A DNA stretch of 64,000 bases from Tepidiforma bonchosmolovskayae. GTDB lineage: Bacteria; Chloroflexota; Dehalococcoidia; Tepidiformales; Tepidiformaceae. The stretch spans positions 1,364,001 through 1,428,000 of the forward strand of contig NZ_CP042829.1 in assembly GCF_008838325.1 (NCBI RefSeq), read 5' to 3'. The stretch's first letter is position 1, and each line of letters starts with the position of its first letter. The notes under the pieces were generated by a model that saw nothing but the letters and a program-made list of their open reading frames with translations, made no database searches and had not been told where the DNA came from. Positions 1 through 64,000 of this stretch are shown here, in pieces. The position numbers and the translations under genes are program-made.

Positions 1-687
1 GAGGTGCGCCTCGCGCTCGCCGATCCCGGCCCAGCCGATGAGCGCGCCGTCGCCATCGGCCACGAACTCGTGCTCGCAATCGAACGAATCGAGCACGGCC
101 CGGAACTCCTGCAGGCCCGGCGCCTCGTTCCGGCGGACCTGCTCCGGCACGGCCCGGCAGTACAGCCGGAAGATGCCGGCGCGGTCGGCCCGGGCAGCCG
201 GCCGGAACGGGTTGCCCTCCGCCATCTTTGCCCGCGCGCTGCGGATGGCGTACAGCCGCTCCAGCCGGTAGGCGAAGAAGCCGGCCCGCCGGAGCGCCGC
301 CGCGTGGGGCGACCCCTCGGCGTAGCGCAGGTAGAGCACCCGCCCGCCGCGGAGCGCCACCTCCCGCGCAAGCCCCTGCAGCAGCGCGGCCACCGCATCG
401 TCGTCCTTCGGTCGGCCGATGCGTACCGAGGCGACATCCCAGCCGGCGCCGCCGGCAAGCTGGCGCGCCACCGCGACGCCCCGGTAGCTCAGCCCGCGGC
501 GCAGCCCCACGACCGCCGTCCGGGGCACGCGCGGCAGCCGGGTGATGCCCGTCGCCGCCAGCCCGCTCGAAACCAGCAGGTTCTGCGAACCGCGCAGCGC
601 CACCACCTCGGTGTCGAGCCGGTGCAGCTGCGGCCAGAGCGTTGCCGCGTCGATGGGGCTGAGGGCTTCGGCTGCCAGCTCGCTCAT
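1..687 (-). CDS. GNAT-like acetyltransferase, C-terminal part missing at window edge
   Basis: The reading frame starts at ATG 687 (complement) and runs open to the window edge, so at least 228 residues are visible and the C-terminus is cut off. Two segments resemble GNAT N-acetyltransferase cores: VASVRIGRPKDDDAVAALLQ followed by GGRVLYLRYAEGSPHAAALR and AGFFAYRLERLYAI (residues ~85-150), then a second half ending FVADGDGALIGWAGIGERE. This gives a tandem, degenerate look. Its ATG overlaps the stop of pdxT by 4 bases (ATGA), so it is probably translationally coupled to pdxT. The substrate cannot be told. The family call rests on fold-like patterns, not on a strict acetyl-CoA motif. Confidence 0.55.
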   Translation of the reverse strand, partial: MSELAAEALSPIDAATLWPQLHRLDTEVVALRGSQNLLVSSGLAATGITRLPRVPRTAVVGLRRGLSYRGVAVARQLAGGAGWDVASVRIGRPKDDDAVAALLQGLAREVALRGGRVLYLRYAEGSPHAAALRRAGFFAYRLERLYAIRSARAKMAEGNPFRPAARADRAGIFRLYCRAVPEQVRRNEAPGLQEFRAVLDSFDCEHEFVADGDGALIGWAGIGEREAHL

Positions 688-1298
688 TTCGCTGCCCCCT
701 GCGGCGCGCCGATGGTCAGGAAGTAGGCATGCAGCCGCGGGTCGCGCGTCAGCTCCGGGTGGAAGCTCGTCGCCAGCAGGTTCCCCTGCCGCGCCGCCAC
801 CACGGTCCCGTCCTCCAGCCGGGCGATCGCCCGGGCCGGCGGGTCGACCCGCTCGATGACCGGCGCGCGGATGAACACCGCCCGGAACGGCCCGCCATCG
901 ATCCCCTCGATCGCAATCTCCTCTTCGAAGCTGTCCACCTGGCGGCCGAAGGCGTTCCGGCGCACCCGGATCGCCATCGTCTCGATGCCCGGCCGGTCGA
1001 GCCGGTCGACCTCCTTCGCGAGGAGGATGGCGCCCGCGCAGGTGCCCCAGGTCGGCTTCCCGCTCGCGCAGAAGTCGCGCAGCGGCTGCTGGAAGCCGTT
1101 CGAGAGGATGAGCCGGGCGATGGTCGTGCTTTCGCCCCCCGGGATGATGAGCGCATCAATCCCCTCGAGCTGGGCCGGCTTCCGAATTTCGATGGCGCGG
1201 TGCCCCATCGCCTCGAGCATCTCGCGGTGCTCGCGGAAGTCGCCCTGCAGGGCGAGGACGCCCACCGTCTGCGGGCCTGGAACCTGGACATTGGTCAT
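684..1298 (-). CDS. pdxT: PLP synthase glutaminase subunit PdxT
   Basis: 204 residues, the usual PdxT length. In the family it hydrolyses glutamine and passes ammonia to PdxS for pyridoxal 5'-phosphate synthesis (DXP-independent route). Visible motifs: start GVLALQGDFREH, GGESTT (residues ~54-59), nucleophile Cys in GTCAGAILLA (~85), and the His-Glu pair in SFHPE near residue 180, so the class I amidotransferase triad is complete. PdxS is not next to it here: the upstream gene is clpS on the same strand, 153 bases away. The downstream GNAT-like gene overlaps by 4 bases. Confidence 0.95.
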   Translation of the reverse strand: MTNVQVPGPQTVGVLALQGDFREHREMLEAMGHRAIEIRKPAQLEGIDALIIPGGESTTIARLILSNGFQQPLRDFCASGKPTWGTCAGAILLAKEVDRLDRPGIETMAIRVRRNAFGRQVDSFEEEIAIEGIDGGPFRAVFIRAPVIERVDPPARAIARLEDGTVVAARQGNLLATSFHPELTRDPRLHAYFLTIGAPQGAAK

Positions 1299-1451
1299 GC
1301 GGAACGGTCCCCCGGCGCAGGGCGCGGCTCACGGACGGCAACCGAGGGGTGCGTGGAACGGCGGATGCTCGATGGCAACGGCAGTGCAAAAACCCTGCGC
1401 AACCTGTTTCCAGTGTAGCGCACCCGCAGGGGCCCTGCGTGCCGGGAAACG

Positions 1452-1790
1452 TTAACGTCCTGTGCCCTGGCAGGCCGGCTCGATGATTGCCGACATGCTC
1501 CCGCGCGAATTCGGCATCAGCGGGTCCGGCCCGTAGGCGTGGACGAGCTCCTGCTTTGCCCGCACCTCATCGTGGCTGCCCGTCATCAGCACGGCCCGCC
1601 CCTGGCTGTCGACCACGCAGGCGATGGCGTACCCCTTTTCCGGCCCGTAGCCGAAGATCTCGGCGCACATGCGGATGACGTAGGCGTAGGTGTGCTCGTC
1701 GTCGTCCAGCAGCACGAGGTGGTACGGCGGTTCGAGCTGCTGGTCGGTCTCTTCGATGACGCGTGTCCCGGGAGATGGCAGCAGGCTCAT
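1452..1790 (-). CDS. clpS: ATP-dependent Clp protease adaptor ClpS
   Basis: 112 residues. ClpS binds the N-domain of ClpA/ClpC-type unfoldases and delivers N-degron substrates. The core PPYHLVLLDDDEHTYAYVIRM carries the DD-H substrate-pocket signature, followed by the conserved C-terminal half (KGYAIACVVDSQGRAVLMTG, then KQELVHAYGPDP). No clpA/clpC gene is nearby. The start lies 7 bases after a TATACT box with no ribosome binding site, suggesting a leaderless mRNA. Confidence 0.9.
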   Translation of the reverse strand: MSLLPSPGTRVIEETDQQLEPPYHLVLLDDDEHTYAYVIRMCAEIFGYGPEKGYAIACVVDSQGRAVLMTGSHDEVRAKQELVHAYGPDPLMPNSRGSMSAIIEPACQGTGR

Positions 1791-1797
1791 ACCGTTG

Positions 1798-1803
1798 AGT
1801 ATA
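1798..1803 (-). promoter_or_regulatory. -10-type box for leaderless clpS
   Basis: TATACT on the minus strand, 7 bases upstream of the clpS ATG. Transcription would start at or next to the A of the ATG. No Shine-Dalgarno-like sequence intervenes and no clear -35 is visible. Confidence 0.55.
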
Positions 1804-1829
1804 CCCCGCCGGCCCCGCAGGCCGGCCCC

Positions 1830-2714
1830 TCAGCGGCCGGGTTCGAACAGCGCGGCGATGACCGCCAGGGCCAGCAGCCGCCCGCCTGCCGGCGTGAAGT
1901 GGACCCCGTCGTCCGTCCGCATCACCCGTGGCACACCGTCTTCGTCGGGCAGCACCGCCGTGTAGCGGCCGTCCGGGCCCGAGGTCAGCGCCCACGCATC
2001 GAGGTACAGGACCCACGGCCGCGCTGCCGCCTGCGCCTGGAAGATGGCGTTGAGCCGCGGCACGCTCGCCGCCAGGTCGGGCCGCCCCATGTTCGGCTGG
2101 CCGACCCAGACGACCGTCCGCCCCGGCCGGGAGAGCAGGTCCATCACGGCGCCCACGCGGGCGGCGTACTCCTCCTCCGAACGCACCTGGTTCGCGTCGT
2201 TCGCGCCGACCATGAAGACCACGACGTCCGGGTCGTAGCGCGCCATCTCGGCCGCGAGGTAGGCCGGCCAGTCGAAGAAGTCGCTCCGGACGAGCCCCGA
2301 GGAGATCTTGTAGTCGGGGCCGCGCACCGGCACCCCGCCCAGCGCGCTCCACGCCTGGAAGAGCGCGACCGTCATGAAGTACGAGGTGGAATCCCCGTCC
2401 GACCAGATGCGGACGCCCTCGGCCGACCGGAGGCGGGCCGGCGGCGGCGTGGGCGTCGGGGTCGGCGTCGGCGGCGGCTCGGGGGTACCGTCGTAGGCGA
2501 GGCCCATCACGTAGACGGGCCGGGGCGGCGCCGCGGCGCTGACCGCCGGGGCCTCGGCCTGCGGGTTGCTCACCGCCGAGTAGATGACGCCCGCAGCGCC
2601 GCCCAGGAGGCCGGCGGCCAGCAGGAGCGCGGCATGCCAGCGCGGCGGCCGCCAGCGCTGCCGGGCGCCCCCGCTATCGGCGGGCGGGGCGCTGGCGTCG
2701 CGTTCATCCTCCAA
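1830..2714 (-). CDS. Membrane-anchored SGNH/GDSL-type hydrolase (DUF459-like), paralogue 1
   Basis: 294 residues from a TTG start at 2714 that has GAGG about 9 bases upstream. Order: cytoplasmic N-terminus, one membrane segment (~26-48, WHAALLLAAGLLGGAAGVIY), a Thr-Pro linker (PTPTPTPTPPP), then an extracytoplasmic SGNH domain. Catalytic blocks are visible: block I as SDGDSTS, block III as GAND (MVGANDANQ) and the late D-x-x-H in DDGVHFTPAGG. It shares SSGLxRxDFFDWP, GAND and WVGQPxM with the gene at 4289, so the two are paralogues. Both flank an MBOAT gene, as with AlgI/AlgJ-X, DltB/DltD or PatA/PatB, so O-acylation of an envelope polymer is likely. The polymer is unknown. Confidence 0.75.
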   Translation of the reverse strand: MEDERDASAPPADSGGARQRWRPPRWHAALLLAAGLLGGAAGVIYSAVSNPQAEAPAVSAAAPPRPVYVMGLAYDGTPEPPPTPTPTPTPPPARLRSAEGVRIWSDGDSTSYFMTVALFQAWSALGGVPVRGPDYKISSGLVRSDFFDWPAYLAAEMARYDPDVVVFMVGANDANQVRSEEEYAARVGAVMDLLSRPGRTVVWVGQPNMGRPDLAASVPRLNAIFQAQAAARPWVLYLDAWALTSGPDGRYTAVLPDEDGVPRVMRTDDGVHFTPAGGRLLALAVIAALFEPGR

Positions 2715-2805
2715 GCGGGCAACCTCGCAGGGGCGTCACTGGCTACAACGGATGATGCCTGCCGAAAGTTTCCGCCAGTCGCCCGCTTCGGACGAGGCGG
2801 CGACA

Positions 2806-4263
2806 ATGCAGGGCGGGGCGGCTCCCCCGCCGGCCGACGCCATGCTCTTCCCGACCGTCGACTTCGCCGTCTTCTTCGTCATCGTCTTCGCCATCGCGTG
2901 GCTGCTCCGCCCGTGGCACCTGTGGTGGCGGGTCTTCCTCGTCGCGGCGAGCTGGTTCTTCTACGGCTTCTGGGAGCCGAAGTTCGTCCTCCTGCTCATC
3001 GGCTCCACGGCCTTCAACTGGGCCGTCGGCCGCGACCTCGCCGCCATGCGCACCCCCGAGGGGCTCACCCGCTTCGGCCGCTGGTTCCTCGGCTTCGGCA
3101 TCGCCGCCAACCTCCTCACCCTCGGCTGGTTCAAGTACTACGGCTTCTTTGTCCACGATGTCGCCGGGCTGATTGAGCGGTTCGGCGTCGACCTGCCCCT
3201 CCCGCTCCTCCAGGTCACCCTCCCGGTCGCCATCTCGTTCTTCACCTTCCACGCCATCAGCTACCTGGTCGATATCGCCCGCGGCGAGTGCGAGCCGCTC
3301 TCCCCGATCGACTTTGCGCTCTACCTCTCCTTCTTCCCCCACCTGGTGGCCGGCCCCATCGTCCGGGTCACCGAATTCGCGCCCCAAATTCGCGCGCCCC
3401 TCCGCGAGCGGGTGATCGATGCCGCCCCGGCCTTCACCCTCATCGTCGCCGGCCTGTTCAAAAAGGTCGTGATCTCCACCTACCTCGCCGGCGAAATCGC
3501 CGACCCCGTCTTCGCCAGCCCGGCGAGCCACAGCGCGCTCGAAAACCTGTTCGGCGTCTACGCCTACGCCGTCCAGATCTTCGCCGACTTCAGCGGCTAC
3601 ACCGATATCGCCATCGGCTGCGCCCTCCTCCTCGGCATCCAGTTCCCGCAGAACTTCGACAGCCCTTACCGCGCCTGGTCGCTCCAGGACTTCTGGCGGC
3701 GCTGGCACATGACGCTCAGCCGCTGGCTGCGCGACTACCTCTACATCCCGCTCGGCGGCAACCGCGGCCCGAAGTGGTTCGTCTACCGCAACCTCTTCCT
3801 TACCATGCTCCTCGGCGGCCTCTGGCACGGCGCCGCCTGGACCTTCGTCGCCTGGGGCGCCATCCACGGCGCCGGGCTCGTCATCGAGCGGGAGGTCCGG
3901 GCGCGCAACCGCTGGCTGGGCGGCGCTGCGGCGAAGGCGGCCGGCTGGGTCATCACCTTCCACGTCGTCTGCTTCGCCTGGATCTTCTTCCGGGCCGAGA
4001 CGTTCGGGGCCGCCTGGCAGGTGATTACCCGCATCGCCACCGCCTGGGGCGAGCCCTCCCCGGCCGTCACCCCGCTCCTCGTCGCCGTCATCGCCGGGTC
4101 GATCGCCGCCCAGTTCCTGCCGAAGGACCTCTTCCGCCGGTTCGAGGTTGCCTATTCTGAACTCGCCCCTGCCGCACAGGCAGCTATGCTGGCCGTGGCG
4201 CTCGTCCTGATCGATGCCCTCGGGCCGGAGGGCGTGGCGCCCTTCATCTACTTCCAGTTCTAG
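2806..4263 (+). CDS. MBOAT-family O-acyltransferase (AlgI/PatA/DltB type)
   Basis: 485 residues, polytopic membrane protein. MBOATs move acyl groups across the membrane for O-acylation of polymers such as alginate, peptidoglycan or teichoic acid. Visible signatures: RRWHMTLSRWLRDYLYIPLG (residues ~300-320) and LLGGLWHGAAWTFVAWGAIH with the catalytic-type His (~340-360), near the AlgI length of ~480-520. ATG 2806 has GAGG 8 bases upstream. ATG 2842, giving an AlgI-like MLFPTVDF N-terminus, is the alternative. The upstream extension to 2584 runs antisense through the divergent SGNH gene and is not used. The SGNH partner follows after 25 bases. Confidence 0.88.
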   Translation: MQGGAAPPPADAMLFPTVDFAVFFVIVFAIAWLLRPWHLWWRVFLVAASWFFYGFWEPKFVLLLIGSTAFNWAVGRDLAAMRTPEGLTRFGRWFLGFGIAANLLTLGWFKYYGFFVHDVAGLIERFGVDLPLPLLQVTLPVAISFFTFHAISYLVDIARGECEPLSPIDFALYLSFFPHLVAGPIVRVTEFAPQIRAPLRERVIDAAPAFTLIVAGLFKKVVISTYLAGEIADPVFASPASHSALENLFGVYAYAVQIFADFSGYTDIAIGCALLLGIQFPQNFDSPYRAWSLQDFWRRWHMTLSRWLRDYLYIPLGGNRGPKWFVYRNLFLTMLLGGLWHGAAWTFVAWGAIHGAGLVIEREVRARNRWLGGAAAKAAGWVITFHVVCFAWIFFRAETFGAAWQVITRIATAWGEPSPAVTPLLVAVIAGSIAAQFLPKDLFRRFEVAYSELAPAAQAAMLAVALVLIDALGPEGVAPFIYFQF

Positions 4264-4288
4264 CGGCCGGCGGCTCACGCCCGCCGCG

Positions 4289-5368
4289 ATGGAGCAGCAC
4301 CCGCAGATGTCCGGCGCAACCCGGCACGGCCCCCGCCAGCGCCTCGGTGCCCGGCCCCGGCGCGTCTTCGGCGTCATGGTCGGCGGCCTCCTCCTCGCCG
4401 TCCTCCTCAATGCCCCCGCCCTCGAACAGGGCGCCGAATCGATGCCGTACGGCCGCGAGCGCGACTTCTGGCTCGCCGTCTGGAAGCCGTTCGCGGCCGT
4501 CAGCCGCACCTTCTACCTCGATGAGCCCCGCAACCTGCTCGACCGCGCCCTCGGCCGCGGCGGCGGCGACCTCTTCGAGCTGCCCGCGGCCCCCGGCGGC
4601 GGCGAAGAACCGGGCCGCGAACCCCCGGCAACCGCCCCGGCCGCCCGCACCCCCGCACCCGGCCGCGGCACCCCCGCAGCCGCCCCAACCCCCACGCCCG
4701 ACCTCCGCCCGCGCCTCCGCACCCCCACCGCGGCCGACCCGCTCCGCGTCTGGATCGGCGGCGACTCGATGTCGAAGGTGCTCGGCGAGGCCTTCCTCCG
4801 CCAGGCCGCCGAAACCGGCGTCATCGCCGCCACCCACGACCCCCAGCTCTCGAGCGGCCTCACCCGGCCCGACTTCTTCGACTGGCCCGGCCACTTCAAC
4901 CAGCTCGTCCAGTCTGGCCGCTACGAGGTGTTCATCGTGATGTTTGGCGCCAACGACTCCCAGGGCATCAAGACGCCGGACGGCAAGATCTTCCAGCCCG
5001 GCGAGGAGGGCTGGACCGCCGAGTACCGCCGCCGCGTCGCCGGCGTGATGGACCTCCTCGGCGGAGGCAACCGGCTCGTCCTCTGGGTCGGCCAGCCGAT
5101 CATGCGCAGCGCCGAGTTCAGCGAGCGGATGGCCGCCCTCAACGCCATCTACCGCGAAGAGGCCGCAAAGCGGCCATGGGTGCAGTTCATCGACCTCTGG
5201 CCGCTCTTCACCACCCCCTCCGGCGGCTACGATGCCTACCTCGCCGACGACGACGGCCAGGTAAAGGAGATGCGCCACCCCGACGGCGTCCACCTCGTCC
5301 GCGCCGGCGGCGAGCGGGCGGCGCGGGCGATCATGGCCGTCCTCAAGGCTGAGGCGAAGATCCCCTGA
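4289..5368 (+). CDS. Membrane-anchored SGNH/GDSL-type hydrolase (DUF459-like), paralogue 2
   Basis: 359 residues. One N-terminal membrane segment (~22-41, VFGVMVGGLLLAVLLNAPA), a Pro/Ala/Thr-rich linker (~100-160), then an SGNH domain with GGDSMSK (nucleophile Ser), MFGANDSQ and late HPDGVHLVRAGG. It follows the MBOAT gene by 25 bases, so the two are probably one transcript. In analogous pairs the MBOAT exports the acyl group and the SGNH partner transfers it to the extracellular polymer. I set the start at ATG 4289; the upstream in-frame start at 4214 would overlap the MBOAT gene and add residues that are only a shadow of it. Confidence 0.75.
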   Translation: MEQHPQMSGATRHGPRQRLGARPRRVFGVMVGGLLLAVLLNAPALEQGAESMPYGRERDFWLAVWKPFAAVSRTFYLDEPRNLLDRALGRGGGDLFELPAAPGGGEEPGREPPATAPAARTPAPGRGTPAAAPTPTPDLRPRLRTPTAADPLRVWIGGDSMSKVLGEAFLRQAAETGVIAATHDPQLSSGLTRPDFFDWPGHFNQLVQSGRYEVFIVMFGANDSQGIKTPDGKIFQPGEEGWTAEYRRRVAGVMDLLGGGNRLVLWVGQPIMRSAEFSERMAALNAIYREEAAKRPWVQFIDLWPLFTTPSGGYDAYLADDDGQVKEMRHPDGVHLVRAGGERAARAIMAVLKAEAKIP

Positions 5369-5426
5369 GCGCCGGGGCCGCGCCCGCGGTCGTCCGTTCC
5401 CTCGCCGGGCCGTAGGCTCGAAGGCG

Positions 5427-6623
5427 ATGGACGGCAGCCTCCCGCCCGGGTTCCGGCGCTACCCGCTGCCGCTCGCCCTCGCCATCCTGCTGGTCCAGGG
5501 CGCCCTCGGCATCCTCCTCTTCGCCGTCTTCCAGGAGTGGGTCCCCCGCGAATTCGGGACAGCCGATTCGTGGGGCGGCTACCTGCTCGCCGCCTACGGC
5601 GCGGCCCGCTTCCTCCTCGAAACGCCGACCGGCGCCATCGCCGACCGGGTCGAGCGGCGCGCCGGGCTCCTCCTCGGCTTCCTCCTCATGCTCCCCGCCA
5701 TCGCCCTCATGGCCGCCGTGCGCGAAGCCGGGGCCTACCTCGCCTTCGCCGCCATGCTCGGCGCCGCGACGGCCTTCCTCTGGCCCGCCGCCTACGCCAT
5801 CGCCGCCGACCTCTATCCCGTCGACCGGCGCGGCAAGGTCGTCGGCTTCCTGAACCTTGCCCAGCTCGCCGGGTTCGGCATCGGCGCCCTCGCCGGCGCA
5901 TTCCTCGTCGACCACGCCGGCGGCCGCGAACTCTTCGCCGCCGCCGCGCTGAGCGTCGTCCTCGCCTTCGCCGCGGCCCTCCTCGGCATCCCGAGCTACC
6001 GCGGGGGCTCCCTCTTCCGCCGCGTCGACGGCCCGGGCCGGCCGCCCCTCCGCGACGTGCTGACCGGCAGGGTCGCCGCCCTTGCCGGGCTCATCCTCCT
6101 CGCCAGCGTCGCCCTCGCCATGCTCGTCCCGGCCATCCGCCCCTACGGCGAGCGCGACCTCGGTGTCACCTTCTCGCGCCTGACGCTCGCGCTCGTGCCC
6201 GCGGTCGCCATCGGGGCGCTGCTCTACATCCCGGCCGGCGACCTCGCCGACCGGTTCGGCCGGTGGAAGCCGTTCGCCGCCGGCCAGCTCTGCCTTGTCG
6301 CCGGGCTCCTGGTGCTGGCGGCCACGGCCAGCCTGCCGGTGGCGATGGCCGCCGCCGTGCTCGTCTTCGCCGGCAATGTGCTCACCGTCCCCGCCTGGAA
6401 CGCCGCGGTCATGGACCTCGCCCCCGAAAGCCACCGAGGCACCCTCATCGGGCTCTCCGTCGCGCTGAGCGGGCTGGCGCTGGCGCTGGGGCCGGCGCTG
6501 GGCGGGTTCGTCGTCGGGCGCTGGGGGGCCCAGGCGGCGTTCGCCGTTTCGGCTGTCCTTGCGGCGTCCGCCTCGCTCGCCATCGCCGCCTACGCCAGGG
6601 GCGCACGGCCAGCGCGGACCTGA
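5427..6623 (+). CDS. MFS transporter
   Basis: 398 residues with about twelve hydrophobic segments. The loop after the second segment, GAIADRVERRAG, fits the MFS signature (G-x3-D-R-x-x-R-R), and its echo GDLADRFGRWKP starts the second half. The substrate is unknown; drug or sugar efflux carriers look similar. It starts 58 bases after the SGNH gene and has a TAGGCT box 8 bases before ATG, so it may have its own promoter. Confidence 0.85.
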   Translation: MDGSLPPGFRRYPLPLALAILLVQGALGILLFAVFQEWVPREFGTADSWGGYLLAAYGAARFLLETPTGAIADRVERRAGLLLGFLLMLPAIALMAAVREAGAYLAFAAMLGAATAFLWPAAYAIAADLYPVDRRGKVVGFLNLAQLAGFGIGALAGAFLVDHAGGRELFAAAALSVVLAFAAALLGIPSYRGGSLFRRVDGPGRPPLRDVLTGRVAALAGLILLASVALAMLVPAIRPYGERDLGVTFSRLTLALVPAVAIGALLYIPAGDLADRFGRWKPFAAGQLCLVAGLLVLAATASLPVAMAAAVLVFAGNVLTVPAWNAAVMDLAPESHRGTLIGLSVALSGLALALGPALGGFVVGRWGAQAAFAVSAVLAASASLAIAAYARGARPART

Positions 6624-6686
6624 CCGCCGCGCGCGCCGCCTGCGGAGCGGCTATGCTCCAGCCACCCGCTCACTGGAGGTAGCGCC

Positions 6687-7580
6687 ATGCCCAGCCCTGA
6701 AGCTCAGCAGATGGCCGCCATGTTCCGCGCGGCCCCGCCGCCCCTCGAGTCCCCATCCGTGGAGCAGCTCCGCGCGAACATGGATGCGATGGCCGCCCTC
6801 GGCGGCCCCGAACCGGGCACCGCCCTCGAACCGGTCGAAGCCGGCGGCGTGCCCGCCGAATGGATCATCGCCCCCGGCGCCGCCCGCGACCGCGCCATCC
6901 TCTACCTCCACGGCGGCGGCTACGCCATCGGCTCGATCGCCACGCACCGGGGCGTCGTCTCCCGTCTCTCCGCCGCCTCCGGGGCCGCCGGCCTCGCTCT
7001 CGACTACCGCCTCGCGCCCGAACACCCCTTCCCTGCAGCCGTCGAGGACGCCCTCGCCGCCTACCGCTGGCTGCTCGCGCAGGGAATCGCCCCCGGGCGC
7101 ATCGCTATCGCCGGCGACTCCGCCGGCGGCGGGCTGACGGTCGCTGCCCTCGTCGCCCTCCGCGATGCCGGCGACCCGCTGCCCGCCTGCGCCGTCACCT
7201 TCTCCCCCTGGGCCGACCTCGCCCTCGAGGGCGCCTCCATGGACGAACGCGACGCCCTCGACCCGATGGTCCACCGGCCCGGCCTCCAGCAGATGGCCGA
7301 TTGGTACCTCGCCGGGCAGGACCCGCGCCACCCGCTCGCCTCGCCCATCCATGCCGACCTCGCCGGGCTGCCGCCGCTCCTCGTCCAGGTCGGCACCGCC
7401 GAGACGCTCTACGACGACGCCGTCCGGCTGGCCGTCCGGGCGATCGAAGCCGGCACCGCGGTGACGTTCGAGCCCTGGGCCGACCTGTTCCACGTCTTCC
7501 AGCTCTTCGCCATGCTCCCCGAGGCGCAGGAGGCCGTCCGCGCCGCGGGCGCCTTCATCGCCCGCTACACCGCGGGCTGA
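6687..7580 (+). CDS. Alpha/beta hydrolase, hormone-sensitive-lipase (fold-3) type esterase
   Basis: 297 residues. Family IV (HSL) esterases hydrolyse short-chain esters. The oxyanion motif HGGGYAIGS (~75-83), nucleophile elbow GDSAGG (~143-148), the Asp region DALDPM/ETLYDDA and the C-terminal His in DLFHVFQLF (~268) form a complete set. No signal peptide, so cytoplasmic. GGAGGT lies just upstream of ATG 6687. The substrate cannot be deduced; carboxylesterase is the safe name. Confidence 0.9.
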   Translation: MPSPEAQQMAAMFRAAPPPLESPSVEQLRANMDAMAALGGPEPGTALEPVEAGGVPAEWIIAPGAARDRAILYLHGGGYAIGSIATHRGVVSRLSAASGAAGLALDYRLAPEHPFPAAVEDALAAYRWLLAQGIAPGRIAIAGDSAGGGLTVAALVALRDAGDPLPACAVTFSPWADLALEGASMDERDALDPMVHRPGLQQMADWYLAGQDPRHPLASPIHADLAGLPPLLVQVGTAETLYDDAVRLAVRAIEAGTAVTFEPWADLFHVFQLFAMLPEAQEAVRAAGAFIARYTAG

Positions 7581-7585
7581 GCGCT

Positions 7586-8059
7586 TCAGCGCGGCAGCTC
7601 CTCCACCCGCAGCCCGAACAGCGGCGGCGGCTCGACCCCCAGCGCTGCGAGGTACGAACAGAGCTGGCTCCGGTGGTGCACCTCGTGCTCCACCAGCCCG
7701 CCGAGCACCCGCTTCCATGCCGGGAACGGGTCGCCCGCCAGGTTGCCGATCGTCCGCTCCAGGTCGGCCGTCGTCAGCACGGCGACCGTCTTCTTGCCCG
7801 TGCGCAGGCAGAGTGCGCGCAGCCGGTCCGACGTCAGCCCGGGCGGCGGCTCATGGCCGGGGTAGCGGGGCTGCCCGCTGAGGATCGCCTCGAGGTTCAT
7901 CCGCCGGCTGGCCACGATGTGCAGCGCCAGCTCCGCGACCGTGTACTCGCCCGGCGCGGGCCGCCACCCGAGATGCTCGTCGCGCAGCCGTTCGAACGCC
8001 TCGTACGTCCGGGCCTGCACGTTCACCACGTACTTCACGAGGTCCTCGCGGCTAATCAC
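7586..8059 (-). CDS. DinB/DfsB-family four-helix metalloprotein
   Basis: 157 residues from a GTG start. DinB-superfamily proteins are four-helix bundles holding a metal with three His ligands; many act as thiol-dependent transferases or have no known function. The pattern AELALHIVASRR (first His, ~48) and LVEHEVHHRSQL (paired His, ~130) fits the metal site. It converges with the esterase gene, with 5 bases between the stops. A TAGGAT box sits 6 bases before the start. Substrate unknown. Confidence 0.8.
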   Translation of the reverse strand: MISREDLVKYVVNVQARTYEAFERLRDEHLGWRPAPGEYTVAELALHIVASRRMNLEAILSGQPRYPGHEPPPGLTSDRLRALCLRTGKKTVAVLTTADLERTIGNLAGDPFPAWKRVLGGLVEHEVHHRSQLCSYLAALGVEPPPLFGLRVEELPR

Positions 8060-8065
8060 CGGCCC

Positions 8066-8071
8066 ATCCTA
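8066..8071 (-). promoter_or_regulatory. -10-type box for leaderless DinB-family gene
   Basis: TAGGAT on the minus strand, 6 bases before the GTG start at 8059, with no ribosome binding site between. Confidence 0.45.
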
Positions 8072-8147
8072 CGACATGCCCGCCCGCGCACCGCCGCCGG
8101 CGGCCCGCTAATCTCCCGTTAACCCCGCGACAGGAGCATCGCCCCGG

Positions 8148-8840
8148 ATGTCCCGCGAGCAGCTCGCACCGTACCTCGCCGAGGCCCTCGGCACCTTCGC
8201 GCTTGTCTTCGCCGGTCCGGGCGCCATCGCCGTCGATGCGGCGTCCGGCGGCGCCGTCAGCGGCGTCGGCATCGGGCTCAGCTTCGGGCTGATCGTGATG
8301 GCGATGATCTTCGCCCTCGGGCACATCTCCGGCTGCCACATCAACCCCGCGATCACCCTCGCCTTCGCCGCCCGCCGGCGGATCGGCCCGGCGGCAGCGC
8401 TCGGCTACATCGCCGCCCAGCTCGCCGGGGCTGCACTCGCCGGGTTCGCCATCGTCGCCATCGTCGGCGACTACGCCGATGCCGGCGCCAGCCTCCCCCG
8501 CCTCGGCGGGACGGACGCCGCCCTCGTCTCCGAAGGCGTGCTCACGTTCTTCCTTGCCCTGGTCGTCTTCTCTGTCGCTACCGATGCCCGCGCGCAGGGC
8601 GCCCTCGCCGCCATCGCAGTCGGCGGCTACGTCGCCATGGCCGCCACCGGCTGGGGCCCCGTCGCGAACGCCTCCATGAACCCCGCGCGCTCGTTCGGGC
8701 CGGCGGTCGCCTCCGGCGCGTGGCATGCCCACTGGGTGTACTGGCTTGGGCCTATCGCCGGCGCGCTGGTCGGCGCCCTCGCCTTCGAAGTCATCCGCCC
8801 CGGCTCGCCACCCGGGCCGCCGGCACCAGAAAGGAGCTGA
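8148..8840 (+). CDS. Aquaporin/aquaglyceroporin (MIP family), likely arsenite channel
   Basis: 230 residues, six membrane segments with both MIP half-helix motifs: HINPAITLAF (~64) and ASMNPARSFG (~178). MIP channels pass water, glycerol or neutral As(OH)3. The next gene, an arsenate reductase, starts 2 bases after this stop. The same layout is known from Sinorhizobium meliloti (aqpS-arsC), where AqpS lets arsenite out after ArsC reduces arsenate. I infer the same job here. No ArsR regulator gene or ArsB/Acr3 pump is seen next to it. Confidence 0.88.
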   Translation: MSREQLAPYLAEALGTFALVFAGPGAIAVDAASGGAVSGVGIGLSFGLIVMAMIFALGHISGCHINPAITLAFAARRRIGPAAALGYIAAQLAGAALAGFAIVAIVGDYADAGASLPRLGGTDAALVSEGVLTFFLALVVFSVATDARAQGALAAIAVGGYVAMAATGWGPVANASMNPARSFGPAVASGAWHAHWVYWLGPIAGALVGALAFEVIRPGSPPGPPAPERS

Positions 8841-8842
8841 CC

Positions 8843-9499
8843 ATGGCCGCAGTCCAGCTGACCCCCGCCGAAGAGGGCGAACTCCGCGCCCGCGTCCGCC
8901 GCGAGGCCGAAGCCCTCGCCCGCGAGTTCGCCGGCATCTTCTCCCCCGAAACGGTCGAGCGGTACGTCACCGAATCGTTCGACGCCATCCGGGGGCGCGC
9001 CCGCCTGCTCGACTTCGTGCCCGTCTTCGTCCACCGCTACAGCCGCGAGCGGCTCCGCGCCCTCGCCCAGGCCGAAGGGCTCATCGCCAGGGACCGGCCC
9101 GAAGTCCTCTATGTCTGCGTCCACAACGCCGGCCGCTCCCAGGTCGCAGCGGCCCTCACTGCCCGGCTCAGCGGCGGCGCGGTCGCCGTCCGCTCCGCCG
9201 GCTCCGACCCGGCCGACGAGATCAACCCCGCGGTCGTCGAGGTCCTCGCCGAGCGCGGCATCGACCTCTCGGAGGAGTTCCCGAAGCCGCTCAGCGACGA
9301 AGTCGTCCGCGCCGCCGATGTCGTCATCACCATGGGCTGCGGCGACGCCTGCCCCATCTACCCCGGCAAGCGCTACATGGACTGGGACGTGCCCGACCCG
9401 GCCGGGCAGCCCCGCGAAGTCGTCGAAGCGATCGTCGCGGATATCGAGCAGCGGGTGCGGAAGCTCCTCGCGGAGCTGGGCGTCGCTGCCGTGCAGTAA
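8843..9499 (+). CDS. arsC: Arsenate reductase, low-molecular-weight phosphatase type with N-terminal helical domain
   Basis: 218 residues. An N-terminal helical bundle (~1-85, RRAREAEALAREF-like region through IRGRARLLDFVPVF) precedes an LMW-PTP-fold domain. The catalytic loop CVHNAGRS (C-x5-R) starts near residue 92. The shuttle cysteines are in MGCGDACP (~173-180), followed by the acid in DWDVPDP. This layout matches thioredoxin- or mycothiol-type ArsC fused to the three-helix domain seen in high-GC Gram-positives. It reduces As(V) to As(III). AAGGAG lies 6 bases before ATG 8843. It is cotranscribed with the aquaporin. Confidence 0.88.
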   Translation: MAAVQLTPAEEGELRARVRREAEALAREFAGIFSPETVERYVTESFDAIRGRARLLDFVPVFVHRYSRERLRALAQAEGLIARDRPEVLYVCVHNAGRSQVAAALTARLSGGAVAVRSAGSDPADEINPAVVEVLAERGIDLSEEFPKPLSDEVVRAADVVITMGCGDACPIYPGKRYMDWDVPDPAGQPREVVEAIVADIEQRVRKLLAELGVAAVQ

Positions 9500-9513
9500 C
9501 GTTCGGCCCGGCT

Positions 9514-10266
9514 CTACCACTCCCTGCCGATGCCGCCCCGGCCCCCGAAGAACCCCGAGGGCCAGTTCCGGCCGGTGATCATCGCTTTGTCGACGTCCTC
9601 TTTGGTGGCGATGCCCGCCTCCACGATCGCGCGGGCTTCGCGCGCGGCCGCGGCGAACACCCGGTTCAGGATGAAGCCGTAGGTCCCCGGCGTGTCCTTC
9701 ACCATCGAGACCTCCTTCCCGGCCGCCTCCGCCAGCCGCCGCGCCGTCGCGATTACCTCCTCGCTGTTCTGCGGCGTCCACACCACCTCGCACATCCGCA
9801 TGACGCTCACCGGGTTCGAGAAGTGCATCCCGATGAACCGCTCCTTCCGCGCCTCCGAAACGTCGCGGGCCACGTCCTGGATGCAGAAGCCGCTGGTGTT
9901 CGTCGCGAAGATCGCCTCCGGCTTCACCAGCCCGTCGAGCTCCTGGAAGACGCGCTGCTTCAGCTCCAGGTTCTCCGGGATGGCCTCGATGATGATGTCG
10001 CAGTCCGCGAGGGGCGCGAGCTCCGTCGTGTACGTGATGCGGGCCATCGCCGCCAGCGCATCGTCGAACCCGAGCTTGCCGCGCTCCACCGCCCGCTTCA
10101 GCCCCCATTTGCCGTCTTCGATGGCGTACCGCGTCTTCGCGATCGCCTCGTCGCTGATGTCGCGCACCACCACGTCGTAGCCGGCGGCGGCGAACACCTG
10201 GGCGATTCCGCCGCCCATGACGCCGCCGCCGAGGCAACCCACCTTCCGCACGTCTTCGAACTTCAT
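9514..10266 (-). CDS. 3-hydroxyacyl-CoA dehydrogenase, C-terminally short
   Basis: 250 residues from ATG 10266, which has GGGAGGAG just upstream. The N-terminal Rossmann motif is GCLGGGVMGGGIAQ. The catalytic Ser (NTSGF), His (GMHFSNPVS), Glu (CEVV) and Asn (ILNRVF) are all present, so it should oxidise 3-hydroxyacyl- or 3-hydroxybutyryl-CoA with NAD. It ends at NWPSGFFGGRGGIGREW, about 30-35 residues before the usual Hbd terminus, and lacks the GRKxGKGFY tail. I see no frameshifted continuation, so this is a short form, not clear decay. No thiolase or crotonase is adjacent. Confidence 0.82.
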   Translation of the reverse strand: MKFEDVRKVGCLGGGVMGGGIAQVFAAAGYDVVVRDISDEAIAKTRYAIEDGKWGLKRAVERGKLGFDDALAAMARITYTTELAPLADCDIIIEAIPENLELKQRVFQELDGLVKPEAIFATNTSGFCIQDVARDVSEARKERFIGMHFSNPVSVMRMCEVVWTPQNSEEVIATARRLAEAAGKEVSMVKDTPGTYGFILNRVFAAAAREARAIVEAGIATKEDVDKAMITGRNWPSGFFGGRGGIGREW

Positions 10267-10372
10267 TGATAACTCCTCCCGGGCCGGACGGCCCTGTGTT
10301 GTCGTGCCCCGGAAGGTACACCCCGCCGGGGGGTCGGAGAAGCGCCCCCTGCAGCATCTCGCCATTCCGCCG

Positions 10373-10378
10373 TACTAT
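10373..10378 (+). promoter_or_regulatory. -10-type box for leaderless esterase lipoprotein gene
   Basis: TACTAT ends 7 bases before ATG 10386, with no Shine-Dalgarno-like sequence between. Confidence 0.5.
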
Positions 10379-10385
10379 CCGACAG

Positions 10386-11417
10386 ATGTTCCGCCGCGGC
10401 CGTCTCCTGGCGCTCCTTGCGCTGCTCCTCGTCGCCCTCGGCATCTCCCTCGGCGCCTGCACGGGCGCCGACGAGCCGGCCGCCCCCGCGCCATCGCCGT
10501 CGCCGACCGAGGCCCCGGCTTCGCCGTCGCCCTCGCCTGCTCCCTCCCCGGCTCCTGCCCCTGCACTCCGCGGGACGCCGGGCTGCCGCCAGCCGCTGCC
10601 CGCCGACCTCAAGGCCGGCGAGACGGCCTCCCGCACGCTCCAGTCGGCCGGGCGCACCCGCACCTACCTCGTCTACCTCCCGCCCTCGGCAGGGCCGGCA
10701 GCGGAGCCGATGCCGCTCGTCCTGAACTTCCACGGCCTCGGCAGCACCGGCGCCCAGCAGCACGTCTACGGCGGCTGGGTCCCCATCGCCCAGCGCGAAG
10801 GCTTCGTCGTCGTCAGCCCCAACGGCGTCCAGAACTCCTGGCTCATCGCAGCCGGCCTCGATGACATTCAGTTCGTACGCGACCTCGTCGCCGCGCTCGG
10901 CAACGAGCTCTGCCTCGACCCCGGCCGCATCTACGCCACCGGCATGTCGAATGGCGGCTTCATGTCCACCACGCTCGCCTGCCAGGCCCAGGACCTCATC
11001 GCGGCCATCGCCCCGGTCTCCGGCGAATCGGCGCCCGGCCCCGGCTGCGGCGGCCGTCCCGTGCCGCTCGTCCTCTTCCACGGCACCGATGACGCCGTGG
11101 TGCCCTACCAGGCCGGGACCATCAACGCCGGCGCCGTTTCGGGAACGCCCTTCCCCGGCGTAGCTGCCGTGCTCGGCGAGTGGGCGAAGCACAACGGCTG
11201 CAGCGATGCGCCGCCGGTCGAAACCCGCATCGCCGCCGACGTGGTCAAAGTCGAATACCAGAGCTGCCGGGCGCCCGTGGTGCACTACCGGGTCGAGGGC
11301 GGCGGCCACACCTGGCCCGGCGCGGTGCCCGTGCCGCGGCTCGGCGCCACCACCACCTCCATCAGCGCCAGCGACATCGCCTGGGAGTTCTTCAAGGCGA
11401 ACCCCCGGACGCCGTAA
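10386..11417 (+). CDS. Secreted esterase lipoprotein, PHB-depolymerase/feruloyl-esterase (LpqC) type
   Basis: 343 residues. A lipobox signal (LLVALGISLGAC, Cys ~25) and a Ser/Pro/Ala-rich linker precede an alpha/beta hydrolase. Motifs: NFHGLGST (oxyanion), GMSNGG (nucleophile Ser), LFHGTDDAVVPY (Asp) and GGGHTWPG (His). This is the LpqC/poly(3-hydroxybutyrate) depolymerase family, acting outside the membrane on polyesters or ester-linked aromatics. It is divergent from the hydroxyacyl-CoA dehydrogenase, which may or may not be meaningful. The start at 10386 is preferred because it begins with the signal peptide and has a -10 box 7 bases ahead. Confidence 0.85.
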   Translation: MFRRGRLLALLALLLVALGISLGACTGADEPAAPAPSPSPTEAPASPSPSPAPSPAPAPALRGTPGCRQPLPADLKAGETASRTLQSAGRTRTYLVYLPPSAGPAAEPMPLVLNFHGLGSTGAQQHVYGGWVPIAQREGFVVVSPNGVQNSWLIAAGLDDIQFVRDLVAALGNELCLDPGRIYATGMSNGGFMSTTLACQAQDLIAAIAPVSGESAPGPGCGGRPVPLVLFHGTDDAVVPYQAGTINAGAVSGTPFPGVAAVLGEWAKHNGCSDAPPVETRIAADVVKVEYQSCRAPVVHYRVEGGGHTWPGAVPVPRLGATTTSISASDIAWEFFKANPRTP

Positions 11418-11426
11418 CGCCCCGCC

Positions 11427-12212
11427 TCAGCCGTAGACCGGACGTCCCCCGCCCTCCGCGCCCCCGCGCGCCTGGCGGAGGTCGGCTGCCGCCTGGGCTG
11501 CGAGCGCGCCGGCATCGCCGCTCACGGTGATCATCTGGAAGCCCGCCGCTGCGTGCTTCGCCGCCAGGCCCGCGTACGCGTGGATGCCCGCCACGATGCC
11601 CCGCTCCCGGCAGGCCGCCGCAATCCGCAGCCGCGCGGCCTCGAACTCACCCTCATTGTCCATCCGCGGCGGCAGCCCGAGCGTGATGCTCAGGTCGGCC
11701 GGCCCGACGTACACGGCATCGATGCCCGGCACGGCGAGGATCTCGTCCAGCCGCTCCAGCGCCTGCCGCGTCTCGATCATCGGGATGCAGGCCACCTCGC
11801 GGTTCGCCCCCGCGAAGTAGTCCGCCCCGGCGTAGTAGGCCGCCCGCGTCGGCCCGAAGCTGCGGTACCCCTCGGGGTAGTAGCGGCAGGCGCCCACCGC
11901 CTGGCGGGCCTCCTCCGGGCTGTTCACCATCGGGATGATGACGCCCATCGCCCCCGCATCGAGCACCTTGCCGATGATCCCAGGCTCGTTCCAGGGCACC
12001 CGCACAAACGGCACCGTCTCCGTCCCGCCGATGACCTGCAGCATCGCTACCGCCGCCTGGTAGTCGACCACGCCGTGCTGCATGTCGATGCACAGCCAGT
12101 CGAACCCCTGGTGGGCCATGACCTCGGCCGTAAAGGTGTTCGCAATCGAGAGCCACCCGCCGAAGGTGACCTCGCCCCGCGCCCAGCGCTGCTTCACGGT
12201 GTTGGTCCGCAT
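11427..12212 (-). CDS. HpcH/HpaI-family aldolase (class II, 2-oxo-acid type)
   Basis: 261 residues. The family cleaves 4-hydroxy-2-oxo acids such as 2,4-dihydroxyhept-2-enedioate with a divalent metal. Visible: DWLCIDMQHGVVDY (catalytic His), PFVRVPWNEPG (Arg), MGVIIPMVNSPEEA, PMIETRQAL (metal Glu) and YVGPADLSITLG (metal Asp). ATG 12212 is preceded by AAAGGAGC; the longer upstream frame overlaps the next gene and is not used. The dehydrogenase upstream ends 11 bases away, so they form an operon: a 2-hydroxyacid/oxo-acid degradation pair. The exact substrate is unknown. Confidence 0.87.
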   Translation of the reverse strand: MRTNTVKQRWARGEVTFGGWLSIANTFTAEVMAHQGFDWLCIDMQHGVVDYQAAVAMLQVIGGTETVPFVRVPWNEPGIIGKVLDAGAMGVIIPMVNSPEEARQAVGACRYYPEGYRSFGPTRAAYYAGADYFAGANREVACIPMIETRQALERLDEILAVPGIDAVYVGPADLSITLGLPPRMDNEGEFEAARLRIAAACRERGIVAGIHAYAGLAAKHAAAGFQMITVSGDAGALAAQAAADLRQARGGAEGGGRPVYG

Positions 12213-12223
12213 GCTCGCTCCTT

Positions 12224-13201
12224 TCAGCGGCTGGCTGCCCGCTCCAGCACCGACGGATTGACGCACGACGGCGGCGTCCGCCCCGTGAGTACGGCCACGA
12301 GGTTCCGGACCGCCATGTCCCGCATCGCCGCTCGCGTCTCCACCGTCGCCGAGCCGACATGCGGCAGGACGATGACGTTCTCCATGGCGAGCAGCGGGTC
12401 GTCCGGAGCGGGCGGCTCCGGGTCGAGCACATCGAGCGCAGCCCCGGCGATCGTCCCGTCCTGCAGCGCCGCCGTGAGCGCCTGCTGGTCGACCACCTGC
12501 CCGCGCGACGTGTTGATCAGCCACGCCGTCGGCTTCATGAGCGCCAGCTCCCGTGCGCCGATGAGGTGGTGCGTCGAGGGGTCGAGGTTCACATGGAGCG
12601 AGACGACGTCCGACGTTTCCAGCAGCTCTTCGAGCGAAACGGGGCGGCAGTCTTCGAGCCCTTCGACCGGGTCGGTTACGAGGTCGTGGTACACCACCTC
12701 CATCCCGAAGGCGCGTGCGCGGAGGGCCACCGCCTGCCCGATCCGCCCGAAGCCGACGATGCCGAGGGTTTTGCCGGCCGGGTCCCACCCCAGCGGGGGC
12801 GGCGGTTCGCGCCGGCTCCAGCCGCCCGCCCGCACATACGCCGCGTTCGCGAAGAGCCGCCGCGCAACCGCGAGGATGAGCGCCATCGCGAGGTCGGCGA
12901 CGGCGCCGCTGAGCACACCCGGGGTGTTGCAGACGGCGATGCCGCGGGCCGTCGCCGCCTCGAGGTCGACGTTGTTGTAGCCGACGCCGAAGTTCGAAAT
13001 CACCCGCAGCCGCGGCGCGCGGTCGAGCAGTTCGGCCGGAAGCGGGAAGAGCGCGCTGCAGAGGATCCCCTCCGCCCGCGGGAGCACCTCGGCGACCGCT
13101 GCCGGGTCGCCCCCGGTCACGATCGGCGTCACCGAGCGGCGCAGGTCTTCGAGCAGCCCGGCGGGCAGGTCGATGGCGATGATGGCCGGAGGCTTCGTCA
13201 T
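12224..13201 (-). CDS. D-isomer-specific 2-hydroxyacid dehydrogenase (glyoxylate/hydroxypyruvate reductase-like)
   Basis: 325 residues, full length for the family. Substrate-domain start FGVGYNNVDL, NAD-binding GFGRIGQAV (~153), catalytic Arg in NTSRGQVV, Glu in LDVLDPEPP and His in VLPHVGSAT are present. It interconverts 2-hydroxy and 2-oxo acids. Its partner aldolase follows after 11 bases. TAGCCT lies 7 bases upstream of the ATG with no ribosome binding site. Confidence 0.9.
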   Translation of the reverse strand: MTKPPAIIAIDLPAGLLEDLRRSVTPIVTGGDPAAVAEVLPRAEGILCSALFPLPAELLDRAPRLRVISNFGVGYNNVDLEAATARGIAVCNTPGVLSGAVADLAMALILAVARRLFANAAYVRAGGWSRREPPPPLGWDPAGKTLGIVGFGRIGQAVALRARAFGMEVVYHDLVTDPVEGLEDCRPVSLEELLETSDVVSLHVNLDPSTHHLIGARELALMKPTAWLINTSRGQVVDQQALTAALQDGTIAGAALDVLDPEPPAPDDPLLAMENVIVLPHVGSATVETRAAMRDMAVRNLVAVLTGRTPPSCVNPSVLERAASR

Positions 13202-13208
13202 CGCGGCA

Positions 13209-13214
13209 AGGCTA
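13209..13214 (-). promoter_or_regulatory. -10-type box for leaderless 2-hydroxyacid dehydrogenase gene
   Basis: TAGCCT on the minus strand, 7 bases before the ATG at 13201. Confidence 0.5.
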
Positions 13215-13247
13215 CTCCGGCCGCATGAACGCTGCCACCCCCGCCCG

Positions 13248-14144
13248 CTACTTCCGGGTCAGGTCGGCGACCAGCGTCTCCGGCTTCGGGAAGTCGAGGT
13301 CGGCGTAGACCGCCACGAGCTTCGCGTCCTTCGGCACGTCGAACGTGACCCACCCGCGGACCGTCCGCCCCTGGGCGAGGTCGGTCATCTTCAGGGCCGG
13401 CTCGCGGCCGAAGAACGCCGGGTCGTAGATGTAGCCGGTCTCGTCCTGGACCGTGAAGTCGAAGGTGGCGACCGAAACGGCGCCCTTCGCCGCCTCGATG
13501 CTGACCTCGATAGCGACCAGCCGCCGGCCGGGGTCGACTACAGCGTCCGGCGCCCGCGCCGGGTCCTCCACCGCGTGGACCGTGACCCGCGCCTTGCCGG
13601 CCTCGACCGTCTCGCCGAGCTTCGGGCCTGAGCCGGGCGGCGGGACGGTCGGCGCGGGGCCGCTGTCGCCGAAATCGCCGGCGCCCCCGCCGAGCCCCGA
13701 GCAGTTGGTTGCCACCCAGCGCCCGTCCTCCCACTTCCAGGCTTCGAAGTCGCCGGCCCCGGCCAGGCCCTCGAACCCCTCCGCGGCCTTCGGCGCCTGG
13801 ATCGTGACCGAGACCTCGGCGCCGTCCTTCGTGAAGTTGCGGACCTCGACGCCGGTTACCTTGAAGTCCTTCAGCTGGACCCCCGCGAGCTGCTCGACGA
13901 ACGCGACGCCGACCCGGGTCGTCGCCTCGAACTCCTTGAAGTCCACCTGCTCGCGGCACTCCTTCGCGTAGGAGTCGTACCACTTCCGGTAGTCGCCCTT
14001 GAAGACTGCTTCCGTGGCCTCCCTTGCGGCCCGTTTGAGGCCCTCCTCGGTGCGGGCCTGTCCGCCCCCGCCGGTGCAGGCCCCGGCGAGCGTCAGAACG
14101 ATGGCGCCCAGGGCGAGTGCGGCGAGGGTGCGAAACCGGAGCAT
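13248..14144 (-). CDS. Lipoprotein with DUF4352-like C-terminal domain
   Basis: 298 residues. A signal peptide with lipobox (VLTLAGAC, Cys ~23) is followed by a helical N-terminal half and, from ~residue 170, a beta-rich domain. The latter reads GETVEAGKARVTVHAVED, LVAIEVSIEA and TFDFTVQDETGYIYDP, the usual pattern of DUF4352 immunoprotease-inhibitor-like lipoproteins of unknown function. Anchored outside the membrane. No neighbour suggests a role. Downstream (47 bases) is the start of the divergent unit for the 2-hydroxyacid dehydrogenase on the same strand. Confidence 0.7.
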   Translation of the reverse strand: MLRFRTLAALALGAIVLTLAGACTGGGGQARTEEGLKRAAREATEAVFKGDYRKWYDSYAKECREQVDFKEFEATTRVGVAFVEQLAGVQLKDFKVTGVEVRNFTKDGAEVSVTIQAPKAAEGFEGLAGAGDFEAWKWEDGRWVATNCSGLGGGAGDFGDSGPAPTVPPPGSGPKLGETVEAGKARVTVHAVEDPARAPDAVVDPGRRLVAIEVSIEAAKGAVSVATFDFTVQDETGYIYDPAFFGREPALKMTDLAQGRTVRGWVTFDVPKDAKLVAVYADLDFPKPETLVADLTRK

Positions 14145-14263
14145 AGCTGCGCCCCCCGTGGAAATCAGGGGCGCAGCATAGCACCTGTTGGGTGATTCGA
14201 TGGATTACAGCCGCCCCGCCGGGGGCGGTGCGGGGAATGTCGCAACGGGGGAAGAAACAAAAA

Positions 14264-14340
14264 TGGTCGGGGTGACAGGATTTGAACCTGTGGCCTCTGC
14301 GACCCGAACGCAGCGCTCTTCCAGGCTGAGCTACACCCCG
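14264..14340 (-). tRNA. tRNA-Pro (anticodon CGG)
   Basis: Reading the minus strand from 14340: acceptor CGGGGTG pairs with CACCCCG, D-stem GCTC/GAGC, anticodon stem CTGCG/CGCAG around loop TTCGGGT (anticodon CGG), T-arm ACAGG-TTCAAAT-CCTGT, discriminator A and an encoded CCA at 14264-14266. 77 bases with CCA, no intron. CGG reads the CCG codon, the common Pro codon in this GC-rich sequence. Confidence 0.96.
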
Positions 14341-14413
14341 CGCTTCCCCCCGAGCATAGCAGCGAAGCCGCACTGACGCGAGCGCGCCCCCGGCCCCTAA
14401 CCGCCGCCCGCCG

Positions 14414-14419
14414 TACCCT
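14414..14419 (+). promoter_or_regulatory. -10-type box for leaderless Nudix gene
   Basis: TACCCT, 6 bases before ATG 14426; no Shine-Dalgarno-like sequence. Confidence 0.45.
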
Positions 14420-14425
14420 GTTGCC

Positions 14426-14908
14426 ATGGACGAACTCCCGCCGCGGCTCGCCGCGCGCGCCGTCATCCTCGACGACCGCGGCCGCACCCTCCTCTTCCGC
14501 ATCCACGCCCCGGGCGAGCCCTCCCGCGTCTTCTGGATTACCCCCGGCGGCGGCCTCGAACCCGGCGAAACCGAACTCGACGCCCTTCGCCGCGAGCTCT
14601 TCGAGGAAACCGGCCTCCAGTCCTGCGAAATCGGCCCCTGCGTCTGGGTGCGCGACCAGTCCTTCCGCTGGGGCGAGCGGCTCATCCGCCAGCGCGAGGC
14701 CTACTACCTCGTCCGCTGCCCCGCCTTCGAGGTCGATACCTCCCGCCACCTCGAAGAGGAGCGCGCCTTCCTCCAGCGGCACCGCTGGTTCACCGCCGCG
14801 GAGCTCGCCGGCTGGCCCGAGCGCCTCGTCCCGGCCAACTTCGCCGACCTCTTCGCGGCCCTCGCCCGCGGCGAACTCCCCCGCGAGCCCGTGCAGCTCG
14901 GCCGCTGA
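14426..14908 (+). CDS. Nudix hydrolase
   Basis: 160 residues with an intact Nudix box from GGGLEPGETELDALRREL through FEETGL (residues ~42-65, G-x5-E-x7-RE-x2-EE-x-G). It hydrolyses a nucleoside diphosphate linked to another moiety; the substrate cannot be told from sequence. Single-domain, cytoplasmic. The universal stress protein gene follows 40 bases later with its own -10 box. Confidence 0.9.
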   Translation: MDELPPRLAARAVILDDRGRTLLFRIHAPGEPSRVFWITPGGGLEPGETELDALRRELFEETGLQSCEIGPCVWVRDQSFRWGERLIRQREAYYLVRCPAFEVDTSRHLEEERAFLQRHRWFTAAELAGWPERLVPANFADLFAALARGELPREPVQLGR

Positions 14909-14935
14909 GCCCGCACCCCGTGGCCCCGCCTCCCC

Positions 14936-14941
14936 TACAAT
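14936..14941 (+). promoter_or_regulatory. -10-type box for leaderless universal stress protein gene
   Basis: TACAAT, 7 bases before ATG 14949; the closest match to a consensus -10 among these boxes. Confidence 0.55.
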
Positions 14942-14948
14942 CGGCGCG

Positions 14949-15815
14949 ATGAACATCCTCGTTACCACCGACGGCTCCGAGCGTTCCGCCTGCATCCTCC
15001 CCCACGCCGCCGCGCTCGCCCGCGCGGTCGGCGCCCGGCTCGTCCTCGGCCGCGTGCTCGACCCCCGCTCCGATGCGGCCGGCGTCACCGCAGAGCGGCT
15101 CGCTGCCGCTGTCGCCGAAGTCCGAACCCGCTGGGATGCGGAGCTCCGCACGCTGCTCGAGGTGCACGACATCGATGGCGAGCCGCGCGTCATCGAACGG
15201 CGCTGGGGCGAGGACGTCCCCGCAGCCATCCACCGGGCCGCCGATGAGCTCGGCGCTGTCCTCATCGCCATGGCCTCCCGCGGGACCGGCGCCATCCGCC
15301 ATGCCGTCTTCGGGAGCGTCACCATGGGCGTCCTCGGCCGGGCCGACCTCCCGGTCATGACCCTCTCCGGCTGCCCGCCCGTCACGCCGCACGAGGGCCC
15401 CTACCACCTCCTCATCACGTCCGACGGCTCACCCGACGCCCGCAGCGTCTTCCCCGCGCTCGCGCCGCTGCTGGTCCCCGGGCGCGTGCGGGTCACCCTC
15501 GTCGAGGTCGTCGTCATGCGCGCCCTCGAAACCGAGCCCGAGGCGAAGGTGCGCGCCCTCCCCGGGCTCGAAGCGCTCCGCCCGCGCATCCCGGCCGGCG
15601 TGGAGGTCGCCTATCACCTGCCGGTCGTTCCGCCGGGCGCCGGCATCGATACCGCCATCATCGAGGCCGCGAAGGAGCTCGGCGCCGATGCCATCGCCAG
15701 CGCCACCCACGGCCACAGCGCCCGGCGCCACCTCATCGCCGGGAGCACGGCGCTCGGCGTCGCCCGCCTCGCGCCGGTGCCGGTCATCCTCGTCAAAAGC
15801 GCCCCGGTCGATTGA
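14949..15815 (+). CDS. Tandem universal stress protein (UspA x2)
   Basis: 288 residues made of two Usp domains. Domain 1 (~1-145) starts MNILVTTDGSE and has a G-x2-G-x9-G(S/T)-type ATP loop in SRGTGAIRHAVFGSVT. Domain 2 (~150-288) starts HLLITSDGSPDAR and has THGHSARRHLIAGST. These ATP-binding proteins are induced by stress or growth arrest. The downstream phosphodiesterase converges with it (12 bases). Confidence 0.9.
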   Translation: MNILVTTDGSERSACILPHAAALARAVGARLVLGRVLDPRSDAAGVTAERLAAAVAEVRTRWDAELRTLLEVHDIDGEPRVIERRWGEDVPAAIHRAADELGAVLIAMASRGTGAIRHAVFGSVTMGVLGRADLPVMTLSGCPPVTPHEGPYHLLITSDGSPDARSVFPALAPLLVPGRVRVTLVEVVVMRALETEPEAKVRALPGLEALRPRIPAGVEVAYHLPVVPPGAGIDTAIIEAAKELGADAIASATHGHSARRHLIAGSTALGVARLAPVPVILVKSAPVD

Positions 15816-15827
15816 CCCGGGCCCCGG

Positions 15828-16409
15828 CTACCACGGCCGCTTCCACCGGTTCCAGTTGAACGGCTCGATGCCGTCGTCCGTAATCTGCCAGATGGTGGCC
15901 TCGGCCTTCCCGCCGCTGATTTCGAGGAAGCCGATGGTGCCGTACTGCGTTTCGAGGTTGTGCGGGTAGGTGGGCGAGCCCGGGTTCACGCAGAGGATGC
16001 CGTTGATCGTGTTGATCGCCTCCACGTGCGTGTCGCCGTAAACCAGCACGTCGAGCTCCGTCGTGCCGAAGTACCGCTTCAGCGCCCGCTCCAGCGTCAG
16101 GTGGGGCGGATACTCCGGGATGGGAACATCGTGCACCAGCCCCACCTTCAGCCCCTCGAGCTCGAGCAGCCACGCCTCCCGCAGCCGCGGGTGGTCGGGC
16201 TGGATCGGCCGCCCGCCCGACCCGTCCTCGCCGTTGCCGCGCGCCGCCCACGTCGGCGCGATGTCGTGCAGCTGGTCGATGACGACGAGGTCGTGGATGT
16301 CGCCCGCATGGAGGATGGCGTCGACCCCGCGGAAGGCGTCGAACACCTGCGGCCAGAGTTCGTGGCGGGCTTCGGGGATGTGGGTATCGGAGATGAGACC
16401 GATGCGCAT
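15828..16409 (-). CDS. YfcE/MJ0936-type metallophosphoesterase
   Basis: 193 residues. Metal-binding blocks of calcineurin-like phosphoesterases are in order: ISDTHIPE (~6), HAGDIHD (~38), RGNGED (~58), and GDTHVEA (~120). Members hydrolyse phosphodiesters; some are cyclic-nucleotide phosphodiesterases. The substrate is not known. The gene has a TACAGT box 6 bases ahead of its ATG. Confidence 0.88.
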   Translation of the reverse strand: MRIGLISDTHIPEARHELWPQVFDAFRGVDAILHAGDIHDLVVIDQLHDIAPTWAARGNGEDGSGGRPIQPDHPRLREAWLLELEGLKVGLVHDVPIPEYPPHLTLERALKRYFGTTELDVLVYGDTHVEAINTINGILCVNPGSPTYPHNLETQYGTIGFLEISGGKAEATIWQITDDGIEPFNWNRWKRPW

Positions 16410-16415
16410 GGCCGA

Positions 16416-16421
16416 ACTGTA
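16416..16421 (-). promoter_or_regulatory. -10-type box for leaderless phosphoesterase gene
   Basis: TACAGT on the minus strand, 6 bases before the ATG at 16409. Confidence 0.5.
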
Positions 16422-16440
16422 GCAGCCCGCCGGCGGGCGT

Positions 16441-18933
16441 TCAGCGTGCCTCGCCGTCGTCCAGCACGGGCAGGAGCAGGCGGAAAATGCTCCCCCGGCC
16501 GGGCGTGCTCTCGGCTGAGAGCCACCCCCCGTGGGCGCGGGCGATGGCGAGCGCCGTCGGCAGCCCCAGCCCGGAGCCGCGCCCGACCGGCTTCGTCGTG
16601 AAGAACGGGTCGAAGATCTTCTCGAGCACGTCGGGCGGCATCCCGGTGCCGGTGTCCCGCACGGCGATGACGTGGTAGCGGCCGCGCGGCAGCTCCGGGG
16701 GCGCCCACCGCCGCTTCGAGGTGAGCATCACTGTCGAGCGACTCACGGTGATCGTCCCGCCGTCCGGCATCGCATCCCGCGCGTTGACGAAGAGGTTGAC
16801 GAGCACCTGTTCGAGCGCGCTCGATGAGCCCTTCACCAGGGCCCGCCCGGGGCCGCCCTGGATGACCAGCTTCACCTGGGGCTCGACCATCGGCCGGGCG
16901 AGCGCCGCCGACTCCGCCACCAGCGTATCGAGGTCGACCACCTCGTCCTGCGCGATGTCCGGCCGGCCGAAGGTGAGCAGCCGGCGCACCAGCGCCGCGC
17001 CGCGCTCGGCCGCGTGGGCGGCGTCGTCGATCAGCTCGCGCAGGCCCGGGTCCTCCGGTACCGCCTGCCGCAGCAGGTAGAGGTTGCCGAGCACGGCGGT
17101 GAGGAGGTTGTTGAAATCGTGGGCCACGCCGCCGGCCAGCACCCCGAGGCTCTCCAGCTTCTGCGCCTGGCGGATAAGCAGCTCGAGCCGCTCCCGCTCG
17201 AGCTCGGCCTCCTTCCGGCGGGTGACATTGAGGAAGCTGCCGACGGCCCGGAGCGCCCGGCCCTCGGAATCCCGCTCGACGACCCGGCCGCGCGTGATGT
17301 ACCAGCCCCACTCCCCGCGTGAGTTGAGGTACCGGTGCTCGACGTCGATGGTGTCGGTTTCGCCGCGCATGTGGGCCTCGAACGCCGCGACCACCCGCTC
17401 CCGGTCCTCCGGGTGGAGACGCTCGCGCCAGAACTGCAGGCCTGGCCGTTCCGGCGCGTTTTCGGTGTTCCCGGCGAAGGCGACCATCTCCTCCCGGGGG
17501 ATGTCCCACTCCCAGAGGGTAATCTCCGAGCGCTCCAGCGCCGCCGCCAGCCGCCGCTCGGTCTCGATGCGCAGCTCCTCCGCGCGGAGCGCCTCGATCA
17601 GCGTGGCGCACGTGGCGAGGAACGGCCCGAGGAACGCGACGTCGTCCTCGCTGTAGCCGCCAGGCCGGTTCGAGAGGCCGACCATGCCCACCAGCTCGCC
17701 GCGGCTCACGATTGGGGCACCGAGGTAGGCATCGAGACGAGGATGTCCCGGGGGTGTGCCTCCCGCCCGGGCGTCACGTGCCGGGTCGTTGCTGATAACC
17801 GGTTCGCCGGTCCGCAACGTGTGCCCGAAGAGCGTGTCGAGGTTTTCGAACACGAACCCCCCTGGCAGGTACCGGGCAGCAAACTCCTGCGCTTCCGGCG
17901 TGTCCGGGAAGACGAGCGCGCGGGTGTGCAGGTACGGCGCGCCGTCCGGCCGCCGCTTCACCTCCCCGATGAATCCGTATTCGCTCTCGGTCAGGTCGAT
18001 GAGCAGCTCGAGCATCGCCTGGAAGACCCCGGCCGGGTCGCCGCCGTTGATGAAATCGGTCTGCGCACGCGTCAGGGCCCCCAGCAGCCGGTTCGTCCGC
18101 TCCAGCTCGGCCGTCATCCGTAGCCGCTCGGTGATGTTCCGCGCGATGCCGCCGATGGCCATGACCTGCCCCGAATCGTCCAGAACGGGGAAGAGCGACA
18201 GCTCAACGTCGATGAGTCGGCCGTCGCGCGCCCGCCTCCGGGTCGTCACCTGCACGTGTTCGCCCCGCGTCACCCGCTCCGTCAGGTCGCGGACTTCGTC
18301 CTCCTGCCCCGGCGGGGCCAGGACGTCGGCGGTCCGGCCGACCATCTCGGCCGCGGTCCAGCCGTACAGCGCCTCGGCGCCCCGGTTCCAGCTCAGGATC
18401 CGCCCGTCGAGGTCGCGGCTGACGATGGCGTCCCCCGCCGAGTCGACGATCGCCGCCAGCCGCGCCCGCTCCCGCTCGGCCGCCAGCCGCGCGCTGATGT
18501 CGCGAAAGAGGAACCGCACCCCGGTCGGCACGCCCCGCGCATCGACGATGTAGGAGCCCTGCGCCTCGATCGGGAAACGCGAACCGTCCTTCCGGATCGC
18601 TGTGAACCGGTGTACCTGCTGCCCGGGCCGCCGCTCGTAGGGCAGCCCCTGCCGCACGCGGCCCGAAAAATCCTCCTCGCCCGCGCGGAGGGCGCGCTGC
18701 CAGCTCTCCTCGTCGACCAGCTGGTAGCCGTACAGCCCGGCCAGCACGTCCTCCATGGTGTACCCCAGCAGCACCTCGGCCAGCCGGTTCATGGAGACCA
18801 CCCGCGCCGAGGGAAGCTCCAGCTCCAGCAGCGCATCGGGCAGGTGGTAGCGGAACTGCTCGTACTCAGCCGTAAGGTCGAGGTACCGCTGCGCGAGGTT
18901 CTCGGGGGTCTCGGGGTCAGCCGGGTTCGTCAC
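16441..18933 (-). CDS. Soluble hybrid-free sensor histidine kinase, PAS-PAS-GAF-PAS-HisKA-HATPase
   Basis: 830 residues from GTG 18933 (AGGA 7 bases upstream). Domains: PAS1 ~20-135, PAS2 ~145-270 (ending IGGIARNITERL), GAF ~285-450 (SEYGFIGEVKRR, LDAYLGAPIVSRGELVG), PAS3 ~465-590 (W-E-W-D type with HPEDRERV and FLNVTRRKEAE), HisKA with H-box GGVAHDFNNLL (~615), then HATPase with N-box NLFVNARDAM, DTGTGMPP and GRGSGLGL. No transmembrane helix, so it senses cytoplasmic signals. No receiver domain is attached and no response regulator is adjacent: an orphan kinase. The longer upstream frame would overlap the divergent CCA gene and is unlikely. Confidence 0.9.
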   Translation of the reverse strand: MTNPADPETPENLAQRYLDLTAEYEQFRYHLPDALLELELPSARVVSMNRLAEVLLGYTMEDVLAGLYGYQLVDEESWQRALRAGEEDFSGRVRQGLPYERRPGQQVHRFTAIRKDGSRFPIEAQGSYIVDARGVPTGVRFLFRDISARLAAERERARLAAIVDSAGDAIVSRDLDGRILSWNRGAEALYGWTAAEMVGRTADVLAPPGQEDEVRDLTERVTRGEHVQVTTRRRARDGRLIDVELSLFPVLDDSGQVMAIGGIARNITERLRMTAELERTNRLLGALTRAQTDFINGGDPAGVFQAMLELLIDLTESEYGFIGEVKRRPDGAPYLHTRALVFPDTPEAQEFAARYLPGGFVFENLDTLFGHTLRTGEPVISNDPARDARAGGTPPGHPRLDAYLGAPIVSRGELVGMVGLSNRPGGYSEDDVAFLGPFLATCATLIEALRAEELRIETERRLAAALERSEITLWEWDIPREEMVAFAGNTENAPERPGLQFWRERLHPEDRERVVAAFEAHMRGETDTIDVEHRYLNSRGEWGWYITRGRVVERDSEGRALRAVGSFLNVTRRKEAELERERLELLIRQAQKLESLGVLAGGVAHDFNNLLTAVLGNLYLLRQAVPEDPGLRELIDDAAHAAERGAALVRRLLTFGRPDIAQDEVVDLDTLVAESAALARPMVEPQVKLVIQGGPGRALVKGSSSALEQVLVNLFVNARDAMPDGGTITVSRSTVMLTSKRRWAPPELPRGRYHVIAVRDTGTGMPPDVLEKIFDPFFTTKPVGRGSGLGLPTALAIARAHGGWLSAESTPGRGSIFRLLLPVLDDGEAR

Positions 18934-19105
18934 GCGGGTCCTGCCCGGGCTCACAGTCGTCCCCTCCGCCGGCGCGCCGGAGCCCCTGGCGGCCAGCACC
19001 GGTAGGGTACCGCCCCGGGCCTTCCCGTGGCACTCAGGGTTTTCCCCAGATCCCCCGATGGAGGAAGGTTCGACACCCGCGCGCCACCGGCCAGACAATC
19101 GCGCC

Positions 19106-20449
19106 ATGACCATCACCCACGAGGCGCTGCGCGACGCCTTCCGCGCCCGCGGCCGCCAGCTCTGGCTCGTCGGCGGCGCCCTCCGCGACCGCCTCCTCGG
19201 CATCCCCTCGAAGGACATCGACTACGCAACCGACGCGCTCCCCGACGAAATCGAGGAGATCGCCCGCTCCCTCGGCGCGAAGGTGAGCACCGTCGGCAAA
19301 CGGTTCGGCACCATCGGCGTCCTCGTCGAGGACACGTGGGTCGAAATCACCACCTTCCGTGGCGACAGCTACGCCGGCGGCAGCCGCTGGCCGGAGGTCA
19401 CCTTCGGCCGCACCATCGAAGAGGACCTCGCCCGGCGCGACTTCACCATCACCGCCTTCGCCGAAAACGCCCACACCGGCGAGTGGCTCGACCTCTTCAG
19501 CGGCGAGGCCGACCTCCGCGCCGGCATCATCCGCGCCGTCGGCGACCCGGCCACCCGGTTCCGCGAAGACCCCCTCCGCATCCTCCGCGGCGTCCGGTTC
19601 GTCAGCCAGCTCGGCTTCCGGCTCGACCCGGCGACCGCCGCCGGCATGCGCGAAACCGCCCACCTCATCGCCACCCTTTCGCAGGAGCGCGTCACCGCCG
19701 AGCTCGACAAGCTCCTGCAGGGGCGGGCCCCGGCCGCCGGCCTCGAGGCCCTCCGCGAGGTCGGCGCTCTTCCCCACGCCCTCCCCGAGCTGGCCGCCAT
19801 GCCCGGCTGCGAGCAGAACCGCTTTCATAAGTTCGACGTCTGGGGCCACACCCTCGCGACCGTCGAGGCGATCGCCGCCGCGCCCGGGACGCTCCGCCTG
19901 CGCCGCTGGACAGCGCTCCTCCATGACATCGGCAAGCCGGCTGTCCGCCACCTGAAGCCGAACGGGGAGTGGGGCTTCTACCGCCACGAAGTCGTCGGCG
20001 CCGAGCTCGCCGCTTCCCTCCTCGAACGGCTCCGCTTCGGCCGGGCCGAGAGCCACGTCGTCGTCCTCCTCGTCCGCCGCCACATGGACCGTCCCGACCC
20101 CGCCGACCGCCGCGCCGTGCGCCGCTTCATGGCGAAGCTCGGCGGCCACTGGCGCGACCTCCTCGCGCTTAAGCGGGCAGACAACGCCAGCCACACCTAC
20201 GACGACACCGCCTATCACGACGCGCTCGAAGCGGCCTGCCTCCGGGCCGAGCAGGAGGAGGCGGAGGCGATCCGCGCGGAGAGCCCGCTCTCCGGCGACG
20301 AGCTGGTCCGGATGTTCGACCGCCCCCCGGGGCCGTGGGTCGGGGTCATCAAGCGCCAGCTCGGCGCCATGGTGCTCGACGGCGAACTCGCCCCCGGCGA
20401 TAAGGAGGCCGCCGCCCGCATCGCCCGCCGCCTCATGGGCCGCGAATGA
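19106..20449 (+). CDS. cca: CCA-adding enzyme / tRNA nucleotidyltransferase with HD domain
   Basis: 447 residues. Class II nucleotidyltransferase head: LVGGALRDRLLG (~20) and metal-binding DIDYAT (~38-43), then RRDFTITAFA and REDPLRILRGVRF of the neck. An HD domain follows (LLHDIGKP ~275, RRHMDRPD). It builds or repairs the 3' CCA of tRNAs. ATG 19106 is the first start that places the catalytic head at the usual distance; a start at 19058 would add 16 atypical residues. Divergent from the histidine kinase. Confidence 0.9.
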   Translation: MTITHEALRDAFRARGRQLWLVGGALRDRLLGIPSKDIDYATDALPDEIEEIARSLGAKVSTVGKRFGTIGVLVEDTWVEITTFRGDSYAGGSRWPEVTFGRTIEEDLARRDFTITAFAENAHTGEWLDLFSGEADLRAGIIRAVGDPATRFREDPLRILRGVRFVSQLGFRLDPATAAGMRETAHLIATLSQERVTAELDKLLQGRAPAAGLEALREVGALPHALPELAAMPGCEQNRFHKFDVWGHTLATVEAIAAAPGTLRLRRWTALLHDIGKPAVRHLKPNGEWGFYRHEVVGAELAASLLERLRFGRAESHVVVLLVRRHMDRPDPADRRAVRRFMAKLGGHWRDLLALKRADNASHTYDDTAYHDALEAACLRAEQEEAEAIRAESPLSGDELVRMFDRPPGPWVGVIKRQLGAMVLDGELAPGDKEAAARIARRLMGRE

Positions 20450-20491
20450 CCATCCCCGCCTGCCCGCGGCTGTGGTAGCCTGCGGCCCGCA

Positions 20492-21916
20492 ATGACCGTC
20501 ACCCCCGACCGCCTCCGCGAACTCGCCGGCGACCCGGCCCCGGCCCCCGTCGGCCGCGAACACATCCTCGTCCTCGGCGCCGGGATGGCCGGCCTCGCCG
20601 CCGCCTTCGAACTCCGCCGCCGCGGCTTCGCCGTCACCATCCTCGAAGCCCAGCCCCGCGTCGGCGGCCGCATCCAGACCTTCCGCGAACCGTTCTCCGA
20701 CGGCCTCTACGGCGAAGCCGGCGCCATGCGCATCCCCCGCGCCCACGACCTCGTCCTCCGCTACGTCGAACGATTCGGACTGCCGACCGTCCCGTTCGTG
20801 ATGGAGAACCCGCACACCTACGTCGCCTTCGGCGGCGAACGGATCCGCCGCGGCGACTTCGATTCGGCCGCCCACGCCGGCGACTTCGAACTCCAGCCCG
20901 GCGAAACCGACCTCCCCATCGGCGCCCGCTGGGAGCGTGAAATCGAACCCCTGCTCCAGACCATCCGCGAGCACGGCGACCTCGGCTGGGAGGAGGTCGC
21001 CACCCAGTACGACCAGTACTCCCTCGCCGAATTCCTCGAATCCCGCGGCTGGTCGCAGGGCGCCATCGAACTCTGGGGGCTCCTCACCCACATGGAGCCG
21101 TTCATGAACAGCGCCTTCCTCGAGGTGCTGCGCGAAGAAGCTGGGCGCTGGTTCACCGACGTCGTCACCATCCCGGGCGGCATGGACCGCCTCCCCCGCG
21201 CCTTCCTCGCCGGGCTGGGCGGCGCCATCCGCTACGGCATGCGCGTCGTCGCCATCCACCAGTCGCTCGAGGGCGTCCAGGTCCGCTGCCGCACCGTCGC
21301 AGGAGAACACACCTTCACCGGCGACCGCGCCATCATCACCATCCCCTTCTCCCTTCTCCGCCACATCGAAATCACCCCAGCCCTCAGCCGCGGCAAGCAG
21401 CGCGCCATCCGCACCCTCTACTACGATGCCGCGACGAAGATTTTCTTCCAGTGCCGGCGCCGCTTCTGGGAGGAGGACGAGGGCATCAGCGGCGGCGGCT
21501 CCGTGACCGACCTCCCGATCCGCACCATCTACTACCCCTCGGGCGGCGAGCCCGGCGGCCGCGGCATCCTCCTCGCCAGCTACACCTGGGCCGAAGACGC
21601 CCGCCGCTGGGGCACCCTCAGCCCCGAGGAGCGCCTCGCCCAGGCGATCGAAAACGTCGAGGTCATCCACCCGGCCGTCCGCCGGGAGTTCGAACTGGGC
21701 GCCAGCAAGGTCTGGCACCAGGACGAGTTCGCCGGCGGCGCCTACGCCCTCTTCGAGCCCGGCCAGCAGACCCACCTCTACCGCCACATCATCGCGCCCG
21801 AGGGGCGCCTCCACTTCGCCGGCGAGCATGCCTCCCTCGCCCACGGCTGGATCCAGGGCGCCGTCGAATCCGGCCTCCGCTGCGTCGCCGAAATCCTCGA
21901 CCGGGCTGCGGGCTAG
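20492..21916 (+). CDS. FAD-dependent flavin monoamine oxidase / L-amino-acid oxidase
   Basis: 474 residues. Dinucleotide-binding LVLGAGMAGLAAAFELRRRG (~28-47) and the GG-motif RVGGRIQTFRE are followed by a substrate domain, then the C-terminal FAD contact HFAGEHASLAHGWIQGAVES. The overall pattern and length match amine and L-amino-acid oxidases. It oxidises amines to imines with H2O2 release. No N-terminal signal peptide is visible. The gene follows cca by 42 bases with a TAGCCT box 10 bases before the ATG. Its stop overlaps the convergent gene by 4 bases. Confidence 0.85.
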   Translation: MTVTPDRLRELAGDPAPAPVGREHILVLGAGMAGLAAAFELRRRGFAVTILEAQPRVGGRIQTFREPFSDGLYGEAGAMRIPRAHDLVLRYVERFGLPTVPFVMENPHTYVAFGGERIRRGDFDSAAHAGDFELQPGETDLPIGARWEREIEPLLQTIREHGDLGWEEVATQYDQYSLAEFLESRGWSQGAIELWGLLTHMEPFMNSAFLEVLREEAGRWFTDVVTIPGGMDRLPRAFLAGLGGAIRYGMRVVAIHQSLEGVQVRCRTVAGEHTFTGDRAIITIPFSLLRHIEITPALSRGKQRAIRTLYYDAATKIFFQCRRRFWEEDEGISGGGSVTDLPIRTIYYPSGGEPGGRGILLASYTWAEDARRWGTLSPEERLAQAIENVEVIHPAVRREFELGASKVWHQDEFAGGAYALFEPGQQTHLYRHIIAPEGRLHFAGEHASLAHGWIQGAVESGLRCVAEILDRAAG

Positions 21917-22398
21917 CCCGCCCCCTCGCCCCCCTCCGACCGGGCCCGCTCGTACGCCCCCAGGAGCGAGAGGAGCAGGTCCTCCAGCCGCGCCCGCGTC
22001 CACTGCCCGTTCCGCCGCTCCGGGCCGGCCGCCACGGTTGAGCCGCGGGGCCCGCCGGTGCTCATCGTCACCGCGATGTGCCAGCGTGTGCCGCCGACCC
22101 GCCGCCGCTCCACCAGGGCGAAGGTCAGCGTGTGGTCCTGCGCCACGCGCACCGTGAAGGCGGCCGCCTCCGCATCGTCGGACGGCAGGCGGCTCACCTC
22201 CACCGGCAGCCCGGGGCCGTACACCGCCCGGATCTCGGCCGCCGCCTCCGCTGCCCAGCCGTGGAGCGTGCGGAGCAGCGCGAGCTGCGATTCCCGGTCG
22301 TGCGCCCGCGCGATCCCCCGCAGCGCGCGCCGCTCCGCCCACGCATCGCGCAGCTGCTCCACCCGCCTCCGGAACGGTTCGAGGGTTAGCGTCGGCAC
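21913..22398 (-). CDS. Hypothetical protein, helical N-terminus with beta-rich middle
   Basis: 161 residues from GTG 22398, which has GGAGG 7 bases ahead. An ATG at 22422 and another further up lack such a site. I do not recognise the family. It starts with an amphipathic helix (PFRRRVEQLRDAWAERRALR) and then a possible alpha+beta domain (AAFTVRVAQDHTLTFALVER). The frame is clean and keeps the local codon bias. It converges with the amine oxidase gene (4-base overlap). Confidence 0.5.
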   Translation of the reverse strand: MPTLTLEPFRRRVEQLRDAWAERRALRGIARAHDRESQLALLRTLHGWAAEAAAEIRAVYGPGLPVEVSRLPSDDAEAAAFTVRVAQDHTLTFALVERRRVGGTRWHIAVTMSTGGPRGSTVAAGPERRNGQWTRARLEDLLLSLLGAYERARSEGGEGAG

Positions 22399-22513
22399 CG
22401 TCCCGCCTCCACCTCCCGGCATCGCATGTGGGCCTGCATCGTCCCGATTCTCACCGCCGGGCATTTCGGCCGGTTTGCGCCGATGTTACGGGCGCGTTTC
22501 CTGGCCCGCGCAC

Positions 22514-22549
22514 GAAAGCGGCCGGGCACCCGAGGGTGCCCGGCCGCTG
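22514..22549 (-). terminator. Rho-independent-like terminator after glnB
   Basis: A 14-base-pair GC stem (arms 22517-22530 and 22535-22548, loop of 4) lies 22 bases after the glnB stop. On the minus strand it is followed by TTTCG, a short T run. Consistent with ending the amt-glnB transcript. Confidence 0.7.
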
Positions 22550-22570
22550 CAGCTCGCTCCCGGCCGTCCG

Positions 22571-22909
22571 TTACACGGCTGCCGGGCCGCGTTCGTTCGT
22601 CCGCACCCGGATCACGTCGAGCACGTCCGAGACGAAGATCTTCCCGTCGCCGATCTCGCCGGTGCGCGCGTTCTCCACGATCGCGTTCACCACCTTCTGG
22701 AGGTCCTGGTCGTTGACCACGACGAGGATCCACGCCTTCGACAGGTACTCGACCTTGTACTCGCGCCCGCGCCACTGTTCGGTGATGCCGCGCTGCTTGC
22801 CGTGGCCCTTCACCTCGGCCACCGTCATGCCGCCGTAGCCGAGCTCTTCGAGCGCCTCGCGGACGAAGGGGAGCCGGGAGGGCCGGATGATCGCATCGAT
22901 GCGCTTCAT
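22571..22909 (-). CDS. glnB: Nitrogen regulatory protein PII
   Basis: 112 residues, exact PII length. N-terminus MKRIDAIIRPSRL, T-loop RGREYKVEYL with Tyr51 (the uridylylation or modification site of other PII proteins), and C-terminal signature TGEIGDGKIFVSDV. PII trimers sense 2-oxoglutarate and ATP/ADP and plug Amt channels. It lies 78 bases downstream of amt on the same strand, the classic amt-glnK/B pair. Confidence 0.95.
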   Translation of the reverse strand: MKRIDAIIRPSRLPFVREALEELGYGGMTVAEVKGHGKQRGITEQWRGREYKVEYLSKAWILVVVNDQDLQKVVNAIVENARTGEIGDGKIFVSDVLDVIRVRTNERGPAAV

Positions 22910-22987
22910 TGCAGTTGCCTTCCTCTCTGGGTAGTCCGCGGGGCCGGGGCCCGGCCCCGCGATGAGTCTAGCCGATGCCTGCGCCCG

Positions 22988-24418
22988 CTACGCGCCCGGG
23001 CTGAAGACGCCGGGGCCCGTCGGCCCGAAGTCCGGGTAGGAGTCGAGCCCGTGCTCGAGCAGGTCGAGCCCCTTCTCCTCCTCCTCCGGCGGGACGCGCA
23101 TCCCGATCGTCACCTTGATGCCGAAGAAGAGGATGAACGCGGTGACGACGACCCACGCGATGATCGACGCCGCGCCCACCAGCTGGGCGCCGAGCTGCTC
23201 GAAGCCGCCGCCAAGCAGGAGCCCGTACTTCGAGGGGTCGCTGTAGCCGGCCTGCTCCAGCCCGGTCTGGCTGGAGAAGAGGCCGACCGCAATCACGCCC
23301 CAGAGCCCGCCGATGCCGTGGACCGGGAAGGCGCCGACCGGGTCGTCGATGCGGATGACATCGAGCCCGAGGACCGCCAGGTACATCAGGAACGAGGCGA
23401 CCGCGCCGATGACGACCGCCGCCCACGGGTCGACCGTGGCACACGGCGCCGTGATGCCCACCAGACCGGCGAGGATGCCGTTGATCAGCAGGCCGGGGTC
23501 GTACCGGGTCGTGAGGATCTTGGAGTACAGGACGGCTGCCACGCCGCCGGCGCAGGCCGCAAGCGTCGTATTGACTGCCACCTTGGCCGCCAGGGCCGCG
23601 CCGCCGCCCGTCAGCGCCAGCGTCGAGCCCGGGTTGAACCCGTACCAGCCGAACCAGAGGATGAACATGCCCAGCGTGGCGATGCTGATGTTATGCCCGG
23701 GAATGGCGTTGACCTGCTTGCCCGGGCCGTACTTCCCGAGGCGGGCGCCCAGCAGCGCCGCCCCCACCACGCCGGCCCACCCGCCGACCATGTGCACCAC
23801 GCCCGAGCCGGCGAAGTCGATGTAGCCGCTGGCAAGGAACGGGTCCTTGTTGAAGGCCGACATCCAGCCGTTGACGTCCCAGGCCCAGTGGACCACCACC
23901 GGGTAGATGAACCCGGAAATCACGACCGTATAAACAAGGTACGCGCTGAACTTCAGCCGCTCGGCCAGCGACCCGGCCACGATGGTGGCTGCCGCCGCCG
24001 CAAACGCGTACTGGAAGAACCAGCTCGCAAAGCTCTCATAGTTGTTGAAGAAAAAGTCGCCCAAGCCGATGAACCCGTTCGAGGAGCTCGACGTGCCGTA
24101 GGCCAGGCCATAGCCGAAGGCCCAGAACAGGAGGCCCCCGACGCAGGCGTCAATCATGTTCTTCATCAGGATGTTCGCGGTGTTCTTCGAGCGGACGAAC
24201 CCCCCGGTCAGCATGGCGAAGCCCGCCTGCATGAAGAACACGAGCGACCCGGCGATGAGGAGCCAGGCAGTGTCGACGGCCTTCAGGAGGTCGGCGACGT
24301 GCTCCTCCGTCGTCGGTTCCTGGGCCGCGGCGGCCGAAATCGCCGCCATGGCGAAGATGGCGCCGCCCAACACAGCGAGCGGCCGGTGCAATTTGCGCAG
24401 CCAGGTGCGCCTCTCCAT
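22988..24418 (-). CDS. amt: Ammonium transporter
   Basis: 476 residues. An N-terminal signal-like hydrophobic stretch (AAISAAAAQE) is followed by about eleven membrane helices. Family motifs: FFMQAGFAMLTGGFVRSKNT, DFAGSGVVHMVGGWAGVVGA (pore His), and the second pore region with VHGIGGLWGVIAVGLF. It imports ammonium, regulated in the family by PII. The PII gene follows. Upstream is a 347-base gap shared with divergent etfB. Confidence 0.95.
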   Translation of the reverse strand: MERRTWLRKLHRPLAVLGGAIFAMAAISAAAAQEPTTEEHVADLLKAVDTAWLLIAGSLVFFMQAGFAMLTGGFVRSKNTANILMKNMIDACVGGLLFWAFGYGLAYGTSSSSNGFIGLGDFFFNNYESFASWFFQYAFAAAAATIVAGSLAERLKFSAYLVYTVVISGFIYPVVVHWAWDVNGWMSAFNKDPFLASGYIDFAGSGVVHMVGGWAGVVGAALLGARLGKYGPGKQVNAIPGHNISIATLGMFILWFGWYGFNPGSTLALTGGGAALAAKVAVNTTLAACAGGVAAVLYSKILTTRYDPGLLINGILAGLVGITAPCATVDPWAAVVIGAVASFLMYLAVLGLDVIRIDDPVGAFPVHGIGGLWGVIAVGLFSSQTGLEQAGYSDPSKYGLLLGGGFEQLGAQLVGAASIIAWVVVTAFILFFGIKVTIGMRVPPEEEEKGLDLLEHGLDSYPDFGPTGPGVFSPGA

Positions 24419-24765
24419 AAGATGAACCCCCGTGACGTTCCGGTGCCCGGCGGCACCTGCGGATTGCCAGCGAGCGGCGGCCGGGGCCCCGCGGACGCCC
24501 CCGCTGGATGGCCGTAACGGTAGGAAGGGGGAGTTTCCCGCCCGTTTCGGCGCCGTTTCGAACCTGTTTCCGGGCTATGACGTTCGTGTTTCAGGGCGCA
24601 GAACCCGGGGCCGGTGCTGGCCGCCCGGCCAGCATTGGTGCGATATTTCACAATCTCGTCACGTGTGGTACATTGCTCCGGGTTTGCCCCAATTCACTGC
24701 AGGAATCGCCCCGGCCCGCACCCCCGCACGAGGACCGGCAACGCGCAGGAGGCAAGGAACGCCGC
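24419..24765. other. Divergent intergenic region between amt and etfB
   Basis: 347 bases without a credible gene. The etfB side has TTCACA (24647-24652), 16 bases, TACATT (24669-24674), a plausible promoter that would give a leader of roughly 85 bases. The middle contains TTTCG-rich short repeats (CCGTTTCGAACCTGTTTCC). I could not assign an amt promoter or any nitrogen-regulator site. Confidence 0.4.
24647..24674 (+). promoter_or_regulatory. Candidate sigma-70-type promoter for etfBA
   Basis: TTCACA and TACATT with a 16-base spacer, about 90 bases upstream of the etfB GTG. Confidence 0.45.
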
Positions 24766-25566
24766 GTGAACATCGTCGTCTGTGTCAAGCAAATCCCTGA
24801 CCCCGAGACCCCGGCCGCGTCCTTCAAGGTCGATGAGGTTGCCAAGAAGGTCATCCCGGCCCAGGGCATCGCCCCGGTCGTCAACCCGTACGACCCGCAG
24901 GCCACCGAGGCTGCCCTCCGCCTGAAGGAGGCCGCCGGCACCGGCAAGGTCACCGTCATCAGCCTCGGCCCCGATTCGGCCCGCGACGCCATCAAGCACG
25001 CCCTCGCCATGGGCGCCGATGAGGGCGTCCTCATCACCGGCCCCGAGTTCGAGGACATCGATAACTTCCAGACCGCGAAGGCCCTCGCCGCCGCCATCCA
25101 AAAGCTCGGCGGCGCCGACCTCGTCCTCACCGGCCGCGCCGCAGCCGACTGGGACATGGGCGTCGTCCCGCTCGGCATCGCCCAGGCCCTCGGGGTCCCC
25201 TGCGTCACCGTCGCCAAGGCGATTGAAAAGAACGGCGCCGGCCTCAAGGTCGAGCGCGTCCTCGAAGACGGCTTCCAGACGGTCGAAACGCCGCTCCCCG
25301 CCGTCGTCTCCGTCTCGAACGAGTTCGGCGAGCCCCGCTACCCGCAGCTCCGCCAGATCATGCTCGCCGCCAAGAAGACCGTGCAGGTCTGGGGTGCGAA
25401 CGACCTCGGCATCGCCGGCGAAATGGGCAAGGAGAACCGCAGGCTCGTCCTCGAGGCCCTCTACGTCCCGAAGGTCGAGAGCAACGTCGAGATCATCGAG
25501 GGCGACACCCCCGAAGAGAAGGCCCGCAACCTCGCCCAGAAGCTCCGGGCCGCGAAGCTGATCTAA
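24766..25566 (+). CDS. etfB: Electron transfer flavoprotein beta subunit
   Basis: 266 residues from GTG 24766, preceded by AGGAGG and AAGGA. Begins MNIVVCVKQIPDPE, the standard EtfB opening, with VNPYDPQATEAALRLKE and the AMP-region GRAAADWDMGVVPLGIA. With EtfA it carries electrons from acyl-CoA dehydrogenases and related flavoenzymes to the quinone pool. EtfA follows 15 bases later. Confidence 0.95.
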   Translation: MNIVVCVKQIPDPETPAASFKVDEVAKKVIPAQGIAPVVNPYDPQATEAALRLKEAAGTGKVTVISLGPDSARDAIKHALAMGADEGVLITGPEFEDIDNFQTAKALAAAIQKLGGADLVLTGRAAADWDMGVVPLGIAQALGVPCVTVAKAIEKNGAGLKVERVLEDGFQTVETPLPAVVSVSNEFGEPRYPQLRQIMLAAKKTVQVWGANDLGIAGEMGKENRRLVLEALYVPKVESNVEIIEGDTPEEKARNLAQKLRAAKLI

Positions 25567-25581
25567 GGAGGAGCACGCACC

Positions 25582-26541
25582 ATGGCAGGAATCCTGGTCA
25601 TCGCAGAAGCCAACGAGGGGGCGCTGTCCTCCATCTCGGGCGAGCTCCTCGGCGCCGCCCGCAAGCTGGCCGGCGAAGGCGCCGGAACCGTCACCGCCTT
25701 CGTCGCCGGGAGCGAAGCGCTCGGCAAGGAGCTCATCGCCCTCGGCGCCGATGCCGCCATCGTCGACACCAACCCCGCGCTCCAGGGCGCCCTCGCGGAG
25801 GTCTACCTCCCCGCCGTTCAGGCCGCGCTCCAGCAGTCGGGCGCCGATATCGTCCTCATGGGCCAGACGGCCCTCGGCCGCGACCTCGGCCCCATGCTCG
25901 CCTTCGCCCTCGACACCGCCGTCTCGATGGAGACCGTCGACCTGAAGTACCAGGGCAAGCTGATTGCGACCCGCTCCTGCTACGGCGGCAACGCCCGCGC
26001 CGAGGTCTCCTTCAAGAACGCGCCGGCCATCGCCACCGTGAAGGCGAAGTCGTTCGATGCCCTCCCGGCCGATGCCTCCCGCACCGGCGCCGTCACCACC
26101 ATCGACGTCGCCGGCGAAGCCCGCATCAAGATCCTCGGCGTCCAGAAGGCCGAGAGCACCGGCATCCGCCTCGAAGATGCCCCGGTGGTCGTCTCCGGCG
26201 GCCGCGGCCTTGGCGACCCCTCCGGCTTCAAGCTGCTCGAAGAGCTCGCCGCCCTCCTCAAGGGCGCCACGGGCGCGAGCCGCGCCGCCTGCGACCTCGG
26301 CTGGTACCCGCCGAGCCAGCAGGTCGGCCTCACCGGCAAGGTCGTCTCGCCCAACCTCTACATCGCCGTCGCCATCTCCGGCGCCAGCCAGCACATGGCG
26401 GGCATGGCCGGCTCCAAGAACATCGTGGCCATCAACAAAGACCCCGATGCCAACATGGTGAAGGTGGCCAAGTACGCCGTCATCGACGACTACCGGAAGG
26501 TCGTCCCCGCGCTCATCGAGGAGATCAAGAAGCTCGGCTGA
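25582..26541 (+). CDS. etfA: Electron transfer flavoprotein alpha subunit
   Basis: 319 residues. N-terminal half starts [13 protein letters not shown]; the C-terminal FAD domain carries [39 protein letters not shown] and [14 protein letters not shown], all typical EtfA FAD contacts. AAGGAGGAG lies upstream of the ATG. It forms an operon with etfB and is followed by a strong hairpin. Confidence 0.95.
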
Positions 26542-26570
26542 GCCGCCCGGCTCCGCTGCAGCCGCGCAGA

Positions 26571-26603
26571 AGGGGCGGGGGGTGCACATCCCCCGCCCCT
26601 TTG
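26571..26603. terminator. Bidirectional terminator-like hairpin between etfA and MFS gene
   Basis: A 10-base-pair stem GGGGCGGGGG / CCCCCGCCCC (arms 26572-26581 and 26590-26599) with a loop of 8, followed by TTT on the plus strand and preceded by GAAGA. It sits between two convergent genes. Confidence 0.75.
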
Positions 26604-26609
26604 CTGTCG

Positions 26610-27848
26610 TCAGCCCGGCCGTCGGTCCAGGGCCAGCCAGGTGACGGCCGCGCTCGCGACCAGGACCGCTGCGGCCACCCGGAAGCCGAGCTCATACCCC
26701 GGCGGCGAAGTGCCCGCCAGCCCGATCGCTGCCGGGCCCGCCGCACGGCCTGTCGCCACGAAGAGGGCCTGCAGCCCGATGAGCCGCCCGAAGTACGGGC
26801 CTGCGAACCGCTCTGAGATGACCAGGGCCCGCAGCGGGTAGATCGCGCCGAAGACCGTGCCGAACAGCCCGACCACAACCCACACCTGCCACCACGAATC
26901 GGCGACGGCGGTGGTAAGCGCGGCCCCGGCCACGCCCGTGAAACAGAGCGCAAGCAATGCCGGGCTCGAGATCCGCTCCGAAAGCAACGGCAGCAGGAGA
27001 CGGGCCGGCAGGCTGACGATGCCCGTCACGGCAATCGCCCAGGCCACCCCTCCCGGGGCGAACCCGCGACCTTCCAGCCCCGCAACCAGGTGGAACTGGA
27101 AGCCGCTGAACGCCACCGTCGCCACGAAGAACGCCAGGGTGAACAGCCAGAACGCGCGGTTCGCCTGGCGGACCCCGGCGGCCGCCTCACGCAGGAAGCC
27201 TTGGGGCGTCAGGCGCGCTCTCGCCGGCGCCGCCGGCTCGCGGATAACCGCCGGTACCGCCGTCCCCACGGCGAGCAGGATGCCCCCCAGCACCACCATC
27301 GCCGCCCGCCACCCGAGGCCGTCGACCAGCCACCGCGTCAGCGGCGTGAAGATCGTGATGCTGAAGCCGCTCAGCAGGGTCAGGACACCGTACGCCCGCG
27401 GCCGCTCCTCGGCCGGGAACCAGCGGTTCATCAGCACGTAGACCGGCTCGTAGAAGGTGGCCGCCATCGCGGGACCGAGGACCACCGCGAGGACCGCCAC
27501 GAACTGCCACGGCTCCCGTGCGGCCGCGAGGAGCGCCAGCCCCCCACAGCCCAGCACGGCGCCGCCGGCCATCAGCCGGCGCGTCCCCAGCAGGTCAGCC
27601 ACCGTGCCGGCGAAGATGCCGGACACGCCGCTCACGAGCAGCGCCGCCCCGAACCCTGCCGAGACGACCCCGGCGCCGAACTCCCCGCCCGGCCCGCTCT
27701 CCGTCACAAACACTGAGAACGCATAGGACAGCGTGCCGTAGCTGGTGTTGATGAACATGGCGGCGGCCGCGACCTGCAGCCACCGGCGGGAGAACACAGC
27801 GCGTTGCTGGCGGGCCAGCACGATCGGCATCGCCAGATGCAACCACAC
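26610..27848 (-). CDS. MFS transporter (oxalate/monocarboxylate-type)
   Basis: 412 residues with twelve predicted membrane segments. N-terminal FINTSYGTLSYAFSVFVTE and FAGTVADLLGTRRLMAGG, and a second-half loop ERISSPALLAL, resemble the monocarboxylate/oxalate group of MFS carriers. The substrate is unknown. A shorter start at 27830 (MPIVLARQ) is possible. Convergent with etfA and divergent from the MeaA-type mutase gene. Confidence 0.82.
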   Translation of the reverse strand: MWLHLAMPIVLARQQRAVFSRRWLQVAAAAMFINTSYGTLSYAFSVFVTESGPGGEFGAGVVSAGFGAALLVSGVSGIFAGTVADLLGTRRLMAGGAVLGCGGLALLAAAREPWQFVAVLAVVLGPAMAATFYEPVYVLMNRWFPAEERPRAYGVLTLLSGFSITIFTPLTRWLVDGLGWRAAMVVLGGILLAVGTAVPAVIREPAAPARARLTPQGFLREAAAGVRQANRAFWLFTLAFFVATVAFSGFQFHLVAGLEGRGFAPGGVAWAIAVTGIVSLPARLLLPLLSERISSPALLALCFTGVAGAALTTAVADSWWQVWVVVGLFGTVFGAIYPLRALVISERFAGPYFGRLIGLQALFVATGRAAGPAAIGLAGTSPPGYELGFRVAAAVLVASAAVTWLALDRRPG

Positions 27849-27993
27849 CGGGGCCGGTATCGCAATTCTCCGATGTTCGCACGGCGCGTTCGGACGTTCC
27901 GCGCCGTCTCCGCTACCATAAGGTGCACATCGCTCGCCGGTGCGCTCCCGCCGGGCCCCGGCAGCTCGTCCACTTTGGCCCCGGAGGGGTAGC

Positions 27994-30051
27994 GTGAGCT
28001 CACCGAACGACCCCGGGCAGGCCCCCGCCGAGCGCCTGCCCCACCGCCTTTACGACGCCGACGGCAACCCGACGAAGGACCGCCCCTGGATCTTCCGCAC
28101 CTACGCCGGCCACTCCAGCGCCGCCGCCTCCAACGCCCTCTACCGGAAGAACCTCGCCGCCGGGCAGACCGGCCTCTCCGTCGCCTTCGACCTGCCCACC
28201 CAGACCGGCTACTCCTCCGACCACCCCCTCGCCCTGCCCGAGGTCGGCAAGGTCGGTGTGCCCATCAACACCATCGACGATATGCACCAGCTCTTCGAGG
28301 GCATCCCCCTCGCAGAGATGAACACCTCGATGACCATCAACGCCACCGCCATGTGGCTGCTCGCCCTCTATATCGGCGTCGCCCGCGAACGCGGCGAGGA
28401 CGTCCGCAAGCTCCAGGGCACCACCCAGAACGACATCATTAAGGAATACCTCGCCCGCGGCACCTACATCTTCCCGCCCGAGGCGAGCCTCCGCCTCATC
28501 GCGGAGATGTACGAGTACTGCCTCGATAACCTGCCGAAGTGGAACGCCTCGAATATCTGCAGCTACCACCTGCAGGAAGCCGGCGCCACTCCCGTGCAGG
28601 AGCTCGCCTTCGCCCTCGCCAACGCCATCGGCGTCCTCGATACCATCCGCGAGCGCGGCGTCGTCCCTGCCGACCGCTTCCCCGAGGTCGTCGGCCGCAT
28701 CTCCTTCTTCGTGAACTCCGGCATCCGGTTCATCGAAGAGATGTGCAAGATGCGCGCCTTCGTCGAACTCTGGGACGAAATCACCCGCGACCGCTACGGC
28801 GTGACCGACCCGAAGCAGCGGCTCTTCCGCTACGGCGTCCAGGTCAACTCGCTCGGCCTCACGGAGCAGCAGCCCGAGAACAACGCCTGGCGCATCCTCA
28901 TCGAAGCCCTCGGCGTCACCCTCTCCCGCAAGGCGCGCTGCCGCGCCCTCCAGCTCCCCGCATGGAACGAGGCCCTCTCGCTCCCGCGCCCGTGGGACCA
29001 GCAGTGGTCGCTCCGCCTCCAGCAGATCCTCGCCTACGAAACCGACCTCCTCGAATACCCCGACATCTTCGACGGCTCCGTCGTCATCGAATCGAAGGTC
29101 GAAGAGCTCAAGCGGCAGGCCCGCGAGGAGATCGCGCGCATCGAAGCCATGGGCGGCATCCGCGCCGCCGTCGAATCCGGCTACCTGAAGTCCCAGCTCG
29201 TCCGCTCCATGTCCGAGCGGGTCAGCAAAATCAATTCCGGCGAACTCGTCATTGTCGGCGTCAACCGCTGGACCGACGGCCTCCCCTCGCCGCTCCTCAC
29301 CGGCGAGGATGGCGGCATCTTCAAGGTCGATGAAGCCGAGACCCGCCGCACCCTCGAAGCGCTCGCCGCCGTCAAAGCGAAGCGCGACCCGGCGCGGGTG
29401 CAGGCCGCCCTCGAAGCCCTCGAAGCCGCGGCCCGCAGCGGCGCGAACCTGATGGAGCCCTCGATCGAGTGCGCCCTCGCCCGCGTCACCACCGGCGAAT
29501 GGGCCGATACCCTCCGCCGCGTCTTCGGCGAGTACCGCCCGCCCACCGGCGTCGAGGGGCAGCGCCTCTACGTCGACAGCGACCGCGTCGCCGAGGTCCG
29601 CCGCCGCGCCGAGGAGTTCGTCCGCCGCACCGGCCACCGCCCGCGGATCGTCGTCGGCAAGCCCGGCCTCGATGGCCACTCCAACGGCGCCGAAGTGATC
29701 GCCGTCGCGGCCCGCCACTGCGGCTTCGATGTCGTCTACTCCGGCATCCGCCTCACGCCCGAGGAGATCGTCCAGAGCGCCGTCGAAGAGGCCGCCGATG
29801 TTATCGGCCTCTCCATCCTCTCCGGCTCCCACCTCGACCTCACCCGGCAGGTGATCGAAGGGCTGCGGGCCGCCGGCGCCGGCGACTCCATCCCCGTCAT
29901 CGTCGGCGGCATCATCCCGAAGGACGACCACGAAGCCCTCCGCGCCCTCGGTGTCCGCCAGATCTTCACCCCGGCCGACTTCGACCTCGCTGACGTGATG
30001 AGCCGCATCATGGACGTCGTCGAAGAACAGGCCGGCGTCCGCGCCCGGTGA
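27994..30051 (+). CDS. B12-dependent acyl-CoA mutase, MeaA / ethylmalonyl-CoA mutase type
   Basis: 685 residues from GTG 27994, with GGAGG 6 bases ahead. The catalytic barrel (~25-540) begins RPWIFRTYAGHSSAAASNAL and has DLPTQTGYSSDH and CSYHLQEAGATPVQ. These fit the MeaA/Ecm subgroup; methylmalonyl-CoA mutases usually have LPTHRGYDSD and GYHMQEAGA. The C-terminal cobalamin domain carries KPGLDGHSNGAEVIA (D-x-H-x-x-G, ~550) and LSGSHL. The meaB chaperone overlaps its stop by 4 bases (GTGA). It rearranges a branched acyl-CoA; the exact substrate (ethylmalonyl-, methylmalonyl- or other) is inferred only by subgroup. No Ccr is in the window. Confidence 0.82.
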   Translation: MSSPNDPGQAPAERLPHRLYDADGNPTKDRPWIFRTYAGHSSAAASNALYRKNLAAGQTGLSVAFDLPTQTGYSSDHPLALPEVGKVGVPINTIDDMHQLFEGIPLAEMNTSMTINATAMWLLALYIGVARERGEDVRKLQGTTQNDIIKEYLARGTYIFPPEASLRLIAEMYEYCLDNLPKWNASNICSYHLQEAGATPVQELAFALANAIGVLDTIRERGVVPADRFPEVVGRISFFVNSGIRFIEEMCKMRAFVELWDEITRDRYGVTDPKQRLFRYGVQVNSLGLTEQQPENNAWRILIEALGVTLSRKARCRALQLPAWNEALSLPRPWDQQWSLRLQQILAYETDLLEYPDIFDGSVVIESKVEELKRQAREEIARIEAMGGIRAAVESGYLKSQLVRSMSERVSKINSGELVIVGVNRWTDGLPSPLLTGEDGGIFKVDEAETRRTLEALAAVKAKRDPARVQAALEALEAAARSGANLMEPSIECALARVTTGEWADTLRRVFGEYRPPTGVEGQRLYVDSDRVAEVRRRAEEFVRRTGHRPRIVVGKPGLDGHSNGAEVIAVAARHCGFDVVYSGIRLTPEEIVQSAVEEAADVIGLSILSGSHLDLTRQVIEGLRAAGAGDSIPVIVGGIIPKDDHEALRALGVRQIFTPADFDLADVMSRIMDVVEEQAGVRAR

Positions 30052-31007
30052 CCGCTCCCGCGCTCGACGAGCTCGTCGCCGGCGCGATCGCGCTCGAAAA
30101 GTGGCCGCTCGCCCGGCTCGTCCGCCTCTTCGAGGACGCCCGCCCCGAGGCCGTCCCCGGGAAGGCGGCCGCCATCGCGGCCCTCGAAGCGCACGGCGCC
30201 CTGCCCCGCGCCATGGTCGCAGGCTTCACCGGCACGCCCGGCAGCGGCAAATCCACCCTCGTCGGCGAACTCGCTGCCCGTATGGTCGCCCGCGACCAGG
30301 CGGTCTCCGTCGCCGTCCTCGCCATCGACCCCTCCAGCCACCGCTCGGGCGGCTCCATCCTCGGCGACCGCACCCGCGTCCACTTCCCTATCGGCGAGCG
30401 GCGGCTCTACTTCCGCTCCCAGCCCTCCGACCGCGAGCTCGGCGGCATGGGCCGGGCAACCTACCCGGTCGTCCGCGTGCTCGAGCGGCTGTTCGACTAC
30501 GTCTTCGTCGAAACGGTCGGCATCGGCCAGAGCGAAGTCGAAATCGAACGGCTGGCCGACCGCGTCTACCTCGTGCTTCAGCCGCTCGGCGGCGACCACA
30601 TCCAGTTCATGAAGGCCGGCATCATGGAGGTGCCCCACGCCTTCATCCTCAATAAATGCGACGTCGGTGCCGCCGCCCGCCGGAGCTACCACGCCCTCCG
30701 CGCGAGCATCGACTTTGCCCGCCCGGGCGAGGCCTCGCCCCCGCCCATCTACCGCACCAGCGCGCTCTCCGGCGAAGGCCTCGACGATGTCCTCGCCGAC
30801 CTCGCCGCCCACCGCACCGTGCGCGACCCCGCCGGCCGCCGCGAGCGCGACCGCTACTTCCTCGAGAAATGGGTGCGCGACGAGTACGGCCGCTTCGGGC
30901 TGGAGCTGCTCGAACGACAGGGCGGCGCCGAAGGGCTGCTCGCCCGGGCCGCCACCTTCGAAGCGGCGCAGGCCGCCTACCGGCCACCCATCGCCCCGCC
31001 CGGCTGA
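30048..31007 (+). CDS. meaB: MeaB/ArgK-type G3E GTPase, mutase chaperone
   Basis: 319 residues from GTG 30048, overlapping the mutase stop. P-loop GFTGTPGSGKSTL (~58-70), VAVLAIDPSSHRSGGSILGDRTR (metal Asp), ETVGIGQSEVEI (switch) and NKCDV guanine-binding motif are all present. The family loads and protects adenosylcobalamin on methylmalonyl-CoA-type mutases. Coupling to the upstream gene supports that role. Confidence 0.93.
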   Translation: MTAPALDELVAGAIALEKWPLARLVRLFEDARPEAVPGKAAAIAALEAHGALPRAMVAGFTGTPGSGKSTLVGELAARMVARDQAVSVAVLAIDPSSHRSGGSILGDRTRVHFPIGERRLYFRSQPSDRELGGMGRATYPVVRVLERLFDYVFVETVGIGQSEVEIERLADRVYLVLQPLGGDHIQFMKAGIMEVPHAFILNKCDVGAAARRSYHALRASIDFARPGEASPPPIYRTSALSGEGLDDVLADLAAHRTVRDPAGRRERDRYFLEKWVRDEYGRFGLELLERQGGAEGLLARAATFEAAQAAYRPPIAPPG

Positions 31008-31083
31008 ACCCGGCTCCGGCTCACCGCGCGCAGGTCACCACCGCCGTGTGCTCGCTGCCGCGGTCCAGCTCCAGCCGGACAGC

Positions 31084-32202
31084 TCAGCCCTCGCGCCCGG
31101 CCCGGCCCGCGCTGTCCGCGTGCCCGTCGGCCGCATCGAGCGCCAGCGGGAGCTGCGTCGCCGCCTCGCGCCGGCCGCCCTCCGCCAGGATGGCGCGGTA
31201 GAGCTGCTCGTGCCGGAGCACGTTCAGCGCCGCGCTGAAGTGCCGCTCCACCCGCCGCCGGCACTCCCGCCGGTCCAACTCCTTCGCCCGCCAGGCCGCC
31301 TCTGCGGCCGCATCGATGTCCTCGCAGATGATGCCGGTCACGCCGTCCTGCACCACCTCCGGCACCGACCCGTTCCGGAAGGCGATGACGGGTGTGCCAG
31401 TCGCCATCGATTCGATCATCACCAGGCCGAACGGCTCCGGCCACTGGATGGGGAAGAGCGTGGCGAGCGCGTCGCGGTAAGCGCGCAGCTTCTCCCCGGT
31501 CGGCGGCTGCTGCTTCACCTCCACGTCCAGCCCGCGCAGCCGCGGCCGCACTTCGGCCTCCCAGTACTCGTGCTCGATCGGCTCGTTGATCTTGACCACC
31601 ATCAGCAGCGGCAGCCCCGCCCGCCGGGCAATTTCGATCGCCTGCACCGGCCCCTTCTCCGGGTTGATCCGCCCGCAGAAGAGCAGGTACTCCCCCGGCC
31701 GGTCGCTGAAGGGGAACGCCGCCGGGTCGATGCCGTTGTGGATGACCGTCGCGTGCACGCCCTCCGGCAGGGTCGAACGCTGGTGGTGGCTGATCGCCAC
31801 GAGGTGGAGCCGCCGGCCGAGGTCGGCGATCAGCCCGCGGTTCTCCGGCGTCACCGGCCCGTGCAGGGTGTGGACCACCGGCACCGGCACGGCAGCGCCG
31901 ACGATGGGGCCGAGGAAGGTGTGGTCATGGATGATGTCGAACTCGCGCCAGCGGTCGTAGGCGGCGAGCACATGGCGGGCCTCGACCGCGGCGTTGCCCA
32001 GCTGCTTCGAAGGCGGCTCGGGGAAGGTGGTGACCAGCCGCGCCTCGGTCCGCGAGCCGCCCGCGGCGAAGAGGGTCACGTCGTGGCCGCGCCGGGCGAG
32101 CCCGTCCGCGAGGTAGCTCACGACCCACTCGATGCCGCCGTAGCCCGTCGGCGGAACGGCGAACCACGGCGGCGCAACGATGGCGATCCGCATCGTCTCC
32201 AT
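31084..32202 (-). CDS. GT4 family glycosyltransferase
   Basis: 372 residues. N-terminal GT-B signature TGYGGIEWVVSYLADGLARRG, nucleotide-sugar site FCGRINPEKGPVQAIE and the E-x7-E motif EPFGLVMIESMATGTPVIA. The first start (32202) follows GAGGG; a second Met is 9 bases on. It is cotranscribed with the upstream debranching-type enzyme, which suggests glycogen, trehalose or other glucan metabolism. Acceptor and donor are unknown. Ends next to convergent meaB. Confidence 0.87.
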   Translation of the reverse strand: METMRIAIVAPPWFAVPPTGYGGIEWVVSYLADGLARRGHDVTLFAAGGSRTEARLVTTFPEPPSKQLGNAAVEARHVLAAYDRWREFDIIHDHTFLGPIVGAAVPVPVVHTLHGPVTPENRGLIADLGRRLHLVAISHHQRSTLPEGVHATVIHNGIDPAAFPFSDRPGEYLLFCGRINPEKGPVQAIEIARRAGLPLLMVVKINEPIEHEYWEAEVRPRLRGLDVEVKQQPPTGEKLRAYRDALATLFPIQWPEPFGLVMIESMATGTPVIAFRNGSVPEVVQDGVTGIICEDIDAAAEAAWRAKELDRRECRRRVERHFSAALNVLRHEQLYRAILAEGGRREAATQLPLALDAADGHADSAGRAGREG

Positions 32203-32323
32203 CTCGCATCCCTCGGGTTCGAACGGTTCTCGGGCGCGGGCCGCCCGGGCCGCGCCTCGCCATCATTCTTCGTTCGCTATCGGCAGGACGTCAATACCGC
32301 GTCGGCTGCCCCGGAGCCCGCCC

Positions 32324-34480
32324 CTACTGCGGCCACCGGTCGGAGAGCACGATCGCGAGGTCGCCCCGCACGCCCTCGACCTCCACCGCCACGCCGGCCG
32401 CGCCCCGCCGGAAGGCGAGGTCGACCCCGGCGCCCGCTACCCGGAGGTTCCGCAGCCGCACCCATTCGACCATCCCCGGAAGCTGCGGGCGGGTGATGGC
32501 GAGCGTGCGCGGCCCGGCCGGGCGCACCCCCAGCATCGTCGCCAGCACGAACGGCAGGCTCGCCGCCGACCACGCCTGCGGGCGGGAGGCGACCGGGTAC
32601 GGCGTCGGCACCAGCCGCAGCTCCCGCGGGTCGCCGCAGTACAGCTCGGGGATGCGGTAGGCCGGGAAGGCGAGCGCCGCCTCGATGAACGCCGTCCCCA
32701 GCGCCCGGGCGAGGTCGTCAAACCCGTGCCGCCGCAGCCCGGCGAGCAGGATCGCGTTGTCGTGCGGCCAGACCGAGCCCGTGTGGTAGCCGAGCGGGTT
32801 GTAGCCCGCCACCGACGACGCGAGCGTCCGCACCCCCCACCCGCTGAACAGGTCCGATTGGAAGGCCCGGTCGGCGAAGGCGGCCGCCCGCGCGGGCAGC
32901 GGGTCGCCCAGCCAGAGCAGGTGGCCCGGGTTCGAAGCCGGCGTCGGCACCGGCGTCCGCGCCCGCTCGAGGCAGAGCACGTAGCCCAGCGCGTCGTCGC
33001 CGAACCGCTCCTCGATGAGCGCCGCCAGCCGGTCGGCCGCCGCCTCCGCGCCGTCGGCAGGCTCGCCGCAGAGCGCCGCCATCCGCGTGAATGCCCGCAG
33101 CCCGGCCAGCGTGTACGCCTGCACCTCGACGAGCGCTATCGGCGGCTCCGCGAGGCGTCCGTCGGGCCACCGGATGGCGTCGTGCGAGTCCTTCCACCCC
33201 TGGTTCTCCAGCCCCGCCGGCGACTCCCGCGCGTAGGCCACCACGCCGCCGTGGCGCTCCAGCTCGGCGAGGCACCAGCGGGCCGCCGCCCGCAGGTTCG
33301 GCCAGAGCCGCTCGATCGCCGCCCGGTCGCCGGTCCATGCCAGGTACTCCTCGGCAGCGACCAGGAAGAGCGGGGTCGCATCGATGCTGCCGTAGTACTG
33401 CCCGAACGGCACCTCGCCGATGCGCGCCAGCTCGCCCCAGCGCAGCTCGTGGGGAATCTTGCCGGGGGCCGCATCGGAGGCCGCGTCGTGCTCCTCCGCC
33501 TGGTAGCGGGCCAGGACCTCCAGCGCCCCGCGCAGCAGCCGGGGCGCCCACGGCGCGAGGAACATCCCCGTGATGAGGCTGTCGCGCCCGAACAGCGTAT
33601 CGAACCACGGAACCCCGGCCGCAATGAACTCCGTCCCGTCGACCGCCGTGCGCAGCGCGCGCACGTCGAGCAGCGCGCGCTCCACCGCGTCGTTCAGCGG
33701 CTCGTAGTCGCACTGGAAGCGGGTCGCCTCATCGAGAAAGGCCCGCTCCTCGCGCTGCACCCGCGCAATCACCTGCGGCACCGGCTGGCGCTCACCCGGC
33801 TCGCCCGTACTCACCCGGATGTCGAGCACCACCGTCTCCCGCGGCTCCAGCACGAGCCGGTAGAGCGCGCCCCCGGCCCCGATCGACGACGGCGGCGGGT
33901 CGAACCGCACCGACGTGGTGCGCACGGCGCCGTCCGCGCCGGCGTACCGGAAGCGAATCCCGGCCCGCCCGGCCTGCGCATCCACCGGCGGCCGGGCGCT
34001 CCGCCGCTCGAAGCCGCGGACCTCGAAGATGTCGTGGAAATCAGCATCGACCTCGAGCCGCACCTCGATCGCCTGCGCATCCCGGTGGTAGTTCGAAATC
34101 GTCAGGCTTTCGACGAGCCCCCGGCCGAGCACCCGCCGCCGGCGGATGACGAGCGCCCGCGCCGGCACCACCCGCCCGGCGGGGTCCGCCATCGCCGGGT
34201 TGGTGTAGACGGCCGAGAAGATCGCGCCCGACTGGCTCGCATCGAGCAGGATCGGCGCGACGCCGCCCAGCGTCAGCCGGAAACGCGAGAGGTGGCGCGT
34301 GTCGCACCGGTACAGCCCCGTCGCCTCGTGCGCCGCAGCGTCGATATCGCCGCCGGGCAGGGCCACGAGCGAAACGCCGTCGTTCCGGAGGATCACGCAG
34401 TCGGTAATCGAACCTGTCGGCTGCGGTTCTTCGCCGACCGGCAGCCAGCCCGCCGCGGGGATCGGTCGCGCCTTCGACAT
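32324..34480 (-). CDS. Amylo-alpha-1,6-glucosidase / glycogen-debranching-type protein
   Basis: 718 residues from ATG 34480. N-terminal beta-sandwich domain of the GDE_N type (~20-260, LRNDGVSLVALPGGDIDAAA, GLYRCDTRHLSRFRLTL) precedes an (alpha/alpha)6 barrel (~280-650). The barrel has GVPWFDTLFGRDSLITGM, GKIPHELRWGELAR, FGQYYGSIDATPLF, YNPLGYHTGSVWPHDNA and an acidic residue set typical of GH-type (alpha/alpha)6 enzymes. Cytoplasmic, no signal peptide. It is followed by a GT4 gene on the same strand. I infer alpha-glucan turnover or synthesis of a storage or compatible sugar. Confidence 0.85.
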   Translation of the reverse strand: MSKARPIPAAGWLPVGEEPQPTGSITDCVILRNDGVSLVALPGGDIDAAAHEATGLYRCDTRHLSRFRLTLGGVAPILLDASQSGAIFSAVYTNPAMADPAGRVVPARALVIRRRRVLGRGLVESLTISNYHRDAQAIEVRLEVDADFHDIFEVRGFERRSARPPVDAQAGRAGIRFRYAGADGAVRTTSVRFDPPPSSIGAGGALYRLVLEPRETVVLDIRVSTGEPGERQPVPQVIARVQREERAFLDEATRFQCDYEPLNDAVERALLDVRALRTAVDGTEFIAAGVPWFDTLFGRDSLITGMFLAPWAPRLLRGALEVLARYQAEEHDAASDAAPGKIPHELRWGELARIGEVPFGQYYGSIDATPLFLVAAEEYLAWTGDRAAIERLWPNLRAAARWCLAELERHGGVVAYARESPAGLENQGWKDSHDAIRWPDGRLAEPPIALVEVQAYTLAGLRAFTRMAALCGEPADGAEAAADRLAALIEERFGDDALGYVLCLERARTPVPTPASNPGHLLWLGDPLPARAAAFADRAFQSDLFSGWGVRTLASSVAGYNPLGYHTGSVWPHDNAILLAGLRRHGFDDLARALGTAFIEAALAFPAYRIPELYCGDPRELRLVPTPYPVASRPQAWSAASLPFVLATMLGVRPAGPRTLAITRPQLPGMVEWVRLRNLRVAGAGVDLAFRRGAAGVAVEVEGVRGDLAIVLSDRWPQ

Positions 34481-34615
34481 GCCTGTTCCGCGGGAAATTC
34501 TCCCCCGCCGCCCGCGCCCGGTGAAGAGTGCGAAATGCGGCGTCAAGTTCCGGATTTCCGAAGGCAGTCCGATGGTTCGTCATTTGCTGTGCTCTAGACC
34601 GTAATCAGGCGTCTG

Positions 34616-34764
34616 CCGAGGCTTGGAGTACGACGCTGTCGCACGAGCGGCAGCCGGCCGAATCCGCGACAGCGGAGCGGGGGACCCACTTCCCCGGGGT
34701 GAATCCTCGCCGCAGAGGACGGGCCCTTCCGCCCGAACCCGTCAGCTCACCCCGCAGGCCTCGG
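34616..34764 (+). promoter_or_regulatory. Cyclic di-AMP riboswitch (ydaO-yuaA type)
   Basis: The leader of the SulP gene matches the conserved ydaO core in order: GCCGAATCCG (34656-34665), GCGGGGGACCC (34677-34687 region), GGGGTGAATCC (34696-34706 region), then CCCGAACCCGTCAGCTCACC and CCGCAGGC (to 34759). The closing P1 helix CCGAGGC/GCCTCGG (34616-34622 with 34758-34764) is perfect. These elements match the Thermoanaerobacter tengcongensis and Bacillus subtilis aptamers I recall. In the class, c-di-AMP binding turns the downstream gene off. The GGAG site (34777-34780) follows, so control could be by termination or translation; no clear terminator hairpin was found. Confidence 0.85.
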
Positions 34765-34788
34765 AAGCGACTCCCTGGAGCCGTCGAT

Positions 34789-36507
34789 GTGACCCTGCGC
34801 GCCGCGCTGCCCTTCGAACGCCCGTCCCTCCCGGCCCGCCCCTCCCTCGCCGAACTCCGCGCGAATGCAGTGGCCGGCATGGTGGCCGGGATTATCGCCC
34901 TGCCGCTCTCGATCGCCCTCGCCGTAGCGGTCGGCGTCCCGCCGATCGCGGGCCTGTACACCGCCGTTTTCGCCGGCGCCGCAGCCGCCATCTTCGGCGG
35001 CTCCCGCTACAACATCACCGGGCCCACGGCAGCGCTTGTACCGCTGCTCAGCCATGTCGTCCTCGTCCATGGCCCGGGCGCCCTGCCGATGGTCGCCCTC
35101 CTGGCCGGCATCATCCTCGTCGCCATGGGCGTATTCCGTTTCGGTCGGCTGGTCCGCTACATGCCCGGGACGGTCATCGTCGGGTTCACGGCCGGCATCG
35201 CTCTCTCCATCGCGTTCGGCCAGCTCAATGCCTTCCTCGGCGTGACCGGCACGAATCCCTCGCTCGAGCACTTCCACGAACGCACGCTCGATACCTTCGG
35301 CCACCTCTCGACGGTCGGCCTCACCACCCCGGCCGTGGGCCTCGCCTCGCTGGCCATCCTCATCGCCTGGCCCCGGTTCGAACGCCGCATCCCCCCGGCG
35401 CTGGTCGCCGTCGTCGCGGTCACTGCCGTCACCTGGGCGCTCGGGATCGATACCGCGACCGTGGCCAGCAAGTACGGCGACCTCCCGCGCGAATTCCCCC
35501 GCCCCTCGTTCGGCTTCTTCGACGCCGCGCTCATCCCCGACCTCATCCAGCCCGCTATCGCGGTCGCCATCCTCGGCGGCGTCGAATCGCTCCTCTCGGC
35601 CGTGGTCGCCGATGGCATGGCCGGTCAGCGCATCCGCCACGACCCCGACCGCGAGCTGCGCGGGCAGGGCATCGCCAACATCGTCGTCCCCTTCTTCGGC
35701 GGCATCCCCGCAACCGCGGCCATCGCCCGGACCGCCGCGAGCATCCGCGCCGGCGCCACCTCCCGCCTTGCCGGGGTCTTCCACTCGGTCACCGTCCTCA
35801 CCCTGACGCTCGCGCTCGGGCCGCTCGCCGGGCACATCCCGATGGCCACCCTCGCGGCCGTCCTCCTCATCACCGCCTGGAAGATTGCCGAAGTCCCCGA
35901 GGTCACCCGTCTCATCCGCCGGGCCCCGCGCGAAGATGTGCTCGTCCTCGTGGCCACCATCCTCATCACGCTCTTCTTGGACCTTACCTACGCCATCGGC
36001 TTCGGCGTCCTCGCGTCGACCATCCTCCTCGTGCGCCGGCTGGTGAACGTGCCCGCGGCCGCCGCCATGCTCCCCGACGCAAGCGGGCGGATTGCCCAGG
36101 TCTCCGACGAGCTCTCCGAGCTGATCAAGTCTCGGCCCGATATCGACTTCTTCACCGCCCAGGGCCTCCTGTCGTTCCACAGCGCGGCGTCGTTCGAATA
36201 CCAGCTCCAGGGCGACGCCCACCGCCCGCTCATCCTCCGGATGAAGGACGTCCACCACATCGATACCACCGGCCTCCTCACCCTCGAGGGCATCATCGAG
36301 CACCGGAAGCAGCACGGCGGCCGCATCATCCTCACGGCCATCCAGCCCGAGGTGCGCCCCGTGCTCGAGCGGTTCGGCATCATCGACCTCCTCGGGCCCG
36401 AGAACGTCTTCGAGCATACGAAGTGCGCCATCGCCAGCATCGACCACCCCGACCAGCCCCACCCCGAGCACGAGCAGGGCGCACACCGGCTCGCCCGCGC
36501 CGGGTGA
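34789..36507 (+). CDS. SulP-family anion transporter with STAS domain
   Basis: 572 residues from GTG 34789, with GGAG 8 bases ahead. Membrane part (~20-420) opens AELRANAVAGMVAGIIALPLS and has VGVPPIAGLYTAVFAG, FGGSRYNITGPTAA, and GGIPATAAIARTAASIRAGA. The C-terminal STAS domain (~455-560) has PLILRMKDVHHIDTTGLLTLEG. SulP proteins carry sulfate, bicarbonate, chloride or dicarboxylates. The gene lies under a c-di-AMP riboswitch, which suggests osmotic or ion control, so bicarbonate or another osmotically active anion is as likely as sulfate. Substrate not proven. Confidence 0.9.
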   Translation: MTLRAALPFERPSLPARPSLAELRANAVAGMVAGIIALPLSIALAVAVGVPPIAGLYTAVFAGAAAAIFGGSRYNITGPTAALVPLLSHVVLVHGPGALPMVALLAGIILVAMGVFRFGRLVRYMPGTVIVGFTAGIALSIAFGQLNAFLGVTGTNPSLEHFHERTLDTFGHLSTVGLTTPAVGLASLAILIAWPRFERRIPPALVAVVAVTAVTWALGIDTATVASKYGDLPREFPRPSFGFFDAALIPDLIQPAIAVAILGGVESLLSAVVADGMAGQRIRHDPDRELRGQGIANIVVPFFGGIPATAAIARTAASIRAGATSRLAGVFHSVTVLTLTLALGPLAGHIPMATLAAVLLITAWKIAEVPEVTRLIRRAPREDVLVLVATILITLFLDLTYAIGFGVLASTILLVRRLVNVPAAAAMLPDASGRIAQVSDELSELIKSRPDIDFFTAQGLLSFHSAASFEYQLQGDAHRPLILRMKDVHHIDTTGLLTLEGIIEHRKQHGGRIILTAIQPEVRPVLERFGIIDLLGPENVFEHTKCAIASIDHPDQPHPEHEQGAHRLARAG

Positions 36508-36579
36508 CACCTCCCCCTCGGAGCTCCGCACCCGCCCCCGCACGCTGACCCCGAACTTCACACGGAGGTCAGCACCCCC

Positions 36580-37467
36580 TTGGCACTCACCCTCATCGAA
36601 GCCGCGAAGCTCAGCAACGATACCCTCCTCGCCGGCGTCATCGAGACAATCGCGCAGGAAAGCCCCGTCCTCCAGCGCCTCCCCTTCATCGAAATCGTCG
36701 GCAACGGCCTCACCTACAACCGCGAGAATGTCCCCCCGTCCGCTGCCTTCTACGACGTCGGCGACGACTGGGACGAGAGCACCCCGACCTTCACCCAGGC
36801 CACCGCCACCCTCAAAATCCTGGGCGGCGACGCCGACATCGATAACTTCCTCAGGGCCACCCGCTCCAACCTCCAGGACCTCGAAGCCGCCATCGTCCAG
36901 CTCAAGGCGAAGGCCGTCCAGGCGCTCTTCGACGACACCTTCATCAACGGCAACGCCGCCGCCAACCCGCGCAGCTTCGACGGCATCGACCGCCTCTGCG
37001 ACCCGGCCCAGGTCGTCTCCATGGGCCCGAACGGCGGCACCCTCACCCTCGCCAAGCTCGATGAGCTGATCGACCGCGTCCGCGGCGGCAAGCCCGACCT
37101 CCTCCTCATGAGCCGCCGCTCCCGCCGCACGCTCAACGAGATCGCCCGCGCCTCCGGCGGCTTCCTCGAAGCCGACCGCGACGAGTTCGGCCGCATGGTC
37201 CAGTACTACGACGGCATCCCCATCGGTCTCAACGACTACATCGCCGATGACCAGGCCGTCGGCACGAGCACCGACTGCAGCACCATCTACGCCATGCAGT
37301 TCGGCGAGGGCGGCCTCGCCGGACTCACCGCCCCCGGCGGCCTCACTGTCGAGCGCGTCGGCAGCCTCGAAACGAAGGACGCCAGCCGCATCCGCGTGAA
37401 GTGGTACGCCGGCCTCGCCCTCTTCAACTCCGTCAAACTCGCCAAGCTCGTCGGCGTCCGCCCGTAA
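36580..37467 (+). CDS. HK97-type phage major capsid protein, solitary
   Basis: 295 residues from a TTG start, with GGAGG 11 bases ahead. The opening LIEAAKLSNDTLLAGVIETI, then ESPVLQRLPFIEIVGNGLTY, LKILGGDADIDNFL, KAKAVQALFDDTFINGNAA, FDGIDRL and YYDGIPIGLNDYI follow the pattern of HK97-gp5-like coat proteins of tailed phages. No delta-domain, protease or scaffold part is visible. Neighbours are a SulP transporter and a diguanylate cyclase; no portal, protease or tail genes lie beside it. GC and codon use match the chromosome. It could be a domesticated shell or a leftover from a phage or gene transfer agent. It does not resemble encapsulin. Confidence 0.75.
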   Translation: MALTLIEAAKLSNDTLLAGVIETIAQESPVLQRLPFIEIVGNGLTYNRENVPPSAAFYDVGDDWDESTPTFTQATATLKILGGDADIDNFLRATRSNLQDLEAAIVQLKAKAVQALFDDTFINGNAAANPRSFDGIDRLCDPAQVVSMGPNGGTLTLAKLDELIDRVRGGKPDLLLMSRRSRRTLNEIARASGGFLEADRDEFGRMVQYYDGIPIGLNDYIADDQAVGTSTDCSTIYAMQFGEGGLAGLTAPGGLTVERVGSLETKDASRIRVKWYAGLALFNSVKLAKLVGVRP

Positions 37468-37515
37468 CGGTCCATGCCCCGGCTGCGGCGGCGGGGTGAG
37501 CGGACCCGCCCCCGC

Positions 37516-39849
37516 CTACGCCGCCGCCAGCCGGTGGCGGCCCGCCTCCTTCGCCCGGTAGAGCGCCCGGTCCGCCGCCTCGTAGGTCACCGCGAGCGCA
37601 TCGAGCGGCCGATCCTCCGGGGCCGGCTGCCACGGCGCAAAGCCGCCGCTGATCGTCACCGTCAGCGCCTGGCCGCCCCCGACCGCCACCTGCTCCCGGG
37701 CGACTTCGCCCACGCACCGCAGCGCAATCTCCTTCGCCTCCGCGGCCGGCACCGTGAAGAACACCGCAAACTCCTCCCCGCCGATCCGCCCCACCATCCC
37801 GGCCTCCCCGACCGTCCCCTCCAGCCGCTGCGCCACCTCCCGCAGCACCACATCGCCCGCCGGGTGCCCGTACGTGTCGTTGATCGTCTTGAAGTAGTCG
37901 ATGTCGAAGATCGCGATCGCCGTCGGCGTGTGGGTCGCCGCCTGGTGGAACCACGCCCGCCGGTTCAGCGCCCCGGTCAGCGCATCGTGGTTCGCAAGGT
38001 ACTCCGCCTCGATCCGCAGCCGGTCCAGCTCTGCGGCCTGCTCCTCCAACGCCACCGCGTTCGCCCGCAGCACCTCCATCGTTTCCTCCATCTCCTCCTC
38101 CGCCCGGACGATGTCGGTGATATCCCGCGCCACGATGTAGCTCTCGTCATCGGTCACCGCCGAGGCGTTGAACGACACCCACCGCCAGCTCCCATCGGCG
38201 TGGCGGAAGCGCCCCCGCAGGTCGTGGGCGTCCCGCCCTTCGAGCACCGCCCGTGCCCGTGCAATCTGCTCCCCCCGGTCGTCCGGGTGGACGAAGTGCC
38301 ACAGGCTCTGCCCGATCAGCTCCTCCGGCTTCCATCCCAGCGTCCGCTCCCATGCGGGGCTCACCCGCTTGAACCGCCCGCGCCCCGTCACGATTGCCAG
38401 CATATCGATCGAATAGGCGAACACCCGGTCGCGGTCCCGCTCGGCCTCCCGCTCGGCCGTCACGTCCCGCCCGATGAAGACGAACCCGCCCGGCGCCTCG
38501 CCCGCCCCCGGCAGCGCCGAAATCGTCACCCAGATGGTCAGCTGCTCCCCATCCGGCCGCCGGTAGAGCCACTCCCGCTGGATGCTCACCCCGGGCCGCA
38601 GCTCCGCGATCAACGCCGCCAGCCCCCGGCCGATGCCCATCGCCGCCAGGTGCTCCACCGAAGGCAGCGCCCGCAGCTCCTCCGCGCTCAGCCCGAGGAG
38701 CGCCTCTGCTGCCGGGTTCGCCCGTGTGATCCGCCCCTGACCGTCCGTCGCAAGGATCGCCAGCCCCGCCCCGTCGAGAATCGCCCGCTGCAGCGCCAGC
38801 GCCTCCCCAAGCTCCGCCGTCCGCCGCGCCGCCAGCGCCTCCGCCCGCCGCCGCCAGGTGACCAGCAGCCACGCAGTCGCCGCCAGCAGCACGGTCAGCA
38901 GCGTCCCGGCCGCGCTCACCGTATCGGCCAGGGCCGCGTTGCTTGCCGGGAAGGCCGCTCCCGGCCGCACCTCCAGCCGCACCACCCTGCCCCCGAGCAC
39001 CGCCCGCCGCACGACCGTCTCATCACCGGCCCGGCCGCCGGTCGCGAACAGCGCCGGCCCGCCCGCGGCCCCGTCGTCGTACACCGTGATCTCCACCCCC
39101 GGCGCCATCATTCCCAGCGCCGTGCGGTAGAACTCGTCCCGCACGAATACTGCAAACACCCAGCCCGTCACCGCCCGCTCGCGCGCATCCGCCTCCAGCG
39201 GCGCGGGCCGCTCCCCGTACACCGGCACGAAGAGGATGAACCCCGCCGTCCCGTCCCGCACCAGCGGCACCGTCCCCGTCATCTGCATCGACCCGGACCG
39301 CGCCGCCGCCAGCGCCGCCGCCCGCTGCTCCGGCGCGCTATCGAACCGCACCCCCAGCGAACCCCGGTTCTCTTCCAGCGGCTCCACGTACTGCACCACC
39401 CACGCCGGCCCGGCCGCCGGCCCGCTCCCCGGCACCGGCCGCACCTCAACCGGCGTGCCCCCCGGCCCCAGCCGCGACGCAAACGCCGGCAGCTCCTCCT
39501 CCGGCACCACCGCCGCGTACCCCACCGACCGGAACCCGGGGTACCGCTGCGCCACCCGCATCCCCTCCACGAACCCCCGCCACTCGTCCGCCGTCACCTC
39601 CTCCGAGGCGCCGAAGAGCGCCGCCCCGCCGAGCAGCACGTCTTCGTACGCCTCCAGCCGCCCCTCCAGCCGCTGCACCGCCTGGGCGGCCTCCGCGTCG
39701 AGGTGCTCCCGGTCGCGCGCGGCGCCCTCCGCCCGGAGCTGCCCGGCCAGCACGGCCGTGGCGGCCACCCCCGCGACGGCCACCGCCAGCGGCAGCACCG
39801 GTCCCCGGCCCAGCGCCCGCAGCAGCCAGCCGAATCGGCCCCTTCGCAC
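37516..39849 (-). CDS. Membrane diguanylate cyclase, CHASE-PAS-PAS-GGDEF
   Basis: 777 residues from GTG 39849, chosen for its GGAGGGG site; ATG 39891 would add 14 residues. TM1 (~18-36), extracellular CHASE domain (~45-280, VTADEWRGFVEGMRVAQRYP), TM2 (~305-328), PAS1 (~345-455), PAS2 (~465-580, SPAWERTLGWKPEELIG, HPDDRGEQ), short coiled coil, GGDEF (~610-777) with HDALTGALNRRAW, DIDYFKTINDTYGH and the active motif RIGGEEF. It should make c-di-GMP in response to an outside ligand. It sits antisense between capsid and terminase genes and upstream of a large surface protein. c-di-GMP often controls attachment, so a link to that protein is possible but unproven. Confidence 0.92.
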   Translation of the reverse strand: MRRGRFGWLLRALGRGPVLPLAVAVAGVAATAVLAGQLRAEGAARDREHLDAEAAQAVQRLEGRLEAYEDVLLGGAALFGASEEVTADEWRGFVEGMRVAQRYPGFRSVGYAAVVPEEELPAFASRLGPGGTPVEVRPVPGSGPAAGPAWVVQYVEPLEENRGSLGVRFDSAPEQRAAALAAARSGSMQMTGTVPLVRDGTAGFILFVPVYGERPAPLEADARERAVTGWVFAVFVRDEFYRTALGMMAPGVEITVYDDGAAGGPALFATGGRAGDETVVRRAVLGGRVVRLEVRPGAAFPASNAALADTVSAAGTLLTVLLAATAWLLVTWRRRAEALAARRTAELGEALALQRAILDGAGLAILATDGQGRITRANPAAEALLGLSAEELRALPSVEHLAAMGIGRGLAALIAELRPGVSIQREWLYRRPDGEQLTIWVTISALPGAGEAPGGFVFIGRDVTAEREAERDRDRVFAYSIDMLAIVTGRGRFKRVSPAWERTLGWKPEELIGQSLWHFVHPDDRGEQIARARAVLEGRDAHDLRGRFRHADGSWRWVSFNASAVTDDESYIVARDITDIVRAEEEMEETMEVLRANAVALEEQAAELDRLRIEAEYLANHDALTGALNRRAWFHQAATHTPTAIAIFDIDYFKTINDTYGHPAGDVVLREVAQRLEGTVGEAGMVGRIGGEEFAVFFTVPAAEAKEIALRCVGEVAREQVAVGGGQALTVTISGGFAPWQPAPEDRPLDALAVTYEAADRALYRAKEAGRHRLAAA

Positions 39850-39971
39850 GCAGTCTCCCCTCCGGCGGAGTCGGCTCCGTCCTCTTTCCATACGTTTCGG
39901 CAGGAAATCGCCCCCGCTGGAGTGCCTCCCTGCCCTTGGCGCTCCGCCCCCGCCCCGGCCACCTTCGCCCC

Positions 39972-41285
39972 ATGGCCGCCCCGCTCCTCCGTCCCTACCA
40001 GCGCCGCGTCTTCCTCCCCCTCTGCCGCGGCCTGCTCACCGTCCGCCACGAGCAGTTCACCCTTCTCATGCCCCGCCAGTCCGGCAAGAACCAGCTCGCC
40101 GCCACCATCGTCACCGCCCTCCTCCTCGCCCACGCCCGCCGCGGCGGCAGCATCGTCATCTGCGCCCCCACCTTCCGCCCCCAGGCCGCCATCAGCCTCG
40201 AACGCACCCGCGCCATCCTCGAACCCGCCGCCCGCCGCGCCCGCCTCCAGCCCCAAATCGACGAGCACCGCATCCGCTGCGGCAACGCCGAAGCCGTCTT
40301 CCTCTCCGCCTCCGGCCATGCCCAGGTCGCCGGCCACACCGCCAGCATCGCCCTCCTCGCCGACGAAGCCCAGGACATCGACCCCGACTGGTTCGACCGC
40401 CAGTTCCGCCCCATGGCCGCCTCCACCGGCGCCCCCGCCCTCCTCTTCGGCACCCCCTGGGATGGCGACTCCCTCCTCGAACGCGCCATCGCCCGCAACG
40501 CCGGCCGCACCGCCGCCGGCCTCCCTCTCCACTACACCGTCTCCTGGCAGGAGGTCGCCCGCGACGTGCCCATCTACGGCCAGTATGTCGAACGCGAACG
40601 CCAGCGCCTCGGCGCCCAGAACCCCCTCTACCTCAGCCAGTACGAACTGATCGCCTCCCGCACCAGCGCCCGCCTCCTCTCCGCCGAGTCCCTTGCCCGC
40701 ATCGAAGGCGGCCACGCCCTGCTCGAAGGCCCCCGCGCCGGCGAACGGTACGTCGCCGGGCTCGACCCCGCCGGGACCGGCCCCGATGCCACCGTCCTCG
40801 CCATCGGCCGCATCCAGCCCGGGCGCCGCCTCGAAATCGTCGCCTTCGAAACCTGGCAGGGCGCCGACCTCGCCGGCTTCGCCCCCCGCATCGCCAGCAT
40901 CGCCGCCCGCTGGGGGCTCGAACGGCTCGCCATCGATGCCACCGGCCTCGGCCAGCCGCTCGCCGCCGCGCTCGAACCCCACCTCGGCCGCGCCCTCCTC
41001 CCCGTCGCCTTCAGCCAGCAGACGAAGAGCGCCCTCGGCTGGGAGCTCATCGCCGCCTGCGAAACCGGCCGCCTCGCCCTGCCCGCGCCCGCCGGCGGCG
41101 AACCCGACCTCCGCCAGTGCTGGGACGAACTCCGCGCCTGCCGCCGCAGCCTCCGCATCGGCGGCATCCTCCACTGGGAAGCCCCCGCCGGCCAGCATGA
41201 CGACTTCGTCGCCGCCCTCGCCCTCGCCCTCCACGCCGCCGGCGCCCTCCCCCAGGAGCGCACCGCCCGCGGCAGAAGGAGTTAG
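39972..41285 (+). CDS. Phage terminase large subunit, solitary
   Basis: 437 residues. The motor domain has adenine/Walker A region LMPRQSGKNQLAA (~33-45), IVICAPTFRPQA, Walker B with catalytic Glu IALLADEAQDID (~130), and coupling motif LFGTPWDG. The nuclease domain has the acidic triad GLDPAGTGPDATV (~260), AIDATGLGQ (~320) and QHDDFVAALALA (~415). Both activities look intact. There is no small terminase subunit, portal or tail gene nearby, and the capsid gene lies 2.5 kb upstream beyond the cyclase. ATG 39972 begins MAAPLLRPYQRRVF, the normal opening; a TTG at 39936 is less likely. Confidence 0.83.
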   Translation: MAAPLLRPYQRRVFLPLCRGLLTVRHEQFTLLMPRQSGKNQLAATIVTALLLAHARRGGSIVICAPTFRPQAAISLERTRAILEPAARRARLQPQIDEHRIRCGNAEAVFLSASGHAQVAGHTASIALLADEAQDIDPDWFDRQFRPMAASTGAPALLFGTPWDGDSLLERAIARNAGRTAAGLPLHYTVSWQEVARDVPIYGQYVERERQRLGAQNPLYLSQYELIASRTSARLLSAESLARIEGGHALLEGPRAGERYVAGLDPAGTGPDATVLAIGRIQPGRRLEIVAFETWQGADLAGFAPRIASIAARWGLERLAIDATGLGQPLAAALEPHLGRALLPVAFSQQTKSALGWELIAACETGRLALPAPAGGEPDLRQCWDELRACRRSLRIGGILHWEAPAGQHDDFVAALALALHAAGALPQERTARGRRS

Positions 41286-41286
41286 A

Positions 41287-41536
41287 AGGGAGGAGGGAGC
41301 CCCGTCCCCTCGCCAGCCGCCCCGCCCAGGGAAGAGGGAGCCCCGCCCCCTCGCCAGCCGCCCCGCCGAGGGAGGAGGGATCCCCGGCCATCCCTGCCGC
41401 CCCGCCGAGGGAGAAGGGAAGAGATGCTCACCCTGCTCCCTTCTCCCTCCTCCCTGGGGCGGAAGGGCGAGCGGCGGAGGGGCTCCCTCCTCCCTCCTCC
41501 CTCCTCCCCGGGGCGGCCGGGCGGGGCTCCCTTCTC
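41287..41536. repeat. Intergenic inverted repeat array A (type I core)
   Basis: Left arm: about four copies of GAGGGAGGAGGGAGCCCCG-type units with spacers CCCTCGCCAGCCGCCCCGCC. Core AAGAGATGCTCA at 41419-41430. Right arm: inverted units of the form CTCCCTCCTCCCTGGGGCGG and GGCGGGGCTCCCTTCTC. The arms can fold into a long imperfect hairpin. The array begins two bases after the terminase stop. Confidence 0.85.
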
Positions 41537-41550
41537 TAACAAAATTCCTA

Positions 41551-41580
41551 CTGACACGCATCAGGGTTTTCCCGTATCCT
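41551..41580 (+). promoter_or_regulatory. Sigma-70-type promoter for the large surface protein
   Basis: CTGACA (41551-41556), 18-base spacer, TATCCT (41575-41580). Transcription from about 41587 would give a leader near 260 bases before ATG 41848. Confidence 0.5.
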
Positions 41581-41586
41581 CACCGT

Positions 41587-41847
41587 GGTGTTCACTATTC
41601 CTTCCCCTACCGTGGGGAAGCGTGACACCCGCGGGGCAGCCGCGTTGCCGCCCGGCGGTCGCTTTGAGACAAGGCCGTTTCCACCGGGTAGGCGAAAGCG
41701 GCGCCAGCAGCAAGGGAAACGGGAGGCGACCACAGAGCACACGGACGCAGACCACGGGGGTCCGAAAGCGCCGGGGAGGAATCAGCGCTCGACCTTCATC
41801 AGCCTGCCGGCACGGGACAGCCGGCCCTTGCGAGGACGGAGGTATCT
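41587..41847 (+). other. Long leader of the large surface protein gene, unclassified
   Basis: About 260 bases between the promoter and ATG. It has hairpin pieces (CCCCTACCGTGGGG; GGCGGTCGCTTT...AAAGCGGCGCC-like pairs; CCGGCACGGGACAGCCGG) and ends in GAGGACGGAGG as ribosome binding site. I compared it by memory with c-di-GMP-I/II, cobalamin, SAM, ydaO and other common riboswitch cores and found no match. No open reading frame there is convincing. Confidence 0.35.
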
Positions 41848-44800
41848 ATGACACTCGCACTCTACGGAAAGAGCCGACGGCGCCAGGGCGCGCTCCTTAC
41901 CGCTGCGCTCCTCGCCGTCATCATCGCAACCATCGGCGCCCTCAGCGCCATCACCAGCGCCTTCGCGCATTCGGCCACGGTTACCGGTACCGCAGTGTGC
42001 ACTTCAGGCGGCTGGAAGGTCGATTGGAAAATTACCGGCGATACGCCCTCCAAAAACATGCATATAACGTCGTTCACCGTTACGGGTGGAAGCACGACGA
42101 CCAGTCCAACCCCAAATCCGGTGCCACAAGGCACGAACCCTCAAACGGCGACAGCCCAGACCACCGGGATTGCGTTGAGTGTGTCGTCGGTAACCGCCAC
42201 GGCACAGGTGTACTGGATCAAGAACGACGGGAGCGACCGCTACCCGGCTAGTGGCACGAAGACATACACCAAAACGGTTCAGAAACCGTCGAACTGCGCC
42301 ACCATCATCATCAAGAAGGTCGTCGCCGGGCAGGGCGCCGACCCCAACGCCACCTTCACGGCTTCGGTGGACAACGAGGACGAGCCGGAGGGCGACGCCT
42401 CGAACCTCAGTTTCAGCCAGAACTCCCCGTACACCCACGTCTTCGGCGGCCACGGGTCCGATGACGACTTCATCGTCACGGAGACTGGCGTCGCCAGCGG
42501 CTACGAGGTCGTCGGGAGCTGGGAAGGCGAAGGCAACGCAACGTGCCCCCAGGTGGGCAGCAACGATTGGGACACGAGCACGGGCGGCGACAACCGGAAA
42601 AATCAGCAAAAGCAAAAGATCGAAGGCCTTGGCTCCGCGACGAAGACGGTCTGCTTCCTGAACGTCAAGGTCACCGCGAAAACGTGCAAAGACCTCGGCC
42701 TGCAGCTCATCGACAAGTTCAACCTCAACGGGAATTCCTACAACTGGGAAACGGACAGCGGCGGCCAGCAGGTGACCATCGGCGCCGGTTCCAACGCCAC
42801 CGGCGGCAACTGGACCTCGACCGTCTCGATCGGTGCGGTGATCGTCAAGGGGGGCAGCGGTCCAGTCGCGTACAAGGTCTTCCCCTTCCCGCCCCCGTAC
42901 CCTGCGGACACCTACGCGGGCAGCTTCGATAACAGCGGCCTGATCAACTGGGGCGGCAACACCCCGGCCGTGTCGCATGTCGAGTTCTGCCAAGGCACCA
43001 CCACGCCGAAGGGCACCCTCATCGTCGGCAAGGTGAAGGACCCGTCCGCCGGTGTACCGAACGCCGATGGCTCCCAGTTCTCCGGCACCGCCACCAACCA
43101 GGGGAACGCCGCTGTCATCAACTGGGGTCCTATCACGTTCAGCAGCTTCGCCACCCTCAGCAACACCCCGGCCGGCACCTACACCCTCGCCGAGACCAGC
43201 ACCCAGAACGGCTGGACTCCGTACGGCTGGGCGTCCGGCTCGCTCAACCAGCAGGGCCAGCCCGTCTGCCCGTCTGAAAAGAGCAGCTACACCGCAGGCA
43301 GCACGAAGTCGAACGTGCAGGTCAACAGCAACGCGACGACGGTCGTCTGTGTGATGAACACCAAGACGGCGCAAACCCCGTCGATCTCCAAGGCGAAGGC
43401 GTCCGATGGCTACTCAGGCGGCTACGCCTACTGGGAGATCGCCGTCGTTAACCCGGAGAACATCGCCCAGAACGTCCGGATTGATGACGCGAACGTCACC
43501 TTCGTCTCCGTCACCAACGGCAGCTGCAGTGACAGCGATTTCAGCGACGGCAGCATCACCTGCTCGGTCAACGCCAACAGCACGATGACCGTTAAGGTGA
43601 AGCGCGCCATCACCACGACCTGCCACGAGCAGACGGTCAACAACACGGCGACCGTGTACCTGCTGCCCGCGGTCGGCGGCAACCCGGTGAAGATCGGCGA
43701 CGCCGGCGGCACCGACGCCACCGCCTACACCATCCCCGGCGACGAATCGAAGTGCGGACTGCCCACCATCACCAAGACGGCGAACACCTCGCAAACGAGC
43801 GACCCGAACGCCATCTCGTGGACCGTCACCGTCACGAACCCCAACGGCACCAATGGCATCCAGCGCACCGTCTGGATCAAGGACCCGAACGTCACCGTCG
43901 TCGGCAACCCGACCTTTACCGGTGGCGCCCTGTGCCCCATACCGACCAACAGCTCCTTCGAGACTGAGCTCAACGGCAGCGGCGTCCCGTGCACCATGCC
44001 GGCCGGTTCGAGCATCACCTTCACGGTCAAGCCCGAGGACCAGCCGACCCGCACGTGCGAGCCGCAGAGCTTCACCAACACGGCATACCTCTACATCGGC
44101 TCCCAGACGTCGCAGCCGGTCACGGCTCAGGGCGACACCATCACCCTCTCGGGCGACCCCAGCCTCTGCACCCGCAACGTCACCATCTGCAAGGTCCTCG
44201 AGAACAACAACGACGGGATCGTCCGCTCCGGCACCATCTCCTTCGACGTCCGACCGCAGAGCAGCTCGCCAATCGCGGTACACATCAGCAACGTCACGGA
44301 AGGCCAGCAGACGGCGCCGTGCACCACGGTCCAGGTCCCGGCCAACAAGTCCTTCGACGTCGTCGAGTGGGCGAGCCGCCCGACCGGCTGGAACGGCGAC
44401 GAGTCTGGCTACCCGCAGTACCAGATCGGCGGCGGCACGAAGGTGTCGAACAACACCACCACGACGATCGCAGCCGGCAATGACCCCGTCACCATCACCT
44501 TCTACAACAAGGAGAAGCTGCCCGAGATCAAGGTCCGCTTCCAGAAGGTCATCTGCCCGAACTTCTCCGATGTGGCCATCAACCCCGGCGGCGGTGCCTA
44601 CGACATCGGCAAGCCCGTCTTCCCCGGCGGCGGCCTCCAGGGCCAGCTGAATCAGACCGCGGCGCCCCCCGACGGTAACGACATCGTCACTCCGTCGAAC
44701 GACGGCCGCAGCAGCAACTGCCACCTCTGGGGCGGCCCGGGCGGCCCGGGCGAATCCGGCGACTGGAACTTCTACCTGAAGTCCAAGGACGGCAGCTCGA

Positions 44801-47040
44801 CGCTCGCCACCATCGGCCACCCGGCGGGGCAGCAGTACGGCGAGCCTACGCTCACGGCCGAGCAGCTCCAGCTCGCCCTCCAGGCGAGCACCCTCCGCGT
44901 GGAAGAGGAGCTCCGCCCCGGCTACGCCTTCGCCGGCCTCAAGTGCTGGAAGGACCACCTGAACCAGGACAACTGGGAGTGGATCGACTTCTCGAATGGC
45001 CTCCCCGGCCCCAACGACACCGTCTGGTGCATCGCCTACAACGTCCCGTTCAAGACGATCACCATCCACAAGACGTTCTTCGGCGACTCCTCCATCACCA
45101 GCGAGGACTATCCGACCTTCACCCTGAGCCCGGCCCCGTGGACCGGTTGGGAGTTCAACCAGTACTGCACCGTGATAACGGCAGGCACGCCGTATGGCGG
45201 CGGGGTTGGTGTGGCGTGGTCGTGCACCGTGCCCGCCAGCTGGGCCGGTTCGGTCACCGAGACGCCCGCCGCCGGCTGGGAGATCTGCCCCGCAACGTTC
45301 CAGGTCGGGAACGGTGGTATCCCGGTCACCTACGACTACTCCTTCCTGAACTGCAAGAAGAGCAGCATCGTCGTCAAGAAGGTCGTGACCAACGTCGAGA
45401 ACGACACCACCCAGTTCACCGTCACCCTCAGCGACGGTAGCCAGTCGTCGCAGACCGGCCAAATCGCCGAGTGGAACGGCTCCGGCCCGGTGAACGCCAC
45501 CTTCGGCAACCTCTCGCCGAACACCACCTACACCATCACCGAGGGGCCGCAGAACGGCTACCAGGTCCTCGGCTGGGCACTCGCCAACGAGAACGGCACC
45601 TGCCCGGCTCAGCCGGCGAACACCGGTGCCGTCGCCCAAGTGGCGCCAAAACCCGGCGCATCGGCGGTGGTCTGCTTCTATAACGAGCGCTTCGGCAACG
45701 TGGTCGTCGACAAGGCCGTCTCCACCAACACCGCCACGCCGGGCGTCCCCTTCACCTGGACGATCACGGTGAGCGTCGCCGACGGCCCGACCTCCTCGGC
45801 CCTCACCCTCACCGATACCCTGCCGCCGGGCTTCACCTACGGCAGCCCGTCGGCCACGTCGCCGCTGAGCTGCACGCTCACCGCGGGCCAGCTCTCCTGC
45901 ACCCTGCCGCAGAACACGCCCATCGGCACCTACACGGTGACCATCCAGGCCACCGCGCCGACCGGCACGTTCACAATCTGCGGCGGGCACACCAACACGG
46001 TCAGCTTCTCCGGCGCCGGCATCGAAGGCACTGACTCCGCCACCGTGACGGTGGGCTGCGTCGCCAGCGACGGCACCATCCTCGTCCGCAAGGTGGTCCT
46101 CGGCCAGCCCGGCGATACCACCCAGTTCACCGCCGGGCTCACCGGCCCAGGCATCGAGGGCACCGCCACGCAGCCGTTCAGCCAGCAGCTGGTCGGCATC
46201 TTCCCCGGCCTCGCGGCAGGCACCTTCACCGTCAGCGAGCAGCCGCAGGGCGGCTACCAGTACGCAGGCTGGGCCTACGGCACCATCGTGGGCAACCAGG
46301 TGCAGTGCCCGGCGCAGCCGACCAGCAGCGCCGCCAGCACGGACGTCACGCTGACGAACACCTCCCCGCTGGCCGCCGTCTGCTTCTACAACGAAGCACG
46401 GGTCACGATCCGCGTGGAGAAGGTGCTCAACGTCATCGGCTTCACCAACCCCGGCCCAGGCTGGCAGTTCACCCTCACCGGTTGCGGCATCACCCCGCAA
46501 ACGAAGACGACCGATGCGAACGGCGTGGCGGAATTCACCGACCTGCCGCCGGCGATCGGCTGCCAGTACACGGTGACCGAGACGGTGCAGGCCGGGTGGA
46601 CGCCGCAGTTCGTCTCCCAGACGGCTGCACCGACGCAGGGCGGCCAGGGCGTCACGCTCAAGTTCCTCAACATCCGGGTGTACGACCCGCCGTGCGTGGA
46701 CCCGAGCGACCAGCGCTGCCAGCCGCCGGTGACGACGACGCCGCCGACCACGCCGCCCACGACGCCGCCCACCACCACGACCCCGCCGACGACGCCGCCG
46801 ACGACGGTGACGCCGCCGACGAACACGCCGACGCCGACGCCGACGAACACGCCGGTGACGCAGGTCGCGGGTGAGAAGACGCCCGGGCCCGGCGCCTCGC
46901 CGACGCCGCTGGCGCCGTCGACGGGCTACGGCTTCGGCGGCGCCCAGGGCGGCATGAGCCTGCTGCTCGTGCTCGCCGGCCTCATCAGCCTCAGCCTCGG
47001 CCTCGGGTTCATCGCCCTCGGCCGGCGCACCAACCGGTAA
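41848..47040 (+). CDS. Giant secreted surface protein with SpaA/DUF11-like repeats and C-terminal anchor
   Basis: 1730 residues. Signal peptide ~15-41 (LLTAALLAVIIATIGALSAI, AFAHS). Repeated beta domains that open with a K-V-V strand occur at ~151 (TIIIKKVVAGQG), ~1172 (SIVVKKVVTNVE), ~1410 (GTILVRKVVLGQPG) and ~1520 (VTIRVEKVLNVIG), each ending near VCFYNE or FLN. They resemble SpaA/prealbumin-like pilin and adhesin modules. A DUF11-like unit lies near 1281-1400. A Thr-Pro stalk (~1630-1675) leads to LAPSTG (~1688), a membrane helix and RRTNR, like a sortase signal but with an atypical motif. GC is lower than in neighbours, especially near the N-terminus, and Asn/Thr are frequent. Probable adhesin or sheath protein; no sortase gene is visible here. 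Confidence 0.82.
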   Translation: MTLALYGKSRRRQGALLTAALLAVIIATIGALSAITSAFAHSATVTGTAVCTSGGWKVDWKITGDTPSKNMHITSFTVTGGSTTTSPTPNPVPQGTNPQTATAQTTGIALSVSSVTATAQVYWIKNDGSDRYPASGTKTYTKTVQKPSNCATIIIKKVVAGQGADPNATFTASVDNEDEPEGDASNLSFSQNSPYTHVFGGHGSDDDFIVTETGVASGYEVVGSWEGEGNATCPQVGSNDWDTSTGGDNRKNQQKQKIEGLGSATKTVCFLNVKVTAKTCKDLGLQLIDKFNLNGNSYNWETDSGGQQVTIGAGSNATGGNWTSTVSIGAVIVKGGSGPVAYKVFPFPPPYPADTYAGSFDNSGLINWGGNTPAVSHVEFCQGTTTPKGTLIVGKVKDPSAGVPNADGSQFSGTATNQGNAAVINWGPITFSSFATLSNTPAGTYTLAETSTQNGWTPYGWASGSLNQQGQPVCPSEKSSYTAGSTKSNVQVNSNATTVVCVMNTKTAQTPSISKAKASDGYSGGYAYWEIAVVNPENIAQNVRIDDANVTFVSVTNGSCSDSDFSDGSITCSVNANSTMTVKVKRAITTTCHEQTVNNTATVYLLPAVGGNPVKIGDAGGTDATAYTIPGDESKCGLPTITKTANTSQTSDPNAISWTVTVTNPNGTNGIQRTVWIKDPNVTVVGNPTFTGGALCPIPTNSSFETELNGSGVPCTMPAGSSITFTVKPEDQPTRTCEPQSFTNTAYLYIGSQTSQPVTAQGDTITLSGDPSLCTRNVTICKVLENNNDGIVRSGTISFDVRPQSSSPIAVHISNVTEGQQTAPCTTVQVPANKSFDVVEWASRPTGWNGDESGYPQYQIGGGTKVSNNTTTTIAAGNDPVTITFYNKEKLPEIKVRFQKVICPNFSDVAINPGGGAYDIGKPVFPGGGLQGQLNQTAAPPDGNDIVTPSNDGRSSNCHLWGGPGGPGESGDWNFYLKSKDGSSTLATIGHPAGQQYGEPTLTAEQLQLALQASTLRVEEELRPGYAFAGLKCWKDHLNQDNWEWIDFSNGLPGPNDTVWCIAYNVPFKTITIHKTFFGDSSITSEDYPTFTLSPAPWTGWEFNQYCTVITAGTPYGGGVGVAWSCTVPASWAGSVTETPAAGWEICPATFQVGNGGIPVTYDYSFLNCKKSSIVVKKVVTNVENDTTQFTVTLSDGSQSSQTGQIAEWNGSGPVNATFGNLSPNTTYTITEGPQNGYQVLGWALANENGTCPAQPANTGAVAQVAPKPGASAVVCFYNERFGNVVVDKAVSTNTATPGVPFTWTITVSVADGPTSSALTLTDTLPPGFTYGSPSATSPLSCTLTAGQLSCTLPQNTPIGTYTVTIQATAPTGTFTICGGHTNTVSFSGAGIEGTDSATVTVGCVASDGTILVRKVVLGQPGDTTQFTAGLTGPGIEGTATQPFSQQLVGIFPGLAAGTFTVSEQPQGGYQYAGWAYGTIVGNQVQCPAQPTSSAASTDVTLTNTSPLAAVCFYNEARVTIRVEKVLNVIGFTNPGPGWQFTLTGCGITPQTKTTDANGVAEFTDLPPAIGCQYTVTETVQAGWTPQFVSQTAAPTQGGQGVTLKFLNIRVYDPPCVDPSDQRCQPPVTTTPPTTPPTTPPTTTTPPTTPPTTVTPPTNTPTPTPTNTPVTQVAGEKTPGPGASPTPLAPSTGYGFGGAQGGMSLLLVLAGLISLSLGLGFIALGRRTNR

Positions 47041-47123
47041 CGTCCCGGCCGGCAGCCGCCGGCCCCGGTGACCCACCCCGAGGCCCCGGGAACCCCTCCC
47101 GGGGCCTCGCCGCGTCCCAGGGA

Positions 47124-47477
47124 TGAGGGAGGAGGGAGCCCCGCCCATCCCTTCCGCCCCGCCGAGGGAGGAGGGAGCCCCTCTCCTCCCGTCCTCCCCG
47201 CCGAGGGAGAAGGGAACCCCGCCCATCCCTTCCGCCCCGCCGAGGGAGGAGGGAAGAGATGCTCACGCTTCTCCCTCCTCCCTTCTCCCTCCCTGCTGGG
47301 GCGGGGCCGCGCGGACGCGGGGTTCCCTTCTCCCTCCTCCCTGGGGCGGCGGCCTGGGCGGACGCGGGGTTCCCTTCTCCCTCCTCCCTGGGGCGGCGGC
47401 CTGGGCGGACGCGGGGCTCCCTCCTCCCTCCTCCCTGGGGCAGGGCCGGGGCGGAGGCGGGGCCTCCCTCCTCCCTC
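47124..47477. repeat. Intergenic inverted repeat array B (type I core)
   Basis: Left arm: four GAGGGAGGAGGGAGCCCCGCCC-type units with spacer ATCCCTTCCGCCCCGCC. Core AAGAGATGCTCA at 47254-47265, the same 12 bases as in array A. Right arm: CTCCCTCCTCCCTGGGGCGG followed by GGACGCGGGGTTCCCTTCTC-type units, repeated nearly identically three times (period ~60). It fills the gap to the oxidoreductase gene. Confidence 0.85.
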
Positions 47478-47483
47478 TAAACT
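47478..47483 (+). promoter_or_regulatory. -10-type box for leaderless Gfo/Idh gene
   Basis: TAAACT, 6 bases before ATG 47490, directly abutting the end of repeat array B; no ribosome binding site. Confidence 0.55.
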
Positions 47484-47489
47484 ACGTCC

Positions 47490-48527
47490 ATGAGCACCAT
47501 CCGCATCGGCCTCATCGGCGCGGGCGCCAACACCGCCGCCCAGCACATCCCCGGCTTCCGCCGCATCCCCGGCGTCGAAATCGTCGGCGTCGTCAACCGC
47601 ACCCCCGAGAGCTCCCGCCGCGTCGCCGACCAGTTCGGCATCCCGCGCGTCTTCGAAAGCCCCGAAGCCCTCTGCGCCGACCCCGAAATCGACGCTGTCT
47701 GCATCGGCACCTGGCCGTACAAACACCGCGACTACACCATCATGGCCCTCGAAGCCGGCAAGCACGTCCTCTGCGAAGCCCGCATGGCGATGGACCTGCC
47801 CGAGGCGCTCGAGATGCTCGCCGCCGCCCGGCGCCACCCGGAACTCGTCGCCCAGCTCGTGCCCGCCCCGTTCGATTTCCGCCTCGGGCCGACGATCACC
47901 CGGCTCATCGCCGAAGGCGCCCTCGGCGAAGTCCGCGAAGTCACCGTCCGCGTCCTCAACGGGCAGGGGCTCGACCCCCACGCCCCGCTTCACTGGCGGC
48001 AGCGGCGCGACTACTCCGGGCGAAACGTGCAGATGTTTGGCATTTACGTCGAAATCATCGAGCGGTGGCTCGGCCGCCACGCCGGCAGCGTCACCGCCGA
48101 CGGCGCCATCCTCATCCCCGAGCGGCGCGACCCCGAGACCGGGCAGATGGCGCCTGTCACCGTGCCCGATACGTACGTTGTCTGCGGCGAGCTCGCCCGC
48201 GGCGCGCGCATCACCTACCACCTGAGCACGATGGCCGCCGGCGCCGAAGCGAACGGCATCGCCATCCACGGCACGAAGGCGGTGCTCCGCTGGCACCCCG
48301 GCGACACTGCGGAGATCGTCCCCTTCGGCCAGCAGCACGGCCACGCCATCGAACCCGACCCCGGCACCGACCGCGGCTGGCGGGTCGAAGAGGACTTCAT
48401 CGCCTCCATCCGCGAGGGCGCACCCGTCCGGCTTACCAACTTCGAAGACGGCGTCGCGTACATGCGCGTCGTCGATGCCGCCCACCGCAGCTGGGAAGAA
48501 GGCCGCCGCCTGCCCCTCGGCGAGTAA
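47490..48527 (+). CDS. Gfo/Idh/MocA-family oxidoreductase, non-canonical catalytic motif
   Basis: 345 residues. N-terminal NAD(P)-binding RIGLIGAGANTAAQHIPG, then a C-terminal beta domain. The family oxidises or reduces sugars and cyclitols. The usual E-K-P motif after the third strand reads HVLCEARMAMD, so the catalytic Lys is replaced. The late His region is not obvious. It may be a divergent or structural member. Substrate unknown. It is bracketed by repeat arrays B and C. Confidence 0.82.
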   Translation: MSTIRIGLIGAGANTAAQHIPGFRRIPGVEIVGVVNRTPESSRRVADQFGIPRVFESPEALCADPEIDAVCIGTWPYKHRDYTIMALEAGKHVLCEARMAMDLPEALEMLAAARRHPELVAQLVPAPFDFRLGPTITRLIAEGALGEVREVTVRVLNGQGLDPHAPLHWRQRRDYSGRNVQMFGIYVEIIERWLGRHAGSVTADGAILIPERRDPETGQMAPVTVPDTYVVCGELARGARITYHLSTMAAGAEANGIAIHGTKAVLRWHPGDTAEIVPFGQQHGHAIEPDPGTDRGWRVEEDFIASIREGAPVRLTNFEDGVAYMRVVDAAHRSWEEGRRLPLGE

Positions 48528-48528
48528 G

Positions 48529-48867
48529 GGAGGAGGGAGGCCCCGCCCCTGCCCCGTCCCCGCCCCGAGGGAGGAGGGAGCCCCGCCCCTGCCCCGTTCC
48601 CCTGCCGAGGGAGGAGGGAGCCCGGCCCGTCCCCGTTCCCCCGCCGAGGGAGGAGGGAGCCCGGCCACCCCCTCGTCTCCTCCCCAGGGGAGGAGGGAGG
48701 AGTATGGAAGGTTTGAGGTTGGACCCCGGAAGCGGTCTTCACCTCTCATCCCTCCTCCCTCCTCCCTCGGTGGGGTGGATGGGCAGGGTTGGGCTCCCTT
48801 CTCCCTCCTCCCTGGGGAGGCGGAGCGGCCGGGCGGGGCTCCCCGCTCCCTGCTCCCTGCTCCCCGC
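48529..48867. repeat. Intergenic inverted repeat array C (type II core)
   Basis: Left arm: five GAGGGAGGAGGGAGCCC-type units. Core at 48710-48752 contains GAGGTTGGACCCCGGAAG and GCGGTCTTCACCTC. Right arm: TCCCTCCTCCCTCGGTGGGG and CTCCCTTCTCCCTCCTCCC, then GGCGGGGCTCCCC followed by 7-base tandem GCTCCCT/GCTCCCC repeats. It fills the gap between converging genes. Confidence 0.85.
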
Positions 48868-48873
48868 TCCCCG

Positions 48874-49185
48874 CTACTCCCAGTACCTCCTCCCGAACAG
48901 CTCCTCCGCCAGCCCCGCCTCCTCTGCATCGCGCGGGGGCAGGCCGTGCATCGCCAGCCCCAGCACCTCCGCCTCCCGCAGCGTCCGGTCCCGGTCGAGC
49001 GGCGCCTGCCCGGCGGCGAACACCACCCGCAGCGCCGCGATGATCGCCTGCGCCCGCGGCGGGTCGCACTCCTCCCGCCAGAGCGCATCGATCACGTTCC
49101 ATGCCGCCGCCAGCGGGTCGCGCTCCGAAACCGGCCGCCGGCGGCGGGCGCCCGGCTCCCCCTTCGTGCGCCGTTCGATCGCCAT
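48874..49185 (-). CDS. Hypothetical small protein, divergent from SOS-box regulator gene
   Basis: 103 residues from ATG 49185. A basic N-terminus (RRTKGEPGARRRRPVSER) is followed by a helical domain (AAAWNVIDALWREECDPPRA, REAEVLGLAMHGLPPRDAEE) and a WE-terminated tail FGRRYWE. I do not know the family. The longer upstream frame runs through the divergent regulator and is a shadow. The SOS-like box at 49291 lies 106 bases upstream, so it might be damage-controlled. It ends next to array C. Confidence 0.5.
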   Translation of the reverse strand: MAIERRTKGEPGARRRRPVSERDPLAAAWNVIDALWREECDPPRAQAIIAALRVVFAAGQAPLDRDRTLREAEVLGLAMHGLPPRDAEEAGLAEELFGRRYWE

Positions 49186-49290
49186 GGCCCCAGCCTCGCG
49201 CCCGCCCCGGCCCATCCCCCACCCCCGGCTGGCACCCGCGGCACCTGCTGACGACTTCGCGCCCCGGCGCCAGCCGGCACTTGGCACGAA

Positions 49291-49306
49291 TAGAACATAC
49301 GTTCTA
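49291..49306. promoter_or_regulatory. SOS (LexA) box-like palindrome
   Basis: TAGAACATACGTTCTA: outer arms TAGAAC/GTTCTA form a perfect palindrome around ATAC. GAAC-N4-GTTC is the core of Gram-positive/actinobacterial LexA operators. It lies 39 bases before ATG 49345 and 106 bases before the divergent start at 49185. Confidence 0.65.
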
Positions 49307-49344
49307 CGCTCAGCGGCACCAGATCCACCAGAGAGGGGCCTGAG

Positions 49345-49641
49345 ATGTCTGAGCCGCTTCCCCGGCCCGCCCGCTGCGACGCCCTGCCCGAGCACACCGA
49401 CTACCGCGATACGGGCTGCGACCTCGCGCCCTCCTGCCTCGCCTGCCCGCTGCCGCAGTGCCGCTACGACCTGCCCGGCGGCCTCGCCGCCATGCTCCGC
49501 TCCCGGCGCGATGCCGCCATCGCCGATGCCGTCCGCCGCCGCCACCTGCCCATCGACGATGTCGCCGAAATGTTCGGCCTCTCCCGCCGCAGCGTCTTCC
49601 GCGCGCTCCGCCGCGTCGAACGGCCGGGCCGGCAGCAGTAA
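49345..49641 (+). CDS. Small Cys-rich helix-turn-helix DNA-binding protein
   Basis: 98 residues from ATG 49345 with GAGAGGGG ahead. The N-terminal half has Cys residues in GCDLAPSCLACPLPQCRYD (~33-51), likely a metal-binding knuckle. The C-terminal half has a helix-turn-helix (RRRHLPIDDVAEMFGLSRRS, then VFRALRRVE). I infer a DNA-binding regulator. The adjacent LexA-like box suggests SOS control. Small regulators of this kind are known around prophages, and a phage capsid and terminase lie 8-12 kb away, but this link is inference. Confidence 0.65.
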   Translation: MSEPLPRPARCDALPEHTDYRDTGCDLAPSCLACPLPQCRYDLPGGLAAMLRSRRDAAIADAVRRRHLPIDDVAEMFGLSRRSVFRALRRVERPGRQQ

Positions 49642-49866
49642 GCCGCCGGCACGGCGGAGGTGGTTTCGGGGGCAGCGCCCGCGCGGGCGGGACATCCGTT
49701 GCAGGCGCCGCCAGGGAGGAACCCTCCGATATGACATTCGGCGGGGTTCTCCCCTTACAACGCAGGAACCCTGCAAAAATTATTGTCAAAATTTCGCGGC
49801 AACGGTCCGCGCCCGCCCTCCCGGCGCCCGGTTCCGCCGCTCCGCCCGAGACGGTACGCTGGGCCC
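49642..49866. other. Gap before holB with AT-rich stretch
   Basis: 225 bases. Contains two imperfect hairpins (GGGAGGAACCCTCC; GCAGGAACCCTGC) and, at 49775-49795, an unusually AT-rich run (AAAAATTATTGTCAAAATTT) for this genome. No gene is seen. It may hold a promoter for the holB operon upstream of its own -10 box, or an old integration site. Confidence 0.3.
49855..49860 (+). promoter_or_regulatory. -10-type box for leaderless holB
   Basis: TACGCT, 6 bases before ATG 49867; no ribosome binding site. Confidence 0.5.
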
Positions 49867-50955
49867 ATGGAGCAGGTCATCGGTCACGCCGACCTCCGCC
49901 GCGAACTCGCCGCCCTGGCCGCCAGCCCCGAGCCGCCCCACGCGCTCCTCTTCGCCGGCCCCGAAAGCACCGGCCGGACGGTCCTCGCGCGCTACCTCGC
50001 GATGCTCCTCAACTGCGAGGTGCTCCATGCGCCGCCGGCAGCCGGGGCCTCCCTCTTCGGCGATGCCCTCCCGCCCGCTGCAGGCGCCGTCGGCGAACCG
50101 TGCGGCGCCTGCCGGGCCTGCCGCCTCATTCTCGAAGGGGCCCACCCCGACGTCATCACGGTCGCCCCCGGCGATACCCTCTGCCGCCCGCGCGAGGGCG
50201 AATCCCATCCCGCCCACCCCGACTCCGCCGATATCCGCATCTGCCAGGTCCGCGGCATCACCGAACTCGTCGCCCGCTACCCGTTCGAGGCCCGCACCCG
50301 CGTTATCATCATCGACCCGGCCGACCGCCTCGCCCTCTACGCCGCGCCTGCCCTCCTGAAGACGCTCGAAGAGCCGCCCGGCCACACCGTCTTCGTTCTC
50401 ATCACCGCGGCGCCCGACCGCCTCCTCGAAACGATCGTCTCCCGCTGCCGCCGGATCGACGTCCGGCCTGTCGCCCGCGCCGAGATCGAAGCCGGGCTCC
50501 TCGCCCGGGGCGTCGAACCGCGCATCGCCGCCGAGGCCGCAGCCGCAGCCCGCGGGCGCCCCGGCCGCGCCCTCGACTTCGTCGCCGACCCCGACCTCAT
50601 GGGCGCCCGCAGCCGCATTCTCGGGCGGTGCGCCCAGGTTGCAGCCGGGGGCATCCCCGCCCGCTTCGACTACGCTCGCTCCCTCGCCGAGCGCTGGCGC
50701 GGCGACCAGGCCGCCGTCCGCTTCGAGCTCGAGTGCTGGGAGGCCTTCTGGGAGGAGCGGCTTCGCCGCGCCGCAGCCGCGGGCGCCCGCCAGGAGCTCG
50801 CCGGCCTGCTCGAAGCGCTCCGCGCCATCGCCGCCGTCCGCGAGCACCTCCTCGCCAATGTCCAGGCCCGCGCTGCGTTCGACCTCATGCTCCTCCGCTT
50901 CCCCCGCGTTACACTGGAACCCAGCACCGAGGAAGAACTCCCGGCCCATGCCTGA
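49867..50955 (+). CDS. holB: DNA polymerase III delta-prime subunit
   Basis: 362 residues. AAA+ clamp-loader fold: degenerate P-loop FAGPESTGRTVLARYLA (~28-44, Arg where Walker Lys would be), zinc-type CGACRAC (~79-85), RVIIIDPADRLALYAAPALLKTLEEPP (~145-170) and sensor SRCRRIDV. Delta-prime is the stator that opens the beta clamp with delta and tau/gamma. The ricT-like gene overlaps by 8 bases, an arrangement also seen in Bacillus (holB-yaaT). Confidence 0.9.
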   Translation: MEQVIGHADLRRELAALAASPEPPHALLFAGPESTGRTVLARYLAMLLNCEVLHAPPAAGASLFGDALPPAAGAVGEPCGACRACRLILEGAHPDVITVAPGDTLCRPREGESHPAHPDSADIRICQVRGITELVARYPFEARTRVIIIDPADRLALYAAPALLKTLEEPPGHTVFVLITAAPDRLLETIVSRCRRIDVRPVARAEIEAGLLARGVEPRIAAEAAAAARGRPGRALDFVADPDLMGARSRILGRCAQVAAGGIPARFDYARSLAERWRGDQAAVRFELECWEAFWEERLRRAAAAGARQELAGLLEALRAIAAVREHLLANVQARAAFDLMLLRFPRVTLEPSTEEELPAHA

Positions 50956-52261
50956 ACGACCCCCGCGCGTCGCCGGCGTGCGCTTTCGAAACGCCGGCAA
51001 GATTTTCTATTTCCACGCCGCCGGGCTTCGCCTCGAACCGGGCGAATACGTCGTCGTCGAAACCGTCCGCGGGCCCGAAATCGCCCGCGTCGTCATCGCG
51101 CCCGACCAGGTCGTCGTCGATGAGCTCCCCCGCGAAGAGCTCAAGCCGATCCTCCGCCTGGCCACCGAAGCCGATATCCGCCGGGCCGATGAACTTCACC
51201 GGAGGGCACAGGAACTCCTCCCCGAGGCGCGCCGCCTCGGCGAGGAGACCGGGTTTCCCGCACGGATCGACGCCGCCTCCTTCACCCTCGACGGAAAACG
51301 GCTGACCTTCTCCTTCACCAGCGAAGAGCGCCTCGATTACCGCGAGTTCGTCCGCCGCGCCAGCCAGCAGTTCAACGCCCGCGTCGAAATGCACCAGATG
51401 GGCGCCCGCGACCGCGCACGCCTCGCCGGCGGCTACGGCATCTGCGGCCGCGAACTCTGCTGCGCCAGCTGGCTCGAAACCTTCCCCTCCATCTCCATCC
51501 GCATGGCCAAAGACCAGGAGCTGCCGCTCAATCCCCAGAAGATCAGCGGCCTTTGCGGGCGCCTCCTCTGCTGCCTCAGCTACGAAGACGAAGGCTACCG
51601 CGAAATGCGGAAGTCGCTCCCGAAGGTCGGCCAGCGCTGCAGCACCCCCACCGGCGAGGGCAAAGTCGTCGCCATCAACATCCTCAAGCGGCAGGTCACC
51701 CTCCTCGTCGACGGCCAGCGCATCGAAGTCGGCGACCGCGACCTCGGCACCGTCGTCCGCTGGGACCCCTCCAGCAAGAGCGCGCCGCCCCCGCCGAGCA
51801 TCGCCCGCGAAGAGGCGATCGCGCTCGGCCTCATCGAACCGGATGCCGACGACCTGGGCGATGCCCTCGAGGAGCCCGAACCAGTCTTCGAGCCCGGGCC
51901 CGGCCGCGGGCGGCTCCCCGGCGGCGGACCCCGCCGGGTCGTCCCGGCCCGCCCCGCGAAGCCCGAGCCTGCCCCCGCGCCTCAGCCGCTGCAGCCGCCG
52001 CCGCCTGCCCCCCGGCCCCGGCGCCCGCGCGGCGCAGCCCCGGCACCGCCCGGCGGTCCTGTCCAGGATCAACCCCCGCCGCCGCCGCCCGCCACCGGGC
52101 GCGTCTTCCGCCGGGCGGGCGCCCGGCAGGAGCCCCCGCCGGACCAGCCTCCGCCCGCCCCCGGTGCCGGCACGGAGCCCGGCCAGGCCGGCACCGGACG
52201 CCGGCGCCGGCGCCGCCGCGGACGGGGCGGCGGCCAGCAGCCGCCTTCCGGCGGCGACTGA
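50948..52261 (+). CDS. ricT: PSP1-domain protein RicT/YaaT with long Pro/Arg-rich tail
   Basis: 437 residues. Residues 1-275 are the PSP1 domain: VAGVRFRNAGKIFYFHA, YVVVETVRGPEIARVV, GARDRARLAGGYGICGRELC, CASWLETFPSISIRMAK and CGRLLCCLSYE, with the cysteine pairs that bind Fe-S clusters in the Bacillus Ric complex. In Bacillus, RicT with RicA/RicF affects RNase Y maturation and sporulation. The rest (~285-437) is a low-complexity Pro/Arg/Gly tail ending in a basic cluster (GRRRRRRRGRGG), not present in the 275-residue Bacillus form; it may bind RNA. Overlaps holB by 8 bases. Confidence 0.88.
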   Translation: MPERPPRVAGVRFRNAGKIFYFHAAGLRLEPGEYVVVETVRGPEIARVVIAPDQVVVDELPREELKPILRLATEADIRRADELHRRAQELLPEARRLGEETGFPARIDAASFTLDGKRLTFSFTSEERLDYREFVRRASQQFNARVEMHQMGARDRARLAGGYGICGRELCCASWLETFPSISIRMAKDQELPLNPQKISGLCGRLLCCLSYEDEGYREMRKSLPKVGQRCSTPTGEGKVVAINILKRQVTLLVDGQRIEVGDRDLGTVVRWDPSSKSAPPPPSIAREEAIALGLIEPDADDLGDALEEPEPVFEPGPGRGRLPGGGPRRVVPARPAKPEPAPAPQPLQPPPPAPRPRRPRGAAPAPPGGPVQDQPPPPPPATGRVFRRAGARQEPPPDQPPPAPGAGTEPGQAGTGRRRRRRRGRGGGQQPPSGGD

Positions 52262-52279
52262 CCGCCTGCGCGCCCACGC

Positions 52280-52687
52280 CTACTCGAGCGCCGCGAGCGC
52301 CGCCGCGATCTTCTCCCGCGCCTGCTTCGCCACCTCCGCCACCTCGGGGTCCTGGACGATGCTCATCGCCGCCACCGGGTCCATCGCCTCGACCACAATG
52401 CCGCGGCCCGTATCCCGCACCACCACGTTGCACGGCAGCAGCATCCCGACCTCCGGGTTCGCGCTCAGCGCCCGGTGGGCCAGCGGCGGATTGCACGCCC
52501 CGAGGATGAGGTAGGGCGGCATCTCCGCGCCGAGCTTCGCCTTCAGCGTCGCCTGCACATCGATCTCGGTCAGCACCCCGAACCCCTGCGCCTTCAGCGC
52601 CTCGCGGACCGCCTCCACCGCCTGGTGGAACGGCAGGCCTGTCTCCCGGCGCAGGCCAAACGTCAGCTGTTCGATCGTTGCGGTCAT
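52280..52687 (-). CDS. DUF302-family protein
   Basis: 135 residues from ATG 52687, preceded by GGAGGAGGAGG. DUF302 hallmarks: TGLPFHQAVEAVREALKAQG, FGVLTEIDVQATLKAKLG, PPYLILGACNPPLAHRAL (Cys conserved) and LPCNVVVRD. Function unknown; the fold binds heme- or metal-like ligands in some structures. Divergent from the beta-lactamase-like gene, with array D between them. Confidence 0.9.
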   Translation of the reverse strand: MTATIEQLTFGLRRETGLPFHQAVEAVREALKAQGFGVLTEIDVQATLKAKLGAEMPPYLILGACNPPLAHRALSANPEVGMLLPCNVVVRDTGRGIVVEAMDPVAAMSIVQDPEVAEVAKQAREKIAAALAALE

Positions 52688-52731
52688 GGCAATCACCTCC
52701 TCCTCCCACCGTAGCAGAAACCGGCCCCTCC

Positions 52732-52959
52732 CCGGGGGAGGAGTGAGCGCCGCCCCGCCGTTCCTCCCCGCCCCAGGGAGGAGGGAGCCCCGCCCATCCC
52801 TTCCCGCCCCGCCGAGGGAGGAGGGATGGAATTCGAGATAAAGACCGCCTCCCGGCTTCGCCCTCCAGACTTCCTTCTCCTCCCTCCTCCCTTCTCCCTC
52901 CTCCCTTGGGGCGGTGCCCGGGGCCGGGCGGGGCTCCCTGCTCCCTGCTCCCTGCTCCC
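52732..52959. repeat. Intergenic inverted repeat array D (type II core, reverse orientation)
   Basis: Left arm: three purine units (GGGGGAGGAGTGAGC, AGGGAGGAGGGAGCCCCG). Core 52823-52874: read on the minus strand it contains GGGAGGCGGTCTTTATCTCG and CCATCCC, homologous to the array C core. Right arm: TCCCTCCTCCCTTCTCCC, GGGGCGGT, GGGCGGGGCTCCCT then 7-base GCTCCCT tandem. Lies between divergent genes, so it is not only a 3'-end element. Confidence 0.85.
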
Positions 52960-53000
52960 GTATCATTCGCATACCTTTCGACACTGGAGTTTCAACGCAC

Positions 53001-54209
53001 GTGGAGACCTCACCCCGCAGCGCCGGCTTCTCCCCGGCCCGCCTCGACCGCATCACCGCCCACATCGAACGCCACTACATCGAACCCGGCAAAATCGCCG
53101 GCTGCCAGGTCCTCGTTGCCCGCCACGGAATCCCCGCCTACTTCCGCTCCTTCGGCTTCATGGACCTCGAACGCCAGCGCCCCATGCGCGACGACACCAT
53201 CTTCCGCATCTACTCCATGACCAAGCCGATCACCTCCGTCGCCCTCATGCAGCTCTTCGAAGAAGCGCGCTTTATGCTGAACGACCCCGTCGCCCGTTAC
53301 CTCCCCTCGTGGGAGCACCAGCGCGTCTGGGTCAGCGGCGACGGCGACGAGATGGAAACGAAAGCGCCGAACCGTCCCGTCTCGTTCAGGCACGTGCTCA
53401 GCCACACCGCCGGCCTCACCTACGGCGCAACCAACCACCCCGTCGATAAGGCCTACCGCCGCCTCGGCATCCAGCGCGGACCCGGCGAAACCCTCGATAC
53501 CTTCGTCGAAAAGCTCGGCCGCGCGCCACTCCGCTACGAACCCGGCGAACGGTGGATGTACTCCTTCGCGACCGACGTCTGCGGCGCCCTCGTCGAACGG
53601 ATCTCCGGCCAGCGGCTCGATGCATACTTCCGCGAGCGCATCTTCGAGCCGCTCGGCATGACCGACACCGCCTTCTTCGTCCCGCCCGAAAAGCAGGAGC
53701 GGTTCGCCGCCAACTACCAGCGCCAGCCCGATAAGACGCTCAGGCTCATCGACGACCCCGAGACCAGCAGCTACCTCCGCGAGCCGTCGTTCCTCTCGGG
53801 CGGGGGCGGGCTGGTCGGCACCACCCACGACTACTGGAGCTTCTGCGAAATGCTCCGTCGCGGGGGCGAACTCGATGGCGCCCGCATCATCAGCAGCCGC
53901 ACGCTCGAACTGATGACCCGCAACTACCTGCCGGGCGGCCAGGACCTCACCAGCCTCGCCATCGGCGCCTTCTCGGAAACCGCAAACGAAGGCGTCGGGT
54001 TCGGCCTCGGCTTCGCCGTCACCCTCGATGCCGCCCGCGCCGGCACCCTCGGCGAGGGCGACTACTACTGGGGCGGCGCCGCCTCCACCATCTTCTGGGT
54101 CGACCCCCGCGAAGACCTCGTCTGCATCTTCATGACCCAGCTCATGCCGTCAGGCACCTTCAACTTCCGCGGCCAGCTCAAGAACCTCATCTACTCCGCC
54201 ATCGACTGA
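53001..54209 (+). CDS. Beta-lactamase/transpeptidase-fold serine hydrolase (esterase-type)
   Basis: 402 residues from GTG 53001. Catalytic S-x-x-K is SMTK (~73-76, IYSMTKPITSVALM). The second motif Tyr lies in RWMYSFATDVCG (~192), and GGAAST takes the place of the K-T/H-x-G block. Class C beta-lactamase-like fold family VIII esterases and D-aminopeptidases share this. No signal peptide from this start, so it may be cytoplasmic; the longer frame has none either. Substrate unknown, likely an ester or peptide. Confidence 0.85.
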   Translation: METSPRSAGFSPARLDRITAHIERHYIEPGKIAGCQVLVARHGIPAYFRSFGFMDLERQRPMRDDTIFRIYSMTKPITSVALMQLFEEARFMLNDPVARYLPSWEHQRVWVSGDGDEMETKAPNRPVSFRHVLSHTAGLTYGATNHPVDKAYRRLGIQRGPGETLDTFVEKLGRAPLRYEPGERWMYSFATDVCGALVERISGQRLDAYFRERIFEPLGMTDTAFFVPPEKQERFAANYQRQPDKTLRLIDDPETSSYLREPSFLSGGGGLVGTTHDYWSFCEMLRRGGELDGARIISSRTLELMTRNYLPGGQDLTSLAIGAFSETANEGVGFGLGFAVTLDAARAGTLGEGDYYWGGAASTIFWVDPREDLVCIFMTQLMPSGTFNFRGQLKNLIYSAID

Positions 54210-54249
54210 GCCCCGGAGGGCCTGCCCCGGCCCCCAAGCCTCCCGGCCC

Positions 54250-54406
54250 GGGGGAGGAGGGAGGCCCCGCTTCTCCCTTCCACCCCACCGAGGGGGGAGG
54301 GAGCCCCGCCCTGCCCCTCCTCCCCGCCGAGGGAGAAGAGAAGCGATGCTCATTCTCCTCCCTCCTCCCTCCTCCCTTCTCCCTGGGGGCGCAGTGGGGC
54401 TTGGGT
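54250..54406. repeat. Intergenic inverted repeat array E (type I core)
   Basis: Left arm: three units (GGGGAGGAGGGAGGCCCCG, GGGGGGAGGGAGCCCCGCCC, CGAGGGAGAAGAG). Core AAGCGATGCTCA at 54341-54352, one base different from arrays A and B. Right arm: CTCCTCCCTCCTCCCTCC, CTTCTCCCTGGGGGCGC. Confidence 0.8.
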
Positions 54407-54421
54407 GGGGGCGGGGACGCC

Positions 54422-54453
54422 ATACGTGAGTAAAGCCAAAGCAAATGACGTAT
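54422..54453. promoter_or_regulatory. Inverted repeat next to promoter, possible operator
   Basis: ATACGT (54422-54427) and ACGTAT (54448-54453) flank an A-rich 20-base spacer and touch the -35 element at 54453. It could bind a dimeric regulator. Confidence 0.35.
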
Positions 54454-54481
54454 TGACAATTCGACCGGCATGCACTAGATT
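54453..54481 (+). promoter_or_regulatory. Consensus-like sigma-70 promoter for secreted hypothetical protein
   Basis: TTGACA (54453-54458), exact 17-base spacer, TAGATT (54476-54481). The best -35/-10 pair in the window; leader about 85 bases. Confidence 0.7.
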
Positions 54482-54573
54482 CCCCGGTGACGCCCGGCGG
54501 GCAGCCGCCCTGCAGTTCATCACCGCATTCGATGGCTGCTGCGGCACGAACACCTGGTAACGGAGGGAACGCA

Positions 54574-55224
54574 GTGCGCCGCATCATCTTCGCGCTTGGC
54601 ATCTTCTCGGCTGCAGCCGTCGCCGGTACATGGCTGCTCTTCACGGGCGGGTCCCCGGCAGCCGACGCCAGCCCCGGCTCGCTCGACCGGGATGGCCGGG
54701 TCGTTGTCTGGCCCGGCCAGGCCGACCTCGCCCGCAGCGAGGGCGACCTCCTCGCCGCAGACCTCCTGTCCGATGGCCGCCTGTCGTTCGAGGAGTACGA
54801 CCGCGTGACCCGCGAATTCGTCGCCTGCGTCGAGGCCCGGGGCGGCCAGCTGGCGCGGCCCCTGGTCCCCGGCCCCCTCCAGGTGTACGCCATCGAATTC
54901 ACCTTCCCGCCCCGCGCCGAGGGCGATGCCGGCGCCGTCGCTGCCGCGAGCCAGGCGACGGTCGACGCCTGCGCCTCGCCGACCTACGCCCGCATCAGCG
55001 CCATCTGGTCGCAGGCGCACCAGCCGTCGCCGGCGCAGCTGCGTGACGCTCACGTTCAGCTCGTCGGCTGCCTGCGCGCCGAGGGCCTCGAGATTCCCGA
55101 AGCCGCCGCAGCCGGCGGCAGCCTCCTCCCCTTCGTTCGGGATAATATGGAGGCCTTCGTCCGCTGCTCCGGGCCCGTGAGCGACGCACTCGGCATGTCC
55201 CCCGGCTACTTCGCCGGCACCTGA
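54574..55224 (+). CDS. Hypothetical secreted or membrane-anchored protein
   Basis: 216 residues from GTG 54574, with GGAGGG 7 bases ahead; upstream in-frame starts lack such a site. One N-terminal membrane or signal segment (~3-24, IIFALGIFSAAAVAGTWLLF) then an extracytoplasmic domain with five spread Cys (VACVEAR, VDACASP, LVGCLRAEG, FVRCSG), which could form disulfides. I do not recognise the family. It has a strong promoter and a possible operator, and lies between repeat arrays E and F. Confidence 0.65.
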   Translation: MRRIIFALGIFSAAAVAGTWLLFTGGSPAADASPGSLDRDGRVVVWPGQADLARSEGDLLAADLLSDGRLSFEEYDRVTREFVACVEARGGQLARPLVPGPLQVYAIEFTFPPRAEGDAGAVAAASQATVDACASPTYARISAIWSQAHQPSPAQLRDAHVQLVGCLRAEGLEIPEAAAAGGSLLPFVRDNMEAFVRCSGPVSDALGMSPGYFAGT

Positions 55225-55248
55225 CCCCAGCCCCCGCCGGCCTCCCCG

Positions 55249-55870
55249 CCCGAGGGAGGAGGGAGCCCGGCCCCGGCTGCGACCCGTCCCCGAGGGAGGA
55301 GGGAGCCCGGCCCCGGCTGCTGCCCGTCCCCGAGGGAGGAGGGAGCCCGGCCCCGGCTGCGACCCGTCCCCGAGGGAGGAGGGAGCCCGGCCCCGGCTGC
55401 TGCCCGTCCCCGAGGGAGGAGGGAGCCCGGCCCCTCCCGTCTTCCCCACCGAGCGATGAGGGAGCCCCGCCCCGCCCGCCTCCCGGCCCCCAGCGCGGAG
55501 GTTGGAGCTTGAAGGTCGAAGCTTGACCGAATAGGAGCACCGGCCACCCCAGCTCCCAGCTCCCAGCTCCCAGCTCCCGGCTCCCTCGGTGGGACAGCGG
55601 ATGGGCACGCGGGGTTCCCTCCTCCCTCCTCCCTTCTCCCTCGGCGGGGTTGGGCGGCCGGGTGGTGCTCCCTCCTCCCTCGGCGGGGCAGCTGGGCCGG
55701 GCGGGGCTCCCTTCTCCCTCCTCCCTTCTCCCTCGGGGCGGGGACAAGGCGGACGTGGGGCCTCCCTCCTCCCTGGGGCGGAAGGGTGAGCGGCGGAGGG
55801 GTTCCCTCCTCCCTCCTCCCTTCTCCCTCGGGGCGGGGCCAGGGCGGACCTGGGGCCTCCCTCCTCCCCG
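55249..55870. repeat. Intergenic inverted repeat array F (type II core; longest)
   Basis: Over 600 bases. Left arm: 40-base tandem (55251-55430, see separate entry) and two further units. Core 55497-55530 contains GGAGGTTGGAGCTTGAAG. It is followed by a tandem CAGCTCC heptamer run (five copies near 55550-55580). Right arm: at least six inverted units of CTCCCTCCTCCC with CTCGGCGGGG or CTGGGGCGG. Lies between converging genes. Confidence 0.88.
55251..55450 (+). repeat. 40-base direct repeats, alternating variants
   Basis: Copies start at 55251, 55291, 55331, 55371 and 55411, each beginning CGAGGGAGGAGGGAGCCCGG. Copies 1 and 3 continue GGCTGCGACCCGTCCC, copies 2 and 4 GGCTGCTGCCCGTCCC, so the true expansion unit may be 80 bases. 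The fifth copy is partial and diverges after CCC. Confidence 0.95.
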
Positions 55871-56809
55871 CTACCGCGTAATCGCGTCCACCTCCGCCAG
55901 CTCGTCCGCCGTCAGCCGCCACGCGGCCGCCGCCACGTTCTGGTCCACCTGCTCCGGCCGCGTCGCACCCGCAATGACGCTCCCCACGTGCGGCTGGCTC
56001 GCCAGCCACCCGATGGCGAGGTCCACCATCCCCTTCCCCCGCGCCTGCGCGAACGTCTCCAGCTTCTCGAGGATGGCGAAATTCCGGTCCGTCAGCACCC
56101 GCGCCGCCATCGGCCCCGCGTTCGCCAGCCGCGTGCCCGCCGGCAGCTCCTCCCCCTTCCGGTACTTCCCGGTCAGGAAGCCGCTCGCCAGCGGGAAGTA
56201 CGGCAGGATGCTCAGCCCGTACGCGTTGCACGCCGGCACCAGCTCCGCCTCGATCCGCCGGTCGAGCAGGTTGTACTCGTTCTGCGCCGAAATGAACGGC
56301 GTCACATTCAGCCGCTGCGCCACGAAGTGCGCCTCCGTCGCCTGCCAGGCCGCAAAGTTCGAATGCCCGATGTACCGCACCTTCCCCTGCCGCACCAGGT
56401 CGTCCAGCGCCCGGAGCGTCTCCTCGATCGGCGTGTGCGGGTCCGGCCGGTGCACCTGGTACAGGTCGATGTAGTCCGTATCCAGCCGCCGCAGCGAGTC
56501 CTCCACCGCCTGCATGATGTACTTCCGCGAGGCGCCCATCCGGTGCGGCCCTTCGCCCATCTTCATCCCGAACTTCGTCGCGATGACCACCTTCTCCCGG
56601 TGGCCCTTCAGGATCTTCCCGAGGAACTCCTCCGAGCGGCCGCCCCCGCCGTACACATCCGCCGTGTCGAACAGCGTAATCCCGAGGTCGAGCGCGCGGT
56701 GCACCACCGCCTTCGATTGCTCGAAATCGCAGCGGATGCCGAAGTTGTTGCAGCCGAGCCCCACGAGCGAAACCTCGAGGCCCGACCGGCCGAGATGCCG
56801 AAACTCCAT
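55871..56809 (-). CDS. Aldo/keto reductase
   Basis: 312 residues. Opening MEFRHLGRSGLEVSLVGLGC and tetrad residues Asp and Tyr in FDTADVYGGG, Lys in TKFG, His in YQVHRPDP. The C-terminal cofactor part reads GSVIAGATRPEQVDQN. It reduces carbonyls with NADPH; the substrate is unknown. ATG 56809 has AGGAG 8 bases ahead. Divergent from the MFS gene; converges with array F. Confidence 0.92.
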   Translation of the reverse strand: MEFRHLGRSGLEVSLVGLGCNNFGIRCDFEQSKAVVHRALDLGITLFDTADVYGGGGRSEEFLGKILKGHREKVVIATKFGMKMGEGPHRMGASRKYIMQAVEDSLRRLDTDYIDLYQVHRPDPHTPIEETLRALDDLVRQGKVRYIGHSNFAAWQATEAHFVAQRLNVTPFISAQNEYNLLDRRIEAELVPACNAYGLSILPYFPLASGFLTGKYRKGEELPAGTRLANAGPMAARVLTDRNFAILEKLETFAQARGKGMVDLAIGWLASQPHVGSVIAGATRPEQVDQNVAAAAWRLTADELAEVDAITR

Positions 56810-56901
56810 GCTGGTTGCTCCTGCGAAAGTGCTGGTGGCGCGAAGTATACGCCCGCCCTTCGCCCCTGCCGCCGCCATGCGCCGGCCGGGGTGGTTCCTG
56901 C

Positions 56902-56907
56902 TACGCT
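56902..56907 (+). promoter_or_regulatory. -10-type box for leaderless MFS gene
   Basis: TACGCT, 6 bases before ATG 56914; no ribosome binding site. Confidence 0.55.
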
Positions 56908-56913
56908 AACCAA

Positions 56914-58260
56914 ATGCTCGAACTCCCGGCTCCGCCGGCCCCCGCCGGCGGCCCCTTCGCCTCCCTCCGCTACCAGCAATTCCGCTGGCTCTTCGCCTCC
57001 AACATCGCCTTCTTCTTCGCGATGAACGGCCAGTTCGTCGTGCGCTCCGTCCTCGCCTACCGGCTCACCGGCAGCGAACTCGCCCTCGGCCTCATCAACC
57101 TCGTCGTCGCCATCCCCATGCTCGTCGTCTCGCCCTTCGGCGGCGTCGTCGCCGACCGCGTCGAAAAGCGCCGGCTGATCATGACCGGCCAGGCCGTCCT
57201 CGTCGCCTCCGAGCTCGCCGTCTTCGTCCTCCTCGTCCTCGGCCTGCTCGAATTCTGGCACCTGCTCGCCGCGGTCTTCGTCATGGGCTGCACCTTCCCG
57301 TTCATCATGCCCGCGCGCCAGGCGATCGTCGCCAGCATCGTCGGCCGGCAGGGGATGGCGAACGCCATGGCCCTCCAGATGGGCGGCATGAATGCTGCCC
57401 GCGTGGTCGGGCCGGTGCTCGCCGGGTTCATCATCGCTGTGGCCGGCGTCCGCTGGGTCTACGCCGTCGCCGTCACCCTCTACGCCCTGGCCTTCTTCTC
57501 CATGGCCCACGTCCACCGCGCGCCCCCGGCCGAAGGCGCCCGCGGCCGGCCCGTCTGGTCCGAGCTGCTCGGCGGGCTCCGCTACGCCGCCGGCGACCCG
57601 CCCGTGCGGGCCCTCCTCGTCCTCTCCATCATCCCGATCCTGCTGGCCATGCCGTTCCAGGCGCTCCTCGTCGTCTTCGCCGATGACGTCTGGCACGTCG
57701 GCGCCGGCGGCCTCGGCGTCCTCCAGGCCGCGGCCGGGCTCGGCGGCATCGCCGGGTCCTTCTGGGTCGCCTTCACCAGCGCGTCCCCCCGCAAGCTGCG
57801 CCTGATGATGAGCACCCTCCTGGCCTTCGCCGGGAGCGTCCTCCTTTTCTCCATCAGCCCCTGGTTCCTGCTCGCGCTCCCGCTCGTCTTCGCCGCCGAT
57901 GTCTTCGCCAGCGCCTTCACCACCACGGTGAACATGCTCATCCAGGTGCTGATCCCCGATGAGGTCCGCGGCCGGGTGATGAGCCTGATGATGATGACCT
58001 TCGGCCTCACTCCGCTCGGCACCGTCCCCGTCAGCGCCCTCGCCGAAGCGCTCGGTGCGCCCGCGGCCGTCGCCGTCGCCTCGGTCGTGACCATCGCGCT
58101 CTCGCTGGCGGTGCTGGCCGCGAGCCGCTCGCTGCGCGGCATCGACGCCACCGTCGCCCGCGCCCTCGAAGCGGAGGCGGCCGCCCAGCCCGGGTTCCGC
58201 CCCGGCATGCCGCCCGGCGCCCCCGCCTGGGCCGGCCGCGCGCCCGCCGACGCCGGTTAG
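56914..58260 (+). CDS. MFS transporter, EntS/MFS_3 type
   Basis: 448 residues. Twelve hydrophobic segments with GGVVADRVEKRRLIM after the second. The opening SLRYQQFRWLFASNIAFFF and the 10-12 region (IPDEVRGRVMSLMMM) fit the MFS_3 enterobactin-exporter-like group. A hydrophilic C-terminal tail (~410-448) is Pro/Ala-rich. Substrate unknown; probable efflux. Its stop overlaps the convergent coiled-coil gene by 4 bases. Confidence 0.87.
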   Translation: MLELPAPPAPAGGPFASLRYQQFRWLFASNIAFFFAMNGQFVVRSVLAYRLTGSELALGLINLVVAIPMLVVSPFGGVVADRVEKRRLIMTGQAVLVASELAVFVLLVLGLLEFWHLLAAVFVMGCTFPFIMPARQAIVASIVGRQGMANAMALQMGGMNAARVVGPVLAGFIIAVAGVRWVYAVAVTLYALAFFSMAHVHRAPPAEGARGRPVWSELLGGLRYAAGDPPVRALLVLSIIPILLAMPFQALLVVFADDVWHVGAGGLGVLQAAAGLGGIAGSFWVAFTSASPRKLRLMMSTLLAFAGSVLLFSISPWFLLALPLVFAADVFASAFTTTVNMLIQVLIPDEVRGRVMSLMMMTFGLTPLGTVPVSALAEALGAPAAVAVASVVTIALSLAVLAASRSLRGIDATVARALEAEAAAQPGFRPGMPPGAPAWAGRAPADAG

Positions 58261-58739
58261 TCGGCCGCCGGCGGCTGCTCGAACCGCTCGTAGATCAGGT
58301 CCGCTTCCTTCGAAAGCAGGTCGCGCAGGCTCTGCAGCATCCGCTCGGCATCGTGCCGGATGGTGTGCAGGCCCTGGAGGTCGCCCTCTTCCACCCGGCG
58401 GACCTCAACCTGCAGGTCGGCGGCTTCCGCTTCGAGCCGGCGGAGCTGGGCCGCCAGCTGCCGCAGCCGCGGCTCGGTCCACGGCGCATCGCGCAGGATC
58501 TCGGCGTACAGCCCGTCGGCCCGCTCCACCTCAAGCCGGTGCTCGCGCAGGGCATCGACCACCTTCGCCAGCTCCTGCCCCACCCGCTCGGCCCACGCGC
58601 GTTCGCGCGCCGGCTGGGGCCGCCGCAGCGCCGCGAGGAGCGCATCCTGCGCGACGAGCAGGCCGTTCTGCGTCCGCTCTGCCCCGGCCAGGGCCGATTG
58701 CTGGAGGTCGGTCAGTGCTGGTGTTCCGCTGCTGGTCAT
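58257..58739 (-). CDS. Hypothetical coiled-coil protein
   Basis: 160 residues. Almost wholly helical with heptad-like patterns (RVGQELAKVVDALREHRLEV, RQLAAQLRRLEAEAADLQVE). No membrane segment. I do not recognise the family. Its stop overlaps the MFS stop by 4 bases. ATG 58739 has GGGAGGTG ahead. Confidence 0.65.
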   Translation of the reverse strand: MTSSGTPALTDLQQSALAGAERTQNGLLVAQDALLAALRRPQPARERAWAERVGQELAKVVDALREHRLEVERADGLYAEILRDAPWTEPRLRQLAAQLRRLEAEAADLQVEVRRVEEGDLQGLHTIRHDAERMLQSLRDLLSKEADLIYERFEQPPAAD

Positions 58740-58823
58740 GGCATCACCTCCCGCTCATGCAGAATGCGGCCGGGCGTACCCTGCCCGTGCCGCAATCTAT
58801 TGTAAAGAACCGATGGCCCCCGG

Positions 58824-59735
58824 TCAGGGCTGGATGGCGATCGCCGCCGCCCAGAACACGGCGTACACCAGCGCGGACCGCGCGGTTTGCTTCAGGAGCG
58901 GGTTGAGTTCGCGCCCGCTCGTTCCCCCAAGCACCTGCCGGAGGAGCGGCCGTCTGTCCGCTATCCCCACGGCGGCGACGACGAGCCCCAACGGCGCGTC
59001 ACCGGTCACCGTCGCCCCGGCTGGCACCGCCAGCGTCACTCCGAACAGTGCTGCAAACCACCAGCGCGTCCCCCGGTCGCCGAGCACCACCCCGAGCGTT
59101 ACCTTGCCCGTCCGCCGGTCGGTGGGAATGTCGCGCAGGTTGTTCACCACGAGGATCATCGTGACGGTCGCCCCGACCGGCACCGCCGCCCAGAAGCTGA
59201 ACCAGGTGAGCTCCCCCGCCTGCACGTAGTACGTCCCCATCACCGCCACGAGCCCGAAGAAGACGAACGTGAACAGGTCGCCGAGCGCGTGGTACCCCAC
59301 CGGCCACGGCCCGCCGGTGTAGATGACCGCCGCGACGATGCTCGCAAGGCCGACCGCCACGATGGGCCAGCCGCCAACCCACGCGAGGTACACCCCCGCC
59401 AGCAGCGCCAGCCCGAAGGCGGCAGCCATGCCGGCCTTCAGCTCCCGCGGCGTCAGCAGGCCGAGCTGGCTCGCGCGCGGCGGCCCCAGCCGGTCCGGCG
59501 TATCGGCCCCCCGCTCGTGGTCGAAGACGTCGTTGGCGAAATTCGCCCCAACCTGGAGGCAGAGCGCCCCGAACAGCGCCGCCAGCGCCGGCACCAGCGC
59601 AAACGCATCGTCCCGGATCGCCGCCGCCGTGCCCACCGCAACCGGCGCAGCTGCGGCCGTCAGCGTCGGCAGACGCGCCGCCATCCGCCACGCCTGCAGC
59701 CGGCCCGGGCGCGCACCCGCAGCCGCAGCCGTCAT
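58824..59735 (-). CDS. menA: 1,4-dihydroxy-2-naphthoate polyprenyltransferase
   Basis: 303 residues, about eight membrane segments. UbiA-family prenyl-diphosphate motifs: NFANDVFDHERGAD (N-D-x-x-D) and a second NLRDIPTDRRTGKVTL (D-x-x-x-D). It attaches the isoprenoid chain to DHNA for menaquinone. The upstream menG overlaps it by 4 bases, forming a menaquinone operon. Confidence 0.92.
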   Translation of the reverse strand: MTAAAAGARPGRLQAWRMAARLPTLTAAAAPVAVGTAAAIRDDAFALVPALAALFGALCLQVGANFANDVFDHERGADTPDRLGPPRASQLGLLTPRELKAGMAAAFGLALLAGVYLAWVGGWPIVAVGLASIVAAVIYTGGPWPVGYHALGDLFTFVFFGLVAVMGTYYVQAGELTWFSFWAAVPVGATVTMILVVNNLRDIPTDRRTGKVTLGVVLGDRGTRWWFAALFGVTLAVPAGATVTGDAPLGLVVAAVGIADRRPLLRQVLGGTSGRELNPLLKQTARSALVYAVFWAAAIAIQP

Positions 59736-60427
59736 TGCCGCTCCGCCGTGATCGACTGGATGGCGCCGAACATCGGCCGCTGCTTCCGGATGCGATGGAA
59801 GCCAGCCTCGCGCAGCATGCGGACCATCTCCGCCTCCTCCGGCAGGTAGGCCGCCGATTCGGGCAGGTAGTGGTAGGCGGACCGGTCGGCGAGCAGCCCG
59901 CCCACCCGCGGCACCACCTTCTGGAAATAGAACCGGTGCCCGGCCGCAACCAGCGGATTCCGCGGCCGGTCCACCTCGAGCAGGCCGAGCCGCCCGCCCG
60001 GCTGCAGCACCCGCGCCAGCTCGGCGAGCACCGGCGGAATCGCCACGAAGTTCCGGAGCGCAAAGCCCGAAACCGCCACCGTGAACACCCCGTCGCGGAA
60101 TGGCAGCCGGAGCGCATCGCCCTGGACCCAGGCCGAGGTTTCGCCCGAGCGCGCCGCCGCCTGTTCGAGCATCCCACGGCTGAAATCGAGCCCGACGGCC
60201 AGCGCCCCGCGCGCCCGGCAGAGCTCGACGAAGTCGCCCGTGCCGCAGGCCAGGTCGAGCACCACATCCGCCGGGCTTACCCCGAGCCGCTCGACCAGCG
60301 CCATCCGCCAGCGCTGGTCCGCCCCGAAGGTCATCAGCCGGTTCACCCGGTCGTACGAGGGCGAGATGCGGTCGAACATCGCGCGGACCGCGCGGGCCTT
60401 CTCCTCGGGCGGGGGCAGATGCGCCAT
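59732..60427 (-). CDS. menG: Demethylmenaquinone methyltransferase
   Basis: 231 residues. Opening VRAMFDRISPSYDRVNRLMTFG, SAM-binding VVLDLACGTGDFVELCR (~55-71), and GFALRNFVAIP of UbiE/MenG. It adds the last methyl to menaquinone (in some bacteria also ubiquinone). Operon with menA (4-base overlap). A GACAAT box lies 7 bases before ATG, weaker than the TANNNT boxes. Confidence 0.93.
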   Translation of the reverse strand: MAHLPPPEEKARAVRAMFDRISPSYDRVNRLMTFGADQRWRMALVERLGVSPADVVLDLACGTGDFVELCRARGALAVGLDFSRGMLEQAAARSGETSAWVQGDALRLPFRDGVFTVAVSGFALRNFVAIPPVLAELARVLQPGGRLGLLEVDRPRNPLVAAGHRFYFQKVVPRVGGLLADRSAYHYLPESAAYLPEEAEMVRMLREAGFHRIRKQRPMFGAIQSITAERQ

Positions 60428-60499
60428 CGGCCGTATTGTCGCAAGGCCGCCCCTACCGCGCAGTCAGCCGGGGCGCCTTCCCCCTCCCCGTCAGCCCCG

Positions 60500-60730
60500 C
60501 CCCAGGGAGGAGGGAGGAGGGAGCCCCCGGCTGCCCCGGAGCCGCCGCCAGGGAGAAGCTGGAAGCTGGGAGGCGGTTTGCAGGGCCGCCCGCATCTGTC
60601 GAGCTGGCGCCTCCCAGCTTCAAGGTCCAACCTCCTCCCTCGGCGGGGAGGAAGGGAGGCGCGGGGCTCCCTCCCCGCTCCCCGCTCCCCGCTCCCCGCT
60701 CCCTGCTCCCTGCTCCCCGCTCCCCGCCCC
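60500..60730. repeat. Intergenic inverted repeat array G (type II cores in both directions)
   Basis: Left arm: AGGGAGGAGGGAGGAGGGAG and CCAGGGAGAAG. Centre: GAAGCTGGGAGGCG (60562-60575) pairs perfectly with CGCCTCCCAGCTTC (60608-60621), 32 bases apart. Next to it CTTCAAGGTCCAACCTCC (60618-60635) is the reverse complement of the array F core (17 of 18 bases). Right arm: TCCTCCCTCGGCGGGG, GCGGGGCTCCCT, then 7-base GCTCCCC/GCTCCCT tandem. Lies between divergent menG and GT2 genes. Confidence 0.85.
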
Positions 60731-60767
60731 CATCGACACTCCCCCCCTCCGGCCCCACAATCACCCC

Positions 60768-61508
60768 ATGACCGCGCCGCGGCCCCGCGTCGATGTCGTC
60801 ATCCCTTGCTACAACGAGGTCAAAGTCCTCGAGCAGAGCACCCTCGCGACCCTCGCGCTCTTCGACAGGAACCCCCAGTACGACTGGCGCCTCGTCATCG
60901 CCGATAACGGCTCCACCGATGGCACCTCCGAGCTCGCCCGCCGGCTCGCCGCCGAGCACCCCCGCGTCCACGCCCTCGTCCTCGAGGTCAAAGGCCGCGG
61001 CCTCGCCCTGCGGGAGGCCTGGCTCCAGAGCGACGCCGACATCGTCAGCTACATGGATGTCGACCTCTCCACCGACCTCGCCCACCTGCCGGAGCTCATC
61101 GCCCTCGTCGCCGAGCGCGGCTGCGATGTGGCCATCGGCTCCCGGCTGGCCCGGGGCGCGAAAGTCAAACGCCAGCTCAAGCGCGAAATCACCAGCCGCG
61201 GCTACGTCGCCCTCATCCGGCTCACCTTCCCGCGCCTCCGCATCACCGATGCTCAGTGCGGCTTCAAGGCCCTCAACCGCCGGGCCGTCCAGCTCATCGT
61301 CCCCCAGATCGAAAACCGCATGTGGTTCTTCGATACCGAGCTGCTCATTCTCGCCCACCAGGCCGGCCTGAAAATCTGCGAGCTCCCCGTCCGCTGGGTC
61401 GAAGACCCGGACACCAAGGTCAAAATCGTGAGCACCGCCATCGAAGACATCCGCGGGCTGCTCCGCATGCGCTTCCGCCGACGGCGGCCCGGGGCGCCGG
61501 CCGCATGA
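60768..61508 (+). CDS. GT2 glycosyltransferase, dolichyl-phosphate mannose synthase type
   Basis: 246 residues. GT-A opening VDVVIPCYNEVKVLE, VIADNGSTDGTSELA, DxD-type MDVDLSTD and GSRLARGAKVKR. Short DPM1-like length with no C-terminal membrane helices. It would transfer a sugar from a nucleotide to a polyprenyl phosphate for envelope glycans or glycoproteins. CACAAT lies 6 bases before ATG, in array G's shadow. Confidence 0.88.
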   Translation: MTAPRPRVDVVIPCYNEVKVLEQSTLATLALFDRNPQYDWRLVIADNGSTDGTSELARRLAAEHPRVHALVLEVKGRGLALREAWLQSDADIVSYMDVDLSTDLAHLPELIALVAERGCDVAIGSRLARGAKVKRQLKREITSRGYVALIRLTFPRLRITDAQCGFKALNRRAVQLIVPQIENRMWFFDTELLILAHQAGLKICELPVRWVEDPDTKVKIVSTAIEDIRGLLRMRFRRRRPGAPAA

Positions 61509-61567
61509 GCGTTCTGCTCCCGCGTACAGCCAAACGTGAAGGTTCGCCGCGCGTGTGGGCTCGCGGT

Positions 61568-61596
61568 TTGATCCGCTCCCTGCCCGATGGTATAAC
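61568..61596 (+). promoter_or_regulatory. Promoter of the cytochrome b6-Rieske operon
   Basis: TTGATC (61568-61573), 17-base spacer, TATAAC (61591-61596). Leader of about 75 bases to ATG 61677. Confidence 0.6.
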
Positions 61597-61676
61597 TCAG
61601 CCTTGCTACAGGATTCACAAAGTTCCCGCCGCGGGGCTCTTTGCGCCCCGAAGCCGGGGAGGGGGAGGCCGGCCGC

Positions 61677-61796
61677 ATGGAATGGGCTAATCTACCGCAC
61701 GACTTCGCAGAACCCCTCGAGCTCGTCATCGTCGCGATCTCCATCACCGCCATGCTCGGGATCCTCGTGCTCTTCGGGCAGTGGTGGCAGAAATAA
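61677..61796 (+). CDS. Small single-helix membrane protein heading the cytochrome b6 operon
   Basis: 39 residues, too short for many gene callers. Starts [17 protein letters not shown], then one membrane helix (~16-33, [18 protein letters not shown]) and ends GQWWQK. GGGGAGGGGGAGG lies just upstream. Its stop is 14 bases before the cytochrome b6 start. Placement suggests a small subunit or assembly helix of the b6-type complex, in the manner of PetG/PetN-like peptides. This is an inference from position and shape; sequence identity to those peptides is not claimed. Confidence 0.65.
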
Positions 61797-61810
61797 GGCA
61801 GGAAGACCGC

Positions 61811-62563
61811 ATGGCCGTCGAAGCACCACCCAAGCCAACCCTCGCCGATAAGATCTACGACAGGCTCTTCCACAACTACGTCTGGAAGTCCATCTTCCGC
61901 ACCGGCTACCCGAACACGCCGCGCAACCAGATGCTCATCGTTGCGACGAACGTGTTCCTCCACCTCCACCCGACCCGCATCCACCGCACCCACGTCAAAA
62001 TCACCCACACCTACTGCCTCGGTGGCCTCTCCTTCTTTATGTTCCTCGGGCTCACGGTCACCGGCATCCTGCTGATGTTCTACTACGTGCCCTCCGTCGA
62101 ACGGGCCTACCTCGATATCCAGAACATCACCACCACCGTCCAGTTCGGCCAGCTGATGCGCAACATGCACCGCTGGATGGCCCACGCCATGGTCATCCTC
62201 GTCTTCCTCCACATGATGCGCGTCTTCTACACCGGCGCCTATAAACCGCCGCGCGAATTCAACTGGGTCGTCGGCGTCATCCTCCTGGTCCTCACCTTCC
62301 TCCTCAGCTTCACCGGCTACCTCCTCCCGTGGGACCAGCTCGCCTTCTGGGCCATCACCGTCGGCTCCGAAATCGCCGGCTCCGCCCCCGTCCTCGGCCC
62401 GAAGACCCGCTTCTGGATGCTCGGCGGCTTCGAAGTCGGCCCTAACGCCCTCATCCGCTTCTACACGCTCCACGTCATCGGCCTGCCGCTGCTCGCCGCC
62501 ATCTTCATGGCCGTCCACTTCTGGCGCATCCGCCGCGACGGCGGTCTCGCCCGGCCGCTCTAG
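61811..62563 (+). CDS. petB: Cytochrome b6-type subunit of menaquinol:cytochrome c oxidoreductase
   Basis: 250 residues, four membrane helices. Heme ligand pairs: His in MHRWMAH... LHMMR spaced 14 and in LHVIGL... AVHFWR spaced 15, the b6 spacing. The conserved Cys for an extra covalent heme lies in [11 protein letters not shown], as in cyanobacterial and Firmicute b6 proteins. GYLLPWDQ is the Qo-site surround. Operon with the small protein, the subunit-IV-like gene and Rieske. Works in the membrane with menaquinol. Confidence 0.92.
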
Positions 62564-62599
62564 GCCCGGGCTTCACACCAGGTTGAGAGAGGGGAACGC

Positions 62600-63490
62600 A
62601 TGGCAACCGCAGTCGTAGCCCGCCCCGTCGCGCGCCCGCAGCCCCGCGCGCGTGACGAAGAGGTCCTCGTCTGGCCCGACCTTATCTTCATCGAATTCAT
62701 CTCGGCGCTCGTCTTCACGGTCGGTCTCCTCATCCTGTCGACCTTCATGAACGCGCCGCTCCTCGACCAGGCGAACCCCGACGTCACCCCCAACCCCTCC
62801 AAGGCGCCGTGGTACCTCCTCAACCTGCAGGAGCTCCTCCTCCACATGAACGCGGCCATGGCCGGCATCATCGTGCCGACCGTCTGGCTCATCCTCCTCG
62901 CCGCGTTCCCCTACTTCGACCGCGATAACGAAGGCCAGGGCGCCTGGTTCGCCACCGAAAACGCCTGGCGCATCACCATCATCTCCGGCATCGTCGCCTT
63001 CGTCGGCACCTGGCTCCTCATCCTCTGGGACACCGGCAAGATCGCCTACTTCCTCCATTCGTGGTTCGGGCTCTCCGGCGGCGATACCCTCCGCTTCCTC
63101 GAGAACGTCCGCTCCATGCAGTCGCAGCTCCCGTGGCCCGAATGGTCGCGCAGCATCACCTACCTCCCCTTCGAGCTGCGCATCCTCGATGGCACCGGCC
63201 GCGGCGGCCCGACCACCTTCCAGCATCTCGACTTCCCCGGCTGGCTCGTCGAACAGGCGATTCCGATCACCGCCCTCGTTGGCCTTCCCAGCCTGCTCAT
63301 CTACTCCCTCTGGCGCTCCGGGCTTGTCGTCAGCCGCCGCGATGCGCTTCTTGCGCTCTTCACCGGCTTCGTCGTCGTCTTCGGCGTTCTCACCCTGGTG
63401 GGCACGGCGTTCCGCGGCCAGGGCCAGGAGCTCGTCATGCCCTGGCAGCTCAAGGTGAGCGAAGGCATCCCGGGGCAGGAGGCACACTGA
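62600..63490 (+). CDS. Cytochrome b/b6 subunit IV-like C-terminal domain protein
   Basis: 296 residues. After a hydrophilic start, TM at ~30-50, then [17 protein letters not shown], the subunit-IV equivalent of the P-E-W-Y Qo motif (here not exact), and further helices ~95-115, 130-150, 235-285. It is much longer than PetD (~160) because of an insert of about 90 residues between helices (~150-235). Starts at ATG with GAGAGGGG ahead, 36 bases after cytochrome b6. Confidence 0.85.
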
Positions 63491-63491
63491 C

Positions 63492-64000
63492 ATGGCACAG
63501 GCTCAATCCGCTCCCCGTGCGACCGGGCGCATCGAGCGCGCCCGCCAGATCGAAGCCCGCAAACTCGCGCGCCGCTCCTTCCTCCGGGTCAGCGCCTTCT
63601 CCGGCCTCGCCCTCTTCACCGGGGGGCTGCTCGCCTCCTTCCTTGGGTTCTTCAACCTCCGGAAGCCGACCGGCTTCGGCGGTACCGTCACCGTCACCGC
63701 CGACCGCATCCCCCGCCCCGGCGCCGACCCGGTCCGCATCCCCGAGGGCAAGTTCTGGCTCGTCAACTTGAACGGCCCGGAGGGCGACGTCCTCCAGGTC
63801 GGCGGCACCGGCGGCATCCTCGCGCTCTACTGGAAGTGCCCCCACCTCGGCTGCACCGTCCCGTGGAACCCCGCGTTCAACGGCGCCACCGTCAACTTCC
63901 CCGGCATCATCGGCTGGTTCCGCTGCCCCTGCCATGGCTCGACCTACTCCAAGGCCGGGGTCCGCGTCTTCGGCCCCGCGCCGCGTCCGATGGACACCAT
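63492..64000 (+). CDS. Rieske 2Fe-2S protein of the b6-type complex, cut by window end
   Basis: At least 169 residues, 3' end missing. N-terminal [17 protein letters not shown] resembles a Tat signal (RRSFLR) joined to a membrane anchor. Cluster-binding motifs CPHLGC and CPCHGS are both complete. The ATG is 1 base after the previous stop. Oxidises menaquinol and passes electrons to a cytochrome c or other carrier, probably encoded just outside. Confidence 0.93.

Follow-up and report, generated by a model that had tools for sequence, protein, structure and literature searches.

Genes for a phage-type major capsid protein and for the large subunit of a terminase (TerL) lie among cellular genes on the chromosome of Tepidiforma bonchosmolovskayae, and the question raised by this locus is what they are doing there. 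The chromosome is a single contig of 2.75 Mb which carries the window, i.e., the whole stretch of 64,000 nucleotides that was analysed. The original prediction, made from sequence alone, had reported an HK97-type capsid gene and a TerL gene with full ATPase and nuclease motifs, host codon use, an antisense diguanylate cyclase between the two and no portal gene in the window. It had called the pair solitary and had left three options, namely a domesticated packaging shell, a split gene transfer agent (GTA), or the remains of a prophage under selection. Each of these observations held, and both genes are genuine, while the label solitary failed: partners of the pair, a portal among them, are found elsewhere in the same genome, and two more members, the small protein c73 and a Zn-ribbon/HTH (Zn/HTH) protein, are found inside the window (Table 1).

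The capsid protein matches the epsilon15 gp7 family of NCBIfam (NF045672, MCP_gp7_epsi_15, E 3e-61) and the major head family PHROG 212 (E 3e-73), with a weaker match to Pfam PF05065 (E 1e-8). TerL matches PF17289 (E 7e-13) as well as terminase families of PHROG, and its Walker A (PRQSGKN) and Walker B (LLADEAQ) motifs and its three acidic nuclease sites (D265, D322 and D410/411) are kept in essentially all 29 orthologues. The third-position GC of 0.93-0.94 is host-like and the window genes that surround the two are cellular, with no integrase or replication gene seen among their neighbours. The closest known phages share at most about 40% identity with the capsid and about 30% with TerL. The criterion for an intact prophage, which is that capsid and terminase lie beside genes for portal, tail, integration and regulation, is not met. 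As a separate observation, TerL is directly followed by the gene of a surface-like protein of 1730 amino acids with DUF11 and SpaA-type domains (window 41848-47040), which has a counterpart at the equivalent place in another genome of the genus (G022). GC-rich repeats of the type CCCGCCCCGAGGGAGGAGGGAG occur at 41290-41560 and 47070-47490 of the window and also upstream of the portal gene at 1288 kb.

Table 1. Features of the dispersed set in T. bonchosmolovskayae. Window positions are counted from the first letter of the window; C1 positions are record coordinates of the chromosome.
Feature	Position	Strand	Remarks
Shared element before capsid	window 36504..36527	+	GTGACACCTCCCCCTCGGAGCTCC; 76 bp before start; 24.0 bits, best in 359 kb
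HK97-fold major capsid protein, epsilon15 gp7 type	window 36580..37467 (C1 1400580)	+	TTG start, 295 aa
CHASE-PAS-GGDEF diguanylate cyclase	window 37516-39891	-	between capsid and TerL
Shared element before TerL	window 39922..39945	+	GTGCCTCCCTGCCCTTGGCGCTCC; 50 bp before start; 18.8 bits, fifth-best in 359 kb
Terminase large subunit TerL	window 39972..41285 (C1 1403972)	+	ATG start, 437 aa; ATPase and nuclease motifs intact
c73, small helical protein	window 48874-49185	-	103 aa; same regulon; small-terminase candidate, unproven
Shared element before c73	window 49212..49235	-	GTGCCAGCCGGGGGTGGGGGATGG; 50 bp before start; 14.2 bits
SOS (putative LexA-type) box	window 49292-49305		AGAACATACGTTCT; between c73 and Zn/HTH gene, 53 bp before the latter
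Zn-ribbon/HTH putative regulator	window 49345-49641	+	98 aa; homologous gene precedes the portal in compact clusters
SU10-type adaptor	C1 1202163-1202759	+	Pfam SU10_adaptor PF24175, 1.1e-9
OB protein	C1 1213014-1213223	-	adjoins hub
Baseplate hub (predicted)	C1 1213223-1215169	-	by the fold of a homologue
Scaffold	C1 1225186-1225548	+	head scaffolding PHROGs, weak match
Holin-like candidate pair	C1:1253028-1253407 (L501:8028-8407)	-	two overlapping small membrane-protein genes, 56 and 70 aa
SPP1-type portal	C1 1288447-1289709	+	Pfam SPP1_portal PF05133, 4.8e-23

The partners were found by way of compact clusters. A viral-contig search in IMG/VR gave short contigs with capsids of 53-75% identity, and the genes called on them comprise a small terminase, TerL, a Zn/HTH gene, portal, scaffold, capsid, small proteins, adaptor, a hub-like protein and a small OB protein. 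The original prediction had proposed a search of the rest of the genome for portal and tail loci; with profiles built from the compact-cluster proteins, genes for portal, scaffold, adaptor and tail hub were indeed found. Each homologue (portal, adaptor, scaffold, hub and OB protein) is present in single copy and apart from the others, with only the OB gene adjoining that of the hub. Altogether, at least eight separate transcription units (adaptor; hub with OB protein; scaffold; holin-like pair; portal; capsid; TerL; the divergent c73 and Zn/HTH pair) are spread over about 211 kb, or 7.7% of the chromosome. The genes and their dispersal are directly shown. Eight units placed at random would all fall within so short a stretch with a probability of about 1e-7 (our own rough estimate, n times w^(n-1)), indicating that the scatter is local, which fits insertion and rearrangement within an old cluster. 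When the position of the replication origin was looked for, the DnaA match of this genome fell below the cut-off.

A separate prophage, apparently complete and of siphovirus type, lies at C1:417388-445000 (L162, L163) and has an integrase, terminase, portal, protease and HK97 capsid of its own. It was considered as the source of the scattered genes and rejected because its genes belong to different families.

The hub is recognised by no family library, and its assignment is a prediction that comes from a homologue (L063). In an AlphaFold2 model of this homologue (pLDDT 95), the C-terminal half is predicted to have the baseplate-hub fold of Mu gp44, T4 gp27, VgrG and the hubs of injection machines and extracellular contractile injection systems (eCIS), with Foldseek E values of about 1e-13 to 1e-15 and TM scores by target of up to 0.70. 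The same search also matches beta-propeller lectins of Photorhabdus and a neuraminidase-like protein; these matches were assigned to the N-terminal half, which is predicted, on the homologue, to be a lectin-like beta-propeller. The Tepidiforma hub aligns with L063 over nearly its entire length at about 27% identity. The particle predicted from these models would consist of a head and a neck, with a short tail tip for binding receptors. In the own genome, nothing was recognised as a tail tube, tape measure, sheath or endolysin. A scaffold gene of another locus (L123:3279-4289) has an N-terminal fused domain resembling a prohead protease, which suggests that the protease was lost in other lineages.

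The inheritance of the set was followed in a sample of 38 genomes of the order. The capsid gene is present in 30 of them, normally in single copy and with 76-99% identity, and TerL in 31, with about 50-57% identity outside the genus. Regarding synteny in relatives, one of the checks originally proposed, both genes are conserved but scattered: in many cases they lie on separate contigs or tens of kb from each other, their neighbours differ between genera, and the whole set recurs, likewise scattered, in about 30 of the 38 genomes. The pair was not seen inside a complete prophage in any relative from the order that was examined, and it is not strain-specific and decaying, as its frequency and the purifying selection described below show; either finding would have refuted the original prediction.

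The set is under purifying selection and co-diverges with RecA. Mantel correlations among the divergences of capsid, TerL, portal, adaptor and hub range from r 0.65 to 0.96, and those of the same five genes with RecA from r 0.70 to 0.88 (all p 0.001), while the capsid and portal trees recover the genus clades. Within the genus, dN/dS, a further check that had been proposed, is below 1 for all genes, with 0.01-0.18 for the capsid, 0.06-0.16 for the portal and mostly 0.2-0.4 for the others. For TerL it spans 0.18-0.66, the values of 0.57-0.66 coming from more distant same-genus pairs in which dS is unusually low. The genes are also absent together. Of the 22 genomes of high quality, G027 has none of the eight genes, which its sister species do have, and G010 is left with one of the eight, the regulator gene; this near-complete joint absence is shown for both, and a genome without at least six of the eight arose in only 184 of 100,000 permutations.

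These data bear on the possibility that the genes are old prophage remains, broken by rearrangement and drifting. It is supported by G010 and G027, which have lost nearly everything, by genomes that appear to be decaying, such as G035, which has no capsid and only a fragment of TerL, and by the raised dN/dS of TerL in the more distant pairs. Nonetheless, drifting remains would not be expected to persist across the order and in 168 of 394 genomes of the class, to be under purifying selection, or to keep the motor and nuclease residues and a common promoter element. This explanation is, therefore, very unlikely and already largely refuted. Prophage remains under selection, as originally suggested, are likewise unlikely given the age and the shared regulation of the set.

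The class-wide count refers to the sampled genomes of Dehalococcoidia, in which the capsid profile was found in 110 of 233 genera, usually in one copy; the named loci with the capsid are almost all from Dehalococcoidia or Chloroflexota MAGs. Across the class, the gene order ranges from compact operons, as in single-contig genomes of 1.7-2.1 Mb (L417-L422), by way of clusters with cellular genes between their members, to the full scatter of the Tepidiforma order. In one of the genomes with a compact operon (1,686,510 bp), two transposase copies lie between scaffold and capsid (L422:7397-9558). Many of the short IMG/VR contigs filed as viral (L062-L141) have the cluster beside cellular genes, and these contigs are likely to be chromosomal fragments of Dehalococcoidia. 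The viral filing of the compact versions is what would speak for a phage satellite, or a split phage, that moves between hosts. Against it stand the single copy, the lack of any integrase or replication gene seen adjoining, the absence of a close phage relative, a divergence that parallels RecA and the fact that genes spread across 211 kb cannot move as a unit, all of which make a mobile element very unlikely.

The dispersed genes also share a promoter element. The bipartite element GTGMCA-N8-CTTGGMGNT precedes all six structural genes (capsid, TerL, portal, adaptor, hub and scaffold) across the order, at a characteristic distance of about 50 or 70-80 bp from the start. A common promoter motif was sought by exact k-mers within the own genome only, without any result above the control; the gapped element was first spotted by eye in the six own-genome regions and then obtained de novo together with the orthologues. 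In the 125 non-redundant upstream regions of the six genes across the order, its log-likelihood is 894, against about 80 in shuffled sets. When the element was learned from five genes and applied to the sixth, with the 99% quantile of random windows as the cut-off (1% expected), it was recovered before the capsid in 21/23 cases, TerL in 8/24, portal in 18/19, adaptor in 24/24, hub in 22/24 and scaffold in 9/11, TerL having the weakest element of the six. The own-genome scan with the position weight matrix (PWM) covers 359 kb and not the whole genome. Six of its seven top scores are those of the six structural genes, and the site ranked sixth precedes the pair of small membrane proteins at 1253 kb.

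Genes outside the training set have the element too. It scores above 10 bits in 18 of 30 orthologues of c73, compared with 2.3% of random windows. It also precedes the small membrane pair, a possible holin-like candidate; pair and element are both conserved within the genus, in G026 and G022, and G033 has a matching pair of similar small membrane proteins. In G037, the element (23.2 bits) lies before a gene of 201 amino acids without a family match (L522:2096-2701), which by eye is possibly a cell-wall hydrolase. In the 20-kb stretches examined from other genera, all high-scoring sites close before a gene belong to members of the set. Outside the order, the element is nearly confined to the scaffold (7/51), with one case before the capsid (1/74) and none before other genes (0/866).

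That the genes were captured separately, from different phages and for unrelated purposes, might be argued from their being unlinked and on both strands. However, each of them matches one and the same compact cluster found elsewhere in the class, their divergences correlate, and one promoter element is common to all, so that separate captures are all but excluded.

The divergent gene pair inside the window may be where the set is switched. The 98-residue Zn/HTH protein matches PF13384 (HTH_23, E 1.5e-5) and the compact-cluster gene (BLAST E 3e-21), and more weakly PHROG 836, a late transcriptional activator (E 0.0025). With a cut-off of E<=0.01, 32 of the 38 genomes have its gene, a few of them by weak matches; G010 has kept it without all else, G025 lacks it, and in G015 the match is no more than weak. 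Given the weak match to a late activator, and given that its homologue precedes the portal in compact clusters, this protein is a candidate activator of the regulon; this role is inferred, without binding data. The other gene of the pair, c73, is present in most capsid-bearing genomes and missing in G010, G017, G023 and G027, and most of its orthologues have an N-terminal zinc motif. That c73 is a proven small terminase was not supported by profile comparison with the small terminases of compact clusters or by a fold search, which gave no match for it, and so it remains only a possible candidate for this function. Both genes are broken in G022, an assembly with frameshifts even in recA (G022:C1:48114-48885, three frames), indicating that these breaks may be sequencing errors.

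Upstream of the Zn/HTH gene, the palindrome AGAACN4GTTCT occurs in 30 of 30 genomes, perfect in 22 and with one mismatch in eight, at 47-103 bp before the start; it is perfect in only 20 of 6000 random windows. The presence of this SOS box before the regulator gene is shown. Its identity as a LexA site is inferred, without binding data, from its form, which is that of a Gram-positive-type site, and is supported by the enrichment of the palindrome before recA (11/30 at one mismatch or fewer versus 56/6000 random windows, 0.9%). A Dehalococcoides LexA is known to bind a site of this kind. In loci mostly outside the order (L352-L436), the box precedes 13 of the 38 scaffold genes at the head of a transcription unit, as against 10 of 443 other genes in that position. 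SOS induction of the set through the regulator is likely, with the link between regulator and element being, like the LexA site, inferred.

From these observations, the capsid and TerL genes are likely units of a domesticated and vertically inherited tailed-phage head and minimal-tail system of the class Dehalococcoidia, GTA-like and, in Tepidiforma, fully dispersed, for which particle production, packaging of host DNA and transfer are inferred. The split GTA is, therefore, the favoured of the three original options, and it is supported. The retention of TerL, portal, adaptor and hub makes a bare shell unlikely; with the scaffold also kept, an encapsulin-like use was rejected as the main reading. 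In the proposed mechanism, DNA damage would inactivate LexA by cleavage and release the Zn/HTH gene, whose product would act at the common element and bring about the joint expression of the dispersed late genes. Scaffold and capsid would build the head on the portal, TerL would package chromosomal DNA, with c73 as a possible small terminase, and the short tail (adaptor, hub with its lectin-like propeller, OB protein) would deliver the DNA to kin, the particles being released by the holin-like proteins.

Three criteria of a GTA in the ICTV definition of viriforms (PMC9662315) are met: the proteins derive from caudoviricetes (capsid, TerL, portal, adaptor, scaffold and hub), the genome is endogenised, often at several loci (here at least eight units over about 211 kb), and it is inherited vertically and co-diversifies with the host (RecA Mantel correlations, genus clades). 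The definition also has it that a GTA cannot fully package its own genome and that mostly random host DNA is packaged and delivered (PMC9662315). A gene span of 211 kb would far exceed the capacity of the head, should the particle have one of epsilon15 size. Delivery to other cells is a possibility that only the lectin-like hub suggests, and it is inferred.

The structural evidence is equally compatible with a domesticated particle, filled with DNA or empty, that does another job, such as killing of kin, DNA disposal or interference with phages. A lectin-like hub would suit a killing particle, and bacteriocins are commonly under SOS control too. Nonetheless, TerL with its intact motor and nuclease, the portal and the scaffold are all kept in the regulon and would not be needed by a bacteriocin or a shell, making such a particle unlikely compared with a GTA. 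Within the GTA reading, a bolder version, towards which we lean only slightly, is that the agent has existed since early Dehalococcoidia and that, in the Tepidiforma order, it was dismantled to single-gene units which would survive as a regulon alone, with one SOS-switched Zn/HTH activator and one promoter element recruiting all structural genes.

In the open-access literature searched, with subscription papers and preprints outside its scope, no GTA is described for Dehalococcoidia, SAR202, Chloroflexota, Tepidiforma or Dehalogenimonas. If the GTA reading is true, this would be the first one traceable in the phylum Chloroflexota and the most dispersed known. The known GTAs come from few lineages and were found through searches for compact clusters, to which the dispersed Tepidiforma set is invisible. 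The set suggests an endpoint of domestication in which phage genes have become ordinary, separately placed chromosomal genes bound by regulation alone, and the class-wide series from compact operon to full dispersal allows the process to be studied. Under this reading, DNA damage would be expected to induce gene exchange among the uncultured and organohalide-respiring bacteria of a major group, and many of the short "viral" contigs in public collections would be of chromosomal origin.

Among known systems, the head modules of epsilon15, SU10 and SPP1 are alike in capsid (NF045672), adaptor (PF24175) and portal (PF05133), respectively, but no intact phage has close homologues of the Tepidiforma set, and no linked genes for replication, integration or a tail tube were seen with the latter. 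The hubs of contractile tails and injection machines (Mu gp44, T4 gp27, VgrG, eCIS) share the C-terminal fold predicted for the Tepidiforma-type hub, which differs from them in the predicted N-terminal fusion to a lectin-like beta-propeller and in the absence of sheath and tube genes among those seen. The type I GTAs of alphaproteobacteria resemble the Tepidiforma set in that their head genes derive from tailed phages, are inherited vertically and belong to systems spread over several unlinked loci. They have a dedicated activator of these loci, for which Tepidiforma has a candidate. The agent of Rhodobacter capsulatus (RcGTA) is encoded at five unlinked loci (PMC9662315), and that of Caulobacter (CcGTA) has a main cluster with auxiliary loci, the LexA-like repressor RogA controlling its activators GafYZ (PMC9632790). 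In CcGTA, however, the main cluster holds 21 genes and only accessory loci lie apart, whereas in Tepidiforma nearly each structural gene is a unit of its own and there is no main cluster. Tepidiforma also differs from the alphaproteobacterial agents in its epsilon15 gp7 capsid, SPP1-type portal and SU10-type adaptor, and in a predicted Zn/HTH regulator behind a canonical-looking SOS box. BhGTA (VSH-1) of Brachyspira is likewise a domesticated tailed-phage particle, whose genome is believed to be spread across several loci (PMC9662315). It belongs to a different phylum, and in Tepidiforma the dispersal reaches down to single genes, with a shared promoter element that is shown.
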